64,000 nt of DNA, from assembly GCF_013401515.1 (NCBI RefSeq), contig NZ_CP058529.1, forward strand, positions 2,666,001 to 2,730,000. Reading direction: 5' to 3'. Both the position numbers and the translations under genes were made by a program. This document shows, piece by piece, positions 1 through 64,000 of the stretch. The first letter of the stretch is position 1. The number at the start of each line of letters is the position of its first letter. Source of the stretch: Halorarum halophilum (GTDB taxonomy: Archaea; Halobacteriota; Halobacteria; Halobacteriales; Haloferacaceae). The notes under the pieces are model-generated. The model had not been told where the DNA came from, searched no databases, and saw nothing but the letters and a program-made list of their open reading frames with translations.

Positions 1-476
1 GGCCCGTCCCGCCTCTCGAACCGATTTCGGGCGTTCCGGAGGCCGACCTGGAGCGGCGCGGTCCAGCCGTGGACGCCGCGGATGGTCGCCCGCATGTGTT
101 CGAGCGTTGCCTCGTAGGAGCCCCCGCCGGCGACGGCGAACAGCCCGACGACGGTGTCCTCGTACTCGTCGAAGGAACACCAGTCGTGGAAGCTCCGGAA
201 CGTCGAGGAGTACGAGCCGTGGTACACCGGGGTGCCGATTAACGCGCCGTCGGCCGCCCGCATCCGCTCGAGGAGTTCGGCGACGTCGCCCGCGTCCTTG
301 GGGTCGACGTCGGGGTGGTACAGCGGGACGTCGAGCGCGGGGTCGCCGAGGTCGATGTAGTCGGTCTCGGCGCCGGCTTCGCCGGCCGCGTCGAGCGCGT
401 AGTGGAGCGCGGCGCGGGTGTAGCTCCCCTCGCGACGGGAGCCGCAGACCGCGACCACGCGAGGTGCCTCCGTCAT
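1..476 (-). CDS. NADPH-dependent FMN reductase family protein (3' end cut by window edge)
   Basis: The frame opens at an ATG at 476 and runs off the left edge, so about 158 residues are visible and the C-terminus is missing. The N-terminus reads VVAVCGSRREGSYTRAAL, the phosphate-binding loop of flavodoxin-fold FMN reductases (G-S-x-R-x-x-S). A second family feature, IGTPVYHGSYSSTFRSFHDW, matches the P-x-Y-x-x-S flavin-contact region near residues 80-100. Such enzymes reduce free or bound FMN/quinones with NAD(P)H in the cytosol. It is divergently arranged with the phosphohexomutase gene, 112 bases away. The exact substrate cannot be told. Confidence 0.85.
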   Translation of the reverse strand, partial: MTEAPRVVAVCGSRREGSYTRAALHYALDAAGEAGAETDYIDLGDPALDVPLYHPDVDPKDAGDVAELLERMRAADGALIGTPVYHGSYSSTFRSFHDWCSFDEYEDTVVGLFAVAGGGSYEATLEHMRATIRGVHGWTAPLQVGLRNARNRFERRDG

Positions 477-588
477 CGGCGGAACTCGGTCGTCCGGAGC
501 GAAAAGCGCCACGATACCCGAACTGTTCGGAACCGCCCGGCGCGGACGGCGTCACCGGCTTTTTCTCCTCGGCCGGCGACCGGCACGT

Positions 589-1968
589 ATGGACACCGAC
601 CCCATCAACTTCGGGACGGACGGCTGGCGGGCGACGCTCGACACCTTCACGGACGAGCGCGTCCGGGCGGTCGGGCAGGCGGTCGCCGACTACCTGAGCG
701 AGGCCGAGGAGGCGGGCCCGGTCGTCGTCGGCTACGACGCCCGGCCGACGAGTGAGGGGTTCGCCGAGTCGCTCGCCGAGGTGCTCGCCGGCAACGGGTT
801 CGACGTGCTCCTCCCGGAGCGCGACTGCCCGACGCCCCTCGTCGCCCACGCGGTCGTCGAGCGCGGCGCCGCGGGCGCGATGATGGTCACGGCATCGCAC
901 AACCCGCCCGAGTACAACGGCGTGAAGTTCATCCCGGACGACGGCGCGCCCGCGCTACCTGAGGTCACCGAGCGCATCGAGGCGAACCTGCGCGCGGCAG
1001 ACCCGAAGACGACCGACGAGTGGGGTGACGTCGAGCGCGTCGACCTCGTCGCCTCCCACGCCGAACACGCCCGCGACCTCGTGGGCGCGGACCTCTCCGG
1101 GCTCACGGTCGCCTACGACGCGATGCACGGGAGCGGCCGCGGCGTCACCGACGCCCTCCTCGAATCGATGGGCGCCGAGGTGGTCCGCCTCCGCACCGAG
1201 CGCGACGAGGCGTTCGGGGGCTCCCCGCCCGAACCGAGCGCCGAGAACCTGCGGGAACTCGTGGAGCGAGTCCAGTCGGGCGACGCCGACATCGGCGTCG
1301 CAAACGACGGCGACTCCGACCGGCTGGCGATCGTGACGCCCGAGCGCGGCTTCCTCGACGAGAACCTCTTCTTCGCGGCGACGTACGACAGCATGCTCGA
1401 CGACCGGTCCGGCCCCGCCGTGCGGACCGTCTCGACGACGTTCCTCATCGACCGAATCGCCGAGGATCATGGTGAGCAGGTCTACGAGACGCCGGTCGGA
1501 TTCAAGTGGGTCGCGCAGGCCATCGGCGAGCACGACGCGCTCGTCGGAGGCGAGGAGTCGGGCGGGTTCACGATCCGCGGGCACGTCCGCGAGAAGGACG
1601 GGGTGCTGATGGCGCTGCTCGCGGCCGCGACGGAGGCGGAGGAACCCTACGACGACCGCGTGGACCGGCTGGAGGCCGAACACGGCCGCATCGTCGCCGA
1701 CAAGATCAGCGTCGACTGCCCGGACGCCGAGAAGGAGCGGGTCATCGACGACCTGGCCGACCACATCCCCGACGAGGTGGCCGGTCAGGCGGTCGCCGAC
1801 GTGGTGACCGTGGACGGGTTCAAACTGCTCCTCGATGACGGCTCGTGGATGCTCGTCCGGCCGAGCGGCACGGAGCCGAAGATGCGCGTCTACGCGGAGT
1901 CGAGTTCGGAGGAGCGCTCGCGGGCGATCCTGGCGGACGGCCGGGAGCTAGTCGAACCGCTCGTGTAG
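589..1968 (+). CDS. Phosphoglucomutase/phosphomannomutase family protein
   Basis: A 459-residue alpha-D-phosphohexomutase, the usual length for archaeal members. The phosphoserine loop is ATASHNPPEYNGVKF-like (MVTASHNPPEYNGVKF) near residue 100. The metal loop NDGDSDRLAIV lies near 238-248, the sugar-binding loop GGEESGGF near 318, and the phosphate-binding loop RPSGTEPKMRVY near 425. It interconverts hexose 1- and 6-phosphates (glucose, mannose or glucosamine; not decidable here) for nucleotide-sugar and surface glycan synthesis. A T-rich element (CTTTTTCTCC) lies about 27 bases before the ATG, which fits a leaderless haloarchaeal transcript. Confidence 0.93.
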   Translation: MDTDPINFGTDGWRATLDTFTDERVRAVGQAVADYLSEAEEAGPVVVGYDARPTSEGFAESLAEVLAGNGFDVLLPERDCPTPLVAHAVVERGAAGAMMVTASHNPPEYNGVKFIPDDGAPALPEVTERIEANLRAADPKTTDEWGDVERVDLVASHAEHARDLVGADLSGLTVAYDAMHGSGRGVTDALLESMGAEVVRLRTERDEAFGGSPPEPSAENLRELVERVQSGDADIGVANDGDSDRLAIVTPERGFLDENLFFAATYDSMLDDRSGPAVRTVSTTFLIDRIAEDHGEQVYETPVGFKWVAQAIGEHDALVGGEESGGFTIRGHVREKDGVLMALLAAATEAEEPYDDRVDRLEAEHGRIVADKISVDCPDAEKERVIDDLADHIPDEVAGQAVADVVTVDGFKLLLDDGSWMLVRPSGTEPKMRVYAESSSEERSRAILADGRELVEPLV

Positions 1969-2349
1969 GCGACCCCGGAGTCTCTCGTTCTCACCCGAAC
2001 CGTCGACGTCGAACCCGATCGACTCGTAGAACGGCCGGATCGCCGGTCGGAAGTCGGCCGTGAGCGGACCGTCCACTCGCCCGGCCGCGGCGTCGACGAG
2101 TTCGCTTCCCACGCCGTCCCCGCGTCGTCGCCGGCGGACCGCGACGGCCTCGACGTGGCTCCCGTCGAGGACGATCGCGCCGACGACGCTGCCGTCGTCC
2201 GCCGCGACGAGTACGTCGCCCGCGCGGATCCGGTCGTCCAGGTCCTCGGGGACGTCCAGCAGCGCGCCGTCGACGACGCGCCGAACGTCGAGCGCGTCGT
2301 CGGGGTCGGCCGGGCGAACCGCGACACCGCCGGACGGCTCCCCGGTCAT
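1948..2349 (-). CDS. GNAT family N-acetyltransferase
   Basis: A 133-residue acetyltransferase of GNAT size. The central segment VAVRRRRRGDGVGSELVDAA matches motif A (R/Q-x-x-G-x-G/A), which binds the acetyl-CoA pyrophosphate, and the tail RPFYESIGFD is the usual C-terminal FYE-x-x-GF element. Its ATG overlaps the stop of the upstream samp2 gene by four bases (ATGA), so the two are probably translationally coupled. Its 3' end overlaps the 3' end of the convergent phosphohexomutase gene by 21 bases. The substrate is unknown; the link to the modifier gene is an inference from overlap only. Confidence 0.85.
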   Translation of the reverse strand: MTGEPSGGVAVRPADPDDALDVRRVVDGALLDVPEDLDDRIRAGDVLVAADDGSVVGAIVLDGSHVEAVAVRRRRRGDGVGSELVDAAAGRVDGPLTADFRPAIRPFYESIGFDVDGSGENERLRGRLHERFD

Positions 2350-2546
2350 CCGCCCTTGATGAGCCGGAGCACCTTCACCCGAGCCGCGTCGACCGCGCGG
2401 TCGTCGGGCACGGGCGACCCGTCCACCAGCGCCGTCACCTCGTGCGGCGAGTAGCCGACCGCCCGGCAGAGGTCGGCGTACGTCGCGTCCCCGGCCAGGG
2501 ACACCTCCTCGACCCCCTCGCCGACGACCTCGACGGTCACGTCCAT
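2346..2546 (-). CDS. samp2: Small archaeal modifier protein (ubiquitin-like, SAMP2 type)
   Basis: Encodes 66 residues with a beta-grasp pattern and the C-terminal di-glycine tail RVKVLRLIKGG. In Haloferax volcanii SAMP2 this kind of tail is activated by UbaA, forms isopeptide links to target proteins (sampylation) and donates sulfur for tRNA thiolation. The start is set at the ATG of MDVTVEVVGEG; a longer open frame upstream (to 2624) would add 26 poorly conserved, low-quality residues and run back into the neighbouring gene. The stop overlaps the following GNAT gene by four bases. Identification as SAMP2 rather than SAMP1/MoaD rests on the very short length and the K-G-G tail, compared from memory. 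Confidence 0.85.
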   Translation of the reverse strand: MDVTVEVVGEGVEEVSLAGDATYADLCRAVGYSPHEVTALVDGSPVPDDRAVDAARVKVLRLIKGG

Positions 2547-2620
2547 GCCCGGAGTCGGCGGCCCGCGGATTTCAGCGTTCCCTCTCGGCGAGCGAAGCGA
2601 ACCGAGAGCCGCGAGGAGCG

Positions 2621-3676
2621 TCACTCCCTCGAACCGCGAACCGAGAGAAGGGAGCGGATTCGCAGGGACCGCGCGCTCGGCGCCGCGGCGCCCGCGCCGG
2701 GGAGCGCGAGCAGGAGCGGAGCGGCGGGGCCGACGACCGGTACGGTCGCGAGGGCGGCGGCCGAGACGGCGACGGCGAGACCCGCCGCGTCCGCCGAGAC
2801 CGGGAGGTAGTCGGCGACGACCCCGCCGACGACGCGGCTCCCGAGCGCGAGCAAGACGAGGGCGCCCGCGAGGAGGAGCGGCGCCAGCAGGCCGAGCAAC
2901 GGGAGGCCGACGACCGTCGCGGCGACGAGGAGGACCCCGACCAGTGACGCGAGCGCGACCCCGGTTCCCCGAGCGACGGCCCGTACCGGCGCCTCGCGGA
3001 CCCGCCTCGTCAGCACGTCAGTCCGCGGATCGGCGCGGGCGAGCGCGAAACCGAGCGCCCCGCCGAGCAGCGTGAGGACCACGGGAAGCCAGCCGGCGAG
3101 TCGGAGCACGGCCCCGACCGGACCGAGCAGGGAGTCCGTCGCCAGTCGCTCGCCCGCCACGGCTCCGCCGCGGTCGTCGAGTCGGGCGTCGTACTCGAAG
3201 TCGCCGTCCACGGTCGCGCCGTCGGCGAGGACGGCCGTCCCGCCGAGGACCGTCGCGTCGCCGGTCGTCCCCGAGAGCCGGACAGTCCCGCCGCCGGCGT
3301 TGAGGTCGCCGGTGGTCCCCGCGACTGCGACCGTTCCGCCGTAGGCCGTGACCGGTCCACTGACCTCGCCGTCGACGACGACGCGGCCGCCGAACGCCTG
3401 CACGTCGCCGGTCACGACGGCGTCCCCGGTCAGGACGACGACGGCGCCGTACGCGCGGAGGTTCCCCTCGACGGTGCCGGCAACGACGACCCGGCCGCCC
3501 GTGGCCGTCACCCGCCCCTCGACGGTCTCGCCGGGCGCGACCGCGACTGTGGTGAACGGTCCCGACGGGACGCCGTCGCCGGGTTGGGTGGCCGCGGTTC
3601 CGCCGACGACGGGGCCGACGGCGAGGACGGCACAGAGGACGACGACCGGCACGACGCGGGCGGCGCGGGACGACAC
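2621..3676 (-). CDS. Bactofilin-like polymer-forming domain protein with membrane C-terminus
   Basis: A 351-residue protein. Residues 1-30 form a signal peptide or first membrane segment (VVPVVVLCAVLAVGPVVGG). Residues about 40-155 are short alternating V/G strands (for example GRVVVAGTVEGNLRAYGAVV) with a five- to six-residue periodicity, as in the right-handed beta-helix of bactofilins (DUF583, polymer-forming cytoskeletal). Residues about 190-330 hold four or more hydrophobic helices. Secreted or membrane-anchored versions of this domain are common in haloarchaea; no function is established for them. The gene stands alone, 74 bases upstream of samp2 on the same strand. The fold is clear, the role is not. 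Confidence 0.75.
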   Translation of the reverse strand: MSSRAARVVPVVVLCAVLAVGPVVGGTAATQPGDGVPSGPFTTVAVAPGETVEGRVTATGGRVVVAGTVEGNLRAYGAVVVLTGDAVVTGDVQAFGGRVVVDGEVSGPVTAYGGTVAVAGTTGDLNAGGGTVRLSGTTGDATVLGGTAVLADGATVDGDFEYDARLDDRGGAVAGERLATDSLLGPVGAVLRLAGWLPVVLTLLGGALGFALARADPRTDVLTRRVREAPVRAVARGTGVALASLVGVLLVAATVVGLPLLGLLAPLLLAGALVLLALGSRVVGGVVADYLPVSADAAGLAVAVSAAALATVPVVGPAAPLLLALPGAGAAAPSARSLRIRSLLSVRGSRE

Positions 3677-3762
3677 GCGAGCGCGTTTCTGACCCGCGAG
3701 TATAGGTTTCGCGGTCGGGGATTGCCGTCGGGAGTCGGGCGGGTCGTCCGAGTCTCGGGGCG

Positions 3763-3768
3763 TTTATG
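3763..3768 (+). promoter_or_regulatory. TATA box of rfcS
   Basis: TTTATG lies 25-30 bases upstream of the ATG at 3793, the spacing of an archaeal TATA box for a leaderless mRNA. The ATG at 3766 sits inside this element, so it cannot be the translation start of that transcript. Confidence 0.6.
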
Positions 3769-3792
3769 GCGGCGCGCCGCCCACCCCGGGAC

Positions 3793-4779
3793 ATGAGCGA
3801 GGCCGACACCGAGGACGGGGCCGGGACGGCGGGTCGGGAGGTCTGGATCGAGAAGTACCGACCCCAGCGGCTCGCGGACGTGAGCGGGCACGAGGACATC
3901 GTCTCGCGCCTGGAGAGCTACATCGAGCGGAACGACCTGCCGCATCTCCTCTTCGCGGGCCCGGCGGGCGTCGGGAAGACGACCTGCGCGGTCGCCATCG
4001 CCCGGGAGATCTACGGCGACGACTGGCGGACGAACTTCCTCGAGCTGAACGCCTCCGACCAGCGCGGTATCGACGTCGTGCGCGACCGGATCAAGAACTT
4101 CGCGCGCTCGTCGTTCGGCGGCTACGACTACCGGGTCATCTTCCTCGACGAGGCCGACTCGCTGACCGACGACGCCCAGTCGGCGCTCCGCCGGACGATG
4201 GAGCAGTTCTCGGACAACACGCGCTTCGTCCTCTCGTGTAACTACTCCTCGAAGATCATCGACCCGATCCAGTCCCGGTGTGCCGTCTTCCGCTTCTCGC
4301 CCCTCTCCGACGAGGCCGTCGCCGAGCAGATCCGGGAGATCGCCGACACCGAGGACATCGAACTCACCGAGGACGGCCTCGACGCGCTCGTCTACGCGGC
4401 GAACGGCGACATGCGTCGAGCGATCAACTCACTCCAGGCCGCCGCGACGACGGGCGAGGTCGTCGACGAGGAGGCGGTGTACCAGATCACCGCGACCGCG
4501 CGCCCGGAGGAGATCGAGGCGATGGTCGAGGACGCGCTCGACGGCGACTTCTCGAAGTCACGCGCGACGCTCGACACCCTGCTGACGGAGACGGGGATGG
4601 CCGGCGGCGACATCATCGACCAGCTCCACCGCTCGGTGTGGGACTTCGGGCTCACCGACCGGGAGGCGGTTCGCCTGATGGAGCGCATCGGCGAGGCCGA
4701 CTACCGCATCACGGAGGGCGCGAACGAGCAGGTGCAGTTGGAGGCCCTCCTCGCGTCCCTCGCGCTGGACTCCCAGTAA
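3793..4779 (+). CDS. rfcS: Replication factor C small subunit (clamp loader ATPase)
   Basis: Encodes 328 residues, the normal size of archaeal RFC small subunits. AAA+ motifs are intact: Walker [12 protein letters not shown] near residue 47, Walker [19 protein letters not shown] near 108, the SRC motif QSRCAVFRF near 150, and the sensor 2 region [14 protein letters not shown] near 202. With the large subunit it loads the PCNA sliding clamp onto primer-template junctions. The start at 3793 (MSEADTED) is chosen because the upstream ATG at 3766 is part of the TATA box. No partner gene for the large subunit is adjacent. Confidence 0.96.
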
Positions 4780-4981
4780 CCCGGCTCGGTCGCCGTCGAA
4801 CGAGACGGTGGAATGCCGACGGTGAAACGTGCGGTCGTCGGGGTCGCGTCGCCGTGGCGAACCTGCCTCCGAGTGGGACTCTCGGGCTGATTCTCCCCCC
4901 ACACGACCCCCGATGCGAAGAGTAAACCCGGCGTTAGCGTCACGGGAAGGCTTACGTTCGCTCGCTGGATACGGCGCACTG

Positions 4982-5659
4982 ATGGCCGACATCCTGCCCT
5001 CCACCCCCGACCTCGGCAGCCCCGAGGACCGCGAACCACGGGTGCTCGGCGTCGACGCGGACGACGCCGAGGACGTGCTCTCCGCGCTCTCCTCGGACAC
5101 CGCCCGGTCGGTCCTCGCCGCGCTCCACCGCGAGCCCGGCCCCGCGAGCGACGTCGCCGACCGCGTGGACACGAGCCTCCAGAACGCCCAGTACCACCTG
5201 AAGCGGCTCCGGGAAGCCGGCCTCGTCGAGGTCGGCGGCACCGCCTACTCCGAGAAGGGTCGCGAGATGGACGTGTACGCGCCGGCCGACCGCGCGCTCG
5301 TGCTCGTCGCCGGCCGCGAGGAGGACACGCGCGGGCTGAAAGGCACGCTGAAGCGCCTGCTCGGCGGCGTCGGCGTCGTCGCGCTCGTCTCCGTGTTCAT
5401 CGAGACGTGGCTCGACGGGCCGTTCGCGCCGACGCTCCCGTTCGGAACGATGGCGTCCGGCGGCGCGGACGGCGGCGCCGCTACCGGCCAGGGCGGCGGC
5501 GAGGTGAGCGTGATGGCCGCGGACGCGGCGGAGCAAGCGGTCGCCGAACCGACGCTGTGGGAGCAGGTCGTGGCCTCCCCCGGCGCGCTGTTCTTCCTCG
5601 GGGGAGTCGTGGCGCTCTCGCTGGCGGTAGGATACGTCTACTGGCGACGGAGCCGGTAA
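4982..5659 (+). CDS. Membrane-anchored ArsR-like winged-helix protein
   Basis: Encodes 225 residues. Residues about 27-100 form a winged helix: LSSDTARSVLAALHREPG followed by SLQNAQYHLKRLREAGLV, the recognition helix of ArsR-type regulators. The rest carries two hydrophobic segments (about residues 122-137 and 195-217) separated by a Gly/Ala-rich loop, so the DNA-binding domain is probably tethered to the inner membrane face. The start (MADILPST) is placed by a TATA-like GCTTACG about 30 bases upstream; a longer frame from 4829 lacks support. Haloarchaea have many HTH proteins of this build, mostly without known ligand. No obvious target neighbour. Confidence 0.8.
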   Translation: MADILPSTPDLGSPEDREPRVLGVDADDAEDVLSALSSDTARSVLAALHREPGPASDVADRVDTSLQNAQYHLKRLREAGLVEVGGTAYSEKGREMDVYAPADRALVLVAGREEDTRGLKGTLKRLLGGVGVVALVSVFIETWLDGPFAPTLPFGTMASGGADGGAATGQGGGEVSVMAADAAEQAVAEPTLWEQVVASPGALFFLGGVVALSLAVGYVYWRRSR

Positions 5660-5897
5660 CTAAAAACGTCTTTTGACATTACCGCGGGTATATGGTCCGA
5701 GCGCTCCTACGTGGTAGTACGGTCCCCGGGACGCTTCGGCCCTCCACCGGCCCCCATCGGACCGCCCTCCACGACGAACCCCCGAGGACCGTCCCCGCCG
5801 GTTCCCGTCCGAAGCCCTCCCTCCCTCTCGCTATACTTGCGTTCCGCTGTAGTCTCACCTATACACGACGCTTGGACCCCGTCGCCGTTTCTCCCTC

Positions 5898-6422
5898 TCA
5901 ATCGTCGCGCGGATCGACCGTAAAGCGTCGGAACACCTCGCCGTCCGTCGTGACCAGCCGGCCGACGAGCCCCACCCCGTCGGGGTCGGGCTCCAGTTCG
6001 GCGTGCGCGGCACGGTTCCCTCGCGGTTGCGCGTGGCTCCCCGGGTTCAGCAGCGGGAGGTCGGCCGAGTCGTCGAACTCGGGCCGGTGGCTGTGGCCGA
6101 ACACGACGACGTCGGCGTCGCGCTCGCGGCCGAACATCACCAGCCCGGTCGCGCCGCTCCGGCTCCGGTGTCGAACGGCGAACGTGACCCCCTCGTAGGC
6201 GACGATGCGCTCGCGGGGGAGCCGCTTCCGGATTGCCGCGTCGTCGTTGTTGCCGACGACGCCGAACAGCGACTCGTTCTCCGCGAGGAAGGCGTCGAGC
6301 ACCGGCTCGCGGTAGAAGTCGCCGGCGTGGATCACGCGGTCGGCCGCGCGCACCGCCTCCAGCGTCCGCCCGCGGAGGCGGTGGCCGTCGGTTCCGTGGG
6401 TGTCCGAGACGACGGTGAGCAC
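5898..6422 (-). CDS. Metallophosphoesterase, YfcE/MJ0936 type
   Basis: A 174-residue calcineurin-like phosphoesterase of the short single-domain type. Metal-binding motifs appear in order: SDTHG (residues 6-10), IHAGDF (near 34), VGNNDD (near 56), FGHSHRPEF (near 108) and NPGS (near 125). Members hydrolyse phosphodiesters with a di-metal centre and are mostly broad in vitro; the cellular substrate is unknown. The gene is divergent from the CDF transporter gene, the two ATGs being 108 bases apart. Confidence 0.9.
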   Translation of the reverse strand: MLTVVSDTHGTDGHRLRGRTLEAVRAADRVIHAGDFYREPVLDAFLAENESLFGVVGNNDDAAIRKRLPRERIVAYEGVTFAVRHRSRSGATGLVMFGRERDADVVVFGHSHRPEFDDSADLPLLNPGSHAQPRGNRAAHAELEPDPDGVGLVGRLVTTDGEVFRRFTVDPRDD

Positions 6423-6530
6423 GGCCCGGTAGTACGTCCCCCGTCACCTGAACGGTTCGGTCCAGCGTCCCCCGGCGACCCACCGGGCGGTTCATGCATA
6501 CATAAGGGCAGGGCGGACGACATTCCGGCA

Positions 6531-7493
6531 ATGGCCGGGAGCAAATCCGTCGTCATCGCCGCGCTCATCGCGAACGGCGCCATCGCCGTGATGAAGTTCG
6601 TCGGCTACCTGCTCACGGGGAGCCCGTCGATGCTCTCGGAGACGTACCACTCCATCTCGGACACGGGGAACCAGGTGTTCCTCCTGTTCGGCATCCGGTA
6701 CTCCGGGCAGAAGGCGAGCCGCGCGCACCCGTACGGCTACGGCAAGGCGCAGTTCTTCTACGCGTTCCTCGTCTCGGTGCTGCTGTTCGGTATCGCGGGT
6801 TGGGAGTCGCTGAAGCACGGCTGGAACGCCCTCACACACGGCGGACACGGCGCGGAACAGGCGGACGTAATCATCGGCGGCGTGAACCTCACGAACCTCC
6901 TCCCCGTCGAGGCGTTCTGGGTGAACGTCGTCGTCCTCCTCGGCGCCATCGCCTTCGAGACGTACGCGTTCGCCATGGCGTACGCCGAACTGCGCCGGCA
7001 GACCGACCTGTACGGCTGGTCGGGCTTCCGCGAGGCGTTCCGGAAGACGAGCGACGTGACGACGCTCACCGCCTTCACCGAGGACGCGGTCGCGCTCGGG
7101 GGCGCCGTCATCGCGCTGGTCGGCATCACCGCCACGCGGATCACCGGCGTCGAGGCGTACGACGCCGCCTCCGCGGTGGTCATCGGCGTCCTCCTGATGG
7201 GGTTCGCGGTCGCGCTGGCCCTGGAGAACAAGCGCCTGCTGCTCGGCGAGTCGCTGCCCGCGGACGTGGAGTCGGGGCTGCGAGGCGAGATCAGCGGCCA
7301 CGACGGCGTCACCGGCGTCGACGGCTTCCGGACGATGTTCATCGGCCCGGGCGAGGCGCTCGTCACGGCCGACGTGAGCTTCGATCCCGACCTCGTGACC
7401 GGCGACATCGAAGAGGACATCCACCAGATCGAGTCGAAACTGCGGAAGCGGGACAACCGGGTCCGGATCGTCTACATCGAACCCGAGGTGTGA
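6531..7493 (+). CDS. Cation diffusion facilitator transporter (SLC30A9-like group)
   Basis: Encodes 320 residues with about six membrane helices followed by a cytosolic domain of roughly 75 residues (YIEPEV end), the CDF layout. Helix 2 holds MLSETYHSISDTGNQ, the metal-binding H-x-x-x-D; helix 5 holds TAFTEDAVALGG, where the usual His is absent and an E-D pair is present, as in the ZnT9/MMT-like group. HPYGYGKAQFFYA between helices 2 and 3 is another family mark. It exports a divalent metal by proton exchange; the ion cannot be assigned. A TATA-like TACATAAG lies about 30 bases before the ATG. Confidence 0.9.
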   Translation: MAGSKSVVIAALIANGAIAVMKFVGYLLTGSPSMLSETYHSISDTGNQVFLLFGIRYSGQKASRAHPYGYGKAQFFYAFLVSVLLFGIAGWESLKHGWNALTHGGHGAEQADVIIGGVNLTNLLPVEAFWVNVVVLLGAIAFETYAFAMAYAELRRQTDLYGWSGFREAFRKTSDVTTLTAFTEDAVALGGAVIALVGITATRITGVEAYDAASAVVIGVLLMGFAVALALENKRLLLGESLPADVESGLRGEISGHDGVTGVDGFRTMFIGPGEALVTADVSFDPDLVTGDIEEDIHQIESKLRKRDNRVRIVYIEPEV

Positions 7494-7650
7494 CCGCTCG
7501 GCAGTCGATACGACGGCGTCGTTTCGGGTAGCGTGATCGCACTGGCGACGACCACGACCCCACTACCGGCCCCAGTACCGCCACCAGCACCCCGACGAAC
7601 GCCGAATCGCACCCGAAACGCATTTCCGGCGGTCCGACCCACCCGCAGGC

Positions 7651-7809
7651 ATGGTACTCGACCTCCTCGGCGAGGCGGTCGCCGCGAACCCCGTGCTCAC
7701 GGCCATCCTCGTCGTCATGATCGCGCTGCTGCTCGGGGCCTACCTCTTCGTCCGGCGCATCCTCGTCAGCGCGAAGGAGGGCTACCGGGCCGGTCAGAGC
7801 GAGCGGTAA
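7651..7809 (+). CDS. Small single-helix membrane protein
   Basis: A 52-residue frame with clean haloarchaeal codon bias (almost all third positions G or C). It starts MVLDLLGEAV, has one membrane helix (VLTAILVVMIALLLGAYLFV, about residues 15-34) and ends in a basic tail RRILVSAKEGYRAGQSER. It sits 63 bases upstream of the PiT transporter gene on the same strand and could be cotranscribed with it. I believe short proteins of this pattern are conserved in haloarchaea, but no function is known to me. Confidence 0.6.
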   Translation: MVLDLLGEAVAANPVLTAILVVMIALLLGAYLFVRRILVSAKEGYRAGQSER

Positions 7810-7872
7810 CCGCCCACCGGCGAGACACCCCGCAGGGGACAACCACTTGTAGGCGGCCCGCCACGCCCGGGT

Positions 7873-9069
7873 ATGGTCGACCTCGCGACGCTGGCGACGC
7901 TCTGCGTCGCCGGCTTCGCATCCCTCTTCATGGCGTGGGCCATCGGCGCCGGCTCGTCCGGATCGACGCCGTTCGCGCCCGCGGTCGGCGCCAACGCGAT
8001 CTCGGTCATGCGGGCCGGCTTCATCGTCGGCGTCCTCGGCCTGCTCGGCGCGGTTCTCCAGGGCGCGAACGTCACCGAGGCGGTCGGGAACGACCTCGTC
8101 GTCGGCGTCTCCATCACCGCGAGCGCCGCCATCGTCGGGCTGCTCACCGCGGCCATCCTCGTCGCGATCGGCGTGTTCGCGGGCTACCCCATCGCCACGG
8201 CGTTCACGGTCACGGGCGCGGTGGTCGGTGTGGGCCTCGCGCTCGGCGGCGACCCGGCGTGGGCGAAGTACCGCGAGATCGCCGCGCTGTGGGTCGCCAC
8301 GCCCTTCATCGGCGGCGGGGCGGCGTACGTCACCGCGCGGCTGCTCCGGTCGGAGTCGATCCCCGAGCGCCCGCTCACCTCCGCGCTGGCGGGCGTCGTG
8401 GGGGCGCTCGTCGCCAACATCGGCTTCTCCGCGCTCGGCCCGGAGGGCCAGCAGGGCTCCATCGCCGGTGTGCTCGCAAGGGGACTCCCCCTTCCACCGG
8501 TCGCCGGCGTCGACGCGAGTCTCGTGCTCGTCACGCTCGCGCTCGCGACCCTCGGGGCCGCGGCGCTCCACTACGACACCGGCCGCGACGCCGAGGCGGG
8601 TCAACGACACTTCCTGCTCGTGCTCGGCGGCCTCGTCGCCTTCTCGGCTGGCGGCTCGCAGGTGGGGCTCGCCATCGGCCCGCTCGTCCCGCTGCTCGAC
8701 GGCGAACTGTCCGTGCCCCTGATGGCGGTGCTCGTCGGCGGCGGACTCGGACTGCTCGCCGGCTCCTGGACCGGCGCCCCGCGGATGATCAAGGCGCTCG
8801 CCCAGGACTACTCCAGCCTCGGCCCGCGGCGCTCCATCGCGGCGCTCATCCCGAGTTTCGCCATCGCCCAGACCGCCGTCGCGTTCGGCATCCCCGTCTC
8901 GTTCAACGAGATCATCGTCAGCGCCATCATCGGCTCGGGGTACGCCGCGGGCGGTGCCGGCGTGAGCACCCGGAAGATGGTGTTCACGGTGCTCGCGTGG
9001 ATCGGCTCGCTCGCGCTCGCGCTCGGCGTCGGCTACGGCGCGTTCGTCGTCGTCGACTCGGTACTGTGA
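7873..9069 (+). CDS. Inorganic phosphate transporter, PiT family
   Basis: A 398-residue membrane protein with ten or more hydrophobic helices. The family repeat appears near the N-terminus (GSTPFAPAVGANAISV, the G-A-N-x-x signature) and again in the C-terminal half (GIPVSFNEIIVSAIIGSG with GVSTRKMV following), the inverted-repeat layout of PiT carriers. They take up phosphate with Na+ or H+. No PhoU-like gene sits beside it, but a 52-residue membrane protein gene lies just upstream. The start at 7873 follows a GC-rich leader; the N-terminal helix begins right after it. Confidence 0.9.
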   Translation: MVDLATLATLCVAGFASLFMAWAIGAGSSGSTPFAPAVGANAISVMRAGFIVGVLGLLGAVLQGANVTEAVGNDLVVGVSITASAAIVGLLTAAILVAIGVFAGYPIATAFTVTGAVVGVGLALGGDPAWAKYREIAALWVATPFIGGGAAYVTARLLRSESIPERPLTSALAGVVGALVANIGFSALGPEGQQGSIAGVLARGLPLPPVAGVDASLVLVTLALATLGAAALHYDTGRDAEAGQRHFLLVLGGLVAFSAGGSQVGLAIGPLVPLLDGELSVPLMAVLVGGGLGLLAGSWTGAPRMIKALAQDYSSLGPRRSIAALIPSFAIAQTAVAFGIPVSFNEIIVSAIIGSGYAAGGAGVSTRKMVFTVLAWIGSLALALGVGYGAFVVVDSVL

Positions 9070-9117
9070 GAACCGTCGCGGGGGGAGACATCCGCCATCG
9101 AACTGCGCCGTCCGTGC

Positions 9118-10506
9118 TCAGTTCTCGACTTCCGGCTCGGACTCCTCGTCGACCTCGGTCTCCTCCTGCTCCTCGGTGATGGTGACCCGGGCGCGCATGA
9201 TGCGGGTGTTGTCCACCTGCTCGATGCGGATGGCGACGTTGTCGAACTCGATCTCCTCGCCCTCCTCGACCAGGCGACCGGCGCGGTTGAACACGAAGCC
9301 GGCGAGCGTCTCGAACTCCTCGCCCTCCGGAAGGTCGATGCCGAGCACCTCGTTCACCTCGTCGATGTTCACCTCGCCGCGCACCAGTACCGTCTGGTCG
9401 TCGACGAACTCGAACGGCTCCTTCTCGTCGCCCTCGAGGATGTCGCCGACGATCTCCTCGACCATGTCCTCGAGCGTGAGGATGCCCTCGGTGGTGCCGA
9501 ACTCGTCGATGACGACCACCATCTGCATCCGCGACTCCTGCATCTCCTCGAGCAGCTCGTCGGCGTTCTTCGACTCGGGGACGTGCAGGGTGGGCTGGAC
9601 GACCGACGCGAGGTCCTGGTGCCCCTCGCCGTAGTAGCGCGCCCGGACGAGATCACGGACGTTCACGACGCCGACGATGTTGTCGAGGTTCCCCTCGTAG
9701 ACCGGGACGCGCTCGTGGTCGGCCTGGACGCAGGTCTCGATCGCCTCGTCGAGGCTCGCGTCCTTCGGGACGGCGTTGATGTCGAGCCGCGGGGTCATCA
9801 CCTCCTTGGCGATGGTGCGGTTGAACCGGAAGATGCGGTCGAGCATCTCGCGCTCGTCCTCCTCGATGACGCCCTCGCGCTCCCCGGTCTGGATCATGTT
9901 CTGGATCTCGTCGCGGGTGACGTACGACGTCTCGATGGCCGAGCGCCCGCCGGTCACCTTGTTGACCACGCGGGTGAGGTAGTCGAACGTGACGACGAGC
10001 GGGAGCAGGACGTACTCGGAGTACTTCAGCGGCCGCGCGATGCGGAGCGACCAGGACTCGGTGTTCTCGACGGCGTAGCTCTTCGGGGCGGACTCGCCGA
10101 ACAGGAGCACCAGCGAGGTGATGCCGAACGTGGAGATGAGGACGGCCGGCCCGGGGTCGAAGTAGATGCTGACGATGGCCGTCGAGATGGAGGACATCGC
10201 GATGTTGACGATGTTGTTCCCGACGAGGATGGTGACGAGCAGCCGGTGGGGGTCGTCCTTCAGCTTCTGGACGGTCCGTGCGCCACGCCGGCCCTCCTCG
10301 ACGAGGAACTCGACGCGGTGGTTCGCGAGCGAGAACATCGCGATCTCCGAGGACGAGAAGAACCCCGAGAGCGCGATGAGGACGACCACGGCGACGGCAC
10401 CGGCGATGGTGATCGTCGTATCGTTGATCGGAAACGAATCGACGATCCCGCCTCCCTGCAGGAGCGCGCGAGCCACTAGAGATGTGTATGCCGTCGACAA
10501 ACCCAT
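9118..10506 (-). CDS. CNNM/CorC-type membrane protein (DUF21 + CBS pair + CorC_HlyC)
   Basis: Encodes 462 residues from the ATG at 10506. Residues about 25-205 form the DUF21 domain (FFSSSEIAMFSLANHRVEFL, then three further hydrophobic segments). Two CBS domains follow at about 230-350 (MTPRLDINAVPKDASLDEA; VVVIDEFGTTEGILTLEDMV), then a CorC_HlyC domain to the end with an acidic tail. Related proteins are implicated in Mg2+/Co2+ or Na+ transport. A GTG at 10587 would add 27 charged residues; I prefer 10506 because a TATA-like CTTAATTC lies about 28 bases upstream of it and the added residues are not membrane-like. Confidence 0.9.
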   Translation of the reverse strand: MGLSTAYTSLVARALLQGGGIVDSFPINDTTITIAGAVAVVVLIALSGFFSSSEIAMFSLANHRVEFLVEEGRRGARTVQKLKDDPHRLLVTILVGNNIVNIAMSSISTAIVSIYFDPGPAVLISTFGITSLVLLFGESAPKSYAVENTESWSLRIARPLKYSEYVLLPLVVTFDYLTRVVNKVTGGRSAIETSYVTRDEIQNMIQTGEREGVIEEDEREMLDRIFRFNRTIAKEVMTPRLDINAVPKDASLDEAIETCVQADHERVPVYEGNLDNIVGVVNVRDLVRARYYGEGHQDLASVVQPTLHVPESKNADELLEEMQESRMQMVVVIDEFGTTEGILTLEDMVEEIVGDILEGDEKEPFEFVDDQTVLVRGEVNIDEVNEVLGIDLPEGEEFETLAGFVFNRAGRLVEEGEEIEFDNVAIRIEQVDNTRIMRARVTITEEQEETEVDEESEPEVEN

Positions 10507-10643
10507 ACGATAGGGGGATTTGTCCGTGCCCTGAATTAAGCGTTGTCCTCGCGGCCGTTCGGCCGGGACGACCCGGCCCGGGCTCACCGGATGGGCGTGC
10601 TCCGAGCGAAGACGTTAGGCCCGCGCCGTTCCTAGCCCCGCCC

Positions 10644-10946
10644 ATGCCAGACGATCCGTCGATCACCCTGTACCGCCTCCAGGCGTGCCCGTACTGCGAG
10701 CGGGTCGTCCGTTCGCTGAAGGAGCACGACCTCGACTACGAGTCCAGGTTCGTCGAGCCGATGCACTCGGACCGGGACGTCGTCGCGCGACTGACGAACA
10801 AGCGCTCCGTGCCGGCGATCGTCGACGAGGACACCGGCGTCACGATGTCCGAGTCCGCGAACATCGTCGAGTACATCGAGCACACGTACGGGGCCGGCGA
10901 ATCCGGCGACGGTACGGGAACCGATGCCGCCGGAGGTGGCGCCTGA
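10644..10946 (+). CDS. Glutaredoxin-like protein (GST N-terminal fold)
   Basis: A 100-residue thioredoxin-fold protein with the dithiol motif ACPYCERV at residues 13-20, the cis-proline segment RSVPAIVDEDTG near 55 and a C-terminal helix ESANIVEYIEHTYG, as in glutaredoxins and GST N-domains. It should carry out thiol-disulfide exchange; haloarchaea use gamma-glutamylcysteine rather than glutathione, so that is the likely partner (inference). Its TGA overlaps the next ATG by one base (TGATG), and the two downstream genes follow without gap, forming an operon with the peroxiredoxin-like and Sua5 genes. Confidence 0.9.
   Translation: MPDDPSITLYRLQACPYCERVVRSLKEHDLDYESRFVEPMHSDRDVVARLTNKRSVPAIVDEDTGVTMSESANIVEYIEHTYGAGESGDGTGTDAAGGGA
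10932..10938 (+). promoter_or_regulatory. Shine-Dalgarno site for the peroxiredoxin-like gene
   Basis: GGAGGTG, a near-perfect complement of the 16S rRNA tail, lies inside the end of the glutaredoxin gene, seven bases before the ATG at 10946. It decides that start and suggests reinitiation within a polycistronic mRNA. Confidence 0.6.
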
Positions 10947-11470
10947 TGCCCGACTTCGAGGTCGTCGATCTCCCCGAGGCCGACCACCCGGAGGAGGGTG
11001 ACACGGCGCCCGACTTCACGCGGCCCCTCGTGAACGACGAGTACTGGGCCGACGCCTCGCTCTCGGAGTTGACCGACGAGGGTCCCGTCGTGCTCGTCTT
11101 CTTCCCGATGGACGGCGCGTTCCCGGCGACGTACGTCTGGAACGAGATCCGGGACCGGGGCTGGGGGAGCGGGGAGGCCGCGGCCGACGGCCCGACGGTC
11201 GTCGGCGTCTCCATCTCCTCGCCGTACGAGCACGAGACGTTCATCGACGAGCGAGGGATAGACTATCGGCTGTTCTCGGACCCCGACGCCGGCGCCGCGG
11301 CCGAGTACGGCATCGAGCACGACCTCGACGGGATGGCGGGGGTGACCGAGCACCGCCCCGCGGTGTTCCTGCTCGACCGCGACCGAACGGTCGAGTACGC
11401 GTGGGTCGCCAGCGAGTGGCCCGACTTCCCGGACTACGACGAGATCGATGAGGAGATCGCCCGCCTGTAG
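10946..11470 (+). CDS. Peroxiredoxin-like protein without any cysteine
   Basis: A 174-residue AhpC/TSA-like protein. The fold marks are there: GDTAPDFTRPLVNDEYW near residue 18, the strand VVLVFFPMDGAFPATY near 47-62, VVGVSISSPYEHETF near 84, and HRPAVFLLDRDRTVEYAW near 130. In true peroxiredoxins the second segment holds the peroxidatic Cys (P-x-x-x-T-x-x-C). Here that site reads AFPATY and there is no Cys in the whole chain, so peroxidase chemistry is not possible. It is coupled to a CPYC glutaredoxin gene (one-base overlap) and followed directly by sua5. The role is unknown; it may be a redox adaptor or a family that lost catalysis. Confidence 0.85.
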   Translation: MPDFEVVDLPEADHPEEGDTAPDFTRPLVNDEYWADASLSELTDEGPVVLVFFPMDGAFPATYVWNEIRDRGWGSGEAAADGPTVVGVSISSPYEHETFIDERGIDYRLFSDPDAGAAAEYGIEHDLDGMAGVTEHRPAVFLLDRDRTVEYAWVASEWPDFPDYDEIDEEIARL

Positions 11471-12097
11471 ATGGCGGACCCCGACTCCGATTCGGACTCC
11501 CGCGGCGACGCCCGCGCCGACATCCAGTCGGCAGTCGAGGCGATCCGCGCGGGGGAACTCGTCGTCTACCCCACCGAGACGGTGTACGGCCTCGCCGCCG
11601 ACGCGACCGACCCGGACGCCGTCGAGCGCGTCTTCGAGGCCAAGGGCCGCTCGCGCGAGGAACCGCTCTCGGTCGCGTTCGCCGACGTGGACGCGGCGCT
11701 GGCGGCGACGGCGGCGAGCGACCGCGCCGAGCGGTTCCTCCGGGCGTTCCTCCCCGGTCCCGTCACCGTGGTCGTGGAGCGCGGCCCCGACCTCCCGGAC
11801 GTGCTGACCGCCGGGAGCGAGCGCGTCGGGGTCAGGGTCCCTGACCACCCGCTCGCCCGGTCACTCGCCCGGGAAGCCGGGCCGATCACGGCGACGAGCG
11901 CGAATCGGTCGGGGGAGGGGAGCGTCCGGCACGCCGCCGATCTGGCCCCCGGCTTCCGCGACCTAGTCGCGGTCGTCCTCGACGCCGGCGAGACGCCCGG
12001 CGGGGAGAGCACCGTCGTCGACCCCCAGCGCGGGATCATCCACCGTCCCGGACTCCGGGCCGACGCGGTACGCGAGTGGCTCGCGTCGGAGCCGTAG
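11471..12097 (+). CDS. sua5: L-threonylcarbamoyladenylate synthase (Sua5/YrdC)
   Basis: A 208-residue YrdC-domain protein; it lacks the extra C-terminal Sua5 domain, so it is of the short TsaC/YrdC form. Visible motifs are VVYPTETVYGLAADAT near residue 27, KGRSREEPLSVAF near 59 (K-x-R-x-x-x-x-P, substrate contact) and TSANRSGEGS near 138. It makes threonylcarbamoyl-AMP from threonine, bicarbonate and ATP, the first step of t6A37 synthesis in ANN-decoding tRNAs. The ATG follows the stop of the peroxiredoxin-like gene with no gap, so it is the third gene of that operon. Confidence 0.93.
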   Translation: MADPDSDSDSRGDARADIQSAVEAIRAGELVVYPTETVYGLAADATDPDAVERVFEAKGRSREEPLSVAFADVDAALAATAASDRAERFLRAFLPGPVTVVVERGPDLPDVLTAGSERVGVRVPDHPLARSLAREAGPITATSANRSGEGSVRHAADLAPGFRDLVAVVLDAGETPGGESTVVDPQRGIIHRPGLRADAVREWLASEP

Positions 12098-12772
12098 TCA
12101 GAGCCCGAGCCGCGACCGGAGGCTCCTCGTCTCGACGCCGCACCGCTGCCGGTACTCGCAGCTCTCGCACTTGTCGCTCCCGCGGAGCCGCGGCGGCGGT
12201 CCGTCGAGCGTCCTGACGACCCGAAGCACGCGTCGGTAGGCTGCGGTCCTGCGGACGCCGAGTCTGGCCACGCGAACGACGCCGTGAGCGGGGTACTCGA
12301 CGAGCGCCCGCGGAACCTCCGTCTCCCGTTCCCACGCGAGCGCCTTCGCCGCCGCGACAGCGCGAACCGACTGCGGCTCCCAGACGCCCTGCTCGGGCGG
12401 CGCTCCCGGGGAGACGATGGTCGGAATCGGCGGCCCGTCGTCCGGATCGAGCACCTTGTGGGCGATGCCGCGGCAGTCCTTTCCCTCCAGCAACGTCCGC
12501 GTCGACGCCGGGTCGGTCAACCCGGACCACTCCTCGCGGTCGGCGAGTCGGTCCAGTGCGGACCGATAGGCGTCCGGCGGGCGGTCGATTGGCGCCTCCC
12601 GAAGCGTCTCGTCGTCGGCCGAGCGCAGTTCGGGGTACCGGAACGCGAGGTCGATGCGGTCCGTCGCCTCCCGGGGCGGTTCGCGGTCGTCGCGGCGGGC
12701 GTAGTAGAGCTGTCGCGGGCAGTAGGCGGCCCTGGCGAGGTCAGAGAACGCGACGAGGTCGGCGGCGGGCAT
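12098..12772 (-). CDS. Solitary Cas4-like (RecB/Dna2-type) Fe-S protein, nuclease core apparently degenerate
   Basis: Encodes 224 residues. The N-terminus FSDLARAAYCPRQLYYAR (residues 9-26) with its Cys, and the C-terminal KCESCEYRQRCGVE (C-x2-C-x5-C, near 203), match the four-Cys Fe-S cluster frame of Cas4/Dna2-like nucleases. The middle keeps the fold-like WEPQSVRAVAAAKALAWE helix. The stretch where the family has G-x-x-D ... E-x-K reads GIAHKVLD ... PIPTIVSPGAPP, so the D and the E-x-K are not seen. It may bind DNA or an Fe-S cluster without cutting. No cas1, cas2 or repeat array is nearby. Its promoter has TTCAAATACC about 25 bases upstream. It ends tail-to-tail with sua5. Confidence 0.75.
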   Translation of the reverse strand: MPAADLVAFSDLARAAYCPRQLYYARRDDREPPREATDRIDLAFRYPELRSADDETLREAPIDRPPDAYRSALDRLADREEWSGLTDPASTRTLLEGKDCRGIAHKVLDPDDGPPIPTIVSPGAPPEQGVWEPQSVRAVAAAKALAWERETEVPRALVEYPAHGVVRVARLGVRRTAAYRRVLRVVRTLDGPPPRLRGSDKCESCEYRQRCGVETRSLRSRLGL

Positions 12773-12979
12773 GGGCGGTGTGGTCCCGCTCCGGTATTTG
12801 AACTTTCACCCGAACCGCTTCTAGCCGGGGTCCTCCTCGCTCGCTTCGCTCGCGGATGCAACGATGTCGCGGACGTCCGGTGCAGAAGACGCGTCCAGCA
12901 GAGCAGTATCTACAGGTAAGAGAAGTGTATGTAGGCGGAAACAAAGTTCAATTCTTGTCGCGCCCTCCGTACTGAGGTA

Positions 12980-13360
12980 ATGGAACGATACGTCGATGGA
13001 TTCGTCCTCCCGGTCCCGAGCGATAACCTCGATGCGTACCGCGAAATGGCCGACGAGGCGGGAAAGCTCTGGATCGAACACGGCGCTCTCGAGTACTTCG
13101 AAGGCGTCGGGGACGACATGGAGCCGGACATGGACGGCATGTCGGTACGGACGTTCCCCGAGCTCGCGGAAACCGGGGACGACGAGACGGCCGTGTTCGC
13201 GTTCGTCATGTTCGAGTCCCGCGAGCACCGCGACGAGGTCAACGCGAGGGTGATGGAAGACCCCGCGATGGACCCGGATCGATCCGAGGAGGAGATGCCC
13301 TTCGACCCGGAGCGCATGGCCTACGGCGGCTTCCGCTCCATCGTCAACTACAAGGATTGA
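12980..13360 (+). CDS. DUF1428 family protein (YbaA-like, dimeric alpha-beta barrel)
   Basis: A 126-residue protein beginning MERYVDGFVLPVPSDNLDAY and ending GGFRSIVNYKD, which is the complete DUF1428 pattern (R-Y-V-D-G-F-V-x-P-V-P at the start, M-x-Y-G-G-F at the end). Members have a ferredoxin-like alpha-beta barrel fold and no assigned reaction; some are induced by stress in bacteria. The body is acidic with several methionines. It stands alone: a 207-base gap with an inverted CTCGCTCGCTTCGCTCGCG-type repeat lies upstream, and the hairpin-rich gene-free stretch begins directly after its stop. A bacterial origin by transfer is possible but not shown. Confidence 0.85.
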   Translation: MERYVDGFVLPVPSDNLDAYREMADEAGKLWIEHGALEYFEGVGDDMEPDMDGMSVRTFPELAETGDDETAVFAFVMFESREHRDEVNARVMEDPAMDPDRSEEEMPFDPERMAYGGFRSIVNYKD

Positions 13361-13934
13361 CGAACCAGCTCGACGGGTCGACTCGACCCGTGGCTCGATA
13401 CCACTACCGATGCGGCAGCCGGTATTGGGGTGTTCAGAACTACTGGCGAAACGGAAACCACGGTTGGCTACCACGCCTCCTGCGACGTTCGACTGACTCT
13501 CGAGGAGTCATCAGCTCAGCCACCGTGAGTGAGTCGCGATAGGCCCCACCGACGGTAGCCACAGGCGACCGAACTGCAAGCGATGGAGGCGTGGCGCAGC
13601 CACGCCGACCATTGCTCGCGGAATGTTGGCACTGACGAGCGAAGATCGTCTTGCTGCCAGAAACCGACGGTTTCTCGCCGCATTACGGGAAACCTTCGAC
13701 TTCCCGTCAGCAGTGGGGTTCCGGGGAATCCACAGCAACATCAGAACCGCTCCGCGGTTCTGATTAGCAGTCAGAACGCACGCGTTCTGACAGCACGAAC
13801 GGGTTTGCCGGGGTTCGACGAACGAGGCCGAAATTCTCGTGAGCGACCGACGGGAGCGAACGAGAGCACGGAAGACGAACGAAGTGAGTCTTCCGAAGGC
13901 CGAGCGAGGAGCACCCCCCGTCGAAAGAGGTTCT
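13361..13934 (+). repeat. Gene-free region with an array of at least eight short hairpins
   Basis: I find no gene here: open frames in both directions lack the third-position GC bias of neighbours. Instead there is a run of inverted repeats. Those I checked base by base: 13373-13391 (9-bp arms, 1-base centre), 13588-13606 (8-bp, loop gca), 13659-13675 (7-bp), 13685-13707 (7-bp, 9-base loop), 13741-13763 (10-bp, loop tcc), 13771-13790 (9-bp, loop ac), 13835-13865 (6-bp) and 13869-13895 (8-bp). Stems are perfect and spaced by 8-30 bases. The region is AT-richer than its flanks. It may be a structured RNA, a decayed mobile element or a nucleoid/terminator zone. Strand is arbitrary. Confidence 0.7.
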
Positions 13935-14534
13935 CTAGAAGGAAACGTCGGTCTCCATGTCCTCGGTCGCCTCGCGGAGGCCGTCCTCGTGGGCCTCGTC
14001 GGTGAGCCCGCCCGCGAGGTCGGCGTCCGAGAGCAGTTCGGCGAACTCGTCGCGGAAGCGGTCGTTCGCCCGCGTCGACTCCATGTCCGCCTCGACCACC
14101 TCCACGTAGTGGGCTACCGTCGCCTCGTCGGTACCGAACTGGTCGGCGATCTCCTCGAGCGGGATGTTCTCGACGTACATCGACCGCAGGAGCTCCATGC
14201 CGAACGGGGCGTCCCGGTCCGACTCCCGGACCAGGTGGAGATCCATCCGGGCGTCGAACATCTCCTCCTCGTCGGCCTGGAGCTCGGCGGCGATCTGCTC
14301 GTCGGCGGCGTCCTCGTGGTACAGCCGGACGATCGTCTCGAGGTCCTCGTCGTCGAGGTCGGAGGCGAACTCGTACCGCTCGCGCATCGTGGCGATGAGT
14401 TCCCGTACGCGGGCCTCGTCGTCGGCCGATTCGTCAGCCAGCGTGCCGGGCGACTCCTCCTGGCTCTCCGTCACGGTGTCCGACCCGGTCGCATCGATGA
14501 AGATGTCCCGGAGCTCGGCCGTCTTTTCGTCCAT
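13935..14534 (-). CDS. Conserved haloarchaeal helix-turn-helix-like protein (resembles conditioned medium-induced protein 4)
   Basis: A 199-residue, very acidic, soluble protein. The N-terminus MDEKTAELRDIFIDATGSDT and the TVTESQEESPG segment match my memory of the haloarchaeal family annotated as conditioned medium-induced protein 4; this was not checked. Residues about 60-100 (LIATMRERYEFASDLDDEDL, LYHEDAADEQIAAEL) and 120-150 (NIPLEEIADQFGTDEATVAH) look like two helical HTH-type segments, the second with good helix-turn-helix spacing. A regulatory or translation-linked role is a guess. No partner gene is adjacent; the hairpin array follows its 3' end. Confidence 0.75.
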   Translation of the reverse strand: MDEKTAELRDIFIDATGSDTVTESQEESPGTLADESADDEARVRELIATMRERYEFASDLDDEDLETIVRLYHEDAADEQIAAELQADEEEMFDARMDLHLVRESDRDAPFGMELLRSMYVENIPLEEIADQFGTDEATVAHYVEVVEADMESTRANDRFRDEFAELLSDADLAGGLTDEAHEDGLREATEDMETDVSF

Positions 14535-14785
14535 GGATAGGTGGGAACGCGATGGCGATACAAAAGCCTACTGGGGGCCATAGCAGGCCCGAGAGAGCCG
14601 AATTCCGGTGCTTCACGCCCGACGACTGTCGCCCACGTGGCCGTCGTCCGTCGAAGGTCCGGGCGGGTGTGGTCGGTGCACACCTCTCCGCTCCGGAACA
14701 CGTCCCCGGGCGGCACGAACGGTGGGCTGTCCCCGGATTGGGTCGGGTGAGAAGATTTAACCACGACGCCCGCCGGCGTGTGCGT

Positions 14786-16921
14786 ATGCAAGCCGACCAG
14801 GTGACGCGGGAGACGTTCTGGACGGTCGGCCCCGTCGGGAAGGCCGCCTTCTACTTCCTCTCCGCCGTCGCGATCGCCCTCTTCCTCTACGGGACGTACC
14901 AGCGGTTCGCGCGGTACGCGGCCGGTGCCGACGACTGGTTCGACCGGTTCGACGACTTCCCGTCGCGGGTGCTCACCGCGGCCGCCACGGTCGCCTCGAA
15001 CCGCGGCCAGTTCGACCGCGACGCGTACGCCGGCGTCATGCACGCGTTCATCGTCTGGGGCTTCCTGACCCTGCTCATCGGCACCGCCATCCTCGGGGTC
15101 GACATGGACCTGTGGCGGCCGGTCACCGGCGAGTCGTTCTTCGTCGGCGACTTCTACCTCTCGTACTCGTTCGTGATGGACGCCATGGGGCTGCTGTTCG
15201 TCGTCGGCGTCGGCATGGCCATCTGGCGCCGCTACCGCCGGCGCGAGGGGCGCCTGTGGGGCAAGCACACCTCGCTGGAGGACGACGCGTTCATCTGGAC
15301 GCTGTTCCTCCTCGGCGTCGGCGGCTACGTGCTCGAGGCGTTCCGCATCGTCGGAACCGCCGAGGCGACCGCCGCCGGCCTGCAGTTCATCGAATTCGAG
15401 CGCGTCTCGTTCGTCGGCTTCTTCCTCGCGGGCGTGTTCGCCGAACTCGGCCTCCGGCCCGGCTTCGCGGAGACGCTGTACCACTGGGGCTGGTGGAGCC
15501 ACGCGCTGCTCGCGCTCGGGTTCATCGCGCTCGTCCCGTACGCGAAGCCGTTCCACATGCTCTCCAGTTTCGCCAACGTCGTCACCCGGGACGAGAAGGC
15601 CGGCGTCCGCCTGCCGGGCGTCCCCGAGGACGCCGGCCCCGAAGAGATCGGCTACGCCTCCATCGACGACTTCTCCTGGCGCCACATCCTCGACCAGGAC
15701 GCCTGCACGAAGTGCGGCCGCTGTTCGTCGGTCTGTCCCGCCAAGGCGTCGGGCCGGCCGCTCGACCCGCGCGACGTCATCCTCGATCTGAAGTCCTACC
15801 GCCAGGACCTCGACGCCGGCAGGACCGAGGAGGTCGAGATCGTCGCGGACGGCGGCGACTCGGTGGTCGCCGCGGAGACGATGGAGTCGTGCATGTCCTG
15901 CATGGCGTGCATGGACGCCTGCCCGGTCGACATCGAGCACGTCGCGGAGTTCACGCAGATGAACCGCCGCCTGACAGAGACGGGCCAGATGGACGAGGGG
16001 GTCCAGGACGCGATGATGAACGTGTTCCAGAACGGGAACACCTTCGGCAACCCGGCGCGGAAGCGCCCGGACTGGACCGACGACCTCGACTTCGAGGTGC
16101 CCGACGCCCGCGAGGAGGACGTCGAGTTCCTCTGGTACGTCGGCGAGTACCCCAGCTACGACGACCGGAACCGCCGGGTCGCCCGCTCGCTGGCCACGCT
16201 GTTCGAGCGCGCCGGCGTCTCCTACGGCATCCTCTACGAGGACGAGGGACATGACGGCAACGACGTGCGGCGCGTCGGCGAGGAGGGCCTCTTCGAGATG
16301 CTCGTCGAGGACAACGCCGAGGCGTTCGCCTCGTGCACCTTCGAGAAGGTCGTTACGACCGACCCCCACTCGATGAACACCTTCCGGAACGAGTACCCCG
16401 AGATGAGCGAGTTCGACGCGCCCGTCTTCCACTACACGCAGGTCGTCGAGGACCTCGTGCGGCAGGGTCGACTCGGCCTCGACGGGACGGAACTCGACTA
16501 CGCGGCGACGTACCACGACCCGTGCCACCTCGGCCGGATGAACGAGGTGTACGAGGCGCCGCGCGAACTGATCCGCGCGACGGGCGTCCGTCTCTCGGAG
16601 ATGCCGCGAAACCGCGCGGACTCCTTCTGCTGTGGCGGGGGCGGCGGCGGCCTCTGGATGGACTTCGACGAGGACCCCAAACCGAGCGAGGAGCGCCTCC
16701 GCGAGGCGCTCGAGGACACCGACGCGGGCGCCGCGGTGGAGAAGTTCGTCGTCGCCTGCCCGATGTGCGGGACGATGTACGAGGACGGCCGCAAGACCGG
16801 CGACTTCGAGGACGACATCGAGGTGATCGACGTGGCGGAGCTGCTGTGCGAGGCGCTGGAGGCGAAGGAGACGGCCGCGGCGGACGCGGCGGGCGACAGG
16901 TCGCCGACGGCGGCCGACTGA
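14786..16921 (+). CDS. Membrane heterodisulfide-reductase-like iron-sulfur oxidoreductase
   Basis: A 711-residue fusion. Residues 1-270 carry about five to six helices of the NarI/DsrM-like cytochrome b type (for example FYFLSAVAIALFLYGTY, MHAFIVWGFLTLLIGTAIL), with His residues that could hold haem. Two 4Fe-4S sites follow: CTKCGRCSSVCPAKA (near 308) and CMSCMACMDACPVDI (near 370). The C-terminal part is of HdrD/GlpC type: the second CCG module DPCHLGRMNEVYEAPR ... SFCCGGGGG is intact, while the first reads TTDPHSMNTFRNEYP and lacks the usual Cys pair. It should pass electrons between a quinone pool and a dithiol or other acceptor. ATTTAA lies 26-32 bases before the ATG. Confidence 0.88.
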   Translation: MQADQVTRETFWTVGPVGKAAFYFLSAVAIALFLYGTYQRFARYAAGADDWFDRFDDFPSRVLTAAATVASNRGQFDRDAYAGVMHAFIVWGFLTLLIGTAILGVDMDLWRPVTGESFFVGDFYLSYSFVMDAMGLLFVVGVGMAIWRRYRRREGRLWGKHTSLEDDAFIWTLFLLGVGGYVLEAFRIVGTAEATAAGLQFIEFERVSFVGFFLAGVFAELGLRPGFAETLYHWGWWSHALLALGFIALVPYAKPFHMLSSFANVVTRDEKAGVRLPGVPEDAGPEEIGYASIDDFSWRHILDQDACTKCGRCSSVCPAKASGRPLDPRDVILDLKSYRQDLDAGRTEEVEIVADGGDSVVAAETMESCMSCMACMDACPVDIEHVAEFTQMNRRLTETGQMDEGVQDAMMNVFQNGNTFGNPARKRPDWTDDLDFEVPDAREEDVEFLWYVGEYPSYDDRNRRVARSLATLFERAGVSYGILYEDEGHDGNDVRRVGEEGLFEMLVEDNAEAFASCTFEKVVTTDPHSMNTFRNEYPEMSEFDAPVFHYTQVVEDLVRQGRLGLDGTELDYAATYHDPCHLGRMNEVYEAPRELIRATGVRLSEMPRNRADSFCCGGGGGGLWMDFDEDPKPSEERLREALEDTDAGAAVEKFVVACPMCGTMYEDGRKTGDFEDDIEVIDVAELLCEALEAKETAAADAAGDRSPTAAD

Positions 16922-16973
16922 CAGAGCGCGCCGCGGAACCCGTCTGGGCGGCACCTCCGGTTTCAGCCCGACT

Positions 16974-17849
16974 CTACGCCGGCTTCTCGACCTCCAACGC
17001 GAACAGCAGCGGAACCCGCGGCTCCGACTCCTGCACGTACCACTCGCCCTCGCGCTCCAGCCCCTCGAAACACGGCCACTCCGCGAACGGAAACTCCTCC
17101 AGGCTCGACACTCGGAGCCCCGCGTCGGCCGCCGCCGTGACGATGGCCGATAGCGGCCGATAGTACTGGTAGGTGACGTTCTTCGAGAGTTCCACGTCGT
17201 CGTCCGCGTACGTCTCGCCCGACTCGATCCGCATCTCCACCGGGTCGTGGTACGGGTAGGTCCACGTCGGCGGGTTGCCGTCGAACGCCTGCCCGATCGG
17301 GTGGTCGTCGACGAACAGCGCCTCGCCGCCCGGTTCCAGCAGTGTCGCGACGGTCTCGAAGAACCCCCGGAGGTCGGGGAGCCAGCAGAACACGCCGTAT
17401 GTGGCCACGACGGCCTCGAACCGCCGGTCCAGGGTTGCGGGTGCGTCGTACACGTCCGCCTCGACGAACTCGGCGTCCAGCCCCGTCTCGTCCCGCAGGG
17501 TGCGGGCCCGCTCGATAGCCTCGGGTGAGAAGTCGACGCCGACCGGGTCTGCGCCCTCGCGGGCCCACGAGAGCGTGTCGAGCCCGAAGTGGCACATGAG
17601 GTGGCAGAGCAAGGTTCCCTCGGCGTCGACGCGCTCGCGTTCGATCGAGTGGAGCGTCGAATCGCCGTCGAGGAACCCGTCCACGTCGTAGTGGTCGGTG
17701 TCCGGGTGGACCAGCGCCCGTTCGTCCCAGTTGTCGCGGTTCACCGCCCGCTGGGCCTCGTGGCTCGCCGGGTTCTCCCCGTCGTAGTCGTCCCCCGAGA
17801 ACCCCTCGGGCGCGCCGTCGGCCGGATCGCTTCCGTCGCCGTCGCTCAT
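16974..17849 (-). CDS. SAM-dependent methyltransferase, class I
   Basis: A 291-residue protein from the ATG of MSDGDGSD; the open frame extends 30 codons further but that part is shadow-like and overlaps the ferredoxin gene. The SAM fold starts at about residue 80: LLCHLMCHFGLDTLSWAREG (motif I region, a C-H-x-G variant of G-x-G-x-G) and GVDFSPEAIERAR (acidic end of beta 2). AEFVEADVYDAP and VATYGVFCWLPDL follow as motifs II/III. The C-terminal third is a beta-rich substrate domain (TYQYYRPLSAIVTAAADAGL). Relatives are annotated only as methyltransferases; the substrate is unknown. Confidence 0.85.
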   Translation of the reverse strand: MSDGDGSDPADGAPEGFSGDDYDGENPASHEAQRAVNRDNWDERALVHPDTDHYDVDGFLDGDSTLHSIERERVDAEGTLLCHLMCHFGLDTLSWAREGADPVGVDFSPEAIERARTLRDETGLDAEFVEADVYDAPATLDRRFEAVVATYGVFCWLPDLRGFFETVATLLEPGGEALFVDDHPIGQAFDGNPPTWTYPYHDPVEMRIESGETYADDDVELSKNVTYQYYRPLSAIVTAAADAGLRVSSLEEFPFAEWPCFEGLEREGEWYVQESEPRVPLLFALEVEKPA

Positions 17850-17886
17850 GGCGCTCGCTGCGGGCCGAGCCGTCAAAACTCCGGCG

Positions 17887-19276
<1,390 letters not shown>

Positions 19277-19334
19277 GTTCGGGGTCCGGAACCCTCCCCT
19301 TTAGCTATTTCGTAGACGATAACTCCGATTTGAG

Positions 19335-19985
19335 TCAAGTCCGACGGGAAGCTACGACAAGTGCGACAACCGGGACGGCCGGTCCGAACAGCGCGAGGAG
19401 GACGACGGGCGGCCAGGGCAGTCGGTATCCGGGGGACGTCGCCGGCGTCGTTGTCGACGAGTTGGACGTCTTCGCGGTACCGATCCCGTCGTCCGGGGTT
19501 CCGCCGGGTGCCCCGGCTCCGGACGGCGTCGCCGTCGACTCGCCCGGCGTGATCGTGAGCGTCCCCTCGTCGCGGCCGCCGCCCGGCGGTTCCACCGTCA
19601 CAGCGTACTCGCCCTGATTCAGCCGGTCACCGGACACCCCCCGAATCGTCACGTTCCGGACCGCGTCCCCTGGGGCGGAGAGTGCTCCCGTCGTGTTTCC
19701 GGACCTCACCGCAGCCGTGTCGAGGGTGACTGTCATCGACCCGTCCCCGTCGGCGTCGACGACGGTCGCCTCGAGTTCGACCCCGTCCCCGCCGGCAACC
19801 GTCAGCGTCGCCCGATCGGTGTCGTGGAATCGGAGGGGGATCTCGACGCGTCCGCCCGATTCGACGCTCGGGGACCGGTCCTCGAGGACCACGATCGGGT
19901 GGGCCGCGGCGATGCCCGCGCTGCTAGCGAGCAGGAGGACGACCGCGATCGCCCGAAGGAGCGGGCGGGCGGGCGGTGCGGACAC
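19335..19985 (-). CDS. Secreted, membrane-anchored protein with one repeat domain related to the neighbouring gene
   Basis: A 216-residue protein with a signal peptide (AIAVVLLLASSAGIAAA), one domain of about 110 residues and a C-terminal membrane helix (WPPVVLLALFGPAVPVVALVVA) with a basic end. The domain core LEATVVDADGDGSMTVTLDT at about residue 74 aligns with both copies in the gene just downstream, as do the flanking VESGGRVEIPLRF and NQGEYAVTVEPPGG. A Ser/Thr/Gly/Pro linker joins domain and anchor. It is transcribed in the same direction, 58 bases before the start of the two-domain gene, so the pair may be cotranscribed. Function unknown; probably cell surface. Confidence 0.7.
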   Translation of the reverse strand: MSAPPARPLLRAIAVVLLLASSAGIAAAHPIVVLEDRSPSVESGGRVEIPLRFHDTDRATLTVAGGDGVELEATVVDADGDGSMTVTLDTAAVRSGNTTGALSAPGDAVRNVTIRGVSGDRLNQGEYAVTVEPPGGGRDEGTLTITPGESTATPSGAGAPGGTPDDGIGTAKTSNSSTTTPATSPGYRLPWPPVVLLALFGPAVPVVALVVASRRT

Positions 19986-20066
19986 AGTCCGTGGTGGGCG
20001 TGGTGTCGAGATAAATCCGTGGCCGGTGCGCGGCGGTCGTGCTGGTCGGACGGAGGGTTGGGCGGA

Positions 20067-20351
20067 TCAATTCAGCGCCGCGTCGGCCGCGCGGAGCGCC
20101 TTCCTCCCCGGCGGGCGGTCGCGGAGCGGGGCGTCCACGAGGTACTCCACGAGCGCCTCGCGGATGGCCCGCATCTCCTCGCGGGTGAACCCGCGCGGGC
20201 GCTCCAGCGCGTGGAGCGCGTCGACCTCGACGGCGCTCTCGTCGCGTTCGGAGGCCGCCCTGAGCTGTTCCATCAGTGCGGAGTGAACTACCCACGCCTC
20301 CTCGCGGGTGACGTCGAGCAGCGTGGTCCCGTCTCGGACTGGGGTCGGCAT
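20067..20351 (-). CDS. Conserved haloarchaeal protein of unknown function (94 aa)
   Basis: A 94-residue soluble protein with strong haloarchaeal codon bias. It starts MPTPVRDGTTLLDVTREEAW and is mostly helical: VTREEAWVVHSALMEQLRAA, then LHALERPRGFTREEMRAIRE and a basic, Ala-rich end. The spacing of the two helices with T-R-E-E caps suggests a small alpha-helical fold; no catalytic or metal motif is seen. I recall similar short proteins in haloarchaea but can assign no role. It is followed by the surface-protein pair on the same strand and preceded by a 448-base gene-free stretch. Confidence 0.65.
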   Translation of the reverse strand: MPTPVRDGTTLLDVTREEAWVVHSALMEQLRAASERDESAVEVDALHALERPRGFTREEMRAIREALVEYLVDAPLRDRPPGRKALRAADAALN

Positions 20352-20799
20352 CTCGGTCGCCGACTCAGTTCAGACCTACTTTAGCTGTGACTACCGTTGA
20401 GCCCGTTTCACGAAATGGGACGGTTTTACAACGTTCCTACCCCCGAATTACCGCGTCCGTACCGGTTTTTAGCATGACATTAGCGGGTCGAAACGGGGTT
20501 TTTTGTTCGATTTTCGTATCGGCGGGGCGTTCCCTCGGACTGATGCGCCGAGGCGCGCGGCCCGACGACGGATCACGGGCCGACGCGCGTGCTGAGGCCG
20601 ACCCAGCAAACGTGTCACCCGGCCAATCGAACTTCCCTTGTTGTGTGACGTGCGCTCTGGCAGAAACGGGCTTCCACATGTAGAACGACACGTTGACGAT
20701 CAGACGACGTATCGACCGGGATGGCGGAGGCTCGTCGTCACTCGAAGGCGGCGATGCCGGTCATGCTGACCGTGATTCCAACGGGACGAGTAGCCGGAG
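20352..20799. other. Gene-free stretch of 448 bases
   Basis: No convincing gene. Frames on both strands (for example plus 20387-20683) have poor third-position GC and no family match. The sequence is clearly AT-richer than average and holds T-runs (around 20463-20468 and 20499-20507) that could act as transcription terminators on the plus strand. At its right end, 20738-20761 carries a near-copy of the 3' end of the acyl-CoA dehydrogenase gene (see findings). Confidence 0.5.
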
Positions 20800-21963
20800 C
20801 TACTCGAAGGCTGGAATCCCGGTCAGATCCTGCCCGAGGATGAGCGAGTGGATGTCGTGGGTCCCCTCGTAGGTGTACACCGTCTCGAGGTTGCTCATGT
20901 GGCGCATCGGCGAGTAGTCGGTGGTGATGCCGTTGCCGCCGAGCATCTCGCGGGCGACTCGCGCCTGGTTCCGGGCCATCCGGACGTTGTTCCGCTTCGC
21001 CATCGACACCTGCTGGGGGCGCAGGCGACCCTCCTCCTTCAGGTCGGCGAGGCGGTACGCGAGCAACTGGGCGAGCGTGATCTGGGTCGCCATCTCCGCG
21101 AGCTTCCCCTGTTGGATCTGGAAGCGAGCGATGGGGCCGCCGAACTGGTCGCGGTCGAGCTGGTAGTCGCGGGCTGTCTCGAAGCAGTCGCGCGCGGCGC
21201 CGACGACGCCCCAGGCGATGCCGTATCGCGCCTGCGTGAGACACGAGAGCGGGCCCTTCATCCCCTCAACGTCGGGGAGGACGTTCTCCTCGGGGATTCT
21301 GACGTCCGAGAGGCCGATCTCGCCCGTCACGGAGGCGCGCATCGAGAGCTTCTCGTCGATCTTGTTCGTCGACACGCCGTCGCGGTCCGTCTCGACGAGG
21401 AAGCCGCGGATGGGGTCGTCCCCGGCCGAGACGTCCCGGGCCCAGACGACCGCCACGTCGGCGATGGGGGAGTTGGTGATCCACGTCTTCGAGCCGTTGA
21501 GGACGTAGCCGTCGGCATCGCGCTCCGCGCGGGTCTCCATCCCCGAGGGGTTCGAGCCGTGCTCCGGTTCGGTGAGCCCGAAGCAGCCGACCGCCTCGCC
21601 CTCGCCGAGCGCGGGGAGCCACTCTTCCTTCTGGGCCTCGCTGCCGAAGGCGTGGATGGGGTACATCACGAGCGCGCCCTGCACGGAGGCCATCGAGCGC
21701 AGGCCGGAGTCGCACGCCTCCAGTTCCTGCATCAGCAGGCCGTACGCCCGCTCGGAGACGTTCGGCGAGCCGTACCCCTCGAGGTTCGGGGCGTAGAAGC
21801 CGAGTTCGCCCATCTCGGGGATGAGCTCCGTCGGGAAGGTACCGTTCTCGTAGTGGTCGGCGATGTCCGGCTGGACCTCCTCCGCCACGAACTCACGGGC
21901 CGTGTCGCGGATGAGCTTCTCCTCGGCAGAGAGGTCCGCCTCCAGACCGACGTAGTCGAGCAT
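20800..21963 (-). CDS. Acyl-CoA dehydrogenase (glutaryl-CoA dehydrogenase-like)
   Basis: A 387-residue flavoenzyme of the ACAD family. FAD and substrate motifs are visible: CFGLTEPEHGSNPSGMETRA (near residue 128), YVLNGSKTWITNSPIADVAVV-type region (near 153), and MLGGNGITTDYSPMRHM (near 340). The general base is the Glu in YTYEGTHDIHSLILG (near 367). The E-P-x-x-G-S-x-P-x-x-M pattern and the Y-E-G-T-H-D-I-H end favour the glutaryl-CoA dehydrogenase branch, which oxidises and decarboxylates glutaryl-CoA to crotonyl-CoA; a general short-chain substrate cannot be ruled out. It stands alone. A 24-base near-duplicate of its last codons lies 39 bases downstream. Confidence 0.9.
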   Translation of the reverse strand: MLDYVGLEADLSAEEKLIRDTAREFVAEEVQPDIADHYENGTFPTELIPEMGELGFYAPNLEGYGSPNVSERAYGLLMQELEACDSGLRSMASVQGALVMYPIHAFGSEAQKEEWLPALGEGEAVGCFGLTEPEHGSNPSGMETRAERDADGYVLNGSKTWITNSPIADVAVVWARDVSAGDDPIRGFLVETDRDGVSTNKIDEKLSMRASVTGEIGLSDVRIPEENVLPDVEGMKGPLSCLTQARYGIAWGVVGAARDCFETARDYQLDRDQFGGPIARFQIQQGKLAEMATQITLAQLLAYRLADLKEEGRLRPQQVSMAKRNNVRMARNQARVAREMLGGNGITTDYSPMRHMSNLETVYTYEGTHDIHSLILGQDLTGIPAFE

Positions 21964-22074
21964 GTCTCGGAGTCGGGAACGCTGGGTGAAAAGCGAATCG
22001 CTACCACGGACTGTCCCGCCGCGCCGAGGCGCTCGACGTGCCGGGCAGCGCCGCGTCGGGCCGGGTTCGGCTGG

Positions 22075-22797
22075 TTACGCCTCGACCTCTGTGTCGTCCG
22101 ATCCCGTGGAGTCCTCGCGCACCCGCCGCGCGTGGGCGGTGAAGTTCTCGAACAGCGTCTTCGCCTCGCAGGCGGCGTCGTAGTTCTCGGGGGTGATGTC
22201 CGCCAGTACCTCGTCGACCTTCCCGTCGCCGATGCGCTCGCGCTTGCCCTCCGCGACCTCCCGCGCCGTCTCCTGGTCGTACTCGGGGTGGAACTGCACG
22301 CCCCAGGCGTTCCCCTTCCGGAAGGCGTGGACGCCGAACTCGTTCCGGGCGAGCAGCGTCGCGTCCGGCGGGAGCTCCACGACGGCGTCGCCGTGGGTCG
22401 TGAAGGCGGTGAACTCCTCGTCGATGCCGGCGAACAGGTCGTCGTCCCCGAGGTGTTCGATCCCGTTGTAGCCGATCTCGAAGTCGTCCATCCCGGAGAC
22501 GCGCCCGCCGAGCGCCTCGGCGAGCACCTGGTGGCCGTAACAGACGCCGAGGATGGGGAGGTCGCGTTCGGCGGCCGCGGCGGTCCACTCGACCAGCGGC
22601 GGGATCCACTCCTCGTCCCAGTACACCGACGAGCGCGAGCCGGTGACGACGACCCCGTCCCAGTCGAAGTGGTCGGGGAGGTGTCCGCCGTTCACGTCGA
22701 ACTCGGCGAGGTCGGCGTCGAGCTCGCGGCGGAAGTTCCGGGCCGTGTTCGCGTCCTCGTGGGCCGCATTGAGCAGGGCGAACCGCAGTCGTGTCAT
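22075..22797 (-). CDS. Class I glutamine amidotransferase (GMP synthase glutaminase-like)
   Basis: A 240-residue stand-alone GATase1 domain. The nucleophile elbow is LGVCYGHQVLAEALGG (near residue 85) and the catalytic His and Glu are in GVQFHPEYD (near 175), so the triad is complete. No synthase domain is fused and no partner gene is adjacent. Such proteins resemble GuaA glutaminase subunits but with a long C-terminal tail (to EVEA) they may act on gamma-glutamyl compounds instead. The start is put at MTRLRFALL; nine more codons upstream are open but less likely. Substrate unknown. Confidence 0.85.
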   Translation of the reverse strand: MTRLRFALLNAAHEDANTARNFRRELDADLAEFDVNGGHLPDHFDWDGVVVTGSRSSVYWDEEWIPPLVEWTAAAAERDLPILGVCYGHQVLAEALGGRVSGMDDFEIGYNGIEHLGDDDLFAGIDEEFTAFTTHGDAVVELPPDATLLARNEFGVHAFRKGNAWGVQFHPEYDQETAREVAEGKRERIGDGKVDEVLADITPENYDAACEAKTLFENFTAHARRVREDSTGSDDTEVEA

Positions 22798-22902
22798 TGG
22801 CGTGTCTCGGCGCGCCGGGGCCAAGTGCCTTGCGTCGCCCGCAGGCTCGGCCGGGGTCGGGGACGTGCGGGAGACCGCCCGAGACGCGCCCGGCCGGCAG
22901 TC

Positions 22903-23703
22903 TCAGCTCCCGAGGAACTCCAGGAGCCGGTCGTTCACCGTCCGCGAGTGTTCGATATGGGCGAGGTGCCCTGCGCCCTCGACGGCCTCGAACTCGCCGC
23001 GGGGGAGCCCCTCGGCCAGTTCCTCGCCCTTCCCGGGCGGGCAGAGCGCGTCCTCGCTCCCGTGGAGCACGAGCGCCTCGTTCGTCACCTCGTACAGCCG
23101 GTCGGTCAGGTCGAACGAGTCGAGCGCGGCCCGGGTCGACTCCCACGCCTCGGGGTCGGCGTCCTCGGCCGCGCGCCACTCGGCGATACGAGAGAGGACG
23201 TCGGGCTGAGAACCGACGAACTCGCGGGAGAAGGCTGCCTCGAGGGATGACGCCAGCGTCTCGGGGTCGTCCGGGTCGGGGCGGAGCGGGTCGGGGTTCA
23301 GACCCTCGCCGTAGGCGGCGGTGCCGACGAGCGCGAGCTTGCGAACCCGGTCGGAGCCGAGCGCGGCCGTCAGCGCGACCGCGCCCCCGAGGCCGACGCC
23401 GACGAGGTGCGTGGAGCGGACGCCGGCGTCCGAGAGTACCGCATCGAGGTCTCCGACGAGGTCCGCGACGGTGTAGGGCCCGGGCGGCGCGTCGGAGTCG
23501 TCGGTCCCCCGCGTCGCAGGGATGACCGCCCGGTACGGCCCGGCGACGGCGGCGTGTTGCCAGCCCCACTGCCACGGGCCGAAGCCGAGTTCGCCGCAGA
23601 ACGTGACGGTGTTCGTGGAGTTCGTCCCTTCCGCGTCCCCGGCGTAGCCCTCGCCGTCGACCTCGTAGTAGAGCTGTATCGAGTTGTTCGTGGCGTACGG
23701 CAC
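22903..23703 (-). CDS. Alpha/beta-hydrolase fold protein with the nucleophile Ser replaced by Gly
   Basis: A 266-residue alpha/beta hydrolase from a GTG at 23703 (MPYATNNSIQLYYEVDGEG), with ATACTAAC about 33 bases upstream. The fold marks are TVTFCGELGFGPWQWG (oxyanion strand region), VLHGSEDALCP (acid, near residue 215) and GAGHLAHIEH (His, near 240). The nucleophile elbow, normally G-x-S-x-G-G, reads LVGVGLGGAVAL, so the Ser is Gly. Either the protein is not a Ser hydrolase or a different residue serves. The open frame continues upstream for 89 codons, including a short protein-like piece (RREGFLRRFGPDAVDELRH region), which I treat as intergenic. Confidence 0.8.
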   Translation of the reverse strand: MPYATNNSIQLYYEVDGEGYAGDAEGTNSTNTVTFCGELGFGPWQWGWQHAAVAGPYRAVIPATRGTDDSDAPPGPYTVADLVGDLDAVLSDAGVRSTHLVGVGLGGAVALTAALGSDRVRKLALVGTAAYGEGLNPDPLRPDPDDPETLASSLEAAFSREFVGSQPDVLSRIAEWRAAEDADPEAWESTRAALDSFDLTDRLYEVTNEALVLHGSEDALCPPGKGEELAEGLPRGEFEAVEGAGHLAHIEHSRTVNDRLLEFLGS

Positions 23704-24143
23704 TGTTACTCGGTGGTTGACGGCGTGTGGGTTAGTATTCGACGACTGTGATCCGTTGCTGAGGTTTTCGGAGTTGTGACGGAGTTCGTCGACGGCGTCG
23801 GGACCAAAACGCCTCAGGAAGCCCTCGCGGGTCTCGGCTAAGCGACGCACCTCCGGCTGACAACGTGCATCGATGAGTGGTCGGCCGGTATCGGCGCGTG
23901 CCGGCGCGGCTCCGTCCGCGCCAGACGCGCGCGAGGGGCGAGAAGCACAGTGAGCGGAGCGAGCGAGCATCGCAGTCGGCTGGGGAGGGTTCGAGCGCCC
24001 GGGGGCTTTCGAGCCGTTCTGATCCCCTTCGACGATCGGTCAATCCTCCATCAAGATACCACCCCGCTACCCGCACACTCATAGGAGCAACATCGCCCGG
24101 AGACCGCGCGATATATCCGACCGAGCGACCGACCACACATCCA
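23704..24143. other. Gene-free stretch of 440 bases with one copy of a dispersed repeat
   Basis: No intact gene. 23893-23990 is a copy of a 98-base repeat also found at 50429-50526. On the minus strand, about 23760-23860 encodes a short helix-like piece (FLRRFGPDAVDEL) with fair codon bias that may be a gene remnant or a lost N-terminal part of the hydrolase. A TATA-like GATATATC near 24108-24116 serves the threonine aldolase gene. Confidence 0.5.
23893..23990 (+). repeat. Dispersed 98-base repeat, copy A
   Basis: The first 45 bases match 50429-50473 at 43 positions, and the end (GTCGGCTGGGGAGGGT versus ATCGGTTGGGGAGGGT) matches again at the same spacing. It contains the hairpin GGCGCGG-ctccgt-CCGCGCC at 23903-23922. 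Read in one minus-strand frame, both copies would encode similar Arg-rich peptides (SLxxxxFSPLARVxRGRSRA type), but codon bias does not support a gene. Confidence 0.65.
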
Positions 24144-25169
24144 ATGATCGACCTCCGTTCGGACACCGTCACGAAGCCGAGCGACGAGATGCGCGAGGCC
24201 GCGGCCACGGCAGACGTCGGCGACGACGTCTACCGCGACGACCCGACCGTCAACGAACTCGAACGCCGCGCGGCCGACCTCGTCGGGAAGGAGACGGCCC
24301 TCTACGTCCCCTCCGGCACGATGGGCAACCAGATCGCCATCCGGGTCCACACCGACCGCGGCCAGGAACTGCTCTGCGACGAGCAGGCGCACGTCTACAA
24401 GTGGGAACTCGGCGGCATCGCCCAGCTCTCGGAGGTCCAGCCGCGCATCCTCGATTTCGGCGAGCGCTCCGTCCCGACGCCCGAGCAGGTCCGCGAGGGC
24501 TACGTCGAGCAGGACCTCCACCGCCCCGGCACGGGCCTCCTCTGCCTCGAGAACACCCAGAACTCCCGCGGCGGCGTCGCCGTCCCGAAGGAGCACCTCG
24601 ACGCCGCGGCCGAGGCCGCACACGACCTGGACGTGCCGGTCCACCTCGACGGCGCGCGGTTCCTGAACGCCTGCGTGGCGCTCGACGTCGACCCCGAGGC
24701 CATGACCGAGCGCGTCGACTCGGTGATGTTCTGCCTCTCGAAGGGGCTGGGCGCGCCCGTCGGCTCGGTGCTCGCCGGCGACGAGGAGTTCGTCGACCGC
24801 GCGCGCCGGACACGCAAGCTCCTGGGCGGCGCGATGCGCCAGGCGGGCGTGATCGCCGGCCCGGGCCTGCTCGCGCTGGAGAACGTCGACCGGCTGGCCG
24901 ACGACCACGAGAACGCGGCCCGACTCGCTGACGGCCTGAACGACATCGAGGGCCTCTCGGCGCCGGAACCCGACACGAACATCGTGATGGTGGACAGCGA
25001 GGACGCGGGTATCACCGGCAAGGAACTCTCGACGGCGTGCAAGGAACGGGACGTCTCGTTCTCGGCGTTCGGCGAGTACACCTGCCGGCTCTGCACCCAC
25101 CTCGACGTCGACGAGGACGACGTCGAGACCGCGCTCGACAGCATCGCGGACGTGGTCGAGTCCGCCTGA
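24144..25169 (+). CDS. Low-specificity L-threonine aldolase (PLP enzyme)
   Basis: A 341-residue fold type I PLP enzyme. It opens MIDLRSDTVTKPSDEMREA, the threonine aldolase signature, and has YRDDPTVNELERRAADLVGK, FVPSGTMGNQIA-type loop (VPSGTMGNQIAIR), VHLDGARFLNACVAL (PLP-binding Asp) and MFCLSKGLGAPVGSVLAGD with the Schiff-base Lys near residue 200. It cleaves threonine or allo-threonine to glycine and acetaldehyde. TATA-like GATATATC lies 28-36 bases before the ATG, fitting a leaderless or very short-leader mRNA. The gene is monocistronic as far as can be seen. Confidence 0.94.
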   Translation: MIDLRSDTVTKPSDEMREAAATADVGDDVYRDDPTVNELERRAADLVGKETALYVPSGTMGNQIAIRVHTDRGQELLCDEQAHVYKWELGGIAQLSEVQPRILDFGERSVPTPEQVREGYVEQDLHRPGTGLLCLENTQNSRGGVAVPKEHLDAAAEAAHDLDVPVHLDGARFLNACVALDVDPEAMTERVDSVMFCLSKGLGAPVGSVLAGDEEFVDRARRTRKLLGGAMRQAGVIAGPGLLALENVDRLADDHENAARLADGLNDIEGLSAPEPDTNIVMVDSEDAGITGKELSTACKERDVSFSAFGEYTCRLCTHLDVDEDDVETALDSIADVVESA

Positions 25170-25221
25170 CTCTTTCCCAGAATTCCCGGCCGGTCGACGG
25201 TTCTGCTGGTCGGTTCCCAGC

Positions 25222-25749
25222 TCAGGCGTTCAGCGCCCAGAAACGGTAGTTCAGCACAGCCGCGAACGCGACCCACACGAGATACGGGACCAGCAACAGC
25301 GCGGCCCGACGGTCCACCCGCGCGAACGCGGCGGTAGTGAGGAGAACCAGCGCGAACAGCACCGCGATGACCGCGAGTCCCGCGAGCAGTTGCTGGAGGC
25401 CGAAGAACGTCGGCGTCCACGCGAGGTTCACGGCGAACTGCGCGAGGAACGCGGCGACGGCGACCCGGCGAGGGCGTCCCCTCCCCCGGCGGATCACGAG
25501 CCACAGTGCGACGCCCTGCAGCGTGAACAGTCCCGTCCAGACGATGCCGAAGACGACCGGCGGCGGGTAAATCGCGGGTTTGGCGAGCGCGGCGAACCAG
25601 GCGGTGTCCGGTCCGGCGAGCAGCGCGGGCGCCGCGCCGAGGGCGTTGACGGCGACGACGAGCACCAGTAGTCCGACCCAGGACCCCAGGCGGTCAACGG
25701 ACCCGCCGCTCGTTGCAGTCGACACGACCGAAAGGAGGGCGCGAACCAC
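25222..25749 (-). CDS. tspO: TspO/MBR family membrane protein
   Basis: A 175-residue protein with five membrane helices. Family marks are WFAALAKPAIYPPPVVFGIV (residues about 50-70, the W-x-x-L-x-K-P-x-x-x-P-P motif), FAVNLAWTPTFFGLQ (helix 3, N-x-x-W-x-x-x-F-F) and VPYLVWVAFAAVLNYRFWALN at the end. TspO proteins bind tetrapyrroles and cholesterol-like ligands and are linked to stress and porphyrin handling. The N-terminal 20 residues (MVRALLSVVSTATSGGS) are weakly conserved and a later start cannot be excluded. It is followed by no gene on this strand; the kinase gene upstream is in the same direction. Confidence 0.93.
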   Translation of the reverse strand: MVRALLSVVSTATSGGSVDRLGSWVGLLVLVVAVNALGAAPALLAGPDTAWFAALAKPAIYPPPVVFGIVWTGLFTLQGVALWLVIRRGRGRPRRVAVAAFLAQFAVNLAWTPTFFGLQQLLAGLAVIAVLFALVLLTTAAFARVDRRAALLLVPYLVWVAFAAVLNYRFWALNA

Positions 25750-25797
25750 CTTAACGGTGGGTCGCTGCCGGAACGGCGACTCGCGTCGCGGCCGAAC

Positions 25798-28533
25798 TCA
25801 CGTCCTGAACTCGAACCGGGCGCCGCCCGACTCGCCCTCGACGAGTTCGACGGACCAGTCGTGCGCCTCGGCCACCCGGCGGACGATGGCCAGCCCGAAG
25901 CCGGTGCCGTCCTCGGTCGACGTGACGCCGGGCTCGAACACCTCCTCCCGGTCCGGGGCCGGGATTCCGTTCCCGTCGTCCTCGACGACGAATCCGGTGT
26001 CGGTGCACTCGATCCGGACGGCCACGCCCGACCCGCCGTGCTCGATACTGTTCCGGAACAGGTTCTCCAGCAGTTCGCCCAATCGGTCGGGGTCGGCGTC
26101 GATCGTGCAGTCCTCGTCGACCGAGAGCGTCGCCGTGCCCGTGTCGACGTGGCGCCAGGCGACGTCGGCCACCTCGGCCAGGTCGACGGGTTCGGTCTCG
26201 CCGACGACCCGGCCCTCGCGCGCGAGCATGAGCAGGTCGTCGATGAGCCCGCGCATCCGTTCGAGGGCGTTCTCGACGGTTTCGAGGTGCTCGTCGCTCC
26301 CGGTCTCACGGGCCAGTTCGAGGTACCCCTCCGCCACCGAGAGGGGGTTCCGCAGGTCGTGGCTCACGACGGAGGCGAACTCCTCCAGGCGCTCGTTCTG
26401 GCGTTCCAGCGCCCGTTCCCGCTCCTTCCGCTCGCTGATGTCCGAGTAGATGGCGTACCCCCGGACGTTCGCTGCGTGGAGCTCCAGGGGGACCACGTAC
26501 ATCAGGAAGTCGCGGACCCCGTGGGCGGTGAGCCGGCGACACTCCCGGCGGACGTTCTCGCCGGCACGGAGGCGGCGGTTGAGCTCGTCCGCCTCCGTAT
26601 CGGTGTCCGCCGGGACGATGAACTCGTCCACGCTCTCGCCGATGAGGTCGTCCCCGGGGTAGCCGAACGTCTCCTCGAACGCGGTGTTCACCGCCCGCGC
26701 GATGGGTTCGCCGTCCACCATCTCGAAGGAGACGGCGGCGTCGGGGATGTTCTCGAACAGCGCCGAGAGGCGGTCCCGTTCGTCGCGCAGGTCGCCCTCG
26801 GCGCGGACCCGTTCGAGCGCGACCGCGACGTGGGCCATCAACAGCTCCGCCAGTTCGAGGTCGGTGTCGTCGAACGCGCCGGGTTCGGTCGAGACGGCCT
26901 GGCACGTGCCGAGGTCGCCGACCGGGACGCTGATCCCGGACCGGTACTCCGGCTTCGCGGGGGCGGCGTGCTCGTTCTCGGCGACCTCCTCGATGAGGAC
27001 GGACTCGCCGGTCCGGTACGTCCGGCCGGTCACCCCCTCGGAGACGTGCATCGGCCTGGAGGCGTCGGGGTCGGCGTCGTCCGGTTCGGCGGCGGGGACG
27101 AGGTACTCGCCCGTCTCGTCGAGCAGGGCGATGGTGCACCTGTCGAACGAGAGCACGCCCTCGGCCGCGGCGATGGCGCGGTCGAGCACCGCCCGCTCGG
27201 TCTCCGCCTTCGCGATGTCTGCGGCGGCGCCGTGGAGCCGTTCGATGGTCCGGCGGGACTCGCGTAGCGCCGCCTCCGATCTCACGCGCTCACGCGTGGC
27301 CGACGCGTGCGAGACGAGTAGCTCGGCCAGCTCGCGGTCAGTGTCGTCGAACGCCCCCTCGCGTTCGGCGATGACCTGGAACACCGCGTCGTCGCCGAAG
27401 GGGACGCTGATGGCGCTCTGTGGCCCCTCGTGGTGCGGTCGGGCGTCGGGGTGGGCCGCCACCTCGTCGACGTGGAACGTCCGCCCCTCCGCGAACGTCC
27501 GGCCCAGGATGCCGCTCTCCGGTGCCCGTTCGGGTGCCTCCGGGTCGGTGGTCGCGACCGTCTCGAACCCCTCGCCGTCGGGCAGCGCGACCAGCAGGTA
27601 CGACCGGTCGAACTCCAGCACCGTCTCCGCGATCTCCACGGTCAGGTCGAACAGCTCCGCCTCGGTGTCGGCGTCGACGAGTCGGGGGGCCGCCCGGTGG
27701 AGCCCCGTCACCTTCCGCTGGCGATCCTGCAGGTCGCTCTCGGCCCGGATCCGCTGGTGGGCCTGCGAGACGTGGGTCGCGAACAGTTCGGCCAGTTCCA
27801 GGTCCGCCTCGTCGAAGCCGTGCGGGGTCAGCGACGCGGCCTGGTACACGCCGAAGTCCCCGACCGGCACGCTGACGAACGAGCGGAAGTCACGGGGGTT
27901 CGACACCTCCGGCCGCTCGCTCACCTCGCGAACGAACACCGACTCGCCGCCCCGGATCGTCTCCCCGGCGATCCCCTCGTCGACGCCGATCCCGTCCGCC
28001 ATCAGTTCGACGTCGCCGAGTTGGAATCGGGGGACGAGCCGGTCGGCCTCGCGGGTTCCGAGCCAGCAGTGGTCGAACGAGAGGACGTCCGCCGCGACGT
28101 CTGCCGCCCGGTCGTACAGTTCGTCGAAGCTCCGAGCCGCGGCGACGTCGGCGGCGCCGTCGTGGAGCCGCGTGACGCGCCGCCGACTCTCGCGCAACTG
28201 GAGTCGCGTCTCGCCGTCGAGGGCCAGGCGAACCTCCCGGAGCAACAACTGCGCGGGCGACTCGTTGGTCGGGACGAAGCCCTCGGCGTACGGCGGCGGT
28301 TCCTCGCCGAGGGCGACGATGGGGATTCCGGCGGTGTCGAGGTCGTGGACGGCCGTCTCGTCGAGGTCGGCGTCCCCCACGAGCACGACCGCGTCCGGTT
28401 GCTCCGAGGCGACGCGGTCGACGAGGGTCGCCTCGGTCACGGTCGCGGCCGAGCCGTCGTCGGTCGCGGCGAGCCCGGAAACCACGGCGGCGGCCCCGTC
28501 CCCGACGACGAACAACGAGAGCGACCGTGTCAT
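25798..28533 (-). CDS. Soluble sensor histidine kinase with three tandem GAF domains and a PAS domain
   Basis: A 911-residue kinase from the ATG of MTRSLSLFVVGDG (a GTG three codons earlier is possible). Rough layout: receiver-like N-domain 1-100 (no clear phospho-Asp), GAF 1 about 120-265, GAF 2 about 285-425, GAF 3 about 445-590, PAS about 595-705, HisKA with VVSHDLRNPLSVAEGYL near 715, and HATPase with LLENLFRNSIEHGG, VVEDDGNGIP and GTGFGLAIVRRVAEAH near 815-911. The GAF units are joined by similar linkers (D-x-x-L-E-L-A-E-L ... R-x-R-A-E-x-x-L), which shows internal duplication. No membrane helix is seen, so it senses an internal signal. No response-regulator gene is adjacent. Confidence 0.92.
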   Translation of the reverse strand: MTRSLSLFVVGDGAAAVVSGLAATDDGSAATVTEATLVDRVASEQPDAVVLVGDADLDETAVHDLDTAGIPIVALGEEPPPYAEGFVPTNESPAQLLLREVRLALDGETRLQLRESRRRVTRLHDGAADVAAARSFDELYDRAADVAADVLSFDHCWLGTREADRLVPRFQLGDVELMADGIGVDEGIAGETIRGGESVFVREVSERPEVSNPRDFRSFVSVPVGDFGVYQAASLTPHGFDEADLELAELFATHVSQAHQRIRAESDLQDRQRKVTGLHRAAPRLVDADTEAELFDLTVEIAETVLEFDRSYLLVALPDGEGFETVATTDPEAPERAPESGILGRTFAEGRTFHVDEVAAHPDARPHHEGPQSAISVPFGDDAVFQVIAEREGAFDDTDRELAELLVSHASATRERVRSEAALRESRRTIERLHGAAADIAKAETERAVLDRAIAAAEGVLSFDRCTIALLDETGEYLVPAAEPDDADPDASRPMHVSEGVTGRTYRTGESVLIEEVAENEHAAPAKPEYRSGISVPVGDLGTCQAVSTEPGAFDDTDLELAELLMAHVAVALERVRAEGDLRDERDRLSALFENIPDAAVSFEMVDGEPIARAVNTAFEETFGYPGDDLIGESVDEFIVPADTDTEADELNRRLRAGENVRRECRRLTAHGVRDFLMYVVPLELHAANVRGYAIYSDISERKERERALERQNERLEEFASVVSHDLRNPLSVAEGYLELARETGSDEHLETVENALERMRGLIDDLLMLAREGRVVGETEPVDLAEVADVAWRHVDTGTATLSVDEDCTIDADPDRLGELLENLFRNSIEHGGSGVAVRIECTDTGFVVEDDGNGIPAPDREEVFEPGVTSTEDGTGFGLAIVRRVAEAHDWSVELVEGESGGARFEFRT

Positions 28534-28654
28534 GTGATTCACCGGAATAACGGCCCATACTTGGCGAACGGGAATTTAAGAATGTCGGTGAGGGAACCGG
28601 ATTCCGTCCGCGGCCCGGAACCCTTTTGCACGGTGACGGGGGTAGTGAGGCGTA

Positions 28655-31423
28655 ATGAGCGACCTCACTGGGGAATACCGCCTCGACTACTTCGAGGAGG
28701 AGGGGTTCTCCCGTCGGGAGTGCACGTCGTGCGGGGACCACTTCTGGACCCGCGACCCCGACCGGGAGCTGTGCGGCGAGCCGCCGTGCGAGGACTACTC
28801 GTTCATCGACGACCCCGGGTTCGACGAGGCGTACACCCTCGAGGAGATGCGCGAGGCGTTCCTCTCGTACTTCGAGGACAACGGCCACGAGCGAATCGAG
28901 CCGTACCCCGTCGCCGCGAACCGGTGGCGCGACGACGTTCTGCTCACGCAGGCGTCCATCTACGACTTCCAGCCGCTCGTCACCTCCGGGCAGACGCCGC
29001 CGCCGGCGAACCCGCTGTGCATCAGCCAGCCGTGCATCCGGATGCAGGACATCGACAACGTCGGCAAGACGGGCCGGCACACGATGGCGTTCGAGATGAT
29101 GGCCCACCACGCGTTCAACGCGCGCGAGGAGGTGGGCGACAAGTACGCCTACAGCGGCGAGGTGTACTGGAAGGACGAGACCGTCCGCTACTGTGACGGC
29201 TTCTTCGAGTCGATGGGCGCCGACCTTGAGGGGATCACCTACATCGAGGACCCATGGGTCGGCGGCGGCAACGCCGGCCCCGCCATCGAGGTCATCTACA
29301 AGGGCGCCGAACTCGCCACGCTCGTCTTCATGTCGATGGAGCAGGACCCGGACGGCGAGTACGAGCTGAAGGACGGCAACCGCTACTCGAAGATGGACAC
29401 GTACATCGTCGACACCGGCTACGGGCTGGAGCGGTGGACGTGGATGAGCCAGGGGACGCCGACGGTGTACGAGGCCGTCTACCCCGAGATGATCGGCTTT
29501 CTGAAGGAGAACGCTGGGATCGATCTCACCGACGAGGAGGAGACGCTGGTCCACCGCGCCTCGAAGCTCTCCGGCCACCTCGACATCGACGCGGCCGAGG
29601 ACGTGGAGGCCGCCCGCGACAACATCGCCGACAAGCTCGACGTGGAGACCGAGCGCCTCACCGACCTCCTGCGCCCGCTGGAGGACATCTACGCGATCGC
29701 CGACCACTGCCGGACGCTCGCGTACATGTTCGGCGACGAGATCGTCCCGAGCAACGTCGGCACGGGCTACCTCGCCCGGATGGTGCTCCGCCGGACGAAG
29801 CGGCTCGTCGACAACGTCGGCGTCGACGCCCCGCTCGACGAACTCGTGGACATGCAGGCCGACCGGCTCGGCTACCGCAACCGCGACACCATCCGCGACA
29901 TCGTCCGCACCGAGGTCGAGAAGTACCGCGAGACGCTCGAACGCGGCGGCCGGAAGGTCGAGGCGCTCGCCGACGAGTACGCGGGCACGGGCGAGTCCAT
30001 CCCGGTCGACGAGCTCATCGAGCTGTACGACTCCCACGGCATCCAGCCGGACATGGTCCGGGAGATCGCCGACGAGCGCGGGGCCACGGTGACGGTCCCC
30101 GACGACTTCTACAGCCTCGTGGCCGCCCGTCACGACACCGTCGAGTCGCTGAGCGAGGGGACCGGGGGCGACGAGCGCCTCGCGGACCTCCCGGAGACGG
30201 AGCGGCTCTATTACGACGACCAGGACCGCACGGAGTTCGAGGCGGTCGTCCTCGACGTGTTCGACCGCGAGGACGGTTACGACGTCGTGCTCGACCAGAC
30301 GATGTTCTACCCCGAGGGCGGCGGACAGCCCGCCGACCGCGGGACGCTATCTACCGACGACGCCACCGCCGAGGTGAGCGACGTGCAGATCCGGGGCGGG
30401 GTCATCCTCCACCGGACCGACGAGGACCCCGGGAAGGGCGAGTTCGTCCGTGGCCAGATCGACGGCGAGCGCCGTGGCCGGCTGATGGCCCACCACACGG
30501 CGACGCACATCGTCGGCGCGGCCGCGCGCGAGGTGCTCGGCGCACACGTCCGGCAGGCCGGCGCCCAGAAGGGGCTCGACTCCTCGCGGCTCGACGTCTC
30601 CCACTACGAGCGCATCTCGCGGGAGGACGTGGAGGAGATCGAGCGCGTCGCCAACGAACTCGTCCGGGAGAACCGCCCGGTGAAGCAGGACTGGCCCGAC
30701 CGCCACGACGCCCAGTCGGAGTACGGCTTCGACCTCTACCAGGGCGGCATCCCGCCGGGCGAGCAGATCCGCGTCATCACCGTCGGCGACGACGTGCAGG
30801 CCTGCGGGGGCACCCACGTCGCCCGGACCGGCGACATCGGCGTCATCAAGGTGCTCAAGACCGAGCCGGTGCAGGACGGCGTCGAGCGCATCGTCTTCGC
30901 CGCCGGCGAGGCCGCCGTCGACGCGACCCACCGGACGGAAAACGCGCTGTACGACGCGGCGGACGTGCTCGACGTCGACCCGCAGGACGTCCCCGAGACG
31001 GCCGAGCGCTTCTTCACCGAGTGGAAGGAGCGCGGCAAGACCATCGAGCGCCTGAAGGAGGAGCTGGCGGCCCTGCGCATCGAGACGGCCGAGCCGGCGA
31101 CCGAGATCGACGGCAGGCCGGTCATCGTCGAGCGGATGGACGCCGACGCCGACGAACTCCGCGCGACCGCGAACGCGCTCGTCGACGAGGGCTCGATCGC
31201 CGTGCTCGGTTCGGGCGCGGACGGTGCCGCGACGTTCGTCGTCGGCGTCCCCGACGAGGTGGGGCTGAACGCCGGCGAGGTCGTCGGCGAACTGGCCGGC
31301 CGCGTCGGCGGCGGCGGCGGCGGCCCGCCGGACTTCGCGCAGGGCGGCGGCCCGGACGTGGACGCGCTCGACGACGCCCTGGAGGCGGCGCCGGACGTCC
31401 TCCGGCAGGTCCTGAACGCCTGA
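28655..31423 (+). CDS. alaS: Alanyl-tRNA synthetase
   Basis: A 922-residue archaeal-type AlaRS. The N-terminal archaeal extension has [19 protein letters not shown] (Zn site). The class II core has motif 2 region [16 protein letters not shown], and [20 protein letters not shown] for alanine/ATP binding. The editing domain holds [17 protein letters not shown] (H-x-x-x-H) near residue 612 and [15 protein letters not shown] (C-x-x-x-H) near 715. The C-terminal C-Ala/glycine-rich part contains [17 protein letters not shown]. It charges tRNA-Ala and hydrolyses Ser/Gly mischarges. Its promoter has CTTTTGC 26-32 bases before the ATG. It is divergent from the sensor kinase gene. Confidence 0.97.
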
Positions 31424-31699
31424 GGCGGTACCGTTTCGCCGTCTCAGTTCGAGACTCCTCGTTCTCGGCAAGGTCCGTCGACCGCGATCCGGTTCGGGGT
31501 CGCTCTGCTCCACGTTGTCAGCCGGTTTTCGATTCAGGCGTAGGGGCAGTGCGGTACAGAGTGACCTGAAATCACGAATCAGTCGGAGGCGTGCTGAGGC
31601 GGGACTTTCGTGGAACGAACACGGATGAGACCGCCCGTCGAGCACGTGAGCAGCACCCTCACAGAAACAATAAGTTACTCGCGTTCGAGCCGTACAAAT

Positions 31700-33229
31700 A
31701 TGCCGGATGACATGTACGGACGACTACTCTATAGGCGCGGGTTCTTACTCTTCGAAAGGGGGAGCGGCGTCGACCCGCCTGCTCCGATCGACGAGTGGGA
31801 CACGGAGACGCTCGACCGGTTTCTCCTCCGGACGCACCCTGAACTCCGGTACTCCAGGGCCGAGAGGAGAGGCGTCGACGTACTGATCCTCGGTCGGGTG
31901 TTCGACCCGATCAACGGCGTCTCCGATCCGGAGACCATCTTGAATACCATGATCGACCGGCTAGGTGAATCTGACAACCGGTTCTTCGACTATCTGGACC
32001 ACCTCAGCGGCCGGTTCGTCCTGCTCGTGGAGGAGGACGATCGCGCGTTCGCGCTGCAGGATGCCACCGGCAACCAAGCCCTCTTCTACGACACCGATTC
32101 CCGAGGCTGCCGGCTCGCCTCCCACCCCGAGATGCTCACCGAAATGGGCGGATACGAGCGAACGGACGGCGCGGAGACGATTCTGGACGCCGAGGCGCCG
32201 TGGTTCCCGGGCGCCGCCACCTCGTACGCCGAGGTCAAACTGTTGACCCCGAACACGTTACTCACGCTCCCCGACTCCGAGGTCATGAGGTTCTTCCCAC
32301 GCGGGCCGCTCCCCTCGAACCCACTGACGGACGAACTGGTCCGTGAGGTCGCCGACATCTTCGAGACCTCGGTGGAACTCCTCCACCGGGAGGCGGATCT
32401 GTCGCTCTCGCTGTCCGCCGGCCTCGACAGCAGGTTGAGTCTGGCCGCAACCCGGAACGTCTCGGACGACGTGTTCTACAACACGTGGGCGACCGGTGAG
32501 GCCGACAAGGAGATGGGGACGGTCATGGAACTCTGCGAGAACCTGGGCATCGACTGTGCGATCACGGACCTCTCCGAAGGCCCCGATGACGAGTTCCTGG
32601 AGGTGTTCACGCGGAACACCTCCGGGATGTCGCGGTGGAACCGCGCCCGAAACGCCTACAACCTCTATCATCGGGACAAGCCCGCCGAGGATGCGGTCGA
32701 GATCAGATCGAACGTCTCGGAGATCGCCCGGACGTTCTACCGCGATCGGTTCACGTTCCTGCCCGACGAGGTGCGCGCCGAGACGTTCGCGAAGCTGTAC
32801 GCGTACGAGGCCCAGTCCGACTACGTGCAGGGGAAGTACCGGGAGTTCATCGACACGACCGACTTCTCGGGAGAGAACCTCTACAACTACGATATCTACG
32901 ACATGTTCTACTGGGAGTGCCGGATCGGCTGCTGGCTCTCCCTGTGGTTCCTGGAGACGAGCATCGCCCAGGAGGAGGTCTCGCTGTTCAACAACCGACA
33001 CCTGCTGAAGAAGATGCTGTCGGTGCCGTACGAGCGCCGCCGGAGCGACGAACTCTTCTATCGGGTCATCGAGGAGTTGTGGCCCGACTGCCTGAGCGCA
33101 CCTATCAATCCACACAAGGAATCTCGTTTCAAGGGTGCCGACCAGCTAGATCGGTTCCTCTCCGGGGCGATACTCAGGGCGCCGGCGCCGGCGTACATGA
33201 CGATCCGAAAAATGCGACGGAAAATCTAG
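31700..33229 (+). CDS. Asparagine-synthetase-like protein without the glutaminase Cys
   Basis: A 509-residue protein. The N-terminal 190 residues look like the Ntn-hydrolase domain of AsnB (LSGRFVLLVEEDDRAFALQD, then a G-N-x-A-L-F-Y segment), but the chain begins MPDDMYG and so lacks the catalytic Cys2. The C-terminal part has the PP-loop LSLSAGLDSRLSLAA (residues about 233-247) and later RRRSDELFYRVIEELWP. It may use ammonia or ligate another acid; similar genes occur in archaeal surface-polysaccharide regions. The start is chosen for ATAAGTTA 24-31 bases upstream. Codon bias is weaker and AT content higher than in flanking genes, suggesting transfer together with the broken NosD gene downstream. 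Confidence 0.8.
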   Translation: MPDDMYGRLLYRRGFLLFERGSGVDPPAPIDEWDTETLDRFLLRTHPELRYSRAERRGVDVLILGRVFDPINGVSDPETILNTMIDRLGESDNRFFDYLDHLSGRFVLLVEEDDRAFALQDATGNQALFYDTDSRGCRLASHPEMLTEMGGYERTDGAETILDAEAPWFPGAATSYAEVKLLTPNTLLTLPDSEVMRFFPRGPLPSNPLTDELVREVADIFETSVELLHREADLSLSLSAGLDSRLSLAATRNVSDDVFYNTWATGEADKEMGTVMELCENLGIDCAITDLSEGPDDEFLEVFTRNTSGMSRWNRARNAYNLYHRDKPAEDAVEIRSNVSEIARTFYRDRFTFLPDEVRAETFAKLYAYEAQSDYVQGKYREFIDTTDFSGENLYNYDIYDMFYWECRIGCWLSLWFLETSIAQEEVSLFNNRHLLKKMLSVPYERRRSDELFYRVIEELWPDCLSAPINPHKESRFKGADQLDRFLSGAILRAPAPAYMTIRKMRRKI

Positions 33230-33419
33230 TCACGAGCTTCACAACCGTCGATTCGAAGGGACACGTCTCGTGGCTGTATCGGTCTCCGCCAGTCGTCCAT
33301 AGCACGTCAAACTGCACCTACGGGAGGGAAGCGGCCTTCTCGGTAAGACCATTCGAGACCCGTCAGTTGACCATTTATCGTATGTATGAGGAAGTGTCAG
33401 TCGGTCGATTCGAGAGTCG

Positions 33420-34789
33420 ATGGCACGCAGAGTGAACGCGATCGCGTTGAGCGCGATCATGGTCGTATCACTGTTCGCAATGAGCGCAGTGGCGATATCA
33501 GGAACGGCACAGCAAACGGAGACCATAGCACCGACGGAGATCACCGACTGTACGACGATCGATTCGCCGGGTCACTACGTCCTGGCCCAGGACATCGTTC
33601 GAACGGACGAGGGCCCGTGTATCAGTATCTAGGCGAGTGACGTCACGCTCGATGGTGACGGTCACACCCTTGACGGAAACACTACCGACCAGGGGACCGA
33701 TCGGCATGGAGTCGCGACGAGCGCCGCCAACCCCGTCGACAACGTAACCGTCACAAACATCACCGTTCGAGACAGCGCGGACAACATTCGGTTCGAGGCC
33801 GTGACCGAGGGACGGATCACGAACGTCTCGACTCTGGCTCCGGAATCCACTAGCGTCGTCGTCCGTGGGTCGGATCGCGTCGAAATCAGCGACAGCCGCA
33901 TCGAGGGGTCATTCGTGGGGAATGGGCTCTCAATCAGCAACTCGGGGAACCTGAGCGTCGCGAACAACACGTTCAACGATGGATACTTCACGATTGTAGC
34001 GTCGGGGATGAACTGGTCCGTGATACGCGGCAACACGTTGGGCGGCACGTCCACGGCGATCAACCTCGCTAGCGGGACCAGCAACGTAATCTCCAACAAC
34101 ACGATCCAGGGTCGCACTGACGAGGCCATCGTGGTCGGCGGCCGCGACAACGGGGTAATCGGGAACACGATCACGCTCGGTCACGACGGGATCGTCGTCT
34201 CGGGGTCTAATCACACCATCTCGGACAACCACGTGGATCGGATGACCGGATGGGCCGCCACCGCCGAAGGGGTCAACCACACGTTCCGGAACAATAGTCT
34301 CAGCGGCGGTGAGCCCGAGGGAGCGTCGGGCGGCGCGCTCCGTATCAGCGGCGAGGAGCATGTAATCGAGAACAACTCCCTGAACGGATTCAACGGCGTC
34401 TACGTCGCCAGTGCGACTGGACCGATCTCGATCGAGAACAACTCGATGAATGGGTTCCGGCACATCGTGGTCGCCGAATCGAAGCTCTGCCCCGACCCCG
34501 GCGTGGTCGTCACGGCGCACGGGACGTCTTCGATCCCATGCCGCCGAGCTACCAGGGGGAGATCCACTACGGTATCCTGAACCACGACGACGACATGGTG
34601 AACGCCACGAACAACTACTGGGGCGCGAGCGACGGTCCCTCCAGTCCCGACGGGGAGAACGTCACGGACCCCGTGACGGGCGAACCCGCGAACGGGAGCG
34701 GCATGCCCGTCTCCGAGGGCGTCCACTTCGACCCCTACCTTGAACAGCCGCCCGAGAACGCGGGAGTCGGCAACGAGACGGCCCCCTGA
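33420..34789 (+). pseudogene. Broken NosD-type right-handed beta-helix surface protein
   Basis: The start MARRVNAIALSAIMVVSLFA is a signal peptide. After EGPCISI an in-frame TAG (33630-33632) interrupts the frame, and the same frame continues at once as ASDVTLDGDGHTLDG. It runs through about nine N-x-T/N-N-T-type helical turns (GNTLGGTSTAINLASG, GNTITLGHDGIVVSG). Near 34,500-34,540 the reading frame must slip by one base, after which PPSYQGEIHYGILNH and ATNNYWGASDGPSSP complete a normal NosD C-terminus ending at 34789. So there are two lesions, one nonsense and one net one-base loss, about 900 bases apart. A sequencing error could explain one but hardly both. Base composition is AT-richer than the core. 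Confidence 0.8.
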
Positions 34790-34851
34790 TCGGGACTATC
34801 TCAAGTCGGGAAGCCGCCGATTTTTCCGCCCTCCGCGACCACCCCGATGCA

Positions 34852-35184
34852 GTGCCCACAGAGTACGACAAACTGGTCCGCGACCGCATCCCCGAACTCG
34901 TCGAGACGAACGGCGAGACGCCCGTCACCCGCCGGGTCGAGGGCGAGGAGTACGGCGACTACCTGGCGGAGAAACTCGTCGAGGAGGCGCGCGAGTTCCG
35001 CGACGCACGGGCGACGGACGGGGAGGACCCGGACGCGGAACTCGCGGACGTGCTGGAGGTCATGGAGACGCTGCTCGACCGCGGCGACCGCGACCGGGTG
35101 CGTCGACTCCGGGAGGAGAAGGTCGCCGAGCGCGGCGGATTCGCCGAGGGGATCGTCCTCGAACGGGTCGAGGACGGGGGCTGA
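34852..35184 (+). CDS. MazG-like nucleoside triphosphate pyrophosphohydrolase
   Basis: A 110-residue protein from a GTG (MPTEYDKLVRDRIPELVETN). The Y-D-K-L-V-R-D-x-I-P-E opening and LAEKLVEEAREFRD ... PDAELADVLEVMETLLD, with the E-E-x-x-E and D-x-x-E metal-binding pairs, place it in the all-alpha NTP-PPase group near HisE/MazG. It probably removes non-canonical NTPs. I choose this GTG because the pattern begins directly after it. A five-base gap from an overlapping, unsupported ATG at 34847 in another frame was noted. It is followed 69 bases later by the M29 peptidase gene on the same strand. Confidence 0.85.
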   Translation: MPTEYDKLVRDRIPELVETNGETPVTRRVEGEEYGDYLAEKLVEEAREFRDARATDGEDPDAELADVLEVMETLLDRGDRDRVRRLREEKVAERGGFAEGIVLERVEDGG

Positions 35185-35253
35185 GACGGGGTCGGAGTCG
35201 GCGAGGGGTCGCCATCCGAAACCGGTAACTCCCGCCGTCCGAACCTCAAGGCA

Positions 35254-36342
35254 ATGGACCCCCGAATCCGCGAACACGCAGAGACCATCGTCGACCACTC
35301 GATCGAGCTCGAGGCCGGCGACGACCTCGTCGTCCAGATGCCGACCGAGGCGGCCGACCTCGCCGCCGCGATCCACGAACTCGCGGGTGACCGCGGCGCG
35401 AACCCGGTGTTCCTGAACAACGACGACCGGGCCCAGCGGGCGTTCATGCGCGCCCGCGGGGACGACTTCGAGACGCCCGAGCACCAGCTCGCGCTGTTCG
35501 AGGAGGCCGACGCGTTCGTCATCGCGCGGGCGGGCGGCAACGTCGCCGAGAAGTCCGACGTGGACCCCGAGACCACCGCGGCGTACAACCGCGCGTTCCG
35601 GCCGGTCCAGCGGGAGCGGCTCTCGAAGCGCTGGTGTCTCACCCAGTACCCGACCCGCGGACACGCCCAGCTCGCCGGGATGAGCACCGACGCGTACGAG
35701 AACTTCGTCTGGGACGCCGTCTCGCTCGACTGGGAGGAGCAGGGCGAGTTCCAGGCGGAGATGGTCGACCTGCTGAACGACGCCGACGAGGTCCGCATCC
35801 GGTCCGGCGAGGGGACGGACCTCACGATGTTCATCGCTGGCAACACCGCCATCAACGACGTCGGGAAGAAGAACCTCCCGGGCGGCGAGGTGTTCACCGC
35901 GCCGGTGAAGGACTCCGTAAACGGCGAGGTCCACTTCGATATGCCGCTGTACCGGCAGGGCCGCGAGATCGAGGACGTCCGCCTCCGGTTCGAGGACGGC
36001 CGCGTCGAGTCGTTCTCCGCCGAACGCAACGAGGACGTCCTAGAGGGCGTGTTCGACACCGACGAGGCCGCCCGCTACCTCGGTGAACTCGGCATCGGGA
36101 TGAACCGCGCCATCGACCGGTTCACCTACAACATGCTGTTCGACGAGAAGATGGGCGACACCGTCCACATGGCCGTCGGCAGCGCGTACCCGGAGACCGT
36201 GGGGGAAGGGAACGAGGTGAACGAGTCCGCCGAGCACGTGGACATGATCGTCGACATGAGCGAGGACTCGGTCATCGAACTCGACGGCGAGGTCGTCCAG
36301 CGGGACGGGACGTTCACGTTCGAGGAGCGCGAGGCCGAGTGA
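35254..36342 (+). CDS. Aminopeptidase, M29 family (thermophilic metalloaminopeptidase)
   Basis: A 362-residue protein of M29 length (family about 360-415). It begins MDPRIREHAETIVDHSIELE, as members do. Features near the C-terminal half are IRSGEGTDLTMFIAG, NLPGGEVFTAPVKDSVNGEV (a conserved metal-ligand Glu) and ELGIGMNRAIDRFTYNMLFDEKMGDTVHMAVG, with the His and Asp ligands in VDMIVDMSED. It is a cytosolic two-metal aminopeptidase of broad specificity. The gene ends in a run of E/A codons, followed by a repetitive gagcgaagcg/gaggcg stretch of about 100 bases. Confidence 0.93.
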   Translation: MDPRIREHAETIVDHSIELEAGDDLVVQMPTEAADLAAAIHELAGDRGANPVFLNNDDRAQRAFMRARGDDFETPEHQLALFEEADAFVIARAGGNVAEKSDVDPETTAAYNRAFRPVQRERLSKRWCLTQYPTRGHAQLAGMSTDAYENFVWDAVSLDWEEQGEFQAEMVDLLNDADEVRIRSGEGTDLTMFIAGNTAINDVGKKNLPGGEVFTAPVKDSVNGEVHFDMPLYRQGREIEDVRLRFEDGRVESFSAERNEDVLEGVFDTDEAARYLGELGIGMNRAIDRFTYNMLFDEKMGDTVHMAVGSAYPETVGEGNEVNESAEHVDMIVDMSEDSVIELDGEVVQRDGTFTFEEREAE

Positions 36343-36541
36343 GCGAAGCGAACGAGGCCTCGGAGAGCGAGCGGTGACCGGGGGAAACCGCGAGGAGCGC
36401 GAGGCGTGAGCCGAACGAGGTGAGGCGAAACGCCTCGGAGGACGCGGCGATGTCCAGCCTCCCGACCCTCTCCCCTGCCGACCTGTCACCCCGATCCCCT
36501 CCCACGACAGGTTCTTCCCCGTCGTTCCGGTAGACGAACCG

Positions 36542-37267
36542 ATGCCATCGAGACGGGCGTTCCTGGGACTGGCGGGCACTGCCGGAACCGCGGCGCTCCT
36601 CACGCGGACGAGGTACGTCTCGGTCGATACGGACGAACCGTCGGTGAGCGTCGTCCTTCCCCGGGAGGTTCCCGCGGTCGACGAGGTGGTGGAGACGGGT
36701 GGGCGTCCGGGCGAAGCCGAACCCGCCGACTCCCCGCCAGGCGAGGCGACCGACCGGCCGTCGACGTCGGAGTCGCGGGAGAGACCGACGTACGACGACG
36801 GGTGGGACTACGAGGCGACCCGGAGGGCCGTCCACGACCTCGTGAACGGCCACCGCGAGGACGAGGGGCTCGACGCGCTGGCGTGGAACGACGACCTCCA
36901 CGCCGTCGCTCGCGACTACGCGATCCGGATGGCCGAGGAGGGGTTCTTCTCGCACACGGACCCGTCGGGGAACGACTTCCAGTCGCGCTATCGGGCGGCC
37001 GGCGTCTCGTGCCGAGTGCGGACGGACGAGGGCTACCTGACCGGCGGCGAGAACCTCGCACAGACGTGGTGGCGCCGGCGGGTCGACACGGGGGACGACG
37101 TCGTCGTCCACGAGACGCCGGAGGGCCTCGCGGAGGGGATTGTGACCGGATGGATGAACTCCCCCGGACACCGCGAGAACCTCCTCCGCCCGCCGTGGAA
37201 CACCGAGGCGATCGGGATCGCGCGGGCGGAGGACGACAGGGTGCTCGCAGTTCAGAACTTCTGCTGA
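36542..37267 (+). CDS. Exported CAP-domain (SCP/PR-1-like) protein
   Basis: A 241-residue protein with a Tat signal, MPSRRAFLGLAGTAGTAALL (S-R-R-x-F-L). A linker of about 70 residues rich in E, P and S leads to a CAP domain from about residue 95: VNGHREDEGLDALAWNDDLH, ARDYAIRMAEEGFFSHTDPS (H of the site), TGGENLAQTWW (E), and GWMNSPGHRENLL (second H and E), ending IGIARAEDDRVLAVQNFC. The site residues are complete. CAP proteins in prokaryotes are secreted and bind lipids or have unclear enzymatic roles. The gene is monocistronic. Confidence 0.93.
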   Translation: MPSRRAFLGLAGTAGTAALLTRTRYVSVDTDEPSVSVVLPREVPAVDEVVETGGRPGEAEPADSPPGEATDRPSTSESRERPTYDDGWDYEATRRAVHDLVNGHREDEGLDALAWNDDLHAVARDYAIRMAEEGFFSHTDPSGNDFQSRYRAAGVSCRVRTDEGYLTGGENLAQTWWRRRVDTGDDVVVHETPEGLAEGIVTGWMNSPGHRENLLRPPWNTEAIGIARAEDDRVLAVQNFC

Positions 37268-37521
37268 GGCCGCCGGCCCACGGACCGGGAGTCCGCCGTT
37301 CGGAACGGGCGGGCAGTACTGATCCGCGAGGCCGTCCCGGAGTACAGGCAGCGCGGTGACGGGTCGCTCGGATGGGGTGACGATGTCCGCGACCAACCAG
37401 CCGAAACCAGCACACGTCGTGACGTGGCAGAAAGGGACTTCTCTCTTCGGATTCGGTCCGGGACGCCAGCGTCCGAAAGCGTGTCACGGGATTTATGACC
37501 GTGGAATCGTGTGACACGCCC

Positions 37522-37674
37522 GTGCCGAAAGTCAACTGCCCCGACTGCGGGCGCCAGATCGGGATGCACGAACTGGAAGCCAAGACGACGGCCAAGTCGG
37601 GTGGCTTCTCGACGCGCTACCGTTGCCCGTTCTGCCGGACGGACATGGACGACGTGACCGAGCACCTGGTGTAG
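37522..37674 (+). CDS. Small zinc-ribbon protein (50 aa)
   Basis: A 50-residue frame from a GTG, MPKVNCPDCGRQIGMHELEA, ending RYRCPFCRTDMDDVTEHLV. It has the C-P-x-C ... C-P-x-C arrangement of a one-knuckle-pair zinc ribbon (Cys 6, 9, 35, 38). ATTTATGACC lies about 25-30 bases before the GTG, so a leaderless mRNA is likely and the start is well placed. Codon bias is good. Haloarchaeal genomes hold many zinc micro-proteins of this size; some are needed for stress or biofilm traits in Haloferax, but this one is not identified. Confidence 0.7.
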   Translation: MPKVNCPDCGRQIGMHELEAKTTAKSGGFSTRYRCPFCRTDMDDVTEHLV

Positions 37675-37724
37675 CGGCGGCTCGCTGGCGGTTCGTGTGG
37701 GCGCGGAAGAGCGGCGCCGGGGGG

Positions 37725-38180
37725 CTACTCGACGTCGAGGTCGAACTGACCGTTCTCGACGACGGCGTTCAGGACGACCGACGTGTTCGTCTCGCGGATG
37801 TCCGCGTCCGCGAGGAGGCCCTTGATGCCCTCGTTCATCTGGTCGGTGTCGCGGAACTTCCCGATGGCGATGACGTCGTAGTCGCCGGTCACCTCGTACA
37901 CCGAGATCATCTGTTTCTGCTCCTGTAACCGGTCGACGATGTCCGGGAGCGCCTCGCCCTCGACCTTCAGCTGGACGATGGCGGTCACGTCGTAGCCGAG
38001 CCTGTCGTAGTTCACTCGCGGCGTGTACCCCTCGATGACCCCCTCCTCCTCCAGGTCGCGGAGGTGGTTCGAGACGGTCGTCACCGACACGTCGAGCTCC
38101 TCGCCGAGACTGCGGAGGCTGGCGCGACCGTTTCCGATGAGCGAGTTGACGAGCTGGGCGTCGAGGTTTTCGTACGTCAT
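37725..38180 (-). CDS. lrp: Lrp/AsnC family transcriptional regulator
   Basis: A 151-residue feast/famine regulator. Residues 1-60 form the winged HTH ([40 protein letters not shown]), and residues about 65-150 the RAM ligand domain ([33 protein letters not shown]). It is divergent from glnA across a 127-base shared promoter region. In Halobacterium salinarum an Lrp gene has the same position next to glnA and regulates it, so control of glutamine synthetase is the likely job here (inference from that system). Its TATA-like TTCTAAA (minus strand) lies 25-31 bases upstream of the ATG. Confidence 0.93.
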
Positions 38181-38307
38181 TACACCCGACCACGGCCTGG
38201 GGGGTTTAGAATTTTACGAATGTCCACTACTACCGCTGAGAGAGGGAAGGTTGCACTGACCGACAAGGATTTTATACTGGGTGTCGACCGGCTATACGTC
38301 TGAGTAC
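38181..38307. promoter_or_regulatory. Divergent lrp/glnA promoter region
   Basis: For lrp, TTCTAAA is seen on the minus strand at 38205-38211. For glnA, TTTATACT is at 38271-38278, giving a leader of a few bases before the ATG at 38308. Between them the imperfect palindrome-like AGAATTTTACGAATGT (38208-38223) is a possible Lrp site; that is a guess. Confidence 0.6.
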
Positions 38308-39687
38308 ATGACGGACGAAAACGTAGCTCCGGACGGCGGGCTGAGCGCGGACGAACAACAGGTAATCGATCGGATCGAGGAGGAGGGAATCGACTTCCTC
38401 CGGCTCCAGTTCACGGACATCCTCGGCACGGTGAAGAACGTCTCCATCCCGGCCTCGCAGGCCGAGAAGGCGTTCAGCGAGGGGATCTACTTCGACGGCT
38501 CCTCGATCGACGGCTTCGTGCGGATCCAGGAGTCGGATATGCGGCTCAAACCGGACCCCGCGACGTTCGCGGTGCTCCCGTGGCGGACCAGCAACGACGG
38601 CTCCGCGGGCGCCGCACGCCTCATTTGCGACGTCATCGACACCTCAACCGGCGAACCGTTCGAGGGTGACCCTAGATACGTGCTCAAGCAGGCTATCGAC
38701 CGGGCGGCCGATCTGGGGTACACCGTCAACGCCGGCCCCGAACCCGAGTTCTTCCTCTTCGAGGAGGACGAGGACGGTAACGCGACGACGCGGACGAACG
38801 ACGCGGGCGGCTACTTCGACCTCGCGCCCAAGGACCTCGCAACCGACATCCGGCGGGACATCATCTTCGGACTCGAGGAGATGGGTTTCGAGGTGGAGTC
38901 GAGCCACCACGAGGTCGCGGAGGGTCAACACGAGATCGCCTTCAAGTACGACGACGCGCTCTCGACGGCGGACAACATCGCGACGTTCCGGGCGGTCGTG
39001 CGCGCTATCGCGGCCGAGCACGACCTCCACGCGACGTTCATGCCCAAGCCCATCGCCCGCATCAACGGCTCGGGCATGCACGTTCACCTCTCGCTGTTCA
39101 CCGAGGACGGCGAGAACGCCTTCCACGACGAATCCGACGAGTTCAACCTCAGCGAGGTGGCCCACAGGTTCGTCGGCGGCATCCTGAAGAACGCCCCGGC
39201 CATCACGGCCGTCGCCAACCCCACGGTGAACAGCTTCAAGCGCCTGGTGCCGGGGTACGAGGCCCCCGTGTACGTGGCATGGTCCGACGTGAACCGCTCG
39301 GCACTCATCCGCAAGCCGGCCGCGCGCTCACCGCCGGCCTCCCGCATCGAACTCCGCTCGCCGGACCCGTCGTGTAACCCCTACCTCGCGCTCGCGACGA
39401 TGATTCACGCCGGTCTCGACGGCATCGAGAACGAGGTCAGTTGTCCAGACCCGGTTCGGGAGAACATATACGAATTCGATGAGGACAAGCGCGCCGAGTA
39501 CGACATCGACACGCTCCCCTCGAACCTAGGCGAGGCGCTCGAGGCACTCGAGGACAACGAGGTCGTGACGGCTGCGCTCGGCGAGCACGTTACGGAAAAG
39601 TTCATCGAGGCGAAGACGGAGGAGTACGACGAGTACCGCGCGGAGGTCTCCGATTGGGAGCGGGAGAAGTACCTCGAGACGTTCTAG
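38308..39687 (+). CDS. glnA: Glutamine synthetase, type I
   Basis: A 459-residue GS-I. The beta-grasp N-domain has [19 protein letters not shown] (near residue 30), then FDGSSIDGF (near 62). Catalytic signatures are [17 protein letters not shown] (near 143), [18 protein letters not shown] (near 204), [18 protein letters not shown] (near 248, NGSGMHxH), [20 protein letters not shown] (near 330) and [14 protein letters not shown]. No adenylylation Tyr motif of the GS-I beta type is evident, so it is probably of the alpha type, feedback inhibited and controlled at the transcription level by the adjacent Lrp. The ATG at 38308 is preferred over an upstream GTG at 38281. Confidence 0.97.
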
Positions 39688-39785
39688 CCCGAGCGTCGAC
39701 GATTTATTCGGTTTTCGTCCACCTGGTGCTCAACTCCTCCGCGGTTCGTTCTTGAACCGTCCGGTCGCGAACCGACCGTCTACCC

Positions 39786-40766
39786 TTACCCCTCGCCCGC
39801 GGTGTCGGATTCGGCGAGCGCAGGACGGCGAAGGTGGGCGACGACGGTCGGCCAGGCCACGACGAGCGCGACCGCGAGGAACGACAGCGGGAGCACCGCC
39901 AGCAGCCGGAACCGGGTAGTGTCGGGGACGACGCCGAACACGTACGGCAGCCCCACGACCGTGACGCCGTATGCGCCCACGAACAGCGCGCCGACGAGGG
40001 CGGTTCCGAGCACCGCGGCAACCGGGTCGACGGGCGCCGTCTCGGTCCCGCGGAGCCGCCAGACGAGGTAGCCGCCGAACGCCCCGCCGGCGGCGATGGC
40101 CGCGTCGAGCACCTCGTTGTCGAGCCCGGTCGCGAGCGCCACGACCGCGGCGGCGACACCGGCGACCGTCGCCGCGAAGAACACGCGGTCGGGCCGCGGT
40201 CTGAACCCGGAGCGGGCGACGCGCTGGAGGACGAAGAGCGCGACCAGCCCGACGGCGACCCCGACGACCACGTCGACGAGGTAGTGGACGCCGAGCACGA
40301 CGCGCGTGAGCGAGACGACCGCGACGATCCCGCCCGCGACGAGCCGGCGCGTCCGGCGATCCCACACGTCGAGGAACGCCGCGAGGCCGCCGTAAACCAT
40401 CGTCGCCCCGACGGCGTGCCCCGACGGGAAGCCGAAGTGCTCGCCGGTCGCCGCGTTCGCGTAGGCGGGCCGGAGCAGCTCGGGCAGCCACATCGGGAAC
40501 GTCGCCGTCGCGGCGCCCGGCGGCCGGGGGAGCAGGAAGAGACTCTTCAGCGCGGTCGACACCGCAAGTGCCGTGAGCCCCACGGCGATCAGCGTGGCGC
40601 CGACCCGACGCGGGTTCGCGGCGAGGCGGTCGTCGCCAAACCAGTACAGCAGCGCCAGGCCGAGGTAGAGGAACCAGACGTCACCCAGCTGTGTGAGCAG
40701 CGCGGCGACCGCGACGACGGACTCCGGCAGCGCCGAGAACGCCTCGACGAGGCCGACGCCTCGCAT
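39786..40766 (-). CDS. PAP2-family membrane phosphatase
   Basis: A 326-residue protein with about eight membrane helices. The three PAP2 motifs are present: KSLFLLPRPPG (residues about 68-78), FPSGHAVGATMVYG (near 115) and SLTRVVLGVHYLVDVVVG (near 152), so the His/Arg catalytic set is complete. It should dephosphorylate a lipid phosphate (isoprenyl diphosphate or phosphatidate) at the membrane. C-terminal to motif 3 is an extra block of about four helices. Its ATG lies three bases after the stop of the BrkB-type gene, so the two form an operon. Confidence 0.92.
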   Translation of the reverse strand: MRGVGLVEAFSALPESVVAVAALLTQLGDVWFLYLGLALLYWFGDDRLAANPRRVGATLIAVGLTALAVSTALKSLFLLPRPPGAATATFPMWLPELLRPAYANAATGEHFGFPSGHAVGATMVYGGLAAFLDVWDRRTRRLVAGGIVAVVSLTRVVLGVHYLVDVVVGVAVGLVALFVLQRVARSGFRPRPDRVFFAATVAGVAAAVVALATGLDNEVLDAAIAAGGAFGGYLVWRLRGTETAPVDPVAAVLGTALVGALFVGAYGVTVVGLPYVFGVVPDTTRFRLLAVLPLSFLAVALVVAWPTVVAHLRRPALAESDTAGEG

Positions 40767-40769
40767 CCG

Positions 40770-42122
40770 TCACCGCCGGTCCCGGACGGCGTCGATGGCC
40801 TTCCCGGGGACGTCGAGGAGGTTCAACCCCACTCCAACCACGAGGAACAGGGTGTACAGTCCGAGGGTGGAGAGGAAGAGGACGAGCATCGCCCCGATGG
40901 CGAACCAGCCGTCGAGCCAGTAGAACGCCCCAAGGGTGAGGACGACGCCGTACAGCAGCACCAGGTACGGCCCCCACCCGCGGGCGTGGCCGCGGCGCAT
41001 CCGCGACCGGACGTATCGCTTCAGCTCGGACTCCAGGGCCGGCTTCTCGACGGTCCGCTCGTCGATGTCGTCGAGTTCGGCGCGGAGTTCCGCGACCCGG
41101 CGATCCAGCTCCGCGATGTCGGGCGCGGGCTCGTCGTTCGCTTCCCCGCTCATGTGTGCTCGGGCATGTCCGGCGCCCCCTTTACCGTGCCGGTCTCGGC
41201 CGTCCCGGTCCCTCGCGTGTCGCGCCCGCGCCTCACCGCGTCCGTTCCCGTCGCCGATCGGCCGTTTCGCCCCGACGTCTGCTTGCGGTTTGGCGCCGGG
41301 GTCGAAGCCCGGGCGGCGGCCCTCGGCCAGCGTCACGTTCACGACGACGCCGACCAGGACGACCAGGCTGCCGAGGTAGAGCCACGTCACGAGCAGCAGC
41401 ACCGCGCCGATGGCGCCGTACACCTGCGGGCCGCTCCCGCTCGCGCCCTGGAGCCCGATGTAGGCCTGGAACCCGGCCTGGAGGAGCGTCCAGCCGACTC
41501 CGGCGAACACCGCGCCCGGGAGCACCTCGCGGACGCTCACCCGGGGCTCGGGGAAGAAGTAGTACATCGGGAGGAACGCGGCCGTCAGCACCACCGGGAG
41601 CACGAGGACGCTCAGGATGCCGAGGCCGAACCCGAGGTCGAGCGCGACGAGCACGCTCCCGAGCACCAGCATCAGGAGGAAGCTCGCGCCGATGCTGACG
41701 GCGACGACGACCGAGTCCCTGAGCCTGTCGACGAACGAGCTCTTCCCGACCGCGCCGTAGATGTTCTCGAAGGCGGTGTCGATGCCGCGGAACACCTTCA
41801 GGGTGCCCCAGATGGCGAGCAGGGCGCTGAACACCGTCGCCCCGCCCCTGCCGGCCCCGCTCTCGATGGCCTGGACCACGAACTGCTGGCCGGCGTCGGT
41901 CAGCAGCCCGGAGCTCGAGGAGACGACGATAGTGACGAGCTGTTCCTGGCCGACCGCGGCCGCGATCAGGAAGACGAGGATGACCGTGGGGAGGAGCGAG
42001 GCGAAGGCGTAGTAGGCGACGCCCGCCGCGAGGAAGGTTACCTCCAGGTCGGTGGTCGTCCGCGCGACCCGCCGGAGGAGATCGACTGTCCGCCACACGC
42101 GGGCCCGGGACTCCGTTGACAC
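40770..42122 (-). CDS. YihY/BrkB-family membrane protein fused to a coiled-coil two-helix domain
   Basis: A 450-residue protein from a GTG (MSTESRARVWRTVDLLRRVA). Residues about 20-270 form the six-helix BrkB domain (VTFLAAGVAYYAFASLLPTV, IWGTLKVFRGIDTAFENIYG, LPGAVFAGVGWTLLQAGFQ, YGAIGAVLLLVTWLYLGSLV). A linker rich in R, H, D and G (about 300-335, RARHARDRDGRDRHG) leads to a heptad-like helix (IAELDRRVAELRAELDDIDE) and two more membrane helices. The BrkB domain is unrelated to RNase BN despite the old name. The start is chosen because a 43-codon extension from 42251 has no domain and poor codon bias. Downstream is the PAP2 gene, three bases away. Confidence 0.85.
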   Translation of the reverse strand: MSTESRARVWRTVDLLRRVARTTTDLEVTFLAAGVAYYAFASLLPTVILVFLIAAAVGQEQLVTIVVSSSSGLLTDAGQQFVVQAIESGAGRGGATVFSALLAIWGTLKVFRGIDTAFENIYGAVGKSSFVDRLRDSVVVAVSIGASFLLMLVLGSVLVALDLGFGLGILSVLVLPVVLTAAFLPMYYFFPEPRVSVREVLPGAVFAGVGWTLLQAGFQAYIGLQGASGSGPQVYGAIGAVLLLVTWLYLGSLVVLVGVVVNVTLAEGRRPGFDPGAKPQADVGAKRPIGDGNGRGEARARHARDRDGRDRHGKGGAGHARAHMSGEANDEPAPDIAELDRRVAELRAELDDIDERTVEKPALESELKRYVRSRMRRGHARGWGPYLVLLYGVVLTLGAFYWLDGWFAIGAMLVLFLSTLGLYTLFLVVGVGLNLLDVPGKAIDAVRDRR

Positions 42123-42319
42123 GGGCGATAATTCGCGTGAAAGCGTCAAGAAAGCTCGGGCGTCAATGGCAGGTTCCGCCGAGTGCAGCCCCGTTTCAGT
42201 CCAGCCCACCGCAGTGTGGCCGAGCGTGAGCCGTGGGGTACCCCGTTCCAACGAGCCCTCGATTACCGTCCGTAGTGCGTCGGGGAGTCGGCGGGCGGGC
42301 GCTCGGTGGTACAGTCGGC

Positions 42320-43438
42320 CTACCCGAGGTGGGCGGTCGGGTCGCGCATCTCCTCGATGGAGGCGTCGGTCTTGAGCGCCGTGCCGGCGTAGTGGGCGCG
42401 CGTCGCCTCGAAGCCGGCGTCCCGGAGCGCCTCGATGAAGTCGTCCATCCCCGGCGCGGGGCGGTTCCAGAGCTCGCAGAGCCGGTGCTGGTCGTAGTGG
42501 GTCGGCGTGTCGAGTTCGCCCGAGAGGGTGTCGAGGAGCTTCCGGGCGCGCTTTGCCGTCCCCATGTCGTCGGTCACCGCCCCGCGGACGGACTCAGCGA
42601 AGTCGGCGTCGGCGACCCGGCCGAGCCAGAGCGGGCCGGCGGTGACGAGCCGGTTCGAGTCGCAGTGCGGGCACGTCTCGGGGGGGTTCGCGACGAGGCC
42701 GTACTCGTGCTCGCGCTCCAGGCAGTCCTGACAGTGGTGGACGTGGCCGAGTTCGACGACGCAGTCGTTCGCGGCCGAGGCCGACGCGTCGAGTTCGAGG
42801 TACGTCCGGGCGTAGTGGCGCGAGACGTGCGAGAGGACGGGTCTGGCCGCCTTGTCCCGGCTCGCGGCGCGGCGGACGAGCGCGGAGAGCAGGACGCGCA
42901 GGCCCATCTCGGGGTGGTAGTCGGTGTTCCGCGGGACCGTGGAGTACCGCCGGACGCCGGCGTCGAAGTGCGCGCCGCACAGCGGCGCCGTGTCGGTCGC
43001 GGTGACGCAGAGCAGGTTCCGCGTGCCGGCGACCGCCGCGTCGACGAACGGCATCGGCGAGCCGTACGGGTCGATATCGACCACGTCGAAGAAGTCGGTG
43101 TGGAGCAGGGCGTTCGCGTCAGCCTCGACGGCCTCGCTCCCGTCGTACTCGGCGAGGTTCCGGTTCGCGAGGGAGACGGCCTCCTCGTCCACGTCGGCGC
43201 AGGTCACGTTCCAGCCCTCGGCGGCCGCACGGGTCCCCCGGACGCCCGAGGCGGCCATCGCGTCGAGGTAGGTGTTCGCGCGCGGCTCCCGGTCGGCGTA
43301 CGCGCGCAGGACGGCGACGGTGACGTCGCGGTTCAGCTCCATCTCGGGGTTGTAGAACACGTCCTCGTTGCGCCCCTCGCTGGCGCCGTCGCGGGCGCCC
43401 TGGACCTCGACCGTGACGCCGCCCTCCTCGATCTGCAT
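42320..43438 (-). CDS. trm1: tRNA (guanine26-N2)-dimethyltransferase
   Basis: A 372-residue Trm1. The N-terminus has [18 protein letters not shown] (residues about 20-37, the V-F-Y-N-P-x-M-x-x-N-R-D mark). The SAM fold follows with [19 protein letters not shown], and the catalytic [16 protein letters not shown] (near 119). The C-terminal half carries Zn ligands ([24 protein letters not shown]). It forms m2,2G26 (and in some archaea m2G10 region) in tRNAs. The gene runs alone and is divergent from the SWIM-type gene with 155 bases between the ATGs. Confidence 0.96.
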
Positions 43439-43593
43439 CTGTATCGGTACGTGTGGCGCTGGCGAGGATAAGCGACCCGACTGCGCGCCGCGACCGGTGC
43501 GGCTCGACCACCCGCGATTTCCGATTTCGCGGCCGTCGACGCCGCGCTCGGGCCTCCGAAGCGGTTTTGCCCCGGGGTCACCTAGCGTCGGGC

Positions 43594-44016
43594 ATGACCG
43601 AGGGGAACGCCGACGCCGGCCTGGACGCCGACGCGAGGAGCGACGGCCCCTCGGACGAGGAACTCGCCGACCTCGTCGCCGAGGACTGGCGCACGGCGCT
43701 GGAGGCGGCGGGCGAACTCAGACCCGTGATCGTCGAGGCGATCATCGGGACCCACGGCACCCGCGGCCGGCGGGCCATCGAGGCCGTCTCCGAGGAGCGC
43801 GTGAAGCAGTACCGCGACTTCACGGTCGTCGTCGGCCACCGGCAGGAGCACGTCGTCGAGGAGGGCAACTGCGACTGCGAGGACGCGGCGTACAACCTCG
43901 ACGCCGAGGACCCCGACGAGCGCTGCTGGCACGCGCTCGCGGTGGACGTGGCGGAGCGACTCGATCGGGTGGACCACCACGACATGTGGTACTCGGACGT
44001 CCGCGAGTTCCTGTGA
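43594..44016 (+). CDS. SWIM-type zinc-finger protein
   Basis: A 140-residue acidic protein from the ATG of MTEGNADAG (the frame extends 47 codons upstream but that part is Arg-rich and shadow-like). Residues about 62-125 hold [19 protein letters not shown], then [20 protein letters not shown] and CWHALAV, which is the C-x-C ... C-x-H pattern of a SWIM zinc finger. SWIM domains bind DNA or proteins; stand-alone short ones are frequent in haloarchaea without known role. It is convergent with the following luciferase-domain gene. Confidence 0.85.
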
Positions 44017-44142
44017 ACGCTGGCCGCAGGGAAACCCACCCTCTTGGGCCGGTTCCCTATCGACTCAGTCCGCCTACCCCGGACACGGGAGCGACGAACA
44101 CACTGGATGCGTCGGACCTGGTCGATGACGCGGTCGCAGTTT

Positions 44143-44637
44143 TCACAGGGTCGGCGTTCGGAACGTCGAGGCTGCGCTGCTTCCGGCCCCCGTGGACTCA
44201 CCGCCGTTCGAACGCCTCGCGGACGGCCGGGCTCGGGTCCAGCTCGGCGAGTTCCGACTCGACGTCGACGTCGGCAGTTCCTCCGCGCCGGCGGGCGTCT
44301 TCCGCAGGACTGCGACGTGGTAGAGGTACGACAGGCGGAGCAGCCACCGGGCGTGGTCGTAGTCGTCGGCCGACTCGACGTGGTAGGTGGTCCAGCCGGA
44401 CTCGACGAGGAGGTGGTGGGCGCCGGTGTGCCCTTCGTCGATCAGGACGTCGCGGAGCTTCCGGAGGTAGGAGACGTCCAGCATCCCCCAGGCGTGGACG
44501 TGCCCGATCTCGCGGGGGCCGACGCGGAACTCGGTCCCGCCGAACCGATGCTCTCCGGTCGTGACGTGGGGCCAGCCCCCGACCTCGTTGACGAGGCGCT
44601 CGACGGTGCTCGAGACCTGTTCGCGCTCGGTTTCCAT
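44143..44637 (-). CDS. Luciferase-family (DUF5519-like) protein, C-terminus frameshifted
   Basis: The first 115 residues are well conserved in style: METEREQVSSTVERLVNEVG, TTGEHRFGGTEFRVGPREIG, HVHAWGMLDVSYLRKLRD, ESGWTTYHVESADDYDHARW and LLRLSYLYHVAVLRKTPAG. After AEEL the frame turns into a Ser/Arg/Thr-rich shadow sequence ending at 44143. In the neighbouring frame the same DNA reads ADVDVESELAELDPSPAVRE followed by AFERR and a stop at 44198, a natural acidic end. So a one-base deletion near 44,272-44,290 is likely, and the intact gene would be 44198-44637. Family members (luciferase domain of unknown activity) are not light-producing in archaea. I annotate what the sequence encodes as given. 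Confidence 0.7.
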   Translation of the reverse strand: METEREQVSSTVERLVNEVGGWPHVTTGEHRFGGTEFRVGPREIGHVHAWGMLDVSYLRKLRDVLIDEGHTGAHHLLVESGWTTYHVESADDYDHARWLLRLSYLYHVAVLRKTPAGAEELPTSTSSRNSPSWTRARPSARRSNGGESTGAGSSAASTFRTPTL

Positions 44638-44697
44638 ACCCGAGGTACGGCGCGGAGGGGGAAAACTGGACCCGGGGGCGCCCGGGACGCGTCGAAC

Positions 44698-45393
44698 TCA
44701 CTCGAACGACGCCGACTCCACGGTGAGCGCGTAGTAGATACCGGGGGCCAGCACGACGCCGACGGCGGCGAGGACCGAGGGCAGTATCGCCTCGTCGCGT
44801 GCCAGGCCGAGCACCACTAGCGCGGTCCCGACGAGCACGCCCCCGCCGACGCCGGCCAGCCTCGCGTCGTGACCCGGTCGATACCCCCATTCCCGCGCGT
44901 ACAACCCGCCGGCGAGCGCGAGTAGCCCACCCGCGGCGGCGCCGAAGGCGGTCCCGGCGAGGGTACCTGCCACTACGAGCAGGAGGCCGAGCGCGAGCGC
45001 CGCGGCGAACGCCCGCCGAGGGGGAACCCGGGGCTCGGAGTCGCCGTAGGCGACCGCGTAGGCCGCGGGCGGCAGCGCGACCAGCGACCCGAGGAACAGG
45101 CCGCGGAGGAGGGCGGCCACGGGGTTCGTCGCCGAGGACGGCCCGGCCACGAGCGCGTCGAGCACGAGCAGTGCGCCGGCGAGTGCGCCGAGCAGACCGA
45201 CGGCGTGGGCCGGGAGCACCGTCGTCGGGTCGTCGTCGTGGACGACCGCGTAGCAGGCGAAGGGGTAGAGGAGCGCCGCACCGGTGAGCAGCGACGGGGT
45301 GAGATCGCCCGTGGCCCAGAGCGCGAACCCGCCGATGGAGAGCGCGAGCACCAGGCCGGCGAGCAGCGCGAGTTCGGGGGCGCGACGGTTCAC
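44698..45393 (-). CDS. Conserved polytopic membrane protein of unknown function
   Basis: A 231-residue protein with seven or eight hydrophobic helices (for example LALLAGLVLALSIGGFALWA, AHAVGLLGALAGALLVLDAL, GVLVGTALVVLGLARDEAIL). Charged residues are few and lie in short loops; no transporter signature, His pair or Cys motif is visible. Codon bias fits the chromosome. It is transcribed in the same direction as, and 60 bases upstream of, the luciferase-domain gene. I do not recognise the family; it may be a haloarchaeal-only membrane protein. Confidence 0.65.
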   Translation of the reverse strand: MNRRAPELALLAGLVLALSIGGFALWATGDLTPSLLTGAALLYPFACYAVVHDDDPTTVLPAHAVGLLGALAGALLVLDALVAGPSSATNPVAALLRGLFLGSLVALPPAAYAVAYGDSEPRVPPRRAFAAALALGLLLVVAGTLAGTAFGAAAGGLLALAGGLYAREWGYRPGHDARLAGVGGGVLVGTALVVLGLARDEAILPSVLAAVGVVLAPGIYYALTVESASFE

Positions 45394-45516
45394 GACCGCC
45401 GTACGCGGTGGGGAGAGAAGAATCCCCGGTGGTCGTCTCGTGGGGACGAGAGCCGTTCGGAGGCCACGAGTGGGCCAGACGGAAGCGTTTAGACGGCCCG
45501 CCGGCTACCCTGCAGT

Positions 45517-45981
45517 ATGCCGGACTGTCCACTGGCGGACGAATGCCCACGGTTCTCCGAACGCATCAACGGGATGGGCTGTCAGCACTACGGCGACCGC
45601 GGCGGCGCGGAGTGGTGCAACAGCTACGACATGCCGATCTCGGACCTCAAACAGCAGCCCGTCAAACCCGGCGAGGAGGTCGTCCTCGACGTGGAGGACA
45701 TCCACGAGAGCGGCGCCGGCGTCGGGCGCACGGAGGACGGCTTCATCGTCATGATCGACGGGGCGCTCCCGCCGTCACGGGTCCGCGTCCGCATCGACCG
45801 CGTGAAGCAGAACCACGCGACGGCCAAGGAGATCGTCGAGAAATTGCCGATGGAGGGCGAAGAGGGAGAGGAGGGTGACTCCGACCTCGACGAGGCCGAC
45901 CCCGCGAGCGACGGCGAGAAGACGAGCAGGGAGAAGGAGGCCCAGCGGCTCGGCTCGCGCGACAACTTCTGGGGCTCGTAG
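45517..45981 (+). CDS. TRAM-domain protein with N-terminal Cys cluster
   Basis: A 154-residue protein. The N-terminus MPDCPLADECPRFSERINGM and MGCQHYGDRGGAEWCNSYDM supplies four Cys (4, 10, 22, 34) that could bind Zn or an Fe-S cluster. Residues about 48-108 are a TRAM domain: VKPGEEVVLDVEDIHESGAG, VGRTEDGFIVMIDGALPPSR and VRVRIDRVKQNHATAKEI. The tail is acidic, then SREKEAQRLGSRDNFWGS. Small TRAM proteins bind RNA in archaea and act like cold-shock chaperones; the Cys part is an addition whose role is unknown. It is monocistronic. Confidence 0.9.
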   Translation: MPDCPLADECPRFSERINGMGCQHYGDRGGAEWCNSYDMPISDLKQQPVKPGEEVVLDVEDIHESGAGVGRTEDGFIVMIDGALPPSRVRVRIDRVKQNHATAKEIVEKLPMEGEEGEEGDSDLDEADPASDGEKTSREKEAQRLGSRDNFWGS

Positions 45982-46056
45982 GGCACGATCACCCCGGAAG
46001 CCGCGCACGGACAGTCCGAACTATTCCTTTTTGTGGCAGGCGGCCGGAGAACCGGT

Positions 46057-46545
46057 ATGGCAGATCCGGACGGGGACGCCGGCGCCGTCGAGGTCGACGT
46101 CGAGGAGTTGCTCGATGGCGTCGGATTCGACCCCGAAGCGAGCGTGCTCACCCGCCGTCAGGCCGAGGTGCTCGCCCTCCGCGAGCGCGGCACCCGCCAG
46201 GCCGACATCGCGGCGCTGCTCGGCACCTCCCGGGCGAACGTCTCCAGCGTCGAGGCGAGCGCCCGCGAGAACATCGCCAAGGCGCGCGAGACGGTCGCGT
46301 TCGCCGAGGCGCTCGCCGCCCCCGTCCAGGTCGAGGTGGAGGCCGGCGAGGACCTCTACGACGTCCCGCAGCGAGTCTACGACGCCTGCGACGCGGCGGG
46401 TGTGAAGGTGAACCACACCGCCCCCGACCTGATGAAACTCGTGAGCGACGAGGCCGGCGACGCCGTACAGGGCCGGAAGGTCGTCGCGCCCATCCTCGTC
46501 GGCGTCACCAGCGCCGGCGCCGTCCGCGTTCGACGATCGGAGTAG
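46057..46545 (+). CDS. Tfx-family DNA-binding protein
   Basis: A 162-residue protein. Residues about 28-80 hold the HTH: SVLTRRQAEVLALRERGTRQ, ADIAALLGTSRANVSSVEAS and ARENIAKARETVAFAEALAA, which is the Tfx signature (L-T-x-x-Q-x-x-V-L-x-L-R-x-x-G-x-x-Q). The C-terminal domain (VEVEAGEDLYDVPQRVYDAC to ARVRRSE-like end) is the Tfx ligand part. In methanogens Tfx activates molybdenum-dependent formylmethanofuran dehydrogenase; in haloarchaea the target is unknown. The start (MADPDGDAG) fits a T-rich CTATTCCTTTTTG box about 25-35 bases upstream. Confidence 0.9.
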   Translation: MADPDGDAGAVEVDVEELLDGVGFDPEASVLTRRQAEVLALRERGTRQADIAALLGTSRANVSSVEASARENIAKARETVAFAEALAAPVQVEVEAGEDLYDVPQRVYDACDAAGVKVNHTAPDLMKLVSDEAGDAVQGRKVVAPILVGVTSAGAVRVRRSE

Positions 46546-46570
46546 CCCCTCTTGGCCTGTCGGGCCCTCC

Positions 46571-47023
46571 TCAGTCGCTCGCCGGCATCTCCTCCGAGAA
46601 GAGGTCCTCCGGGACCGCGCCGATCGTCATCAGCATGTTCAGCATGTTGACCTCCTGCCACGACTCGGCGAGTTTACCGTCCTCGATTCGGCTGATGTCG
46701 ATCCCCGTGATCGTGACCTCCTCGTTCGTCGGCTCGACCCCCGCTATCTCCCCGGTGTGGGTTCCCTGCTGCGTCCACCGTGACACGACCATGTCGTCCG
46801 TCGAGATCATCTGGTCGATCGAGATCGACCCGTCGACGATGCCTGCCCCCATCTCGGCCATCTCGCGGTAGCCGTCGGGGCCGCGGATCTCCTCGGGCAT
46901 GGACGAGTCGTGGAGGACGTAGTCCTCGTCGACGAGTTCGTCGATGACGTCGAAGTTCTCGTTCCCCCAGACCTCCTCGGTGAGCCGCCGTACCACTTCC
47001 TCGTTTTCTTCGGATGTCGTCAT
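46571..47023 (-). CDS. SnoaL-like ester cyclase family protein
   Basis: A 150-residue NTF2-fold protein from the ATG of MTTSEENEEVVRRLTEEVWG. The pattern N-x-x-V-V-R-R-L-x-E-E-V-W-x-x-x-x-x-x-V-I-D-E-L-V-x-x-D-Y-V-L-H-D near the start, GPDGYREMAEMGAGIVDGSI (near 60) and GKLAESWQEVNMLNMLMTIG near the end are typical of the ester-cyclase branch of SnoaL. In bacteria these cyclise polyketides; archaeal copies have no known substrate. Codon bias is mixed with some AT-rich third positions, so it may be a later acquisition. Confidence 0.88.
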   Translation of the reverse strand: MTTSEENEEVVRRLTEEVWGNENFDVIDELVDEDYVLHDSSMPEEIRGPDGYREMAEMGAGIVDGSISIDQMISTDDMVVSRWTQQGTHTGEIAGVEPTNEEVTITGIDISRIEDGKLAESWQEVNMLNMLMTIGAVPEDLFSEEMPASD

Positions 47024-47199
47024 GATGTTCGTCCCGTCACCGCCGACGGGTGGTGGCGGCAAACGCTTCCGGAAACCTTCGTTATGAATCGGGCCGACCC
47101 CCGAAATCCGGTCCTATCCCGTCACGTTCGACCCGCGTCGCTCCGTTCTCTCGTGGGCTTGATGCGGTCGCGTCGTCCGGTAATCGGTGATTCGCGTCC

Positions 47200-48282
47200 T
47201 CAGAACGATCCGTCACCTTTCAGCCGCGCGACGACCTCGCGCACCCGCTGTGCCTCCGCCTTCGGCACCACCAGCACGCGGTCGTCGTAGGCGACCACGC
47301 AGAGGTCGTCGACGCCGACGACCGAGACGTGCTTGTCGTCGCTGACGACGACGTTCCCCGAGGCGTCGAGTGCGAGCGCGTCAGAGTCGAGGGTGTTGCC
47401 GTGCGCGTCGCCCCCGAGCACGCGTTCGAGCGCGTCCCACGACCCGAGGTCGTCCCAGACGAAGTCGACGGGCACGACCGCCGCCTCGTCGGCCCGTTCC
47501 ATCACCGCGTAGTCGATGCTTATCGGCTCCACGGCGTCGAACCCCCGCTTCGGTTCCCCCGCCTCGAGCGCGTCGGCGAGCGGCGCGAGCGGGGTGTCGT
47601 GGGCGGCCGCGAACAGCGCCGCCGGCGTCCACGCGAAGATACCGGCGTTCCAGCGGTATCCCGCCGCCAGGTACTCCCGGGCGGTCTCGGCGTCAGGCTT
47701 CTCGTGGAAGGCGGCGAGGTCGGCATAGCCCCCGTGTTGCGCGCCGGGTTCGATGTACCCGTACCCGGTGTCGGGTCGCGTCGGTTCGACCCCGAAGGCG
47801 ACCAGCGCGCCGGTGTCGGCGGCGACGCGGGCGCCGCGGCTCATCGCCGCCGCGAACGCCTCGGCGTCGGGCACGTGGTGGTCCGACGGCAGGCACACGA
47901 CGACCGGGTCCGCGGCGGTATCGGCGTCGCCCGTGACCCGCCTCCGGGCCTCCCACGTCGCGTACAGGAGCGCCGGCCCGGTGTCCTTGCCGGCCGGTTC
48001 GACGACGACCTCGGTGTCGGGGGCGTGCTCGGGGACCTCGTCGGCGAACGCCGGGCGCGTCGAGACGAGCACCTCGTCGGCGAAGTCGAGCCTCGCGACG
48101 GTTCGGGAGAGGAGGCTCTCGTCGGAGTCCGTGCCCAGGGGGAGGAACTGCTTTGGCCGGTCGCCCCGAGAGGCGGGGTAGAGCCGCGACCCGACGCCGC
48201 CGGCGAGGACGACGGCGACGACTGGCCGGTCGAGCGTCGACTCGCTAACTGGTCGACGCTCATCCGCGGGTGAGCCGCTCAC
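47200..48282 (-). CDS. Mannose-1-phosphate guanylyltransferase
   Basis: A 360-residue nucleotidyltransferase from a GTG whose GTGA overlaps the stop of the upstream gene. The signature AVVLAGGVGSRLYPASRGDR then PKQFLPLG is the GDP-mannose/NDP-hexose synthase motif (G-G-x-G-x-R-L-x-P-x-S-R-x-x-x-P-K-Q-F). VEPAGKDTGPALLYATW, CLPSDHHVPD, GYGYIEPG, FHEKPDAETAREYLAAGYRW-type and DYAVMERAD follow in family order. No isomerase domain is fused. It makes GDP-mannose for N-glycans and glycolipids of the cell surface. The start matters because the next in-frame candidates are a GTT codon and later ones would cut into the fold. Confidence 0.92.
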   Translation of the reverse strand: MSGSPADERRPVSESTLDRPVVAVVLAGGVGSRLYPASRGDRPKQFLPLGTDSDESLLSRTVARLDFADEVLVSTRPAFADEVPEHAPDTEVVVEPAGKDTGPALLYATWEARRRVTGDADTAADPVVVCLPSDHHVPDAEAFAAAMSRGARVAADTGALVAFGVEPTRPDTGYGYIEPGAQHGGYADLAAFHEKPDAETAREYLAAGYRWNAGIFAWTPAALFAAAHDTPLAPLADALEAGEPKRGFDAVEPISIDYAVMERADEAAVVPVDFVWDDLGSWDALERVLGGDAHGNTLDSDALALDASGNVVVSDDKHVSVVGVDDLCVVAYDDRVLVVPKAEAQRVREVVARLKGDGSF

Positions 48283-48599
48283 CACGTCTGGACCCGACCC
48301 TCGCGGACGTCCTCGGCGCAGCCCTCGCAGTCCACGTGGTCGGCCGTGAAGCACTCCGGCCGGCCGCCGCGGTCGACGACGACGGCCCGCTTCTCCGCGT
48401 ACCGTCGGCAGACGATCCTGGCGCTCCCGTCGCCGTCGTCCGGGAGGTCGAACGTCGCCGGGTCGGTCGGTTCGTCCCGCCCGGGGTCGGCTCCCTCCAT
48501 CCGTCCCTCGCGGTACGCGTCCCTGCTCCGGGTGTACTCCCGGCCGGCCTTTCGCGCCTGCTGGCGCAGGACGCGACGGAAGCGGTCGGTCAGCGTCAT
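48279..48599 (-). CDS. Conserved haloarchaeal small protein (resembles DUF7091)
   Basis: A 106-residue protein from the ATG of MTLTDRFRRVLRQQARKAGR. It has a basic N-terminal helix (AGREYTRSRDAYREGRMEG), then ARIVCRRYAEKRAVVVDRGG and PECFTADHVDCEGCAEDVRE ending REGRVQTW. Four Cys (C in VCRRY, ECF, DCEGC) could bind a metal. The stop overlaps the GTG start of the mannose-1-phosphate guanylyltransferase gene by four bases, so they are cotranscribed. I recall this family as haloarchaeal with DUF number 7091; this is memory only. Function unknown. Confidence 0.75.
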   Translation of the reverse strand: MTLTDRFRRVLRQQARKAGREYTRSRDAYREGRMEGADPGRDEPTDPATFDLPDDGDGSARIVCRRYAEKRAVVVDRGGRPECFTADHVDCEGCAEDVREGRVQTW

Positions 48600-48798
48600 G
48601 CACGACCCTGCGACCGGCAGCGACATAGGTCCGTTGCCACGGGGACCGCGAGACGGAGCGAACCCGGTTCGGAATCCGCGCTTCTCGGGCTCCCTCCGGG
48701 CAGTTTTCACTTCCACCCCGGCACCGGAGACTTAAATACGATGAGGCACCAACCGACGTATGCCTCCCACCGGAAAACTGAGCGGAGGCAGGAGAACC

Positions 48799-49728
48799 AT
48801 GGCAGATTTGCGAACCCACGCGGAAGAGATACACGAGCAGTTTTCAGACCATCTAGACCTCACGGTCGACGACGTCGAGGAGAAGCTCGACGCGCTCGTC
48901 ACCGAGTACAGCGTCCCGGTCGACGAGGCGCGGCGGAGCGTCGTCAACTCCTACCTCGACGAGGCGGGGATGGACCGTGACGAACTCGCGCCCGGCGGCG
49001 CCGAGCAGGCGCTCGTCGGTGACATCGAGCAGGACGAGCAGTGGGTCGACCTGCGGGTGAAGGTGGCCGACCTCTGGGACCCCGGACACGAGTCCATCGC
49101 GCAGGTTGGCCTGCTCGGCGACGAGTCGGGTACCATCAAGTTCGTCGCCTTCGACACCAGCGACCTCCCGGAACTGGAGGAGGGCGCGAGCTACGCGCTG
49201 GGCAATGTCGTCACCGACGAGTACCAGGGCAGCTACTCGGTGAAGCTCAACCGGACGACCACCATCGAGGAACTCGACGAGGACGTGGAGGTCGGCGACG
49301 ACTCCTCGGAGGTCGAGGGCGCGCTGGTGGACATCCAGTCCGGTTCCGGGCTCATCAAGCGCTGCCCCGAGGAGGGCTGCACCCGAGTGCTGCAGAACGG
49401 TCGCTGTAACGAGCACGGCCAGGTCGACGGCGAGTTCGACCTGCGGATCAAGGCCGTCCTCGACGACGGCGAGACCGTCCAGGAGGTCATCTTCAACGAG
49501 GAGGCGACCACCGAACTGACGGGCATCTCCCTCGAGGACGCCAAGAGCATGGCACAGGACGCGCTCGACACCACGGTGGTCGGCGAGGAGATGGCCGACG
49601 GGATCGTCGGGCACTACTACCGCGTCCGCGGGCCGACGTTCGGCCGGTACGTGCTCGTCGACGAGTTCGAGGAGCTGTCCGGGCCGGCGGATGCCGAGGA
49701 CGTGCTGATCAAAGCGAGGTCGATGTAA
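48799..49728 (+). CDS. rpa3: Single-stranded DNA-binding replication protein A (RPA3-type)
   Basis: A 309-residue RPA. OB folds are spread over about residues 60-170 (WVDLRVKVADLWDPGHESIA, VKLNRTTTIEELDE) and 185-290 (LRIKAVLDDGETVQEVIFNE), with a zinc finger CPEEGCTRVLQNGRCNEHGQ (near 190, C-x4-C-x8-C-x2-H). The length and the partner gene that begins right after its stop match the H. volcanii rpa3-rpap3 operon, rather than the longer Rpa1. It coats ssDNA in replication and repair. The start MADLRTHAEE has two Shine-Dalgarno-like GGAG runs at 48784-48794; an ATG at 48760, with TTAAATA 25-30 bases upstream, is an alternative N-terminus. Confidence 0.9.
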   Translation: MADLRTHAEEIHEQFSDHLDLTVDDVEEKLDALVTEYSVPVDEARRSVVNSYLDEAGMDRDELAPGGAEQALVGDIEQDEQWVDLRVKVADLWDPGHESIAQVGLLGDESGTIKFVAFDTSDLPELEEGASYALGNVVTDEYQGSYSVKLNRTTTIEELDEDVEVGDDSSEVEGALVDIQSGSGLIKRCPEEGCTRVLQNGRCNEHGQVDGEFDLRIKAVLDDGETVQEVIFNEEATTELTGISLEDAKSMAQDALDTTVVGEEMADGIVGHYYRVRGPTFGRYVLVDEFEELSGPADAEDVLIKARSM

Positions 49729-50331
49729 ATGAGTGGAAACGTCCCGACCCGAGAGGTCGCCCGGCGGGTGTTCGCCCGCGAGTACAACGACGCCAGCTAC
49801 ACGTTCAAGGAGTCCGAGGACGAGCGGGCGCCGCTCTACCTGCTGCTCCCCACCGGGGAGCGCGCGAACCGCGTGTTCCTCGTCGGCACCCTCACCGAGA
49901 AGGAGGACGTCGGCGAGGACAGCGAGTACTGGCGCGGCCGCATCGTCGACCCGACGGGCACGTTCTTCGCGTACGCCGGACAGTACCAGCCCGAGGCCGC
50001 GAGCGCGCTCCGCGAACTGGAGCCGCCCGCCTACGTCGCGGTGGTCGGCAAGCCGCGGACCTACGAGACCGACGACGGAACCGTCAACGTCTCGGTCCGC
50101 CCCGAGTCCATCACCTCGGTCGACGCCGCCACGCGCGACCGCTGGGTCGTCGAGACGGCCCGGCGGACCCTCGAACGCGTCGACCGGTTCGACGACGAGG
50201 GCAACGAGTACGCGCTGATGGCCCGCGAGGAGTACGACCTCCCGGTGGAGGAGTACACCGACGCGGCCGTCGCCGCGCTCGAATCGCTCGACGACGGCGA
50301 CGAACTCGAGGAGAACGAGGCGCCCGCGTAG
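49729..50331 (+). CDS. rpap3: RPA-associated protein (COG3390 type)
   Basis: A 200-residue protein, MSGNVPTREVARRVFAREYN, with a single OB-like core (YWRGRIVDPTGTFFAYAGQY, AYVAVVGKPRTYETDDGTVN, VSVRPESITSVDAATRDRWV) and a helical acidic end. Its ATG follows the stop of the RPA gene with no spacer, so it is the second gene of that operon. In H. volcanii the matching COG3390 protein acts with RPA3 in DNA repair. It is specific to archaea. The neighbour on the 3' side is a 374-base gene-free region with a dispersed repeat. Confidence 0.9.
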   Translation: MSGNVPTREVARRVFAREYNDASYTFKESEDERAPLYLLLPTGERANRVFLVGTLTEKEDVGEDSEYWRGRIVDPTGTFFAYAGQYQPEAASALRELEPPAYVAVVGKPRTYETDDGTVNVSVRPESITSVDAATRDRWVVETARRTLERVDRFDDEGNEYALMAREEYDLPVEEYTDAAVAALESLDDGDELEENEAPA

Positions 50332-50705
50332 GCCCGTCCGGGTCGCGCGACCCTCGATTCGCATTCCCCCACGCGGCTTTTTCGAGAACCGATCGGCGAG
50401 TGGCGACGCTCGTCTGCCGGCTGCGGTTGGCGCGTGGCGGCGCGGCTCCGTCCGCGCCGGACGCGCGCGAGGGATGAGCACCGAAGCGACCGACAGGAGC
50501 GAGGGGCGCAATCGGTTGGGGAGGGTGTGGCTCTCATCACGCTCAGGGGTAGTGGTCCGCTTCTCCGGCCAGCCGACTCCAATGAGCATCACAACTGACC
50601 AACCGAACCAAACGGCTTCACCGTCGACGAACCTCCAAGATCACCGGAAATAGCATACAACCGTCTGACGAACCGTTAAGTGAACGAACACCCCAAACAC
50701 GACCA
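50332..50705. other. Gene-free stretch of 374 bases with repeat copy B
   Basis: No gene is supported. 50429-50526 is copy B of the 98-base dispersed repeat. The right part, from about 50580, is AT-rich (ACTGACCAACCGAACC type sequence) and holds CCGTTAAGTG near 50672-50681, a likely TATA element 25-32 bases before the RHH gene. Confidence 0.5.
50429..50526 (+). repeat. Dispersed 98-base repeat, copy B
   Basis: Matches 23893-23990: first 45 bases at 43 positions, then a less conserved middle, then ATCGGTTGGGGAGGGT at the same spacing. Contains the hairpin GGCGCGG-ctccgt-CCGCGCC. Orientation is the same as copy A. Confidence 0.65.
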
Positions 50706-51143
50706 ATGAGTAACAAGAACAAGACGGTCTCCTTCCGCGTCAACGAGGACGCCTTCGACGCGCTCCGGGAGATCGCGGACGAGCGGGACCTCTCGCTGTC
50801 GGCGGTGTTCCGCGACTACGTCGAGGCGCTCGTCGCCCACGACGGCCAGATCGAGGTCGTCCCGGAGCACGAGTACGAGGCGAACGGCGACGACGACGCG
50901 CCGTTCCCGCCGACCGTGTCGGTCCCGCGGAGCTTCGTCCGCGAGCACGAGCGACTGGAACTCGAGGCCGAGCACCTGCGCGAACAGCTCGACGAGTACA
51001 AGCAGTACGCGACGTACCTCCACGACCGCCTCGAGTCCGACGACGACGACGGCGAGGACGTGGTGAACCTCGAGGACCTCGACGAGGAGCGCGGCGCGCC
51101 GGACCTCGACCTCGAGTCCGACGAGCCGTACAAACTCGGCTGA
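50706..51143 (+). CDS. Ribbon-helix-helix-like protein with coiled coil
   Basis: A 145-residue protein. Residues 5-45 look like an RHH/CopG domain: KTVSFRVNEDAFDALREIAD then RDLSLSAVFRDYVEALVAHD. A predicted long helix follows from about residue 80 (FVREHERLELEAEHLREQLD, EYKQYATYLHDRLES), then an acidic tail (DDDDGEDVVNLEDLDEERG) ending DEPYKLG. A DNA-binding or dimeric scaffold role is likely; I recall similar haloarchaeal proteins without known function. The convergent neighbour ends 12 bases away. Confidence 0.8.
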   Translation: MSNKNKTVSFRVNEDAFDALREIADERDLSLSAVFRDYVEALVAHDGQIEVVPEHEYEANGDDDAPFPPTVSVPRSFVREHERLELEAEHLREQLDEYKQYATYLHDRLESDDDDGEDVVNLEDLDEERGAPDLDLESDEPYKLG

Positions 51144-51155
51144 GCCGCCGGCCGC

Positions 51156-51611
51156 TCACCGCGCCAGCGTTCGCTTCGCGTCCCGCGCCTCGCCCTCCAT
51201 CTCCCGGTCGCCCTCGACCTCGGCGAGCGACTCCACCGCCTCCAGCGTCCGCACCGCCGAGTCGAGGAAGGAGAGCACGTCGCCCGGGTAGGCGTACAGC
51301 ATGTAGTCGTCGCCCATGATGTCGACGATGGCGTCCGGCCCCATCCCCTGCGCCCGGAGCTCCAGCAGGTACTGGATGAACTTCCGCTCCGGGTGCCCGC
51401 AGTACGGCGCGTTGTCGCAGTCGCAGTCCATGAAGTCCTCGACGAACTCCAGCAGGCGGTCGCGGGTCGCCTCGTCCACCTCGGCGAGACCGTCGCCGGT
51501 GAACACGATGTCCAGCGTGGCGCCCTTGAACGCCCCCTTCGGGATGCTCGTCCCGATCTGGGAGGCGATCTGCCGGTGGTTCTTGAGGTAGATCTTGTCC
51601 GTGATGGCCAC
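51156..51611 (-). CDS. Conserved archaeal Cys-cluster protein, possible detached helicase module
   Basis: A 151-residue protein from a GTG (MAITDKIYLKNHRQIASQIG). Residues about 68-85 carry DCDCDNAPYCGHPERKFIQY, three Cys and a His that may hold a metal. The C-terminal part DAIVDIMGDDYMLYAYPGDV then SFLDSAVRTLEAVESL has a Y-P-G-D-V-x-x-x-L-D motif. From memory, the C-terminus of fused archaeal SF2 helicases (COG1202) ends with a similar Cys cluster and Y-P-G-D segment. In this genome the helicase (59176-61212) ends before such a module. The family is certainly haloarchaeal; the helicase link is an inference to be tested. Confidence 0.75.
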   Translation of the reverse strand: MAITDKIYLKNHRQIASQIGTSIPKGAFKGATLDIVFTGDGLAEVDEATRDRLLEFVEDFMDCDCDNAPYCGHPERKFIQYLLELRAQGMGPDAIVDIMGDDYMLYAYPGDVLSFLDSAVRTLEAVESLAEVEGDREMEGEARDAKRTLAR

Positions 51612-51769
51612 TGTTACCCGGAGAAAGGCGCGAGCGGGCCAAAAGCCCGACGGTCCGTCACCTCCGTTCCCATCAGAACCCGCACCTCGACCGGCGTGTG
51701 GGTGTTCATCGCACCACCCGCCGGCGTTCGTAACGTATTTGAATCGGAGCGCAGTACGTTCGTGTGCGT

Positions 51770-51843
51770 GTCCGGGTTGGGGTAGTGGACCATCCTTCAG
51801 CCTTGTGGAGGCTGAGACGCGGGTTCGATTCTCGCACCTGGAC
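51770..51843 (+). tRNA. tRNA-His (GUG)
   Basis: Acceptor arm TCCGGGT (51771-51777) pairs with ACCTGGA (51836-51842); G at 51770 is the G-1 that is characteristic of tRNA-His and faces C73 at 51843. The anticodon arm CAGCC-TTGTGGA-GGCTG gives anticodon GTG at 51805-51807. The T arm is GCGGG-TTCGATT-CTCGC. No intron and no encoded CCA. A GTATTTGAA element (51736-51744) lies about 28 bases upstream. Confidence 0.95.
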
Positions 51844-52080
51844 CTCGTTTTTCCGCTTCGTTTCCCGCGGTTGCAACCGTCCCAGTCCAGCGTTTCGGTG
51901 ACGGAAACCGTTTGACGACGTCGCGCCGTCGTCCGCAACAGGGAGATTGTTCAACGCGGTGGATGCGGCTGCCTGTCCGTCGCCCGACGCGTGCCGGCGG
52001 ATCGAGCGTTTCTATGGAAGAGTACCGCCTGCAGACATTATCAGGACGATAGTAATCTCTCGTCGCTGGAATCCACCTAC

Positions 52081-53466
52081 GTGAGCCACCGTTACACGAG
52101 GCGAACGTTCGGAGCGGCAGTCGGCGGGATCATCGGCGCGGCGGGTCTCGCGACGGGCGAGAACGCACGGTTGGGTGGGGAGACTACTACCTCCGACCGG
52201 ACATCGACGCAATCGGAGGCCGAAGGAACGGACTGGCCGGCCTACAGGGCGGCGGCCGGGAGCACGGCATCCAACCCGGGAGCGGGGAGTCCGACCACGG
52301 GTGCGCAGGAGGCGTGGGAGTGGAACCCCGACGACGCGGACGCGTCGATGACCATCCCGGTGGTGGCCGACGGGACCGTCTACGTCACCCTGGAAGGGGA
52401 TTCGACCGTCGAGGTGGTCGCACTCGATTCCGCCGACGCGTCGGTCCGCTGGCGGACGGCGGTGGAGGACACGTCGAACCTCTCCGTCCCGGCGGCGGTC
52501 GGGGACGCCGTCTACGTCGTCGGCGGGGACTCGACCGTCTACGCGCTCGACGCCGCCGACGGGTCGATCCGGTCCACCACGCCGTTCGGCGAGACGACCA
52601 GGGACAGGTACAACCCCGCTCCGCCGCGGATCGTCGGAGGAACCCTCTACGCGGCCGTCTCCCCGACCTCGCGCAGCCACCCGTCGAGGAACGCGGTCGT
52701 CGCCGCAATTCCCCTCGACAGTTGTGGTGGATCGTGGACGGTGACGATCGAGGGGACCGAGGAGCACGACGCGAGGGTGTCGACGCCGGCGGTGAGCGAC
52801 GGGAAGGTCTTCGTCGTCGGGTGGGTCGACGACACTGGATTCCTCCGCGCGATCTCGGCGGCGACCGGGGAGACGGAGTGGGAACTCCAGCGGGAAGGCG
52901 GGGACAACTGGCAGTACTCACCGATCGCCGCCGACGGCACCGTCTACGCGCTGACGGACAGGGGGATCCTCTTGGCGCTCGACGCGGACGATGGCACGGA
53001 GCAGTGGCAGTACCGCGGTTGGGACAGGGTACACGAACAGCCCGCGGTCACGGAAGACGCGGTTTACGCCGTCACGAACGTGGAAGGAGGCACGACGATG
53101 GATCCGGCGTACGGCGCCATCGTCGCGGCGCTCGACCCCGAGACTGGAACGGAACTGTGGCGCAGGGAAGCACCCGCGTCGTGCGGGCCGGAGTCGATCC
53201 CCGGCGGCATGGATTGCGATCTCTCGTCGAGCAGATGGTCCGAACCGTCAGTCGGCAACGGCGCGGTGTACACGTCACTCAGCGGCGCGGCGCCGGCCGG
53301 CCTCAACGCGCTCGACGTCGAGGACGGTGAACGGCTCTGGCAGTTGGGGATCGATCCCCGCCACGCCCCGGTGCTCGCGGGCGGCGCGATGTACTTGGCC
53401 AGGCCGTACAACCCGGACGCCGGACGGTACCAGGGGCTCGTGAAACTGGAGGAGTCGACGGACTGA
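52081..53466 (+). CDS. Exported PQQ-repeat beta-propeller protein
   Basis: A 461-residue protein from a GTG, MSHRYTRRTFGAAVGGIIGA, a Tat signal (R-R-T-F). Seven or so PQQ-type blades follow, for example DGTVYVTLEGDSTVEVVALD, VGDAVYVVGGDSTVYALDAA, DGTVYALTDRGILLALDADD and GNGAVYTSLSGAAPAGLNAL, each with the A-L-D/A-x-D-G turn. No enzyme active site is seen; such propellers bind partners or act like BamB. ATAGTAATC lies about 30 bases before the GTG. The open frame continues 30 codons upstream but without a Tat start. It stands between tRNA-His and a tRNA-like remnant, which is worth noting for integration. Confidence 0.88.
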   Translation: MSHRYTRRTFGAAVGGIIGAAGLATGENARLGGETTTSDRTSTQSEAEGTDWPAYRAAAGSTASNPGAGSPTTGAQEAWEWNPDDADASMTIPVVADGTVYVTLEGDSTVEVVALDSADASVRWRTAVEDTSNLSVPAAVGDAVYVVGGDSTVYALDAADGSIRSTTPFGETTRDRYNPAPPRIVGGTLYAAVSPTSRSHPSRNAVVAAIPLDSCGGSWTVTIEGTEEHDARVSTPAVSDGKVFVVGWVDDTGFLRAISAATGETEWELQREGGDNWQYSPIAADGTVYALTDRGILLALDADDGTEQWQYRGWDRVHEQPAVTEDAVYAVTNVEGGTTMDPAYGAIVAALDPETGTELWRREAPASCGPESIPGGMDCDLSSSRWSEPSVGNGAVYTSLSGAAPAGLNALDVEDGERLWQLGIDPRHAPVLAGGAMYLARPYNPDAGRYQGLVKLEESTD

Positions 53467-53485
53467 CGGGCCGTCGACCGAGTGT

Positions 53486-53542
53486 CGGCCAACGGGGCGT
53501 TGGCCGAACGACCGGCCGCGGGTTCGATCCCCGCGCCCCGAC
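53486..53542 (+). other. tRNA-like remnant: hairpin plus tRNA T arm and 3' acceptor half
   Basis: GCGGG-TTCGATC-CCCGC (53518-53534) is a perfect tRNA T arm, followed by GCCCCGA and a C that could be an acceptor 3' strand. Upstream, only CGGCCAAC-ggggc-GTTGGCCG (53486-53506, 8-bp hairpin) is present, with no anticodon arm and no matching TCGGGGC 5' strand. So a complete tRNA cannot be drawn. It may be a decayed tRNA, an attachment-site half, or the terminator of the PQQ gene that looks tRNA-like by chance. Confidence 0.35.
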
Positions 53543-53591
53543 CCCTGGTCGGGAACCACTCCGAGCGACCGCTTCGACCGCGAACGACTAC

Positions 53592-54731
53592 TCACCCGAT
53601 CTCGCGCTCGCAAAAGGTGAATCGCCACCGGTCGTCCTCGGAGAGTACCTGTCCCCCGACTCGCCACTCGTCGACGTCGCGGTTCGTCAACGGGCGGGCG
53701 ACGAGGTAGGTCGTCGCCGTCAGGCGCGAGAGCGGGAACGCCGTCGCTGGGCGGAACCGATACCTGTCGAGGATCCCGGCTGGGACGACCTCGCCGGCGA
53801 CGGCGAGGAGGTCCGCGTCGTCGAAGTCGGCCACGACGCGGGAGAACAGGTGGTCGAGCGCCGTCCGCCAGGGCTCCCGGCCTCCGAGCGGAGCGACGTC
53901 GGAGACGTGAACCACGTCGACGTCCCCCGCCCGTTTGCGTCCGACCATGAGGGCGGCCTCGCGGCGCCCGTCGACGTCCGCCACGTAGGTCACGTAGTCG
54001 AACCGCGGGTTAGCGTACCGCCAGCGGTAGAACGTCTCGTCGCGGTAAGCGTGCGCCCGCGGCGTGACGGAACGCTCGGCGAGGTTCGCCAGTTCCGCCG
54101 CGGGGACGCCGTCGTACGGCGTCACCGTCACCGTGGCCGACCCGCCCGGCGAGCCGGTTCGAACCGAAAGGACCCCCCGCCCGGCCGCCCCCGCCAGGCC
54201 GCCGACGAGACGCCCGAGCGCCCCGTCGTCCACCTTCGAGGACAGGAGCGCGCCGGGGTCCTGAAGCCGATAGTGGACGGGGAACTCCCGGGTCACGCCC
54301 CTGTGGAGCGAGAGTTCCTCGTCGAGGTTCGAGAGCGCCCCCATTACCGCCTCGTTCGGGAACCCGATGGACACCGACGGCTCCCGGTCGGCGTAGTACC
54401 CGTAGACGTGGGTCACCATCCTGGAGAACAGGCCGCGACGGCGGTGCTCGGGGGCGACCATCGGGTCGACCTGCGCGATGGCGAGCACGCGCTCGCCGCC
54501 GACGCGCAGCGGGAACGGAAGGCTCGGCCGCGCGCCGACCACCTCGCCGTCGCGGTCCGCGACGCAGATGGGAACCTCCGACAGGTAGGGGTTGTCGACG
54601 TATCGCCAGTCGAACCAGGACTCGTCGTCCCGCCCGAACACCGTCCCGTACAGCGAGAGCACCTCCTCGCGGTCGCTGGGCTCGTACTGTCGTACGGCGT
54701 ATTCGGACCGGCCGTCTTCGGTCGTGACCAT
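53592..54731 (-). CDS. GNAT family N-acetyltransferase with extra C-terminal domain
   Basis: A 379-residue protein. The N-terminal 150 residues are GNAT: YEPSDREEVLSLYGTVFGRD at the start and QVDPMVAPEHRRRGLFSRMV (near 90, motif A with R-R-x-G-x-F). The C-terminal half (from DPGALLSSKVDDGALGRLVG) contains YRWRYANPRFDYVTYVADVD and a second GNAT-like SDVAPLGG-type strand, as in Eis-like or FemAB-like two-domain acetyltransferases. A cytosolic role with an unknown amine substrate is likely. It is divergent from the acyl-CoA ligase gene with about 240 bases between. Confidence 0.85.
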   Translation of the reverse strand: MVTTEDGRSEYAVRQYEPSDREEVLSLYGTVFGRDDESWFDWRYVDNPYLSEVPICVADRDGEVVGARPSLPFPLRVGGERVLAIAQVDPMVAPEHRRRGLFSRMVTHVYGYYADREPSVSIGFPNEAVMGALSNLDEELSLHRGVTREFPVHYRLQDPGALLSSKVDDGALGRLVGGLAGAAGRGVLSVRTGSPGGSATVTVTPYDGVPAAELANLAERSVTPRAHAYRDETFYRWRYANPRFDYVTYVADVDGRREAALMVGRKRAGDVDVVHVSDVAPLGGREPWRTALDHLFSRVVADFDDADLLAVAGEVVPAGILDRYRFRPATAFPLSRLTATTYLVARPLTNRDVDEWRVGGQVLSEDDRWRFTFCEREIG

Positions 54732-54969
54732 TCGAACTCCCTCCTACGTTCATGGAAGCGGCGTAAAAGTGGGTGTAATCGTTCACCGGGGAACCACCTG
54801 GAAGGTCGGGTTTACCGCCGACAAACGGCGGATTACTCGCCGGCGCGGTCTCCTACTTGGTGCGAGCGCGTGACTGCCCTCGAGGGTATCCTGAGCGAAC
54901 TCGTTGAAAGACCGGCTTTCCGAACGATACTCTCTGACGAACTTTCAGCCCCGGGACGAATGGTACCAC

Positions 54970-56547
54970 ATGACGCGACAGTCGTTCCCCGCCGAGGCGA
55001 CCGCCGGTAACGTTGCCCGTCTGTACGACGAGTCGGCCGAGAACCGTGGCGACGCCCTCGCGCTCGAGATGTACGGCGACGAGTACAGCCACGCGGCGCT
55101 CCGGGACCGGTCCGCGCGCATCGCCGGCGGCCTCCGGGACGTCGGGCTTCGTCTCGACGACAGGATCGCGATCTTCCTGCACAACCGGCCGGAGGTCGTC
55201 CTCGTCGCGCTCGCCGCGTTCAGGGCCGGGACGCCGTTCGTACCGATGAACCCCCAGTTCACCCCGCGGGAGATCGCCGGCCAGGTCGGCGACAGCGGGG
55301 CCGCCGCCGTCGTCACCGAGCCGTCGTTGCTGGACCGCGTCGCGGACGCGCTCGAACTGGTCGACGGTACCCCGACGATCATCCTCGTCGATGAGGACCG
55401 ATCCGACGACCTCGTGGACCGCCGTCCGGACACGGTCGCCTTCGAGTCGCTCGACGGGGACCCGGTGCTCGTCGAGCGCGAGGACGACGACGTCGCGATG
55501 CAACCCTACACGAGCGGGACGACGGGGGAGCCGAAGGGCGTCCTCCTCACCCACCGGAACGTCCGCGCGCAGTCGCTCATCGGGTTCGAACGGACGGCGC
55601 TCCCCCCCGAGGAGGAGCGGTTCCTCTCCGTGCTACCGCTCGCGCACATCGCGGGGTTCATCAACCGGACGTGGCAGCCGCTGGTTCGGGGCGGGACCGT
55701 CTTCCTCCGGGACCCAACCGAGTGGGACCCCGTGACCACCATGGAGACCATCGAGGCCGAGCGGATCACGAAGTTCGGGGCCGTGACGGCGATGTACGTC
55801 GACATCGTCAACCACGACCGCTTCGGCGAGTACGACCTGTCGAGCCTCCGCGAGGTGATGGAGGGGGGCGACAGGATGCCGACCGCCGTCCAGAAGCGGT
55901 TCGAGGAGGTCGCCGGCGTCGAACTGTTCGAGGCGTACGGGCTCACCGAGACCGGCGGCGGGACGCACGTCGGCTTCGGGTCGACGTTCGGGCCACGTCC
56001 CGGCACGATCGGACAGCCCCTCCGCGCGACGGACTGCAAGATCGTCGACGAGGTCGGCCGCGAGGTCGCGCCCGGGGAGACCGGCGAACTCCTCGTGCGC
56101 GGGCCGCACGTGACCCCCGGCTACCACGAACGGCCGGCCGAGACCGCCGAGGCGTTCACCGAGGACGGCTACTTCCGAACCGGCGACGTCGCCCGCCGGG
56201 ATGCGGACAACTACTACGAGGTCGTCGACCGGAAGTCCGACGTCATCGTCACCGCCGGCTACACCGTCTACCCGCGGGAGGTCGAGGACGTCCTCCACGA
56301 GCACGACGCCGTCGTCGACGCGGCCGTCGTCGGCGTCCCGGACGAGCGCCGGACGACGACGATCGAGGCGTACGTCGTGGTCGAGGACGACGCGACGGTG
56401 ACCGAGGGGGAACTGAAGGCGTACTGCCTGGAGCACGTGGCGCCGTACAAACACCCCCGCGAGATTCGGTTCGTCGAGCGACTGCCCCGGACCTACAACG
56501 GCAAGGTCCGCCGCGTGGCGCTCCGGGAGGGGGCGGTGTCGGACTGA
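54970..56547 (+). CDS. Acyl-CoA ligase (AMP-forming, class I adenylate-forming)
   Basis: A 525-residue ANL-superfamily enzyme from the ATG of MTRQSFPAEATAG. Motifs in order: P-loop QPYTSGTTGEPKGVLLTH (near residue 178), YGLTETGGGTH (A5, near 320), GELLVRGPHVTPGYHERP (near 373), YFRTGDVARRDADNYYEVVD (A7/A8 hinge, near 399) and RTYNGKVRRVAL (catalytic Lys, near 510). It activates a carboxylic acid as acyl-AMP and then acyl-CoA; the acid (fatty or aromatic) is not set by the sequence. An upstream open part from 54904 is not needed. No beta-oxidation genes are next to it. Confidence 0.93.
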   Translation: MTRQSFPAEATAGNVARLYDESAENRGDALALEMYGDEYSHAALRDRSARIAGGLRDVGLRLDDRIAIFLHNRPEVVLVALAAFRAGTPFVPMNPQFTPREIAGQVGDSGAAAVVTEPSLLDRVADALELVDGTPTIILVDEDRSDDLVDRRPDTVAFESLDGDPVLVEREDDDVAMQPYTSGTTGEPKGVLLTHRNVRAQSLIGFERTALPPEEERFLSVLPLAHIAGFINRTWQPLVRGGTVFLRDPTEWDPVTTMETIEAERITKFGAVTAMYVDIVNHDRFGEYDLSSLREVMEGGDRMPTAVQKRFEEVAGVELFEAYGLTETGGGTHVGFGSTFGPRPGTIGQPLRATDCKIVDEVGREVAPGETGELLVRGPHVTPGYHERPAETAEAFTEDGYFRTGDVARRDADNYYEVVDRKSDVIVTAGYTVYPREVEDVLHEHDAVVDAAVVGVPDERRTTTIEAYVVVEDDATVTEGELKAYCLEHVAPYKHPREIRFVERLPRTYNGKVRRVALREGAVSD

Positions 56548-56638
56548 CGGCCCCGGAAGTCCGCGACCGGCGGACGGTGGACGGGTTGGACGGCGATCCG
56601 GGCGACCGTTCGGGGTCGATTCGAGCCCCGGCGCCGAC

Positions 56639-57826
56639 TCAGACCCGGGGGCCGCCCACGTCTGGGAGGTTCCCGCTGCCGCGGAGGCCGCCCGTGAGCG
56701 CGCTGCCGCCCGACTGGATGACGTTGAACGCGGTCATCAGGTCGGTCCGCGAGATGAGCCCGACGAGGTCGCCGTTCACGTCGATGACGGCCAGCCGGCC
56801 GACGCCGCGCTCCTGCATCTCGTCGAGCGCGTCGAGCGCGTCCGCGTCCGGCGTGACGCTCGCGATGTCGGTCTCCATCACGTCCTCCACGGTGTAGGCG
56901 TCGCGCTCGACCTCCCGGACGCTCTGGGCGTCCTCGAGGGTCACCATCCCGGCGAGGCGGCCGTTCTTCAGCACCGGGTAGCCGGTGTGTCGCTCGGAGA
57001 ACATCCGTTCGAGCAGTTCGGCGACGGAGGTGTGCGGCGTCACCGTCTTCAGCTCCTCGCGGGGGGTCATGATGTCGTCGACAACGACGTTCTCGAAGGC
57101 GGCCCGGAGCACCGTCTGCTGGGCCTCGCCCGCGCCGGCGATGTAGATGAAGAACGCCAGCCCGACGGTGATGAGGTTGCCGTTGAACAGCCCCCAGAGG
57201 CCGAGCAGGAACGCGAACACCTTGCCGACCTCGGCGGCGATCTTGGTCGCCTGTGCGTGGGGTCGGTTCCGCGCCAGCAGCGCCCGCAGGACGCGTCCGC
57301 CGTCCATCGGGAACCCCGGGAGCATGTTGAACGCCGCGAGCACGACGTTCATCAGCGCGAGGTAGCCCACGACGAACGCGACCTCGGGCGGGAGCGCCAG
57401 GTTCTGGAAGGCGATCCATGAGACGACGCCGATGAGGACGCTCACGACGGGTCCCGCGACGGCGATCAGCAGCTCCTGCTTCCAGTCCTCCGGCATCTCC
57501 TTGAAGCTCGCGACGCCGCCGAACAGCCAGAGGGTGATGGAGTCGATCTCGTAGCCGAACCGCATCGCGGTCAGTGAGTGGCCGAACTCGTGGAGCAACA
57601 CCGAGACGAACAGGCCCACGGCCGCGGCGGTTCCGAGGACGTAGGGGAGCTGCCCGCCGGTCAGCGCCGCGGCGTCGAGCGACGCGTTCAGGACCCCGTT
57701 GATGAGCTCGACGAACTCCCCGACCTGGGTCCCGATGAGCCACGCGAACAGCGGGAGGACGAGCAGGAACGTCCAGTTCAACTGGATGGGGATGCCCGCG
57801 ACCCGGCCCAACGTGATTCCTCGCAT
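56639..57826 (-). CDS. Site-2 protease family zinc metalloprotease with two CBS domains
   Basis: A 395-residue S2P/M50 protein from MRGITLGRVAGIPIQLNWTF. The catalytic motifs are VLLHEFGHSLTAMRFG (H-E-x-x-H, near residue 69) and NMLPGFPMDGGRVLRALLAR (L-D-G-like N-x-x-P-x-F-P-M-D-G-G, near 158). Two CBS domains occupy about 245-375 (VVDDIMTPREELKTVTPHTS, VEDVMETDIASVTPDADAL). The Zn site is complete. It probably cleaves membrane proteins in response to an adenylate-type ligand bound by CBS. CTTTATA (minus strand, 57851-57857) lies 25-31 bases before the ATG, which rejects a much longer open frame running upstream to 58405. Confidence 0.94.
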   Translation of the reverse strand: MRGITLGRVAGIPIQLNWTFLLVLPLFAWLIGTQVGEFVELINGVLNASLDAAALTGGQLPYVLGTAAAVGLFVSVLLHEFGHSLTAMRFGYEIDSITLWLFGGVASFKEMPEDWKQELLIAVAGPVVSVLIGVVSWIAFQNLALPPEVAFVVGYLALMNVVLAAFNMLPGFPMDGGRVLRALLARNRPHAQATKIAAEVGKVFAFLLGLWGLFNGNLITVGLAFFIYIAGAGEAQQTVLRAAFENVVVDDIMTPREELKTVTPHTSVAELLERMFSERHTGYPVLKNGRLAGMVTLEDAQSVREVERDAYTVEDVMETDIASVTPDADALDALDEMQERGVGRLAVIDVNGDLVGLISRTDLMTAFNVIQSGGSALTGGLRGSGNLPDVGGPRV

Positions 57827-57850
57827 GCGAAATCGTAGCAGTCGACCGCG

Positions 57851-57857
57851 TATAAAG
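57851..57857. promoter_or_regulatory. TATA element between protease and cupin genes
   Basis: Reads CTTTATA on the minus strand, 25-31 bases before the protease ATG at 57826, and TATAAAG on the plus strand, about 37-43 bases before the cupin ATG at 57894. It fits the protease best; use for both directions is possible but would give the cupin mRNA a short leader. Confidence 0.55.
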
Positions 57858-57893
57858 CCGGGCGTTGATGTGGGGGCGGCGCCAAGGGCGCGT

Positions 57894-58283
57894 ATGGCGG
57901 ATTCGAAGCCCACACCCGAACCGGTCGTGAAGCGGGGATCGGAGATAGAGTACGCGGCGGTCGACGCGGGGGAGGGGATGTCCAAGGGCGTCCTCGTCGA
58001 CGAGTCGGACGGCGCCCCCCACTTCGCGATGCGCCGGTTCGTCCTCGACGCGGGCGCGTCGGTGCCCGAGCACACGAACGAGGTCGAACACGAGCAGTAC
58101 GTGCTGTCCGGTCGATACACGGTGGGTCTGGAGGACGAGACGTACGAAGTGTCCGCAGGCGACTCGATGCTCATCCCGGCGGGAATCCACCACTGGTACG
58201 AGAACGACTCCGGCGAGGAGGCGTCGTTCATCTGCGTCGTCCCGAACGGCGACGATACGATCCGCGTGGTGGATTCGGAGTAG
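57894..58283 (+). CDS. Cupin-domain protein
   Basis: A 129-residue single-domain cupin from the ATG of MADSKPTPEPVVKRG. Motif 1 is VPEHTNEVEHEQYVLSGRYT (near residue 63) with H-x(n)-H-E for the metal, and motif 2 is DSMLIPAGIHHWYENDSGEE (near 95) with the second His pair. The pattern is close to small cupins that bind a divalent metal; reactions in the family are diverse (isomerase, dioxygenase, storage). It is divergent from the protease gene. The gene is short and stands alone before a lipoprotein gene 153 bases away. Confidence 0.9.
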   Translation: MADSKPTPEPVVKRGSEIEYAAVDAGEGMSKGVLVDESDGAPHFAMRRFVLDAGASVPEHTNEVEHEQYVLSGRYTVGLEDETYEVSAGDSMLIPAGIHHWYENDSGEEASFICVVPNGDDTIRVVDSE

Positions 58284-58436
58284 GTGCAGGTTTCGGATTC
58301 GTTCCCCGACCGGGGGTGCACGCTTCGACTGTACCCCTGCGCGTGGTGTGAAACGCTCCCCGAACGCGAGCGTAACCGAGCCACCGTGTTCGTGGAGTGC
58401 CACAAAACCTATCGTCGGGATATCTCGATTCGTTGC

Positions 58437-58991
58437 ATGAACCGACGACGTCTCCTGGCGATGGTCGGCGTCCTCGCCCTCCCCGGCTGTTCGGACGTCG
58501 GAGCGCCGTCGACCGTGTCCTCCACGGACGAGGCCTCACGGGTCACGTCCTCGTCGTCAGGGGCGACCTGTGAACCGGGGGCCGTCTTCCGACCGTCTCC
58601 GCCGGAAGGGACGGACCCGGAGCCGAGCGAATATCCGAAGAAACCGGGCACGCTCTCAGCCGATTCCGTGGCTACGTACCTCTCCGAGTTCGAAACGACG
58701 TTCGGACGGAACCGAGCCATCGACGAGTTGGTGAGTACGAGTGTCGACGTCGAGATACAGGGCGGGTTCGAAGGCTCCGAGGCGGGGGACGGGTACGTGG
58801 CATCGAGCAACGTCCAGGTCATGTTCACGACGGACGCCGACGGCACTGAGACGGCGGTGGGGGACATCAAATACGTCGCGAACTACTACGTCGATCCCGA
58901 GCTCGTCTACCGGCACCAGACGGACATCGAGCCGATGGACCCCCGGGACAGCGACCGGAAACTGCTGGTGCAGTGTGGGTCGACGGCGTGA
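58437..58991 (+). CDS. Putative lipoprotein of unknown function
   Basis: A 184-residue protein from the ATG of MNRRRLLAMVGVLALPGCSD. The R-R-x-L-L start with the lipobox L-P-G-C (Cys 18) indicates Tat export and lipid anchoring, as usual for haloarchaeal lipoproteins. A Ser/Thr/Glu-rich spacer follows, then a domain with TYLSEFETTFGRNRAIDELV (about residue 78) and DIKYVANYYVDPELVYR (about 140). No conserved catalytic site is visible and I do not recognise the family. A longer frame upstream from 58284 is out of keeping with the signal peptide. Codon use is less GC3-biased than neighbours. Confidence 0.75.
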   Translation: MNRRRLLAMVGVLALPGCSDVGAPSTVSSTDEASRVTSSSSGATCEPGAVFRPSPPEGTDPEPSEYPKKPGTLSADSVATYLSEFETTFGRNRAIDELVSTSVDVEIQGGFEGSEAGDGYVASSNVQVMFTTDADGTETAVGDIKYVANYYVDPELVYRHQTDIEPMDPRDSDRKLLVQCGSTA

Positions 58992-59175
58992 TTCTGTACG
59001 CCCGATGGAGGGGGTACTAGCGCGGCGCTGACCTCGAAAGCCTCCGCGGCTCTCGAGTCGTTCCCATGAGTCTAGACAACACGACGAAACCCACCAATTC
59101 AGGAAATACACGAAAGAACTCCCGAGAAGAAGGCGAACCCCTGAAATACCGCTTCCACCTACAATCCCCAATCAC

Positions 59176-61212
59176 GTGTCCGAACAACTCCCCCAGGTCG
59201 AGACGCTGTTCCTCCACCAGCGCGACGACGAGTACGCCGTAGCCGTTCGAAAGGACGGCGAGCGCGTGCTCCACGGCGTCCTCGAACTGAAGGAGACCGA
59301 CGCCGGGCCGCGCCCCCGCCGCTTCCGCGTGAAGCGCGGCGGCGGCGAGGAGCCCCGCCAGCCCGACCAGTTCGTCGACCTCGCCCGCTCGGCCGAGCGC
59401 ATCCGCATCTCCGAGCAGACCTCCCGGACCGCCCGCGACCGGCTCGTCGACATGCTCGACGCCTACCAGCTGGAGGCCGTGCAGGTGCGCACCTGCCGCT
59501 ACTGCGCGAACGCGGGACGCTACTCGCCCATCACCGAGGAGACCGCGGTGAAGGCCGACCGCGACTACATCTGCCCCGACTGTGCGACCCAGGAGCTCGA
59601 ACGCGAACTCTCCTACAAGGGCCAGTTCACCGGCGCCGCGCAGGACCGGCTGGAGGAGCTCCTGCTCGAGGTCGGCGACCTCGACCGCATCACCAACCTC
59701 CTCCAGGGGAACCTCGACCCGGATCTAACGAAGTTCGACACCATCTCCGCGACCGTCGACGAGGTCGACCCGGTCAGGGTGGACGAGCTGAACCTCCACC
59801 CCGGGCTGCAGGACCGGGCGGAGAACCGGTTCGAGGAGCTCCTGCCGGTCCAGAGCCTCTCCGTGCGCAACGGCCTGTTCGACGGCGACGACCAGCTCGT
59901 CGTGAGCGCGACGGCGACGGGCAAGACCCTGGTCGGCGAACTCGCCGGGGTCAACAACGCGCTGAACGGGAACGGGAAGATGCTCTTCCTGGTCCCCCTC
60001 GTCGCGCTCGCGAACCAGAAGCACGAGGACTTCGAGGACCGATACGGCGACGTGCTCGACGTGACCATCCGCGTCGGCGCCTCCCGCATCAACGACGACG
60101 GGAACCGGTTCGACCCGAACGCGGACGTCATCGTCGGCACCTACGAGGGAATCGACCACGCGCTCCGGACGGGCAAGGACATGGGCGACATCGGCACCGT
60201 GGTCATCGACGAGGTCCACACCCTGAAGGAGGAGGGTCGGGGCCACCGCCTCGACGGGATGATCAGCCGCCTGAAACACTACACCGAGCGGCGGAACTCG
60301 CCCGCCCAGTGGGTGTACCTCTCGGCGACCGTCGGCAACCCGGAGTGGCTCGCGGAGAACCTCGGCGCGACGCTCATCGAGTTCGAGGAGCGCCCGGTGC
60401 CCATCGAACGCCACGTCACCTTCGCCGACTCCCGCGAGAAACTGGGGATCGAGAACCGCCTCGTGAAGCGGGCGTTCGACAGCGAGTCCTCGAAGGGCTA
60501 CCGCGGGCAGACCATCATCTTCACGAACTCCCGCCGGCGGTGCCACGAGATCTCCCGGAAACTGGAGTACTCCTCGGCCCCGTACCACGCCGGCCTGGAC
60601 TACAAGCGCCGCAAGACGGTCGAGCGCAAGTTCGGGAACCAGGACCTCGCGGCCGTGGTGACGACCGCCGCGCTCGCCGCCGGGGTCGACTTCCCGGCCT
60701 CGCAGGTGATCTTCGACACGCTAGCGATGGGGATCGAGTGGCTCTCCGTCCAGGAGTTCGAGCAGATGCTCGGCCGCGCGGGCCGCCCCGACTACCACGA
60801 CGAGGGCACCGTCTACACGCTCGTCGAGCCGGACGCCGTCTACCACAACTCGATGGAGATGACCGAGGACGAGGTGGCGTTCACGCTCCTCAAGGGCGAG
60901 ATGGAGGACGTGCGGACGGTGTACGACGAGTCGACCGCCGCCGAGGAGACGCTGGCGAACATCGTCGTCGCCGGCAAGCGGGCGAAGGCGCTGAACGACC
61001 GGATGCTCGGCGACGTGCCGACGACCTACGCGGTCGGCAAACTGCTTGAGTGGGAGTTCATCGACGGGCTCTCGCCGACGCCGCTCGGCCGGGCCGTGAC
61101 GCGCCACTTCCTCGCGCCCGACGACGCGTTCCGCATCCTCGACGGCATCCGCCGGGACGCGACGCCGTACGACATCGTCGCCGACATGGAACTGGCGGAC
61201 GAGGAGCTGTAG
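59176..61212 (+). CDS. Archaeal superfamily 2 DEAD/DEAH-type helicase
   Basis: A 678-residue protein from a GTG (MSEQLPQVETLFLHQRDD). The N-terminal 230 residues hold a zinc ribbon (VRTCRYCANAGRYSP ... YICPDCATQELE). The helicase core has motif I SATATGKTLVGELAG (near residue 248), motif II VVIDEVHTLKEEG (D-E-V-H, near 343), motif III LSATVGNPEWLA, and motifs V/VI AALAAGVDFPASQVIF and QMLGRAGRPDYH. It matches the archaea-specific COG1202 group in outline. The substrate (DNA or RNA) is not known. It ends ELADEEL without a C-terminal Cys cluster, and a 38-codon frame follows four bases on. Confidence 0.9.
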   Translation: MSEQLPQVETLFLHQRDDEYAVAVRKDGERVLHGVLELKETDAGPRPRRFRVKRGGGEEPRQPDQFVDLARSAERIRISEQTSRTARDRLVDMLDAYQLEAVQVRTCRYCANAGRYSPITEETAVKADRDYICPDCATQELERELSYKGQFTGAAQDRLEELLLEVGDLDRITNLLQGNLDPDLTKFDTISATVDEVDPVRVDELNLHPGLQDRAENRFEELLPVQSLSVRNGLFDGDDQLVVSATATGKTLVGELAGVNNALNGNGKMLFLVPLVALANQKHEDFEDRYGDVLDVTIRVGASRINDDGNRFDPNADVIVGTYEGIDHALRTGKDMGDIGTVVIDEVHTLKEEGRGHRLDGMISRLKHYTERRNSPAQWVYLSATVGNPEWLAENLGATLIEFEERPVPIERHVTFADSREKLGIENRLVKRAFDSESSKGYRGQTIIFTNSRRRCHEISRKLEYSSAPYHAGLDYKRRKTVERKFGNQDLAAVVTTAALAAGVDFPASQVIFDTLAMGIEWLSVQEFEQMLGRAGRPDYHDEGTVYTLVEPDAVYHNSMEMTEDEVAFTLLKGEMEDVRTVYDESTAAEETLANIVVAGKRAKALNDRMLGDVPTTYAVGKLLEWEFIDGLSPTPLGRAVTRHFLAPDDAFRILDGIRRDATPYDIVADMELADEEL

Positions 61213-61216
61213 TCCC

Positions 61217-61333
61217 GTGCGCACGGACGATGCGGTCGATGACGACGGGGAACCGGACGACGGCCACCCCGAGTACATCGCCGTCGGCATCGGGATCGGG
61301 CTCGCCATGGGTGCCGGACTCTCCCGAGCGTAG
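61217..61333 (+). CDS. Possible 38-residue glycine-zipper micro-protein
   Basis: A GTG-started frame four bases after the helicase stop encodes MRTDDAVDDDGEPDDGHPEY and then IAVGIGIGLAMGAGLSRA. The acidic head and the G-x-G-x-G-x-x-x-G-x-G hydrophobic tail look like a membrane-inserting micro-protein, and third positions are nearly all G or C. No family is recognised and no Shine-Dalgarno is obvious, so it could also be chance. The next gene starts 99 bases further. Confidence 0.45.
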   Translation: MRTDDAVDDDGEPDDGHPEYIAVGIGIGLAMGAGLSRA

Positions 61334-61432
61334 CGCCCACACCCCCGTCGGCGAACGTCCCAGTCCCGACCGCCGTTCGGCCCGACGGCCGTATCCCCTA
61401 CCCTTTTGACCGCTGCAGGCGACCTGGGGACC

Positions 61433-63295
61433 GTGCCGGTCGCCCCCGAAGTGCTGCTGGTCTTCGCCATCGTGGTCGCCGTGCTGGTGCTGTTCGCCGC
61501 GGAGCCGGTTCCGGTGGACATCACCGCGCTCGGGTTGCTGGTCACGCTGTTGCTCGTCGGGCCCGTCTCCCGGACGCTCGTCGGGGCCGGCCTCCTCGCG
61601 GGCCCGGTCGAACTCGTCTCGGTCGACCAGGGGCTCTCCGGGTTCGCGAACGCGGCGACGCTGACCGTGCTGGCGATGTTCGTCCTCAGCGAGGGCGTCC
61701 GTCGGACCGGAATCGTCCAGCGGCTCGGCGCGTTCATCTCCAGGATCACTCAGGGGGACGAGACGAAACAGCTCGGGGCGACTATCGGCCTCGTCGGCCC
61801 CATCTCGGGCCTCATCAACAACACCGCCGCGGTCGCCATCCTCCTCCCGATGGTGACCGACCTCGCCGACCGGGGGCGGACCTCGCCGTCGAAACTCCTG
61901 CTCCCGCTGTCGTACGCCTCGATGGTCGGCGGGACGCTCACGCTCATCGGCACCTCGACGAACATCCTCGCCTCGGACCTGTACTCGAGGCTGGCGCCCG
62001 AGGCGGTCGCCCGCGAGTTCCGCATGTTCGAGTTCCTCCCGCTCGGCGCCGTCCTGCTGATCATCGGGTCGATCTACCTGCTCACGATCGGCCGCTGGCT
62101 CACCCCGGCGCGCATCGAGCCCCGCGCCGACCTGACCGAGGAGTTCGAGATGGCCGACTACCTCACGGAGGTCGTCGTCCGCCCGGACTCCCCGCTGATC
62201 GGCCAGCGCGTCGAGAACGCCCTCGAGGACACCCCGTTCGACGTCGACCTCGTCCAGCTCATCCGGGACAAGCGGGTGTTCCTCGAACCGCTCGGGCAGA
62301 AGGAGATCCAGGCGGGCGACGTGTTCGCCGTCCGCACCGACCGGGACACGCTGGTCGAACTGCTCGACGTCGAGGGGCTCGACCTCGTCCCCGAGGCGAC
62401 CGTCGACGAGGACGAACTCGAGGCCGCCGAGGGGCCCAAGAACCTCGTCGAGGTCGTCATCGCGCCGGGCTCCTCGCTCGTCGGCGAGTCGCTCGCGACC
62501 GCGAGCTTCCGCCAGCGCTACGACGCGACGGTGCTCGCGTTCCGGCGCGGCGGCGAACTCATCCGCCAGCGGATGGACGACGTCCCCCTGCGGGTCGGCG
62601 ACACGCTGCTCGTGCAGGCGTCTGCCGTGTCGCTCGAACGGCTCGACGCGAACCGGAACTTCATCGTCGCCCAAGAGATCGAACAGCACGACTACCGGGA
62701 GTCGAAGACGCCCGTCGCGGTCGGCATCGTCGGCCTCGTCGTCGCGCTCGCCGCGCTCGGCGTGATGCCCATCGTCGTCTCGGCGCTCGCGGGCGCGCTG
62801 GCGATGGTGCTCACCGGCTGTCTCCGCCCGCCGGAGGTGTACGACGCCGTGCAGTGGGACGTCATCTTCCTGCTCGCGGGCGTCATCCCGCTCGGCATCG
62901 CCATGGAGTCCTCGGGCGCGGCGGGCCTGCTCGCGGACGCGGTCGTCGCCGCCGGCGACGTGCTCCCGCCGCTGCTCCTGCTCGGCACCTTCTACGTCGT
63001 CACGGCGCTGCTCACGAACGTCGTCTCGAACAACGCGAGCGTCGTGCTGATGATCCCCGTCGCCATCGAGGCGGCGGGCACGCTCGGTGCGAACCCCCTC
63101 GCGTTCGCGATGGCGGTCACCTTCGCGGCCAGCACGGCGTTCATGACGCCGGTCGGCTACCAGACGAACCTGTTCGTGTACGGCCCAGGCGGGTACAAGT
63201 TCACCGACTACATCCGCGTCGGCGGCCCGCTGCAGGCGATCTTCGCCGTGGTGACGACGATCGGCGTGGACTTCTTCTTCGGGCTGGGGCTGTAG
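61433..63295 (+). CDS. SLC13/ArsB-type permease with two TrkA-C domains
   Basis: A 620-residue protein from a GTG (MPVAPEVLLVFAIVVAVLVL); a TTG at 61406 lies in the likely TATA element CCTTTTGACC. Helices 1-6 (residues about 5-220) include NNTAAVAILLPMVTDLADRG (substrate-site N-N-T) and LLPLSYASMVGGTLTLIGTS with G-T-x-T-N. Two TrkA-C (RCK_C) domains follow at about 230-430 (VVVRPDSPLIGQRVENALED; VVIAPGSSLVGESLATASFR). The second permease half (440-620) repeats NVVSNNASVVLMIPVAIEAA. It resembles sodium/sulfate or anion transporters with ligand-gated RCK parts; the ion is unknown. Confidence 0.9.
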   Translation: MPVAPEVLLVFAIVVAVLVLFAAEPVPVDITALGLLVTLLLVGPVSRTLVGAGLLAGPVELVSVDQGLSGFANAATLTVLAMFVLSEGVRRTGIVQRLGAFISRITQGDETKQLGATIGLVGPISGLINNTAAVAILLPMVTDLADRGRTSPSKLLLPLSYASMVGGTLTLIGTSTNILASDLYSRLAPEAVAREFRMFEFLPLGAVLLIIGSIYLLTIGRWLTPARIEPRADLTEEFEMADYLTEVVVRPDSPLIGQRVENALEDTPFDVDLVQLIRDKRVFLEPLGQKEIQAGDVFAVRTDRDTLVELLDVEGLDLVPEATVDEDELEAAEGPKNLVEVVIAPGSSLVGESLATASFRQRYDATVLAFRRGGELIRQRMDDVPLRVGDTLLVQASAVSLERLDANRNFIVAQEIEQHDYRESKTPVAVGIVGLVVALAALGVMPIVVSALAGALAMVLTGCLRPPEVYDAVQWDVIFLLAGVIPLGIAMESSGAAGLLADAVVAAGDVLPPLLLLGTFYVVTALLTNVVSNNASVVLMIPVAIEAAGTLGANPLAFAMAVTFAASTAFMTPVGYQTNLFVYGPGGYKFTDYIRVGGPLQAIFAVVTTIGVDFFFGLGL

Positions 63296-63356
63296 CGTCG
63301 CCGGCCGCCGGTGAGAACGAAACGCTTTACCACGATTCGGCTCTTGGTTCGGCTAC

Positions 63357-63429
63357 GGGACCGTGGGTTAGCTTGGTATACTTCGGGCCTTGGGTGCCCG
63401 TGACCCCGGTTCGAATCCGGGCGGTCCCA
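63357..63429 (+). tRNA. tRNA-Pro (UGG)
   Basis: Acceptor GGGACCG (63357-63363) pairs with CGGTCCC (63422-63428) and A73 follows. The anticodon arm CGGGC-CTTGGGT-GCCCG gives TGG at 63391-63393, which reads proline codons. The T arm is CCCGG-TTCGAAT-CCGGG. No intron and no encoded CCA. AACGCTTTACC lies 25-36 bases upstream as a promoter element. Confidence 0.96.
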
Positions 63430-63554
63430 CTCCTTCGACCCATTACAACCCATCGCGAGCCGCGTAAATCGATCGCTAACGACGCTCTCGAACCCCCCTT
63501 CAGTTCCGGTGGAAGGCGACACTTCTTACCTGATGAGCCAGTAACAACGTTCTA

Positions 63555-64000
63555 ATGAGTCAGATGGAGCGCCAGGAACTCGACCAGTTCCTGAGTTTCT
63601 ACCGCACGTACTACGGCGACGAGATCGCCTCGCTCGCCCAGCGGTACCCGAAGGAGCAACGCTCGCTCCACGTCGAGTTCGACGACCTCTACACGTTCGA
63701 CCCCGACCTCGCCGAGCGCTACCTCCAGCACCCCGAGGACATGAGCCGCGTCGCCGAGGAGGCGCTCCGCACGTACGACCTCCCGGTCGACATCTCGCTC
63801 GGGCAGGCCCACGTCCGGATGCGCGGCCTGCCGCGCGAGCGCACGATCGACATCCGGAACATCCGGGTGCAGGATGACCACATCGGCTCGATGGTCGCCG
63901 TCCAGGGTATCGTTCGGAAGGCGACCGACGTGCGCCCGAAGGTGACCGAGGCGGCGTTCGAGTGCCAGCGGTGCGGGACGATGACGTACATCCCGCAGGC
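63555..64000 (+). CDS. mcm: Minichromosome maintenance helicase (5' part, cut by window edge)
   Basis: About 148 residues are visible from the ATG of MSQMERQELDQFLSFYRTYY. The sequence matches the N-terminal A domain (DLYTFDPDLAERYLQHPEDM) and the start of the OB fold (RGLPRERTIDIRNIRVQDD, GSMVAVQGIVRKATDVRPKV) with the first Zn-finger Cys pair ECQRCGTMTYIPQ. MCM is the replicative 3'-5' DNA helicase, a hexamer. The AAA+ part lies beyond the window. TTCTTACC is 25-33 bases before the ATG. Haloarchaeal mcm genes may hold inteins further on; none can be seen here. Confidence 0.96.
   Translation, partial: MSQMERQELDQFLSFYRTYYGDEIASLAQRYPKEQRSLHVEFDDLYTFDPDLAERYLQHPEDMSRVAEEALRTYDLPVDISLGQAHVRMRGLPRERTIDIRNIRVQDDHIGSMVAVQGIVRKATDVRPKVTEAAFECQRCGTMTYIPQ

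Follow-up and report, generated by a model that had tools for sequence, protein, structure and literature searches.

Uptake sequences of the Neisseria and Haemophilus type are dispersed repeats whose inverted arms act as terminators at gene ends. Terminators related to DNA uptake have been described (PMC1852404). REP/BIME elements are extragenic palindromes, built of paired hairpins with unpaired linkers, which form mosaics of variable length at gene ends and occur in tens of copies (PMC3733652, PMC2817692). Descriptions of archaeal termination signals usually present them as plain T stretches: in Haloferax volcanii the intergenic termination sites are T stretches, with a hairpin at most 10 nt upstream at 503 sites, and a T stretch gave 95% termination in vivo (PMC7237163). 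The factor aCPSF1 works with U-tracts (PMC8716108). Here we analyse a haloarchaeal hairpin cluster, and propose that positions 13555-13933 are a copy of a modular gene-end element that most likely serves as a two-way transcription terminator or insulator, a reading to which we give a probability of about 0.5.

The window, that is, the whole 64 kb stretch of the Halorarum halophilum genome analysed, had been reported in a preliminary description to carry an array of perfect hairpins at 13361-13934, at a density far above chance and in a gene-free region that might be a structured RNA, a decayed element such as a TnpB-guide region, or a set of protein-binding sites. The array is real. It comprises six non-overlapping perfect hairpins (arms of at least 6, loops of 2-8) and two with wider loops, ACGGGAA/TTCCCGT at 13685-13707 and CGGAAGAC/GTCTTCCG at 13869-13895, and the consecutive pair singled out earlier was located as claimed, ATCAGAACCGC-tcc-GCGGTTCTGAT at 13740-13764 and GTCAGAACGC-ac-GCGTTCTGAC at 13770-13791. 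Compared with dinucleotide shuffles of 13361-13934, the excess was clear at every arm length: six hairpins versus 1.13±1.08 with arms of at least 6, five versus 0.30±0.51 with at least 7, and four versus 0.07±0.28 with at least 8. The segment ranked first in hairpin density among 635 windows of the same size in the 64 kb, and RNA folding of 13560-13830 gave z = -5.6 on each strand relative to shuffles. It is also intergenic, as reported, with no coding gene called within 13361-13934 and convergent gene calls ending at 13360 (+) and 13935 (-). The plus-strand neighbour (12980-13360) encodes a DUF1428 protein and is not a constant partner of the element, relatives showing other neighbours in its place. 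The minus-strand gene (13935-14534) carries the element, whose GTTC end lies 1 nt from the TAG of the gene. It encodes a conserved 199-aa protein without a Pfam match, a member of an unnamed family present in 54 of the 60 haloarchaeal genomes searched.

The hairpins are ordered modules, and the element proper spans approximately 13555-13933. A perfect palindrome, ACGGGTCGA-c-TCGACCCGT, at 13373-13391, 12 nt 3' of the DUF1428 gene, is outside it; a stretch at about 13519-13545, CACCGTGAGTGAGTCGCG, resembles a decayed second 5' hairpin block. Judged by sequence comparison, the cluster is one diverged copy of a dispersed modular family of haloarchaeal repeats. The 574 bases gave 29 local matches in their own genome and long matches of 77-83% identity in a congener (G002). 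When the copies were compared side by side, the order of the parts was fixed: a 5' block, (CACCAGCAGTnG)TACCGCGAGCGAGG..inner hairpin..GCTCGCGG-nn-TTTTGGCA; then zero to four two-hairpin units; and finally a 3' block, TGAACGGGTTTTgCGGGGG..hairpin..CCCCCGcAAAAGAGGTTC, which is palindromic and bears a T-tract on both strands. Minimal copies have no unit (L034, L036, L046), and the window copy has three. L121 (plus copy) and L125 each show a duplicated 3' terminus, AACCTCTTTTGCGGGGGTCCTGACCT-GAACCTCTTTTGCGG, which gives the impression that a new copy inserted into, or next to, what was left of an older one.

The window copy, on the plus strand, can be followed part by part. Its 5' flank (13555-13572) corresponds by eye, weakly, to the CACCAGCAGTnGTACC lead-in found in copies that are better preserved. 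The 5' hairpin H1, CCGCGAGC..GCTCGCGG elsewhere, occupies 13574-13621, with the inner perfect hairpin GGCGTGGC-gca-GCCACGCC at 13588-13606, and is followed at 13622-13631 by a T-tract and linker that read nnTTTTGGCA elsewhere and have decayed here to aatgTTGGCA. The first two-hairpin unit (13632-13682; ACGAGC..GCTCGT plus GCCAGAAACC..GGTTTCTGGC in other copies) has an eroded first hairpin. Also eroded is the second (13683-13737), TTACGGGAAA..TTCCCGT CAGCA GTGGGGTTCC..GGAATCCAC AGCA, matched by the covariance model of the unit, R2, at G000:C1:2679681-2679738. The third (13738-13795; R2 match at G000:C1:2679739-2679796) is the hairpin pair of the preliminary description, with linkers TTAGCAG and ACAGCA, and its second hairpin is common to one other locus of the same genome. 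The 3' block (13796-13933), CGAACGGGTTTgccgggg..apical hairpins..ccccccgtcgAAAGAGGTTC, is palindromic, with T-tracts on both strands that have decayed here; the 3'-block covariance model, R1, scores it at 57 bits (L047:795-934), with E=2e-4 genome-wide. Its apex holds a second double hairpin, TTCTCGTGAGCG..CGAACGAGAGCACGGAAGACGA..GAGTCTTCCG (13834-13895), itself a dispersed repeat: it also occurs at 2530848, 1759475 and 1918250 of G000:C1, and the same nesting was found in another genus (L148). All three T-tracts of the window copy are worn (TGTT, GTTTG, CTCTTTC), so that this copy may function poorly.

R1 identified some 18 loci in the window's genome. Among 60 relatives it gave 17 matches in G001 and 28 in G002, some of these being pairs from opposite strands of a single locus, as well as 6-9 in each of G020, G006 and G033, and 1-2 elsewhere. 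Only a limited set of candidates is scored in such model searches, and diverged copies may have escaped these counts. The two-hairpin unit reaches much further than the 3' block: R2 found it in 67 of 99 halobacterial genomes, or 60 of 77 when only good genomes are considered, with up to about 49 copies. A pattern search added carriers in Halobaculum gomorrense, H. saliterrae, H. litoreum, Halolamina pelagica, Halolamina rubra, Ca. Halobonum tyrrellensis and Natronobiforma, while its remaining matches, scattered over unrelated bacteria, look like chance. The unit also occurs in a second context, GGTTCGA-hairpin-CGTCA[unit]CATCACGA-hairpin-TCGAACGACAG (L220-L231 in G001; L235-L236 in G000), in arrays that are near-identical in many copies, lie mostly in long gaps between divergent genes, and probably represent a related family with another position preference. 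Inverted units stand at both ends of one 5 kb contig (G063:C36, L237) and units lie near many contig ends of G065; the units belong to repeats that break assemblies and perhaps flank a mobile segment. No description of the family was found in the open literature searched, subscription literature lying outside the scope of the search.

That the region is gene-free was correct, and yet the key fact had been missed: the element starts about 1 nt past the stop codon of gene 13935-14534. This is the rule for the family. We tabulated the gene positions of 87 copies with a simple, purpose-written codon-usage gene finder. The gene adjoining the 3' block pointed into it in 82 of the 87, and in 74 the block lay at most 20 nt from the stop codon of that inward-pointing gene, with a gap of -3 to +5 nt in 59 copies and of 6-20 nt in 15 more. 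The same hairpins thus recur elsewhere in the genome, as had been thought worth checking, not scattered at random but at stop codons instead. Read in the sense direction, the element has the form STOP-n-GAACCTCTTTTGCGGGGG. On its far side we found a convergent gene in 38 copies and the start of a same-direction gene in 44, and since the neighbour on that side often differs, the element belongs to the 3' end of the carrier gene. A TTTT lay within 20 nt of the stop codon at 62 of the 74 element-bearing ends, compared with 2 of 60 gene ends of the window, and the whole 64 kb holds just two occurrences of GAACCTCTTTT when at most one mismatch is allowed. The T-tracts of the opposite strand are kept as well, in 66 of 74 copies at the palindrome and in 60 of 74 after H1.

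When the flanking proteins were grouped, the same carrier genes appeared in different genera. The 2-oxoacid:ferredoxin oxidoreductase beta subunit gene carries the element in six genomes, and other shared carriers are an enoyl-CoA hydratase-family (MenB-like) protein, PhoU, CarA, an aldehyde-ferredoxin-oxidoreductase-like protein and a Cdc48-like ATPase, names assigned in part by reading the protein sequences instead of by domain scan. The carriers have no obvious common function. The gene for the 199-aa protein of the window carries the element in G000, G001, G002, G006 and G033. Assuming 3000 genes, genera g1 and g5 have seven carrier families in common where 0.097 would be expected (P=4e-13), and g1 and g19 have four where 0.058 would be expected (P=1e-7). 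Within these constant sites the sequence itself does not stay the same. Similarity of the 3' block was 0.753 between orthologous loci (n=33) and 0.757 between different loci within one species (n=487); as orthology confers no extra similarity, the sequence turns over in place and the sites persist. One pair of congeners shows a filled and an empty site, a short-chain dehydrogenase gene having the element in G002 and its 89% identical ortholog in G000 lacking it.

Behind several orthologs of the window gene, in other genera (G012, G008) and in two other families (G040, G059), we found a layout with longer T-tracts, STOP-nnACC-TTTTT-hairpin-AAAAA-nCTnnACC-(units)-AAAAAGG-CCGC..GCGG, also written at those orthologs as STOP-ACCTTTTT-hairpin-AAAAA-nCTnGACC-AAAAAGG-CCGC..GCGG; in G008 one two-hairpin unit precisely fills the space that separates the two A-tracts. 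When this layout was searched for with an independent pattern, 26 matches in 13 genomes were obtained, compared with none for the reversed-pattern control. Sixteen of the matches have a same-strand gene upstream, and 15 of these start 2-7 nt past its stop codon; for the other 10 the gene call is on the other strand. As the layout recurs with other letters, the arrangement in which T-tracts oppose each other and two hairpins are present must predate the particular sequence.

The structure of the units itself appears to be under constraint. Covariance analysis had been suggested, and in an alignment of 22 units from eight genomes compensatory changes proved abundant: 96.2% of the pairing cells could pair, and 15 of the 18 stem pairs had changed on both sides. 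The 94 compensatory cells compare with a mean of 31.9±5.0 after shuffling, none of 500 shuffles reaching 94, and with 2-10 cells when the structure was slid by 1-3 columns; the register was that given by RNAalifold. Deriving alignment and structure from one set of sequences biases the result towards the structure, yet this does not account for the size of the effect. Mean majority conservation was 0.86 in the linkers, 0.73 in the stems and 0.49 in the loops. The loops flip between GAA and TTC among copies, and one copy (L032) has its whole 3' hairpin inverted, so that it is complementarity, not the strand, that is kept; in L032 the inner 3' hairpin (1550-1633) is inverted relative to the outer arms. 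In two further copies (L111 and L112, near 1720-1806) both strands score about equally in the model, which suggests the same inversion. Hairpin-templated repair could also yield such inversions and changes, and covariation alone is therefore no proof of a function as RNA. For the structured RNA of the preliminary description this means that selected structure is supported, though an RNA function does not follow.

How might the element work? As a two-way terminator or insulator, it would act from both sides. On the strand of gene 13935-14534, a polymerase leaving the stop codon would meet GAACC-TCTTTT within about 15 nt and then a strong palindrome; in the opposite direction it would meet H1 and TTTT, the optional two-hairpin units, GGGTTTT and then the palindrome again. 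Neither strand is therefore without a T-tract beside a hairpin, an arrangement that would block read-through into, and antisense transcription from, the neighbour. From the sequence we infer that termination would occur at the T-tracts with assistance from the hairpins, and one may guess that the two-hairpin units add a pause or roadblock. Units between the two outer blocks are gained, lost or exchanged, and the blocks in turn are repeatedly overwritten by local versions, the element remaining with the same genes. Against termination, a polymerase coming from the flanking gene would reach the T-tract before the hairpin, the reverse of the order in a bacterial intrinsic terminator. As only some 20-30 genes per genome are carriers, ordinary termination must be independent of the element. 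Termination also leaves unexplained the conserved linkers with freely changing stems, and the occurrence of units in other contexts, mostly between divergent genes.

The turnover would also suit a mobile palindrome, selfish or neutral, akin to REP/BIME or MITE elements, spread to the least harmful site behind stop codons and tolerated there, which we consider a serious candidate but an unlikely one. Mobility is favoured by the dispersal of the copies, by sub-families specific to single genomes, by orthologous copies (0.753) resembling one another no more closely than do paralogs of a single genome (0.757), by the nested insertions and the doubled ends of L121 and L125, and by the filled (G002) and empty (G000) site behind 89% identical genes. 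Recurrence behind the same genes across genera, conserved T-tracts and compensatory stems would be unexpected of tolerated junk, however, no Y1 (IS200/RAYT) transposase was found in the three congeners richest in 3'-block copies, and regular target-site duplication was not seen. A mobile palindrome thus accounts for turnover and nesting but not for persistence at orthologous genes, and both readings may be true together, a mobile palindrome having been domesticated as a terminator. We advance with similar reserve the idea of order-wide, interchangeable two-hairpin modules with conserved linkers and compensated stems, copied or rewritten in place, at gene ends and between divergent genes, by a transposase-free mechanism, with a protein that reads the linkers giving them a common function.

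A 3'-UTR RNA regulator, in which the array is transcribed and mRNA stability or translation is controlled by a protein or sRNA that recognises the linkers (AGCAG, CAGCAT or the complementary words), would explain why linker columns (0.86) are better conserved than stems (0.73) or loops (0.49), why double changes occur in 15 of 18 stem pairs and why hairpin orientation is mostly kept. We think it improbable nevertheless: the T-tract stands before the hairpins in the sense direction, so most sense transcripts might never include them, the GAA/TTC loop flips and the inverted L032 3' hairpin leave neither strand clearly the one that is read, and the carrier genes share no obvious function. The TnpB-guide (omega RNA) region of an IS200/IS605 remnant, which the preliminary description had offered, can hardly be maintained. 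Hairpins in a gene-free stretch would fit it and such elements do exist in haloarchaea, but the copies are tied to the stop codons of unrelated genes, PF07282 (TnpB) had no match in the window's genome while the controls, Haloferax volcanii included, did match, PF01797 (Y1 transposase) had none in G000, G001 or G002, with Haloferax volcanii again among the matching controls, and no Rfam family matched the element above its gathering score. The sole Rfam match was an unrelated C/D RNA elsewhere in L232. A search for tRNA and tmRNA returned none, and a scan for bacterial-type terminators gave none in the window's element. Mobilisation by RAYT/IS200 was rejected, the genus being without a Y1 transposase.

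If the two-way terminator or insulator reading is true, archaeal gene ends would include a composite two-way element besides the usual plain T stretches, and fixed sites with replaced sequence would point to specific positional selection on haloarchaeal gene ends. Many apparently orphan hairpins of haloarchaeal intergenic regions would be accounted for by the element, and its covarying units with conserved linkers would offer concrete bait for a protein or process that reads or copies them.

Set against the described systems, the element resembles in kind the BIMEs, whose extragenic palindromes, paired hairpins, unpaired linkers, gene-end mosaics and copy number it shares, but it fails their defining features. 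Whereas the stem of a REP/BIME is a fixed repeat, here the stem sequence is free to change as long as the change is compensated; conservation lies in the linkers AGCAG/AGCAT, and in place of the GTAG or CGTC tag there is no GTAG head in the usual position, CGTC-like tags being confined to the second type of array. Unlike REP/BIME, too, it has no Y1/RAYT transposase in the genus, keeps a fixed distance to the stop codon and is conserved at orthologous genes across genera. As to a MITE or non-autonomous IS, which would have terminal inverted repeats plus a target-site duplication, the 3'-block ends, GAACnnnTTTT..AAAAnnnGTTC, are inverted repeats, and the filled and empty pair is without a clean duplication. 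The bacterial intrinsic terminator, a hairpin and then a T-tract in the direction of the gene, is matched only by H1, on the other strand, and unlike uptake-sequence terminators the element has arms that are not one fixed word. With archaeal U-tract terminators, with aCPSF1/FttA (PMC7237163, PMC8716108), it shares T-tracts just 3' of the stop codon and hairpins nearby; unlike them, it is composite, combining T-tracts on the two strands, a shared palindrome and interchangeable hairpin units that loci and species have in common.

What the first reader, a model, noticed from the sequence alone, without database searches (positions are those of the whole stretch)
33420..34789. Double-lesion NosD-like pseudogene or recoding case
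An in-frame TAG at 33630-33632 and a one-base slip near 34,500-34,540 break an otherwise continuous beta-helix gene. Frames on both sides of each lesion stay protein-like, so decay is recent. Phase variation of a surface protein, or a population variant, is an alternative. TAG is not pyrrolysine here as no pyl gene is visible in the window.
Basis: seen in the sequence. Interest (0 to 1): 0.5.

Follow-up and report, generated by a model that had tools for sequence, protein, structure and literature searches.

The report
Broken, gene-converted archaeal beta-helix gene
A salt-loving archaeon carries a recently broken copy of a secreted beta-helix protein gene, part of which was exchanged with an intact sister gene before one of the two breaks occurred; this is an ordinary pseudogene with a useful internal clock, most likely not a recoded gene.

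Summary
The frame from ATG 33420 meets TAG at 33630-33632 and shifts by one base near 34521-34524; the gene's end is TGA 34787-34789. A congener (G002) has an intact orthologue at the syntenic place, and the window's own genome has an intact paralogue 1.2 Mb away.

New here: window 34223-34635 is 99.0% identical to that paralogue, against 72.8% upstream (33420-34222) and 65.2% at the 3' end (34721-34786). This is a bounded ectopic gene-conversion tract, and the frameshift lies inside it. The simplest reading is that the frameshift is younger than the exchange and recent compared with the species split. The TAG lies outside the tract and is not dated.

Recoding is disfavoured: no PylS over cut-off, no CUA-anticodon tRNA recognised at the 70 tRNA matches, TAG is an ordinary terminator in the window, and readthrough alone would not cure the frameshift. 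No simple repeat sits at either lesion.

A second beta-helix gene in this genome also has one in-frame TAG, and another copy lacks its 5' half. Best reading: recent pseudogenisation in a small, sporadic family of secreted beta-helix proteins that undergo gene conversion. Raw reads and proteomics could not be checked.

The parts
33420..34789 (+). Broken gene for a secreted right-handed beta-helix (NosD-domain) protein; syntenic with an open 456-aa orthologue in congener G002
33420..33512 (+). N-terminal haloarchaeal signal-peptide-like segment (TIGR04207, 25.7 bits, cut-off 24.6; residues 5-31 matched)
33630..33632 (+). In-frame TAG (lesion 1), codon 71; outside the gene-conversion tract
34521..34524 (+). 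One-base frame change (lesion 2): one base fewer than in all three aligned homologues
34223..34635 (+). Gene-conversion tract shared with the paralogue at own genome C1:1478.5-1479.8 kb (99.0% of 407 aligned columns identical); right end ragged, 91.8% over 34636-34720
33368..33419 (+). Conserved upstream segment (39 of 52 bases equal to the paralogue, 32 of 52 to the orthologue), possibly the promoter
   Evidence: role inferred
31610..33229 (+). Upstream flanking gene, weakly asparagine-synthase-like (below the curated cut-offs); syntenic in G002
34852..35184 (+). Downstream flanking ORF (110 aa, no Pfam match at E 0.1); syntenic in G002
35254..36342 (+). Downstream flanking gene of the M29 peptidase family; syntenic in G002

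Best explanation
The locus is a recent pseudogene of a secreted beta-helix protein in a haloarchaeon. Shown: an open gene sits at the same place in a congener; in this genome the copy has a premature TAG and a separate one-base frame change; a tract of about 0.4 kb was exchanged with an open paralogue on the same chromosome by ectopic gene conversion, and the frame change lies inside that tract. Inferred: the frame change arose after the conversion, because conversion from an open partner would have removed it and conversion to the partner would have copied it. Standard translation from the ATG gives a 70-residue product, a signal-peptide-like segment and a short stub; the open paralogues probably cover whatever the protein does (a secreted or surface beta-helix; ligand or substrate unknown). 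The age of the TAG relative to the frame change is not known.
For: Syntenic open orthologue in G002 and open paralogue in own genome. Stops inside: only the window copy among the 6 match rows (170 genomes, own included) and the 13 (391 genomes, own included). Tract: longest window-paralogue run is 49 polymorphic sites, 34230-34448; 0 of 10000 shuffles reach it, largest shuffled run 17. Inside the tract the tree joins window and paralogue (UFBoot 100) and rejects window+orthologue (AU p 0.0026 and 0.0057). Since the exchange only 2 substitutions in 98 codons (34224-34517; dS 0.014) against dS 0.363 to the orthologue. Recoding tests negative.
Against: Upstream of the tract the window+orthologue grouping is favoured but not firmly: AU p for the alternative is 0.038 with the truncated copy L012 and a duplicate row included, 0.157 without them, so orthology there rests mainly on synteny. 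The shuffle test is not specific by itself: the longest runs of the other two pairs (11 and 8 sites) are also rare in shuffles (6 and 1 of 10000), because agreement is clustered along the gene. Loss of constraint is not shown: polarised codon changes are 5 N:3 S and 13 N:8 S on the window branch against 2:5 and 9:11 on the orthologue branch, small numbers and no test made. A second TAG-interrupted beta-helix gene in the genome is what a recoding view would predict. No reads were available.
Confidence: 0.85

Rival explanations
1. Assembly or consensus error makes one or both lesions.
For: No reads available; the second lesion is a single-base indel, a common kind of consensus error (recalled).
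Against: 33 of 34 other comparable frame pairs in the window end together with the congener's (the exception looks antisense). The indel is not in a long homopolymer. The TAG is not an indel. The tract differs from its paralogue at several sites, so it is not simply a mis-assembled copy.
Confidence: 0.07
2. The TAG is read through or decoded as an amino acid (stop recoding), with a programmed frameshift downstream, giving a full protein.
For: Downstream frames remain protein-like; a second beta-helix gene in the same genome also has a single in-frame TAG, with open counterparts in both congeners.
Against: PylS best match 22.1 bits against cut-off 178.15. No CUA anticodon recognised at the places of 70 tRNA matches; a chromosomal tRNA-Trp was not among them, so intron-bearing tRNAs may be missed. 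TAG ends 13 of 36 counted frames in the window and 13 of 36 in the congener (the 36 include two fragments of this gene and at least one likely spurious frame). The orthologue and the paralogue have sense codons at the place. Readthrough alone would not cure the frame change.
Confidence: 0.03
3. The broken copies serve as a sequence reservoir: gene conversion among paralogues swaps segments and can repair or re-break the window copy (a slow, archaeal surface-protein variation system).
For: A clear recent conversion tract spans the frameshift site; a 5'-truncated third copy is about 91% identical to the window over 34590-34720; several copies exist in one genome.
Against: The exchange made two copies more alike rather than more diverse; the TAG lies outside the tract; no expression site was identified and no strain variation could be looked at; the family is sporadic (2 of 170 genomes at 1e-30, own included).
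Confidence: 0.05

Closest known systems
PF05048 NosD / PF13229 Beta_helix domain proteins
   Same: Read-through window protein and its open homologues exceed both Pfam cut-offs.
   Different: Far below the NosD subfamily cut-off (TIGR04247: 30.3 bits for the window, 43 for the orthologue, cut-off 300); none of the three flanking genes tested is recognised as a nos gene.
Intermolecular gene conversion between genome copies in Haloferax volcanii (PMC11276520; search listing, start of abstract and passages seen)
   Same: Same class of process, in a haloarchaeon.
   Different: There between copies of the same chromosome in a polyploid cell; here between paralogues 1.2 Mb apart that are about 73% identical outside the tract. 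The words 'ectopic' and 'non-allelic' occur 0 times in its main text; I did not read the whole paper.
Pseudogene-fed antigenic variation by gene conversion (vls, VSG; titles and abstract openings, otherwise recalled)
   Same: Broken or truncated copies beside intact copies, with conversion tracts.
   Different: No expression site identified, no evidence of variation, and the tract makes copies more alike.

Membership tests
Pseudogene (recently inactivated gene) | Intact orthologue at the same genomic place | tested here: met
   G002:C1:512904-514271, same flanking genes on both sides
Pseudogene (recently inactivated gene) | Disabling lesions relative to intact copies | tested here: met
   TAG 33630-33632; one-base frame change near 34521-34524
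Pseudogene (recently inactivated gene) | Relaxed constraint after the lesions | tested here: inconclusive
   Window branch 18 N:11 S codon changes, orthologue branch 11 N:16 S over 33420-34221 (sums of its two rows); no significance test
Pseudogene (recently inactivated gene) | No full-length product | not testable with these tools
   Needs proteomics
NosD nitrous oxide reductase maturation protein | TIGR04247 cut-off | tested here: not met
   30.3 bits (window read-through) and 43 (orthologue) against 300
NosD/Beta_helix domain proteins | Pfam gathering scores PF05048 and PF13229 | tested here: met
   52.2 v 23.6 and 64.7 v 25.9 bits
Right-handed beta-helix fold | Three-dimensional structure | not tested
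   No structure was predicted; rests on profile matches
Haloarchaeal secreted proteins with surface-glycoprotein signal | TIGR04207 cut-off | tested here: met
   25.7 v 24.6 bits; orthologue 28.5, paralogue 27.7; the further open copy P0005 has no such match at E 0.01
Ectopic gene conversion | Bounded tract of high identity between paralogues with changed tree topology | tested here: met
   99.0% inside, 72.8% and 65.2% outside; 0 of 10000 shuffles; AU test inside the tract; topology upstream of the tract not significant once L012 is dropped
Pyrrolysine/stop recoding | PylS or CUA-anticodon tRNA in the genome | tested here: not met
   intron-bearing tRNAs may be missed
Slippage phase variation | Simple repeat at the lesion | tested here: not met
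   The two tandem arrays found in 33000-35200 lie elsewhere; no repeat family covers either lesion; none seen by direct reading

The most novel reading that the evidence does not exclude
Haloarchaeal beta-helix surface-protein copies form a conversion network in which broken and truncated copies exchange segments with intact ones, so that a lesion such as the frame change here can be gained or erased by conversion: a reversible pseudogene, and a possible archaeal counterpart of cassette-based surface variation.
Probability: 0.05. Interest if true: 0.6.

Novelty: new member of a known kind. Interest (0 to 1): 0.24.

Why it matters
It is an ordinary pseudogene, but the conversion tract gives an internal clock: a haloarchaeon exchanged DNA between paralogues 1.2 Mb apart and about 73% alike, and one of the lesions is most simply younger than that exchange. 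It also cautions against reading an in-frame TAG in such a gene as pyrrolysine or recoding without looking for intact copies.

Tried and rejected
Pyrrolysine or suppressor decoding: PylS family search; a pattern search for CUA anticodon arms (16 matches in the 4.28 Mb genome, 11 for the reversed control pattern; none called as a CUA tRNA by ARAGORN); and the places of the 70 Rfam tRNA matches, read with ARAGORN. Two of these are doubtful: L123 was not called by ARAGORN and I read its anticodon as UCU by eye; L136 was called as anticodon AAC, which I doubt, and did not reach the gathering score when searched alone; by eye its presumed loop holds no CTA.

Slippage phase variation: no repeats at the lesions. 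Plasmid origin: no match among plasmids, and the locus is syntenic in G002. Viral relatives: none confirmed. Named genomes: the first scan of genome contigs confirmed none; a second with an alignment gave 8 loci, the best a Halobacteriales MAG at 53% over residues 204-454; I could not name the window's organism from these.

Direction of the conversion: dS from tract to orthologue is 0.363, like the rest of the window copy before the tract (0.33-0.36) and below that of the paralogue before the tract (0.48-0.60); the truncated copy L012 branches outside orthologue+window+paralogue (75-76% bootstrap). This leans to the window locus as donor but is weak, and I do not claim it. The shared CTAGGCGA context of the two TAGs: that 8-mer occurs twice in the window against 1.42 expected, so it is no evidence by itself. 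No solved structure matched the orthologue by sequence at E 0.01. No structure was predicted.

In some searches L037 and L045 were represented by the same ORF (duplicate row), and L012, which lacks the 5' half, was kept in the upstream block. One search dropped the duplicate from both blocks and L012 from the upstream block, which weakened the upstream topology test (p 0.038 to 0.157). IQ-TREE failed (thread setting) and was rerun. In one search BLAST warned that it ignored letters in its query line; that table was used only as a pointer. One search (upstream gene in G001) found nothing and has no positive control.

Full report
Observation. The frame from ATG 33420 meets TAG at 33630-33632 and continues open from 33633; the conserved C-terminus lies in another frame, up to TGA 34787-34789. 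Alignment with three homologues (two open, one 5'-truncated) puts the frame change at a one-base gap near 34521-34524.

Homologues. In the window's own genome (4.28 Mb, 4 contigs) a search with the read-through protein gave 8 match rows, the window itself included. The nearest other copy is C1:1478497-1479822 (minus), open (71% aa identity over residues 1-375; range). Others are C1:2815822-2817171 (minus), open, and C1:28431-29189 (minus), which lacks the 5' half; its similarity begins 0.1-0.2 kb after a tRNA-Val gene. In congener G002 the orthologue is open, 456 aa, between the same neighbours: an asparagine-synthase-like gene, a 110-aa ORF and an M29-family peptidase gene. The third genome of the genus, G001, has no match at 1e-30 and two weaker ones. 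At 1e-30, 2 of 170 genomes of the family match, the window's own included; at 1e-20, 9 of 391 drawn from the class, own included. Of the 6 and 13 match rows of these two calls, only the window copy has a stop inside.

Gene conversion. Over 33420-34222 the window equals the paralogue at 72.8% of 782 aligned columns and the orthologue at 79.9%. Over 34223-34635 it equals the paralogue at 99.0% of 407 columns and the orthologue at 76.9%. Over 34636-34720 the window-paralogue figure is 91.8%, and over 34721-34786 it is 65.2%. The longest run of agreeing polymorphic sites is 49 (34230-34448); none of 10000 shuffles reached it, and the largest shuffled run was 17. The longest runs of the other two pairs, 11 and 8, are also rare in shuffles (6 and 1 of 10000), so rarity in shuffles alone is not specific; the size of the run is. 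In the tract block the tree joins window and paralogue and excludes window+orthologue (AU p 0.0026, or 0.0057 after removing a duplicate row). In the upstream block window+orthologue is favoured; the alternative has AU p 0.038, or 0.157 after dropping the duplicate and the truncated copy, so that part is not decisive by tree and rests on synteny. I read this as a bounded ectopic conversion tract.

Order of events. The frame change lies inside the tract while the paralogue is open there. If the paralogue had been the donor it would have overwritten an older frame change; if the window had been the donor it would have passed one on. The simplest reading is that the frame change is younger than the conversion (inference). 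In 34224-34517 only 2 substitutions separate window and paralogue (dS 0.014), against dS 0.363 to the orthologue, so the frame change is recent compared with the species split. The TAG is outside the tract and is not dated. Direction leans weakly to the window locus as donor and is left open.

Constraint. Before the tract, polarised codon changes on the window branch are 5 N:3 S and 13 N:8 S, on the orthologue branch 2:5 and 9:11: compatible with slightly relaxed constraint or with none, untested. Upstream of the ATG, 39 of 52 bases equal the paralogue and 32 of 52 the orthologue; a promoter role is inferred.

Recoding. PylS scores 22.1 bits against a cut-off of 178.15. At the places of the 70 tRNA matches no CUA anticodon was recognised; two places were doubtful and read by eye (L123; L136). 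A chromosomal tRNA-Trp was not in the list, so intron-bearing tRNAs may be missing. TAG ends 13 of 36 counted frames in the window and 13 of 36 in the congener (the set includes two fragments of this gene and at least one probable antisense frame). No repeat sits at either lesion.

A second case. C1:1626993-1628060 (minus) in the same genome is another beta-helix gene with one in-frame TAG, between a start that looks by eye like a signal peptide and the mature part. Its counterparts in G001 (78%) and G002 (73%) are open, and of the 9 match rows in 60 genomes only this one has a stop. With the window gene and the 5'-truncated copy, three of about ten loci with NosD-domain matches in this genome (15 match rows) are damaged; not all of the others were inspected. 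I read this as turnover in a dispensable secreted-protein set; it is also the one fact that keeps a TAG-recoding idea alive.

Membership. The window protein and its close homologues exceed the NosD and Beta_helix Pfam cut-offs; the window, orthologue and nearest paralogue exceed the haloarchaeal signal-peptide model; none reaches the NosD subfamily cut-off. They are secreted beta-helix proteins by profile, not NosD. No solved structure matched the orthologue by sequence, and no structure was predicted.

Literature. Searches of the open library: 'gene conversion'+'haloarchaea'+'paralog' 19 papers (12 listed); 'haloarchaea'+'pseudogene'+'NosD' 0; 'archaea'+'antigenic variation'+'gene conversion'+'surface protein' 24 (10 listed); 'pseudogenes'+'Halobacteria'+'premature stop codon'+'frameshift' 2 (listings only). 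Passages of PMC11276520 were seen: it treats conversion between genome copies in Haloferax volcanii.

Verdict.

Noticed in passing
own genome G000 contig C4 (148,857 bp), L086 and L137; tRNAs at C4:46225-59106: An array of 31 ARAGORN-called tRNA genes (25 + 6) beside genes matching phage clamp-loader, DNA ligase and DNA polymerase families. The only DNA matches among phages are at tRNA genes where annotated: Halogranum tailed virus 1 (143,855 bp; 2% of the query) and Streptomyces phages (which searched 8,000 bases of L086). Looks like a large tailed archaeal virus, perhaps like HGTV-1, carried in or with this genome.
   Followed up: partly
own genome C1:1626993-1628060 (minus), L027: Second beta-helix gene with a single in-frame TAG; counterparts in both congeners are open.
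   Followed up: partly
own genome C1:28431-29189 (minus), L026: Copy of the same family without its 5' half, starting shortly after a tRNA-Val(TAC) gene; about 91% identical to the window gene over window 34590-34720.
   Followed up: partly
window 33629-33636 and L027: Both TAGs sit in CTAGGCGA, although CTAG is depleted in the window (23 found, 52.8 expected). The 8-mer itself is not enriched in the window.
   Followed up: partly
G352:C11:302737-305572 (L037, L045): Two adjacent open copies of the family in tandem in another haloarchaeal genome, a likely substrate for conversion.
   Followed up: no
window 31610-33229: The asparagine-synthase-like neighbour gave no match in congener G001 (no positive control), so gene and neighbour may be a shared lineage-specific block.
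   Followed up: no
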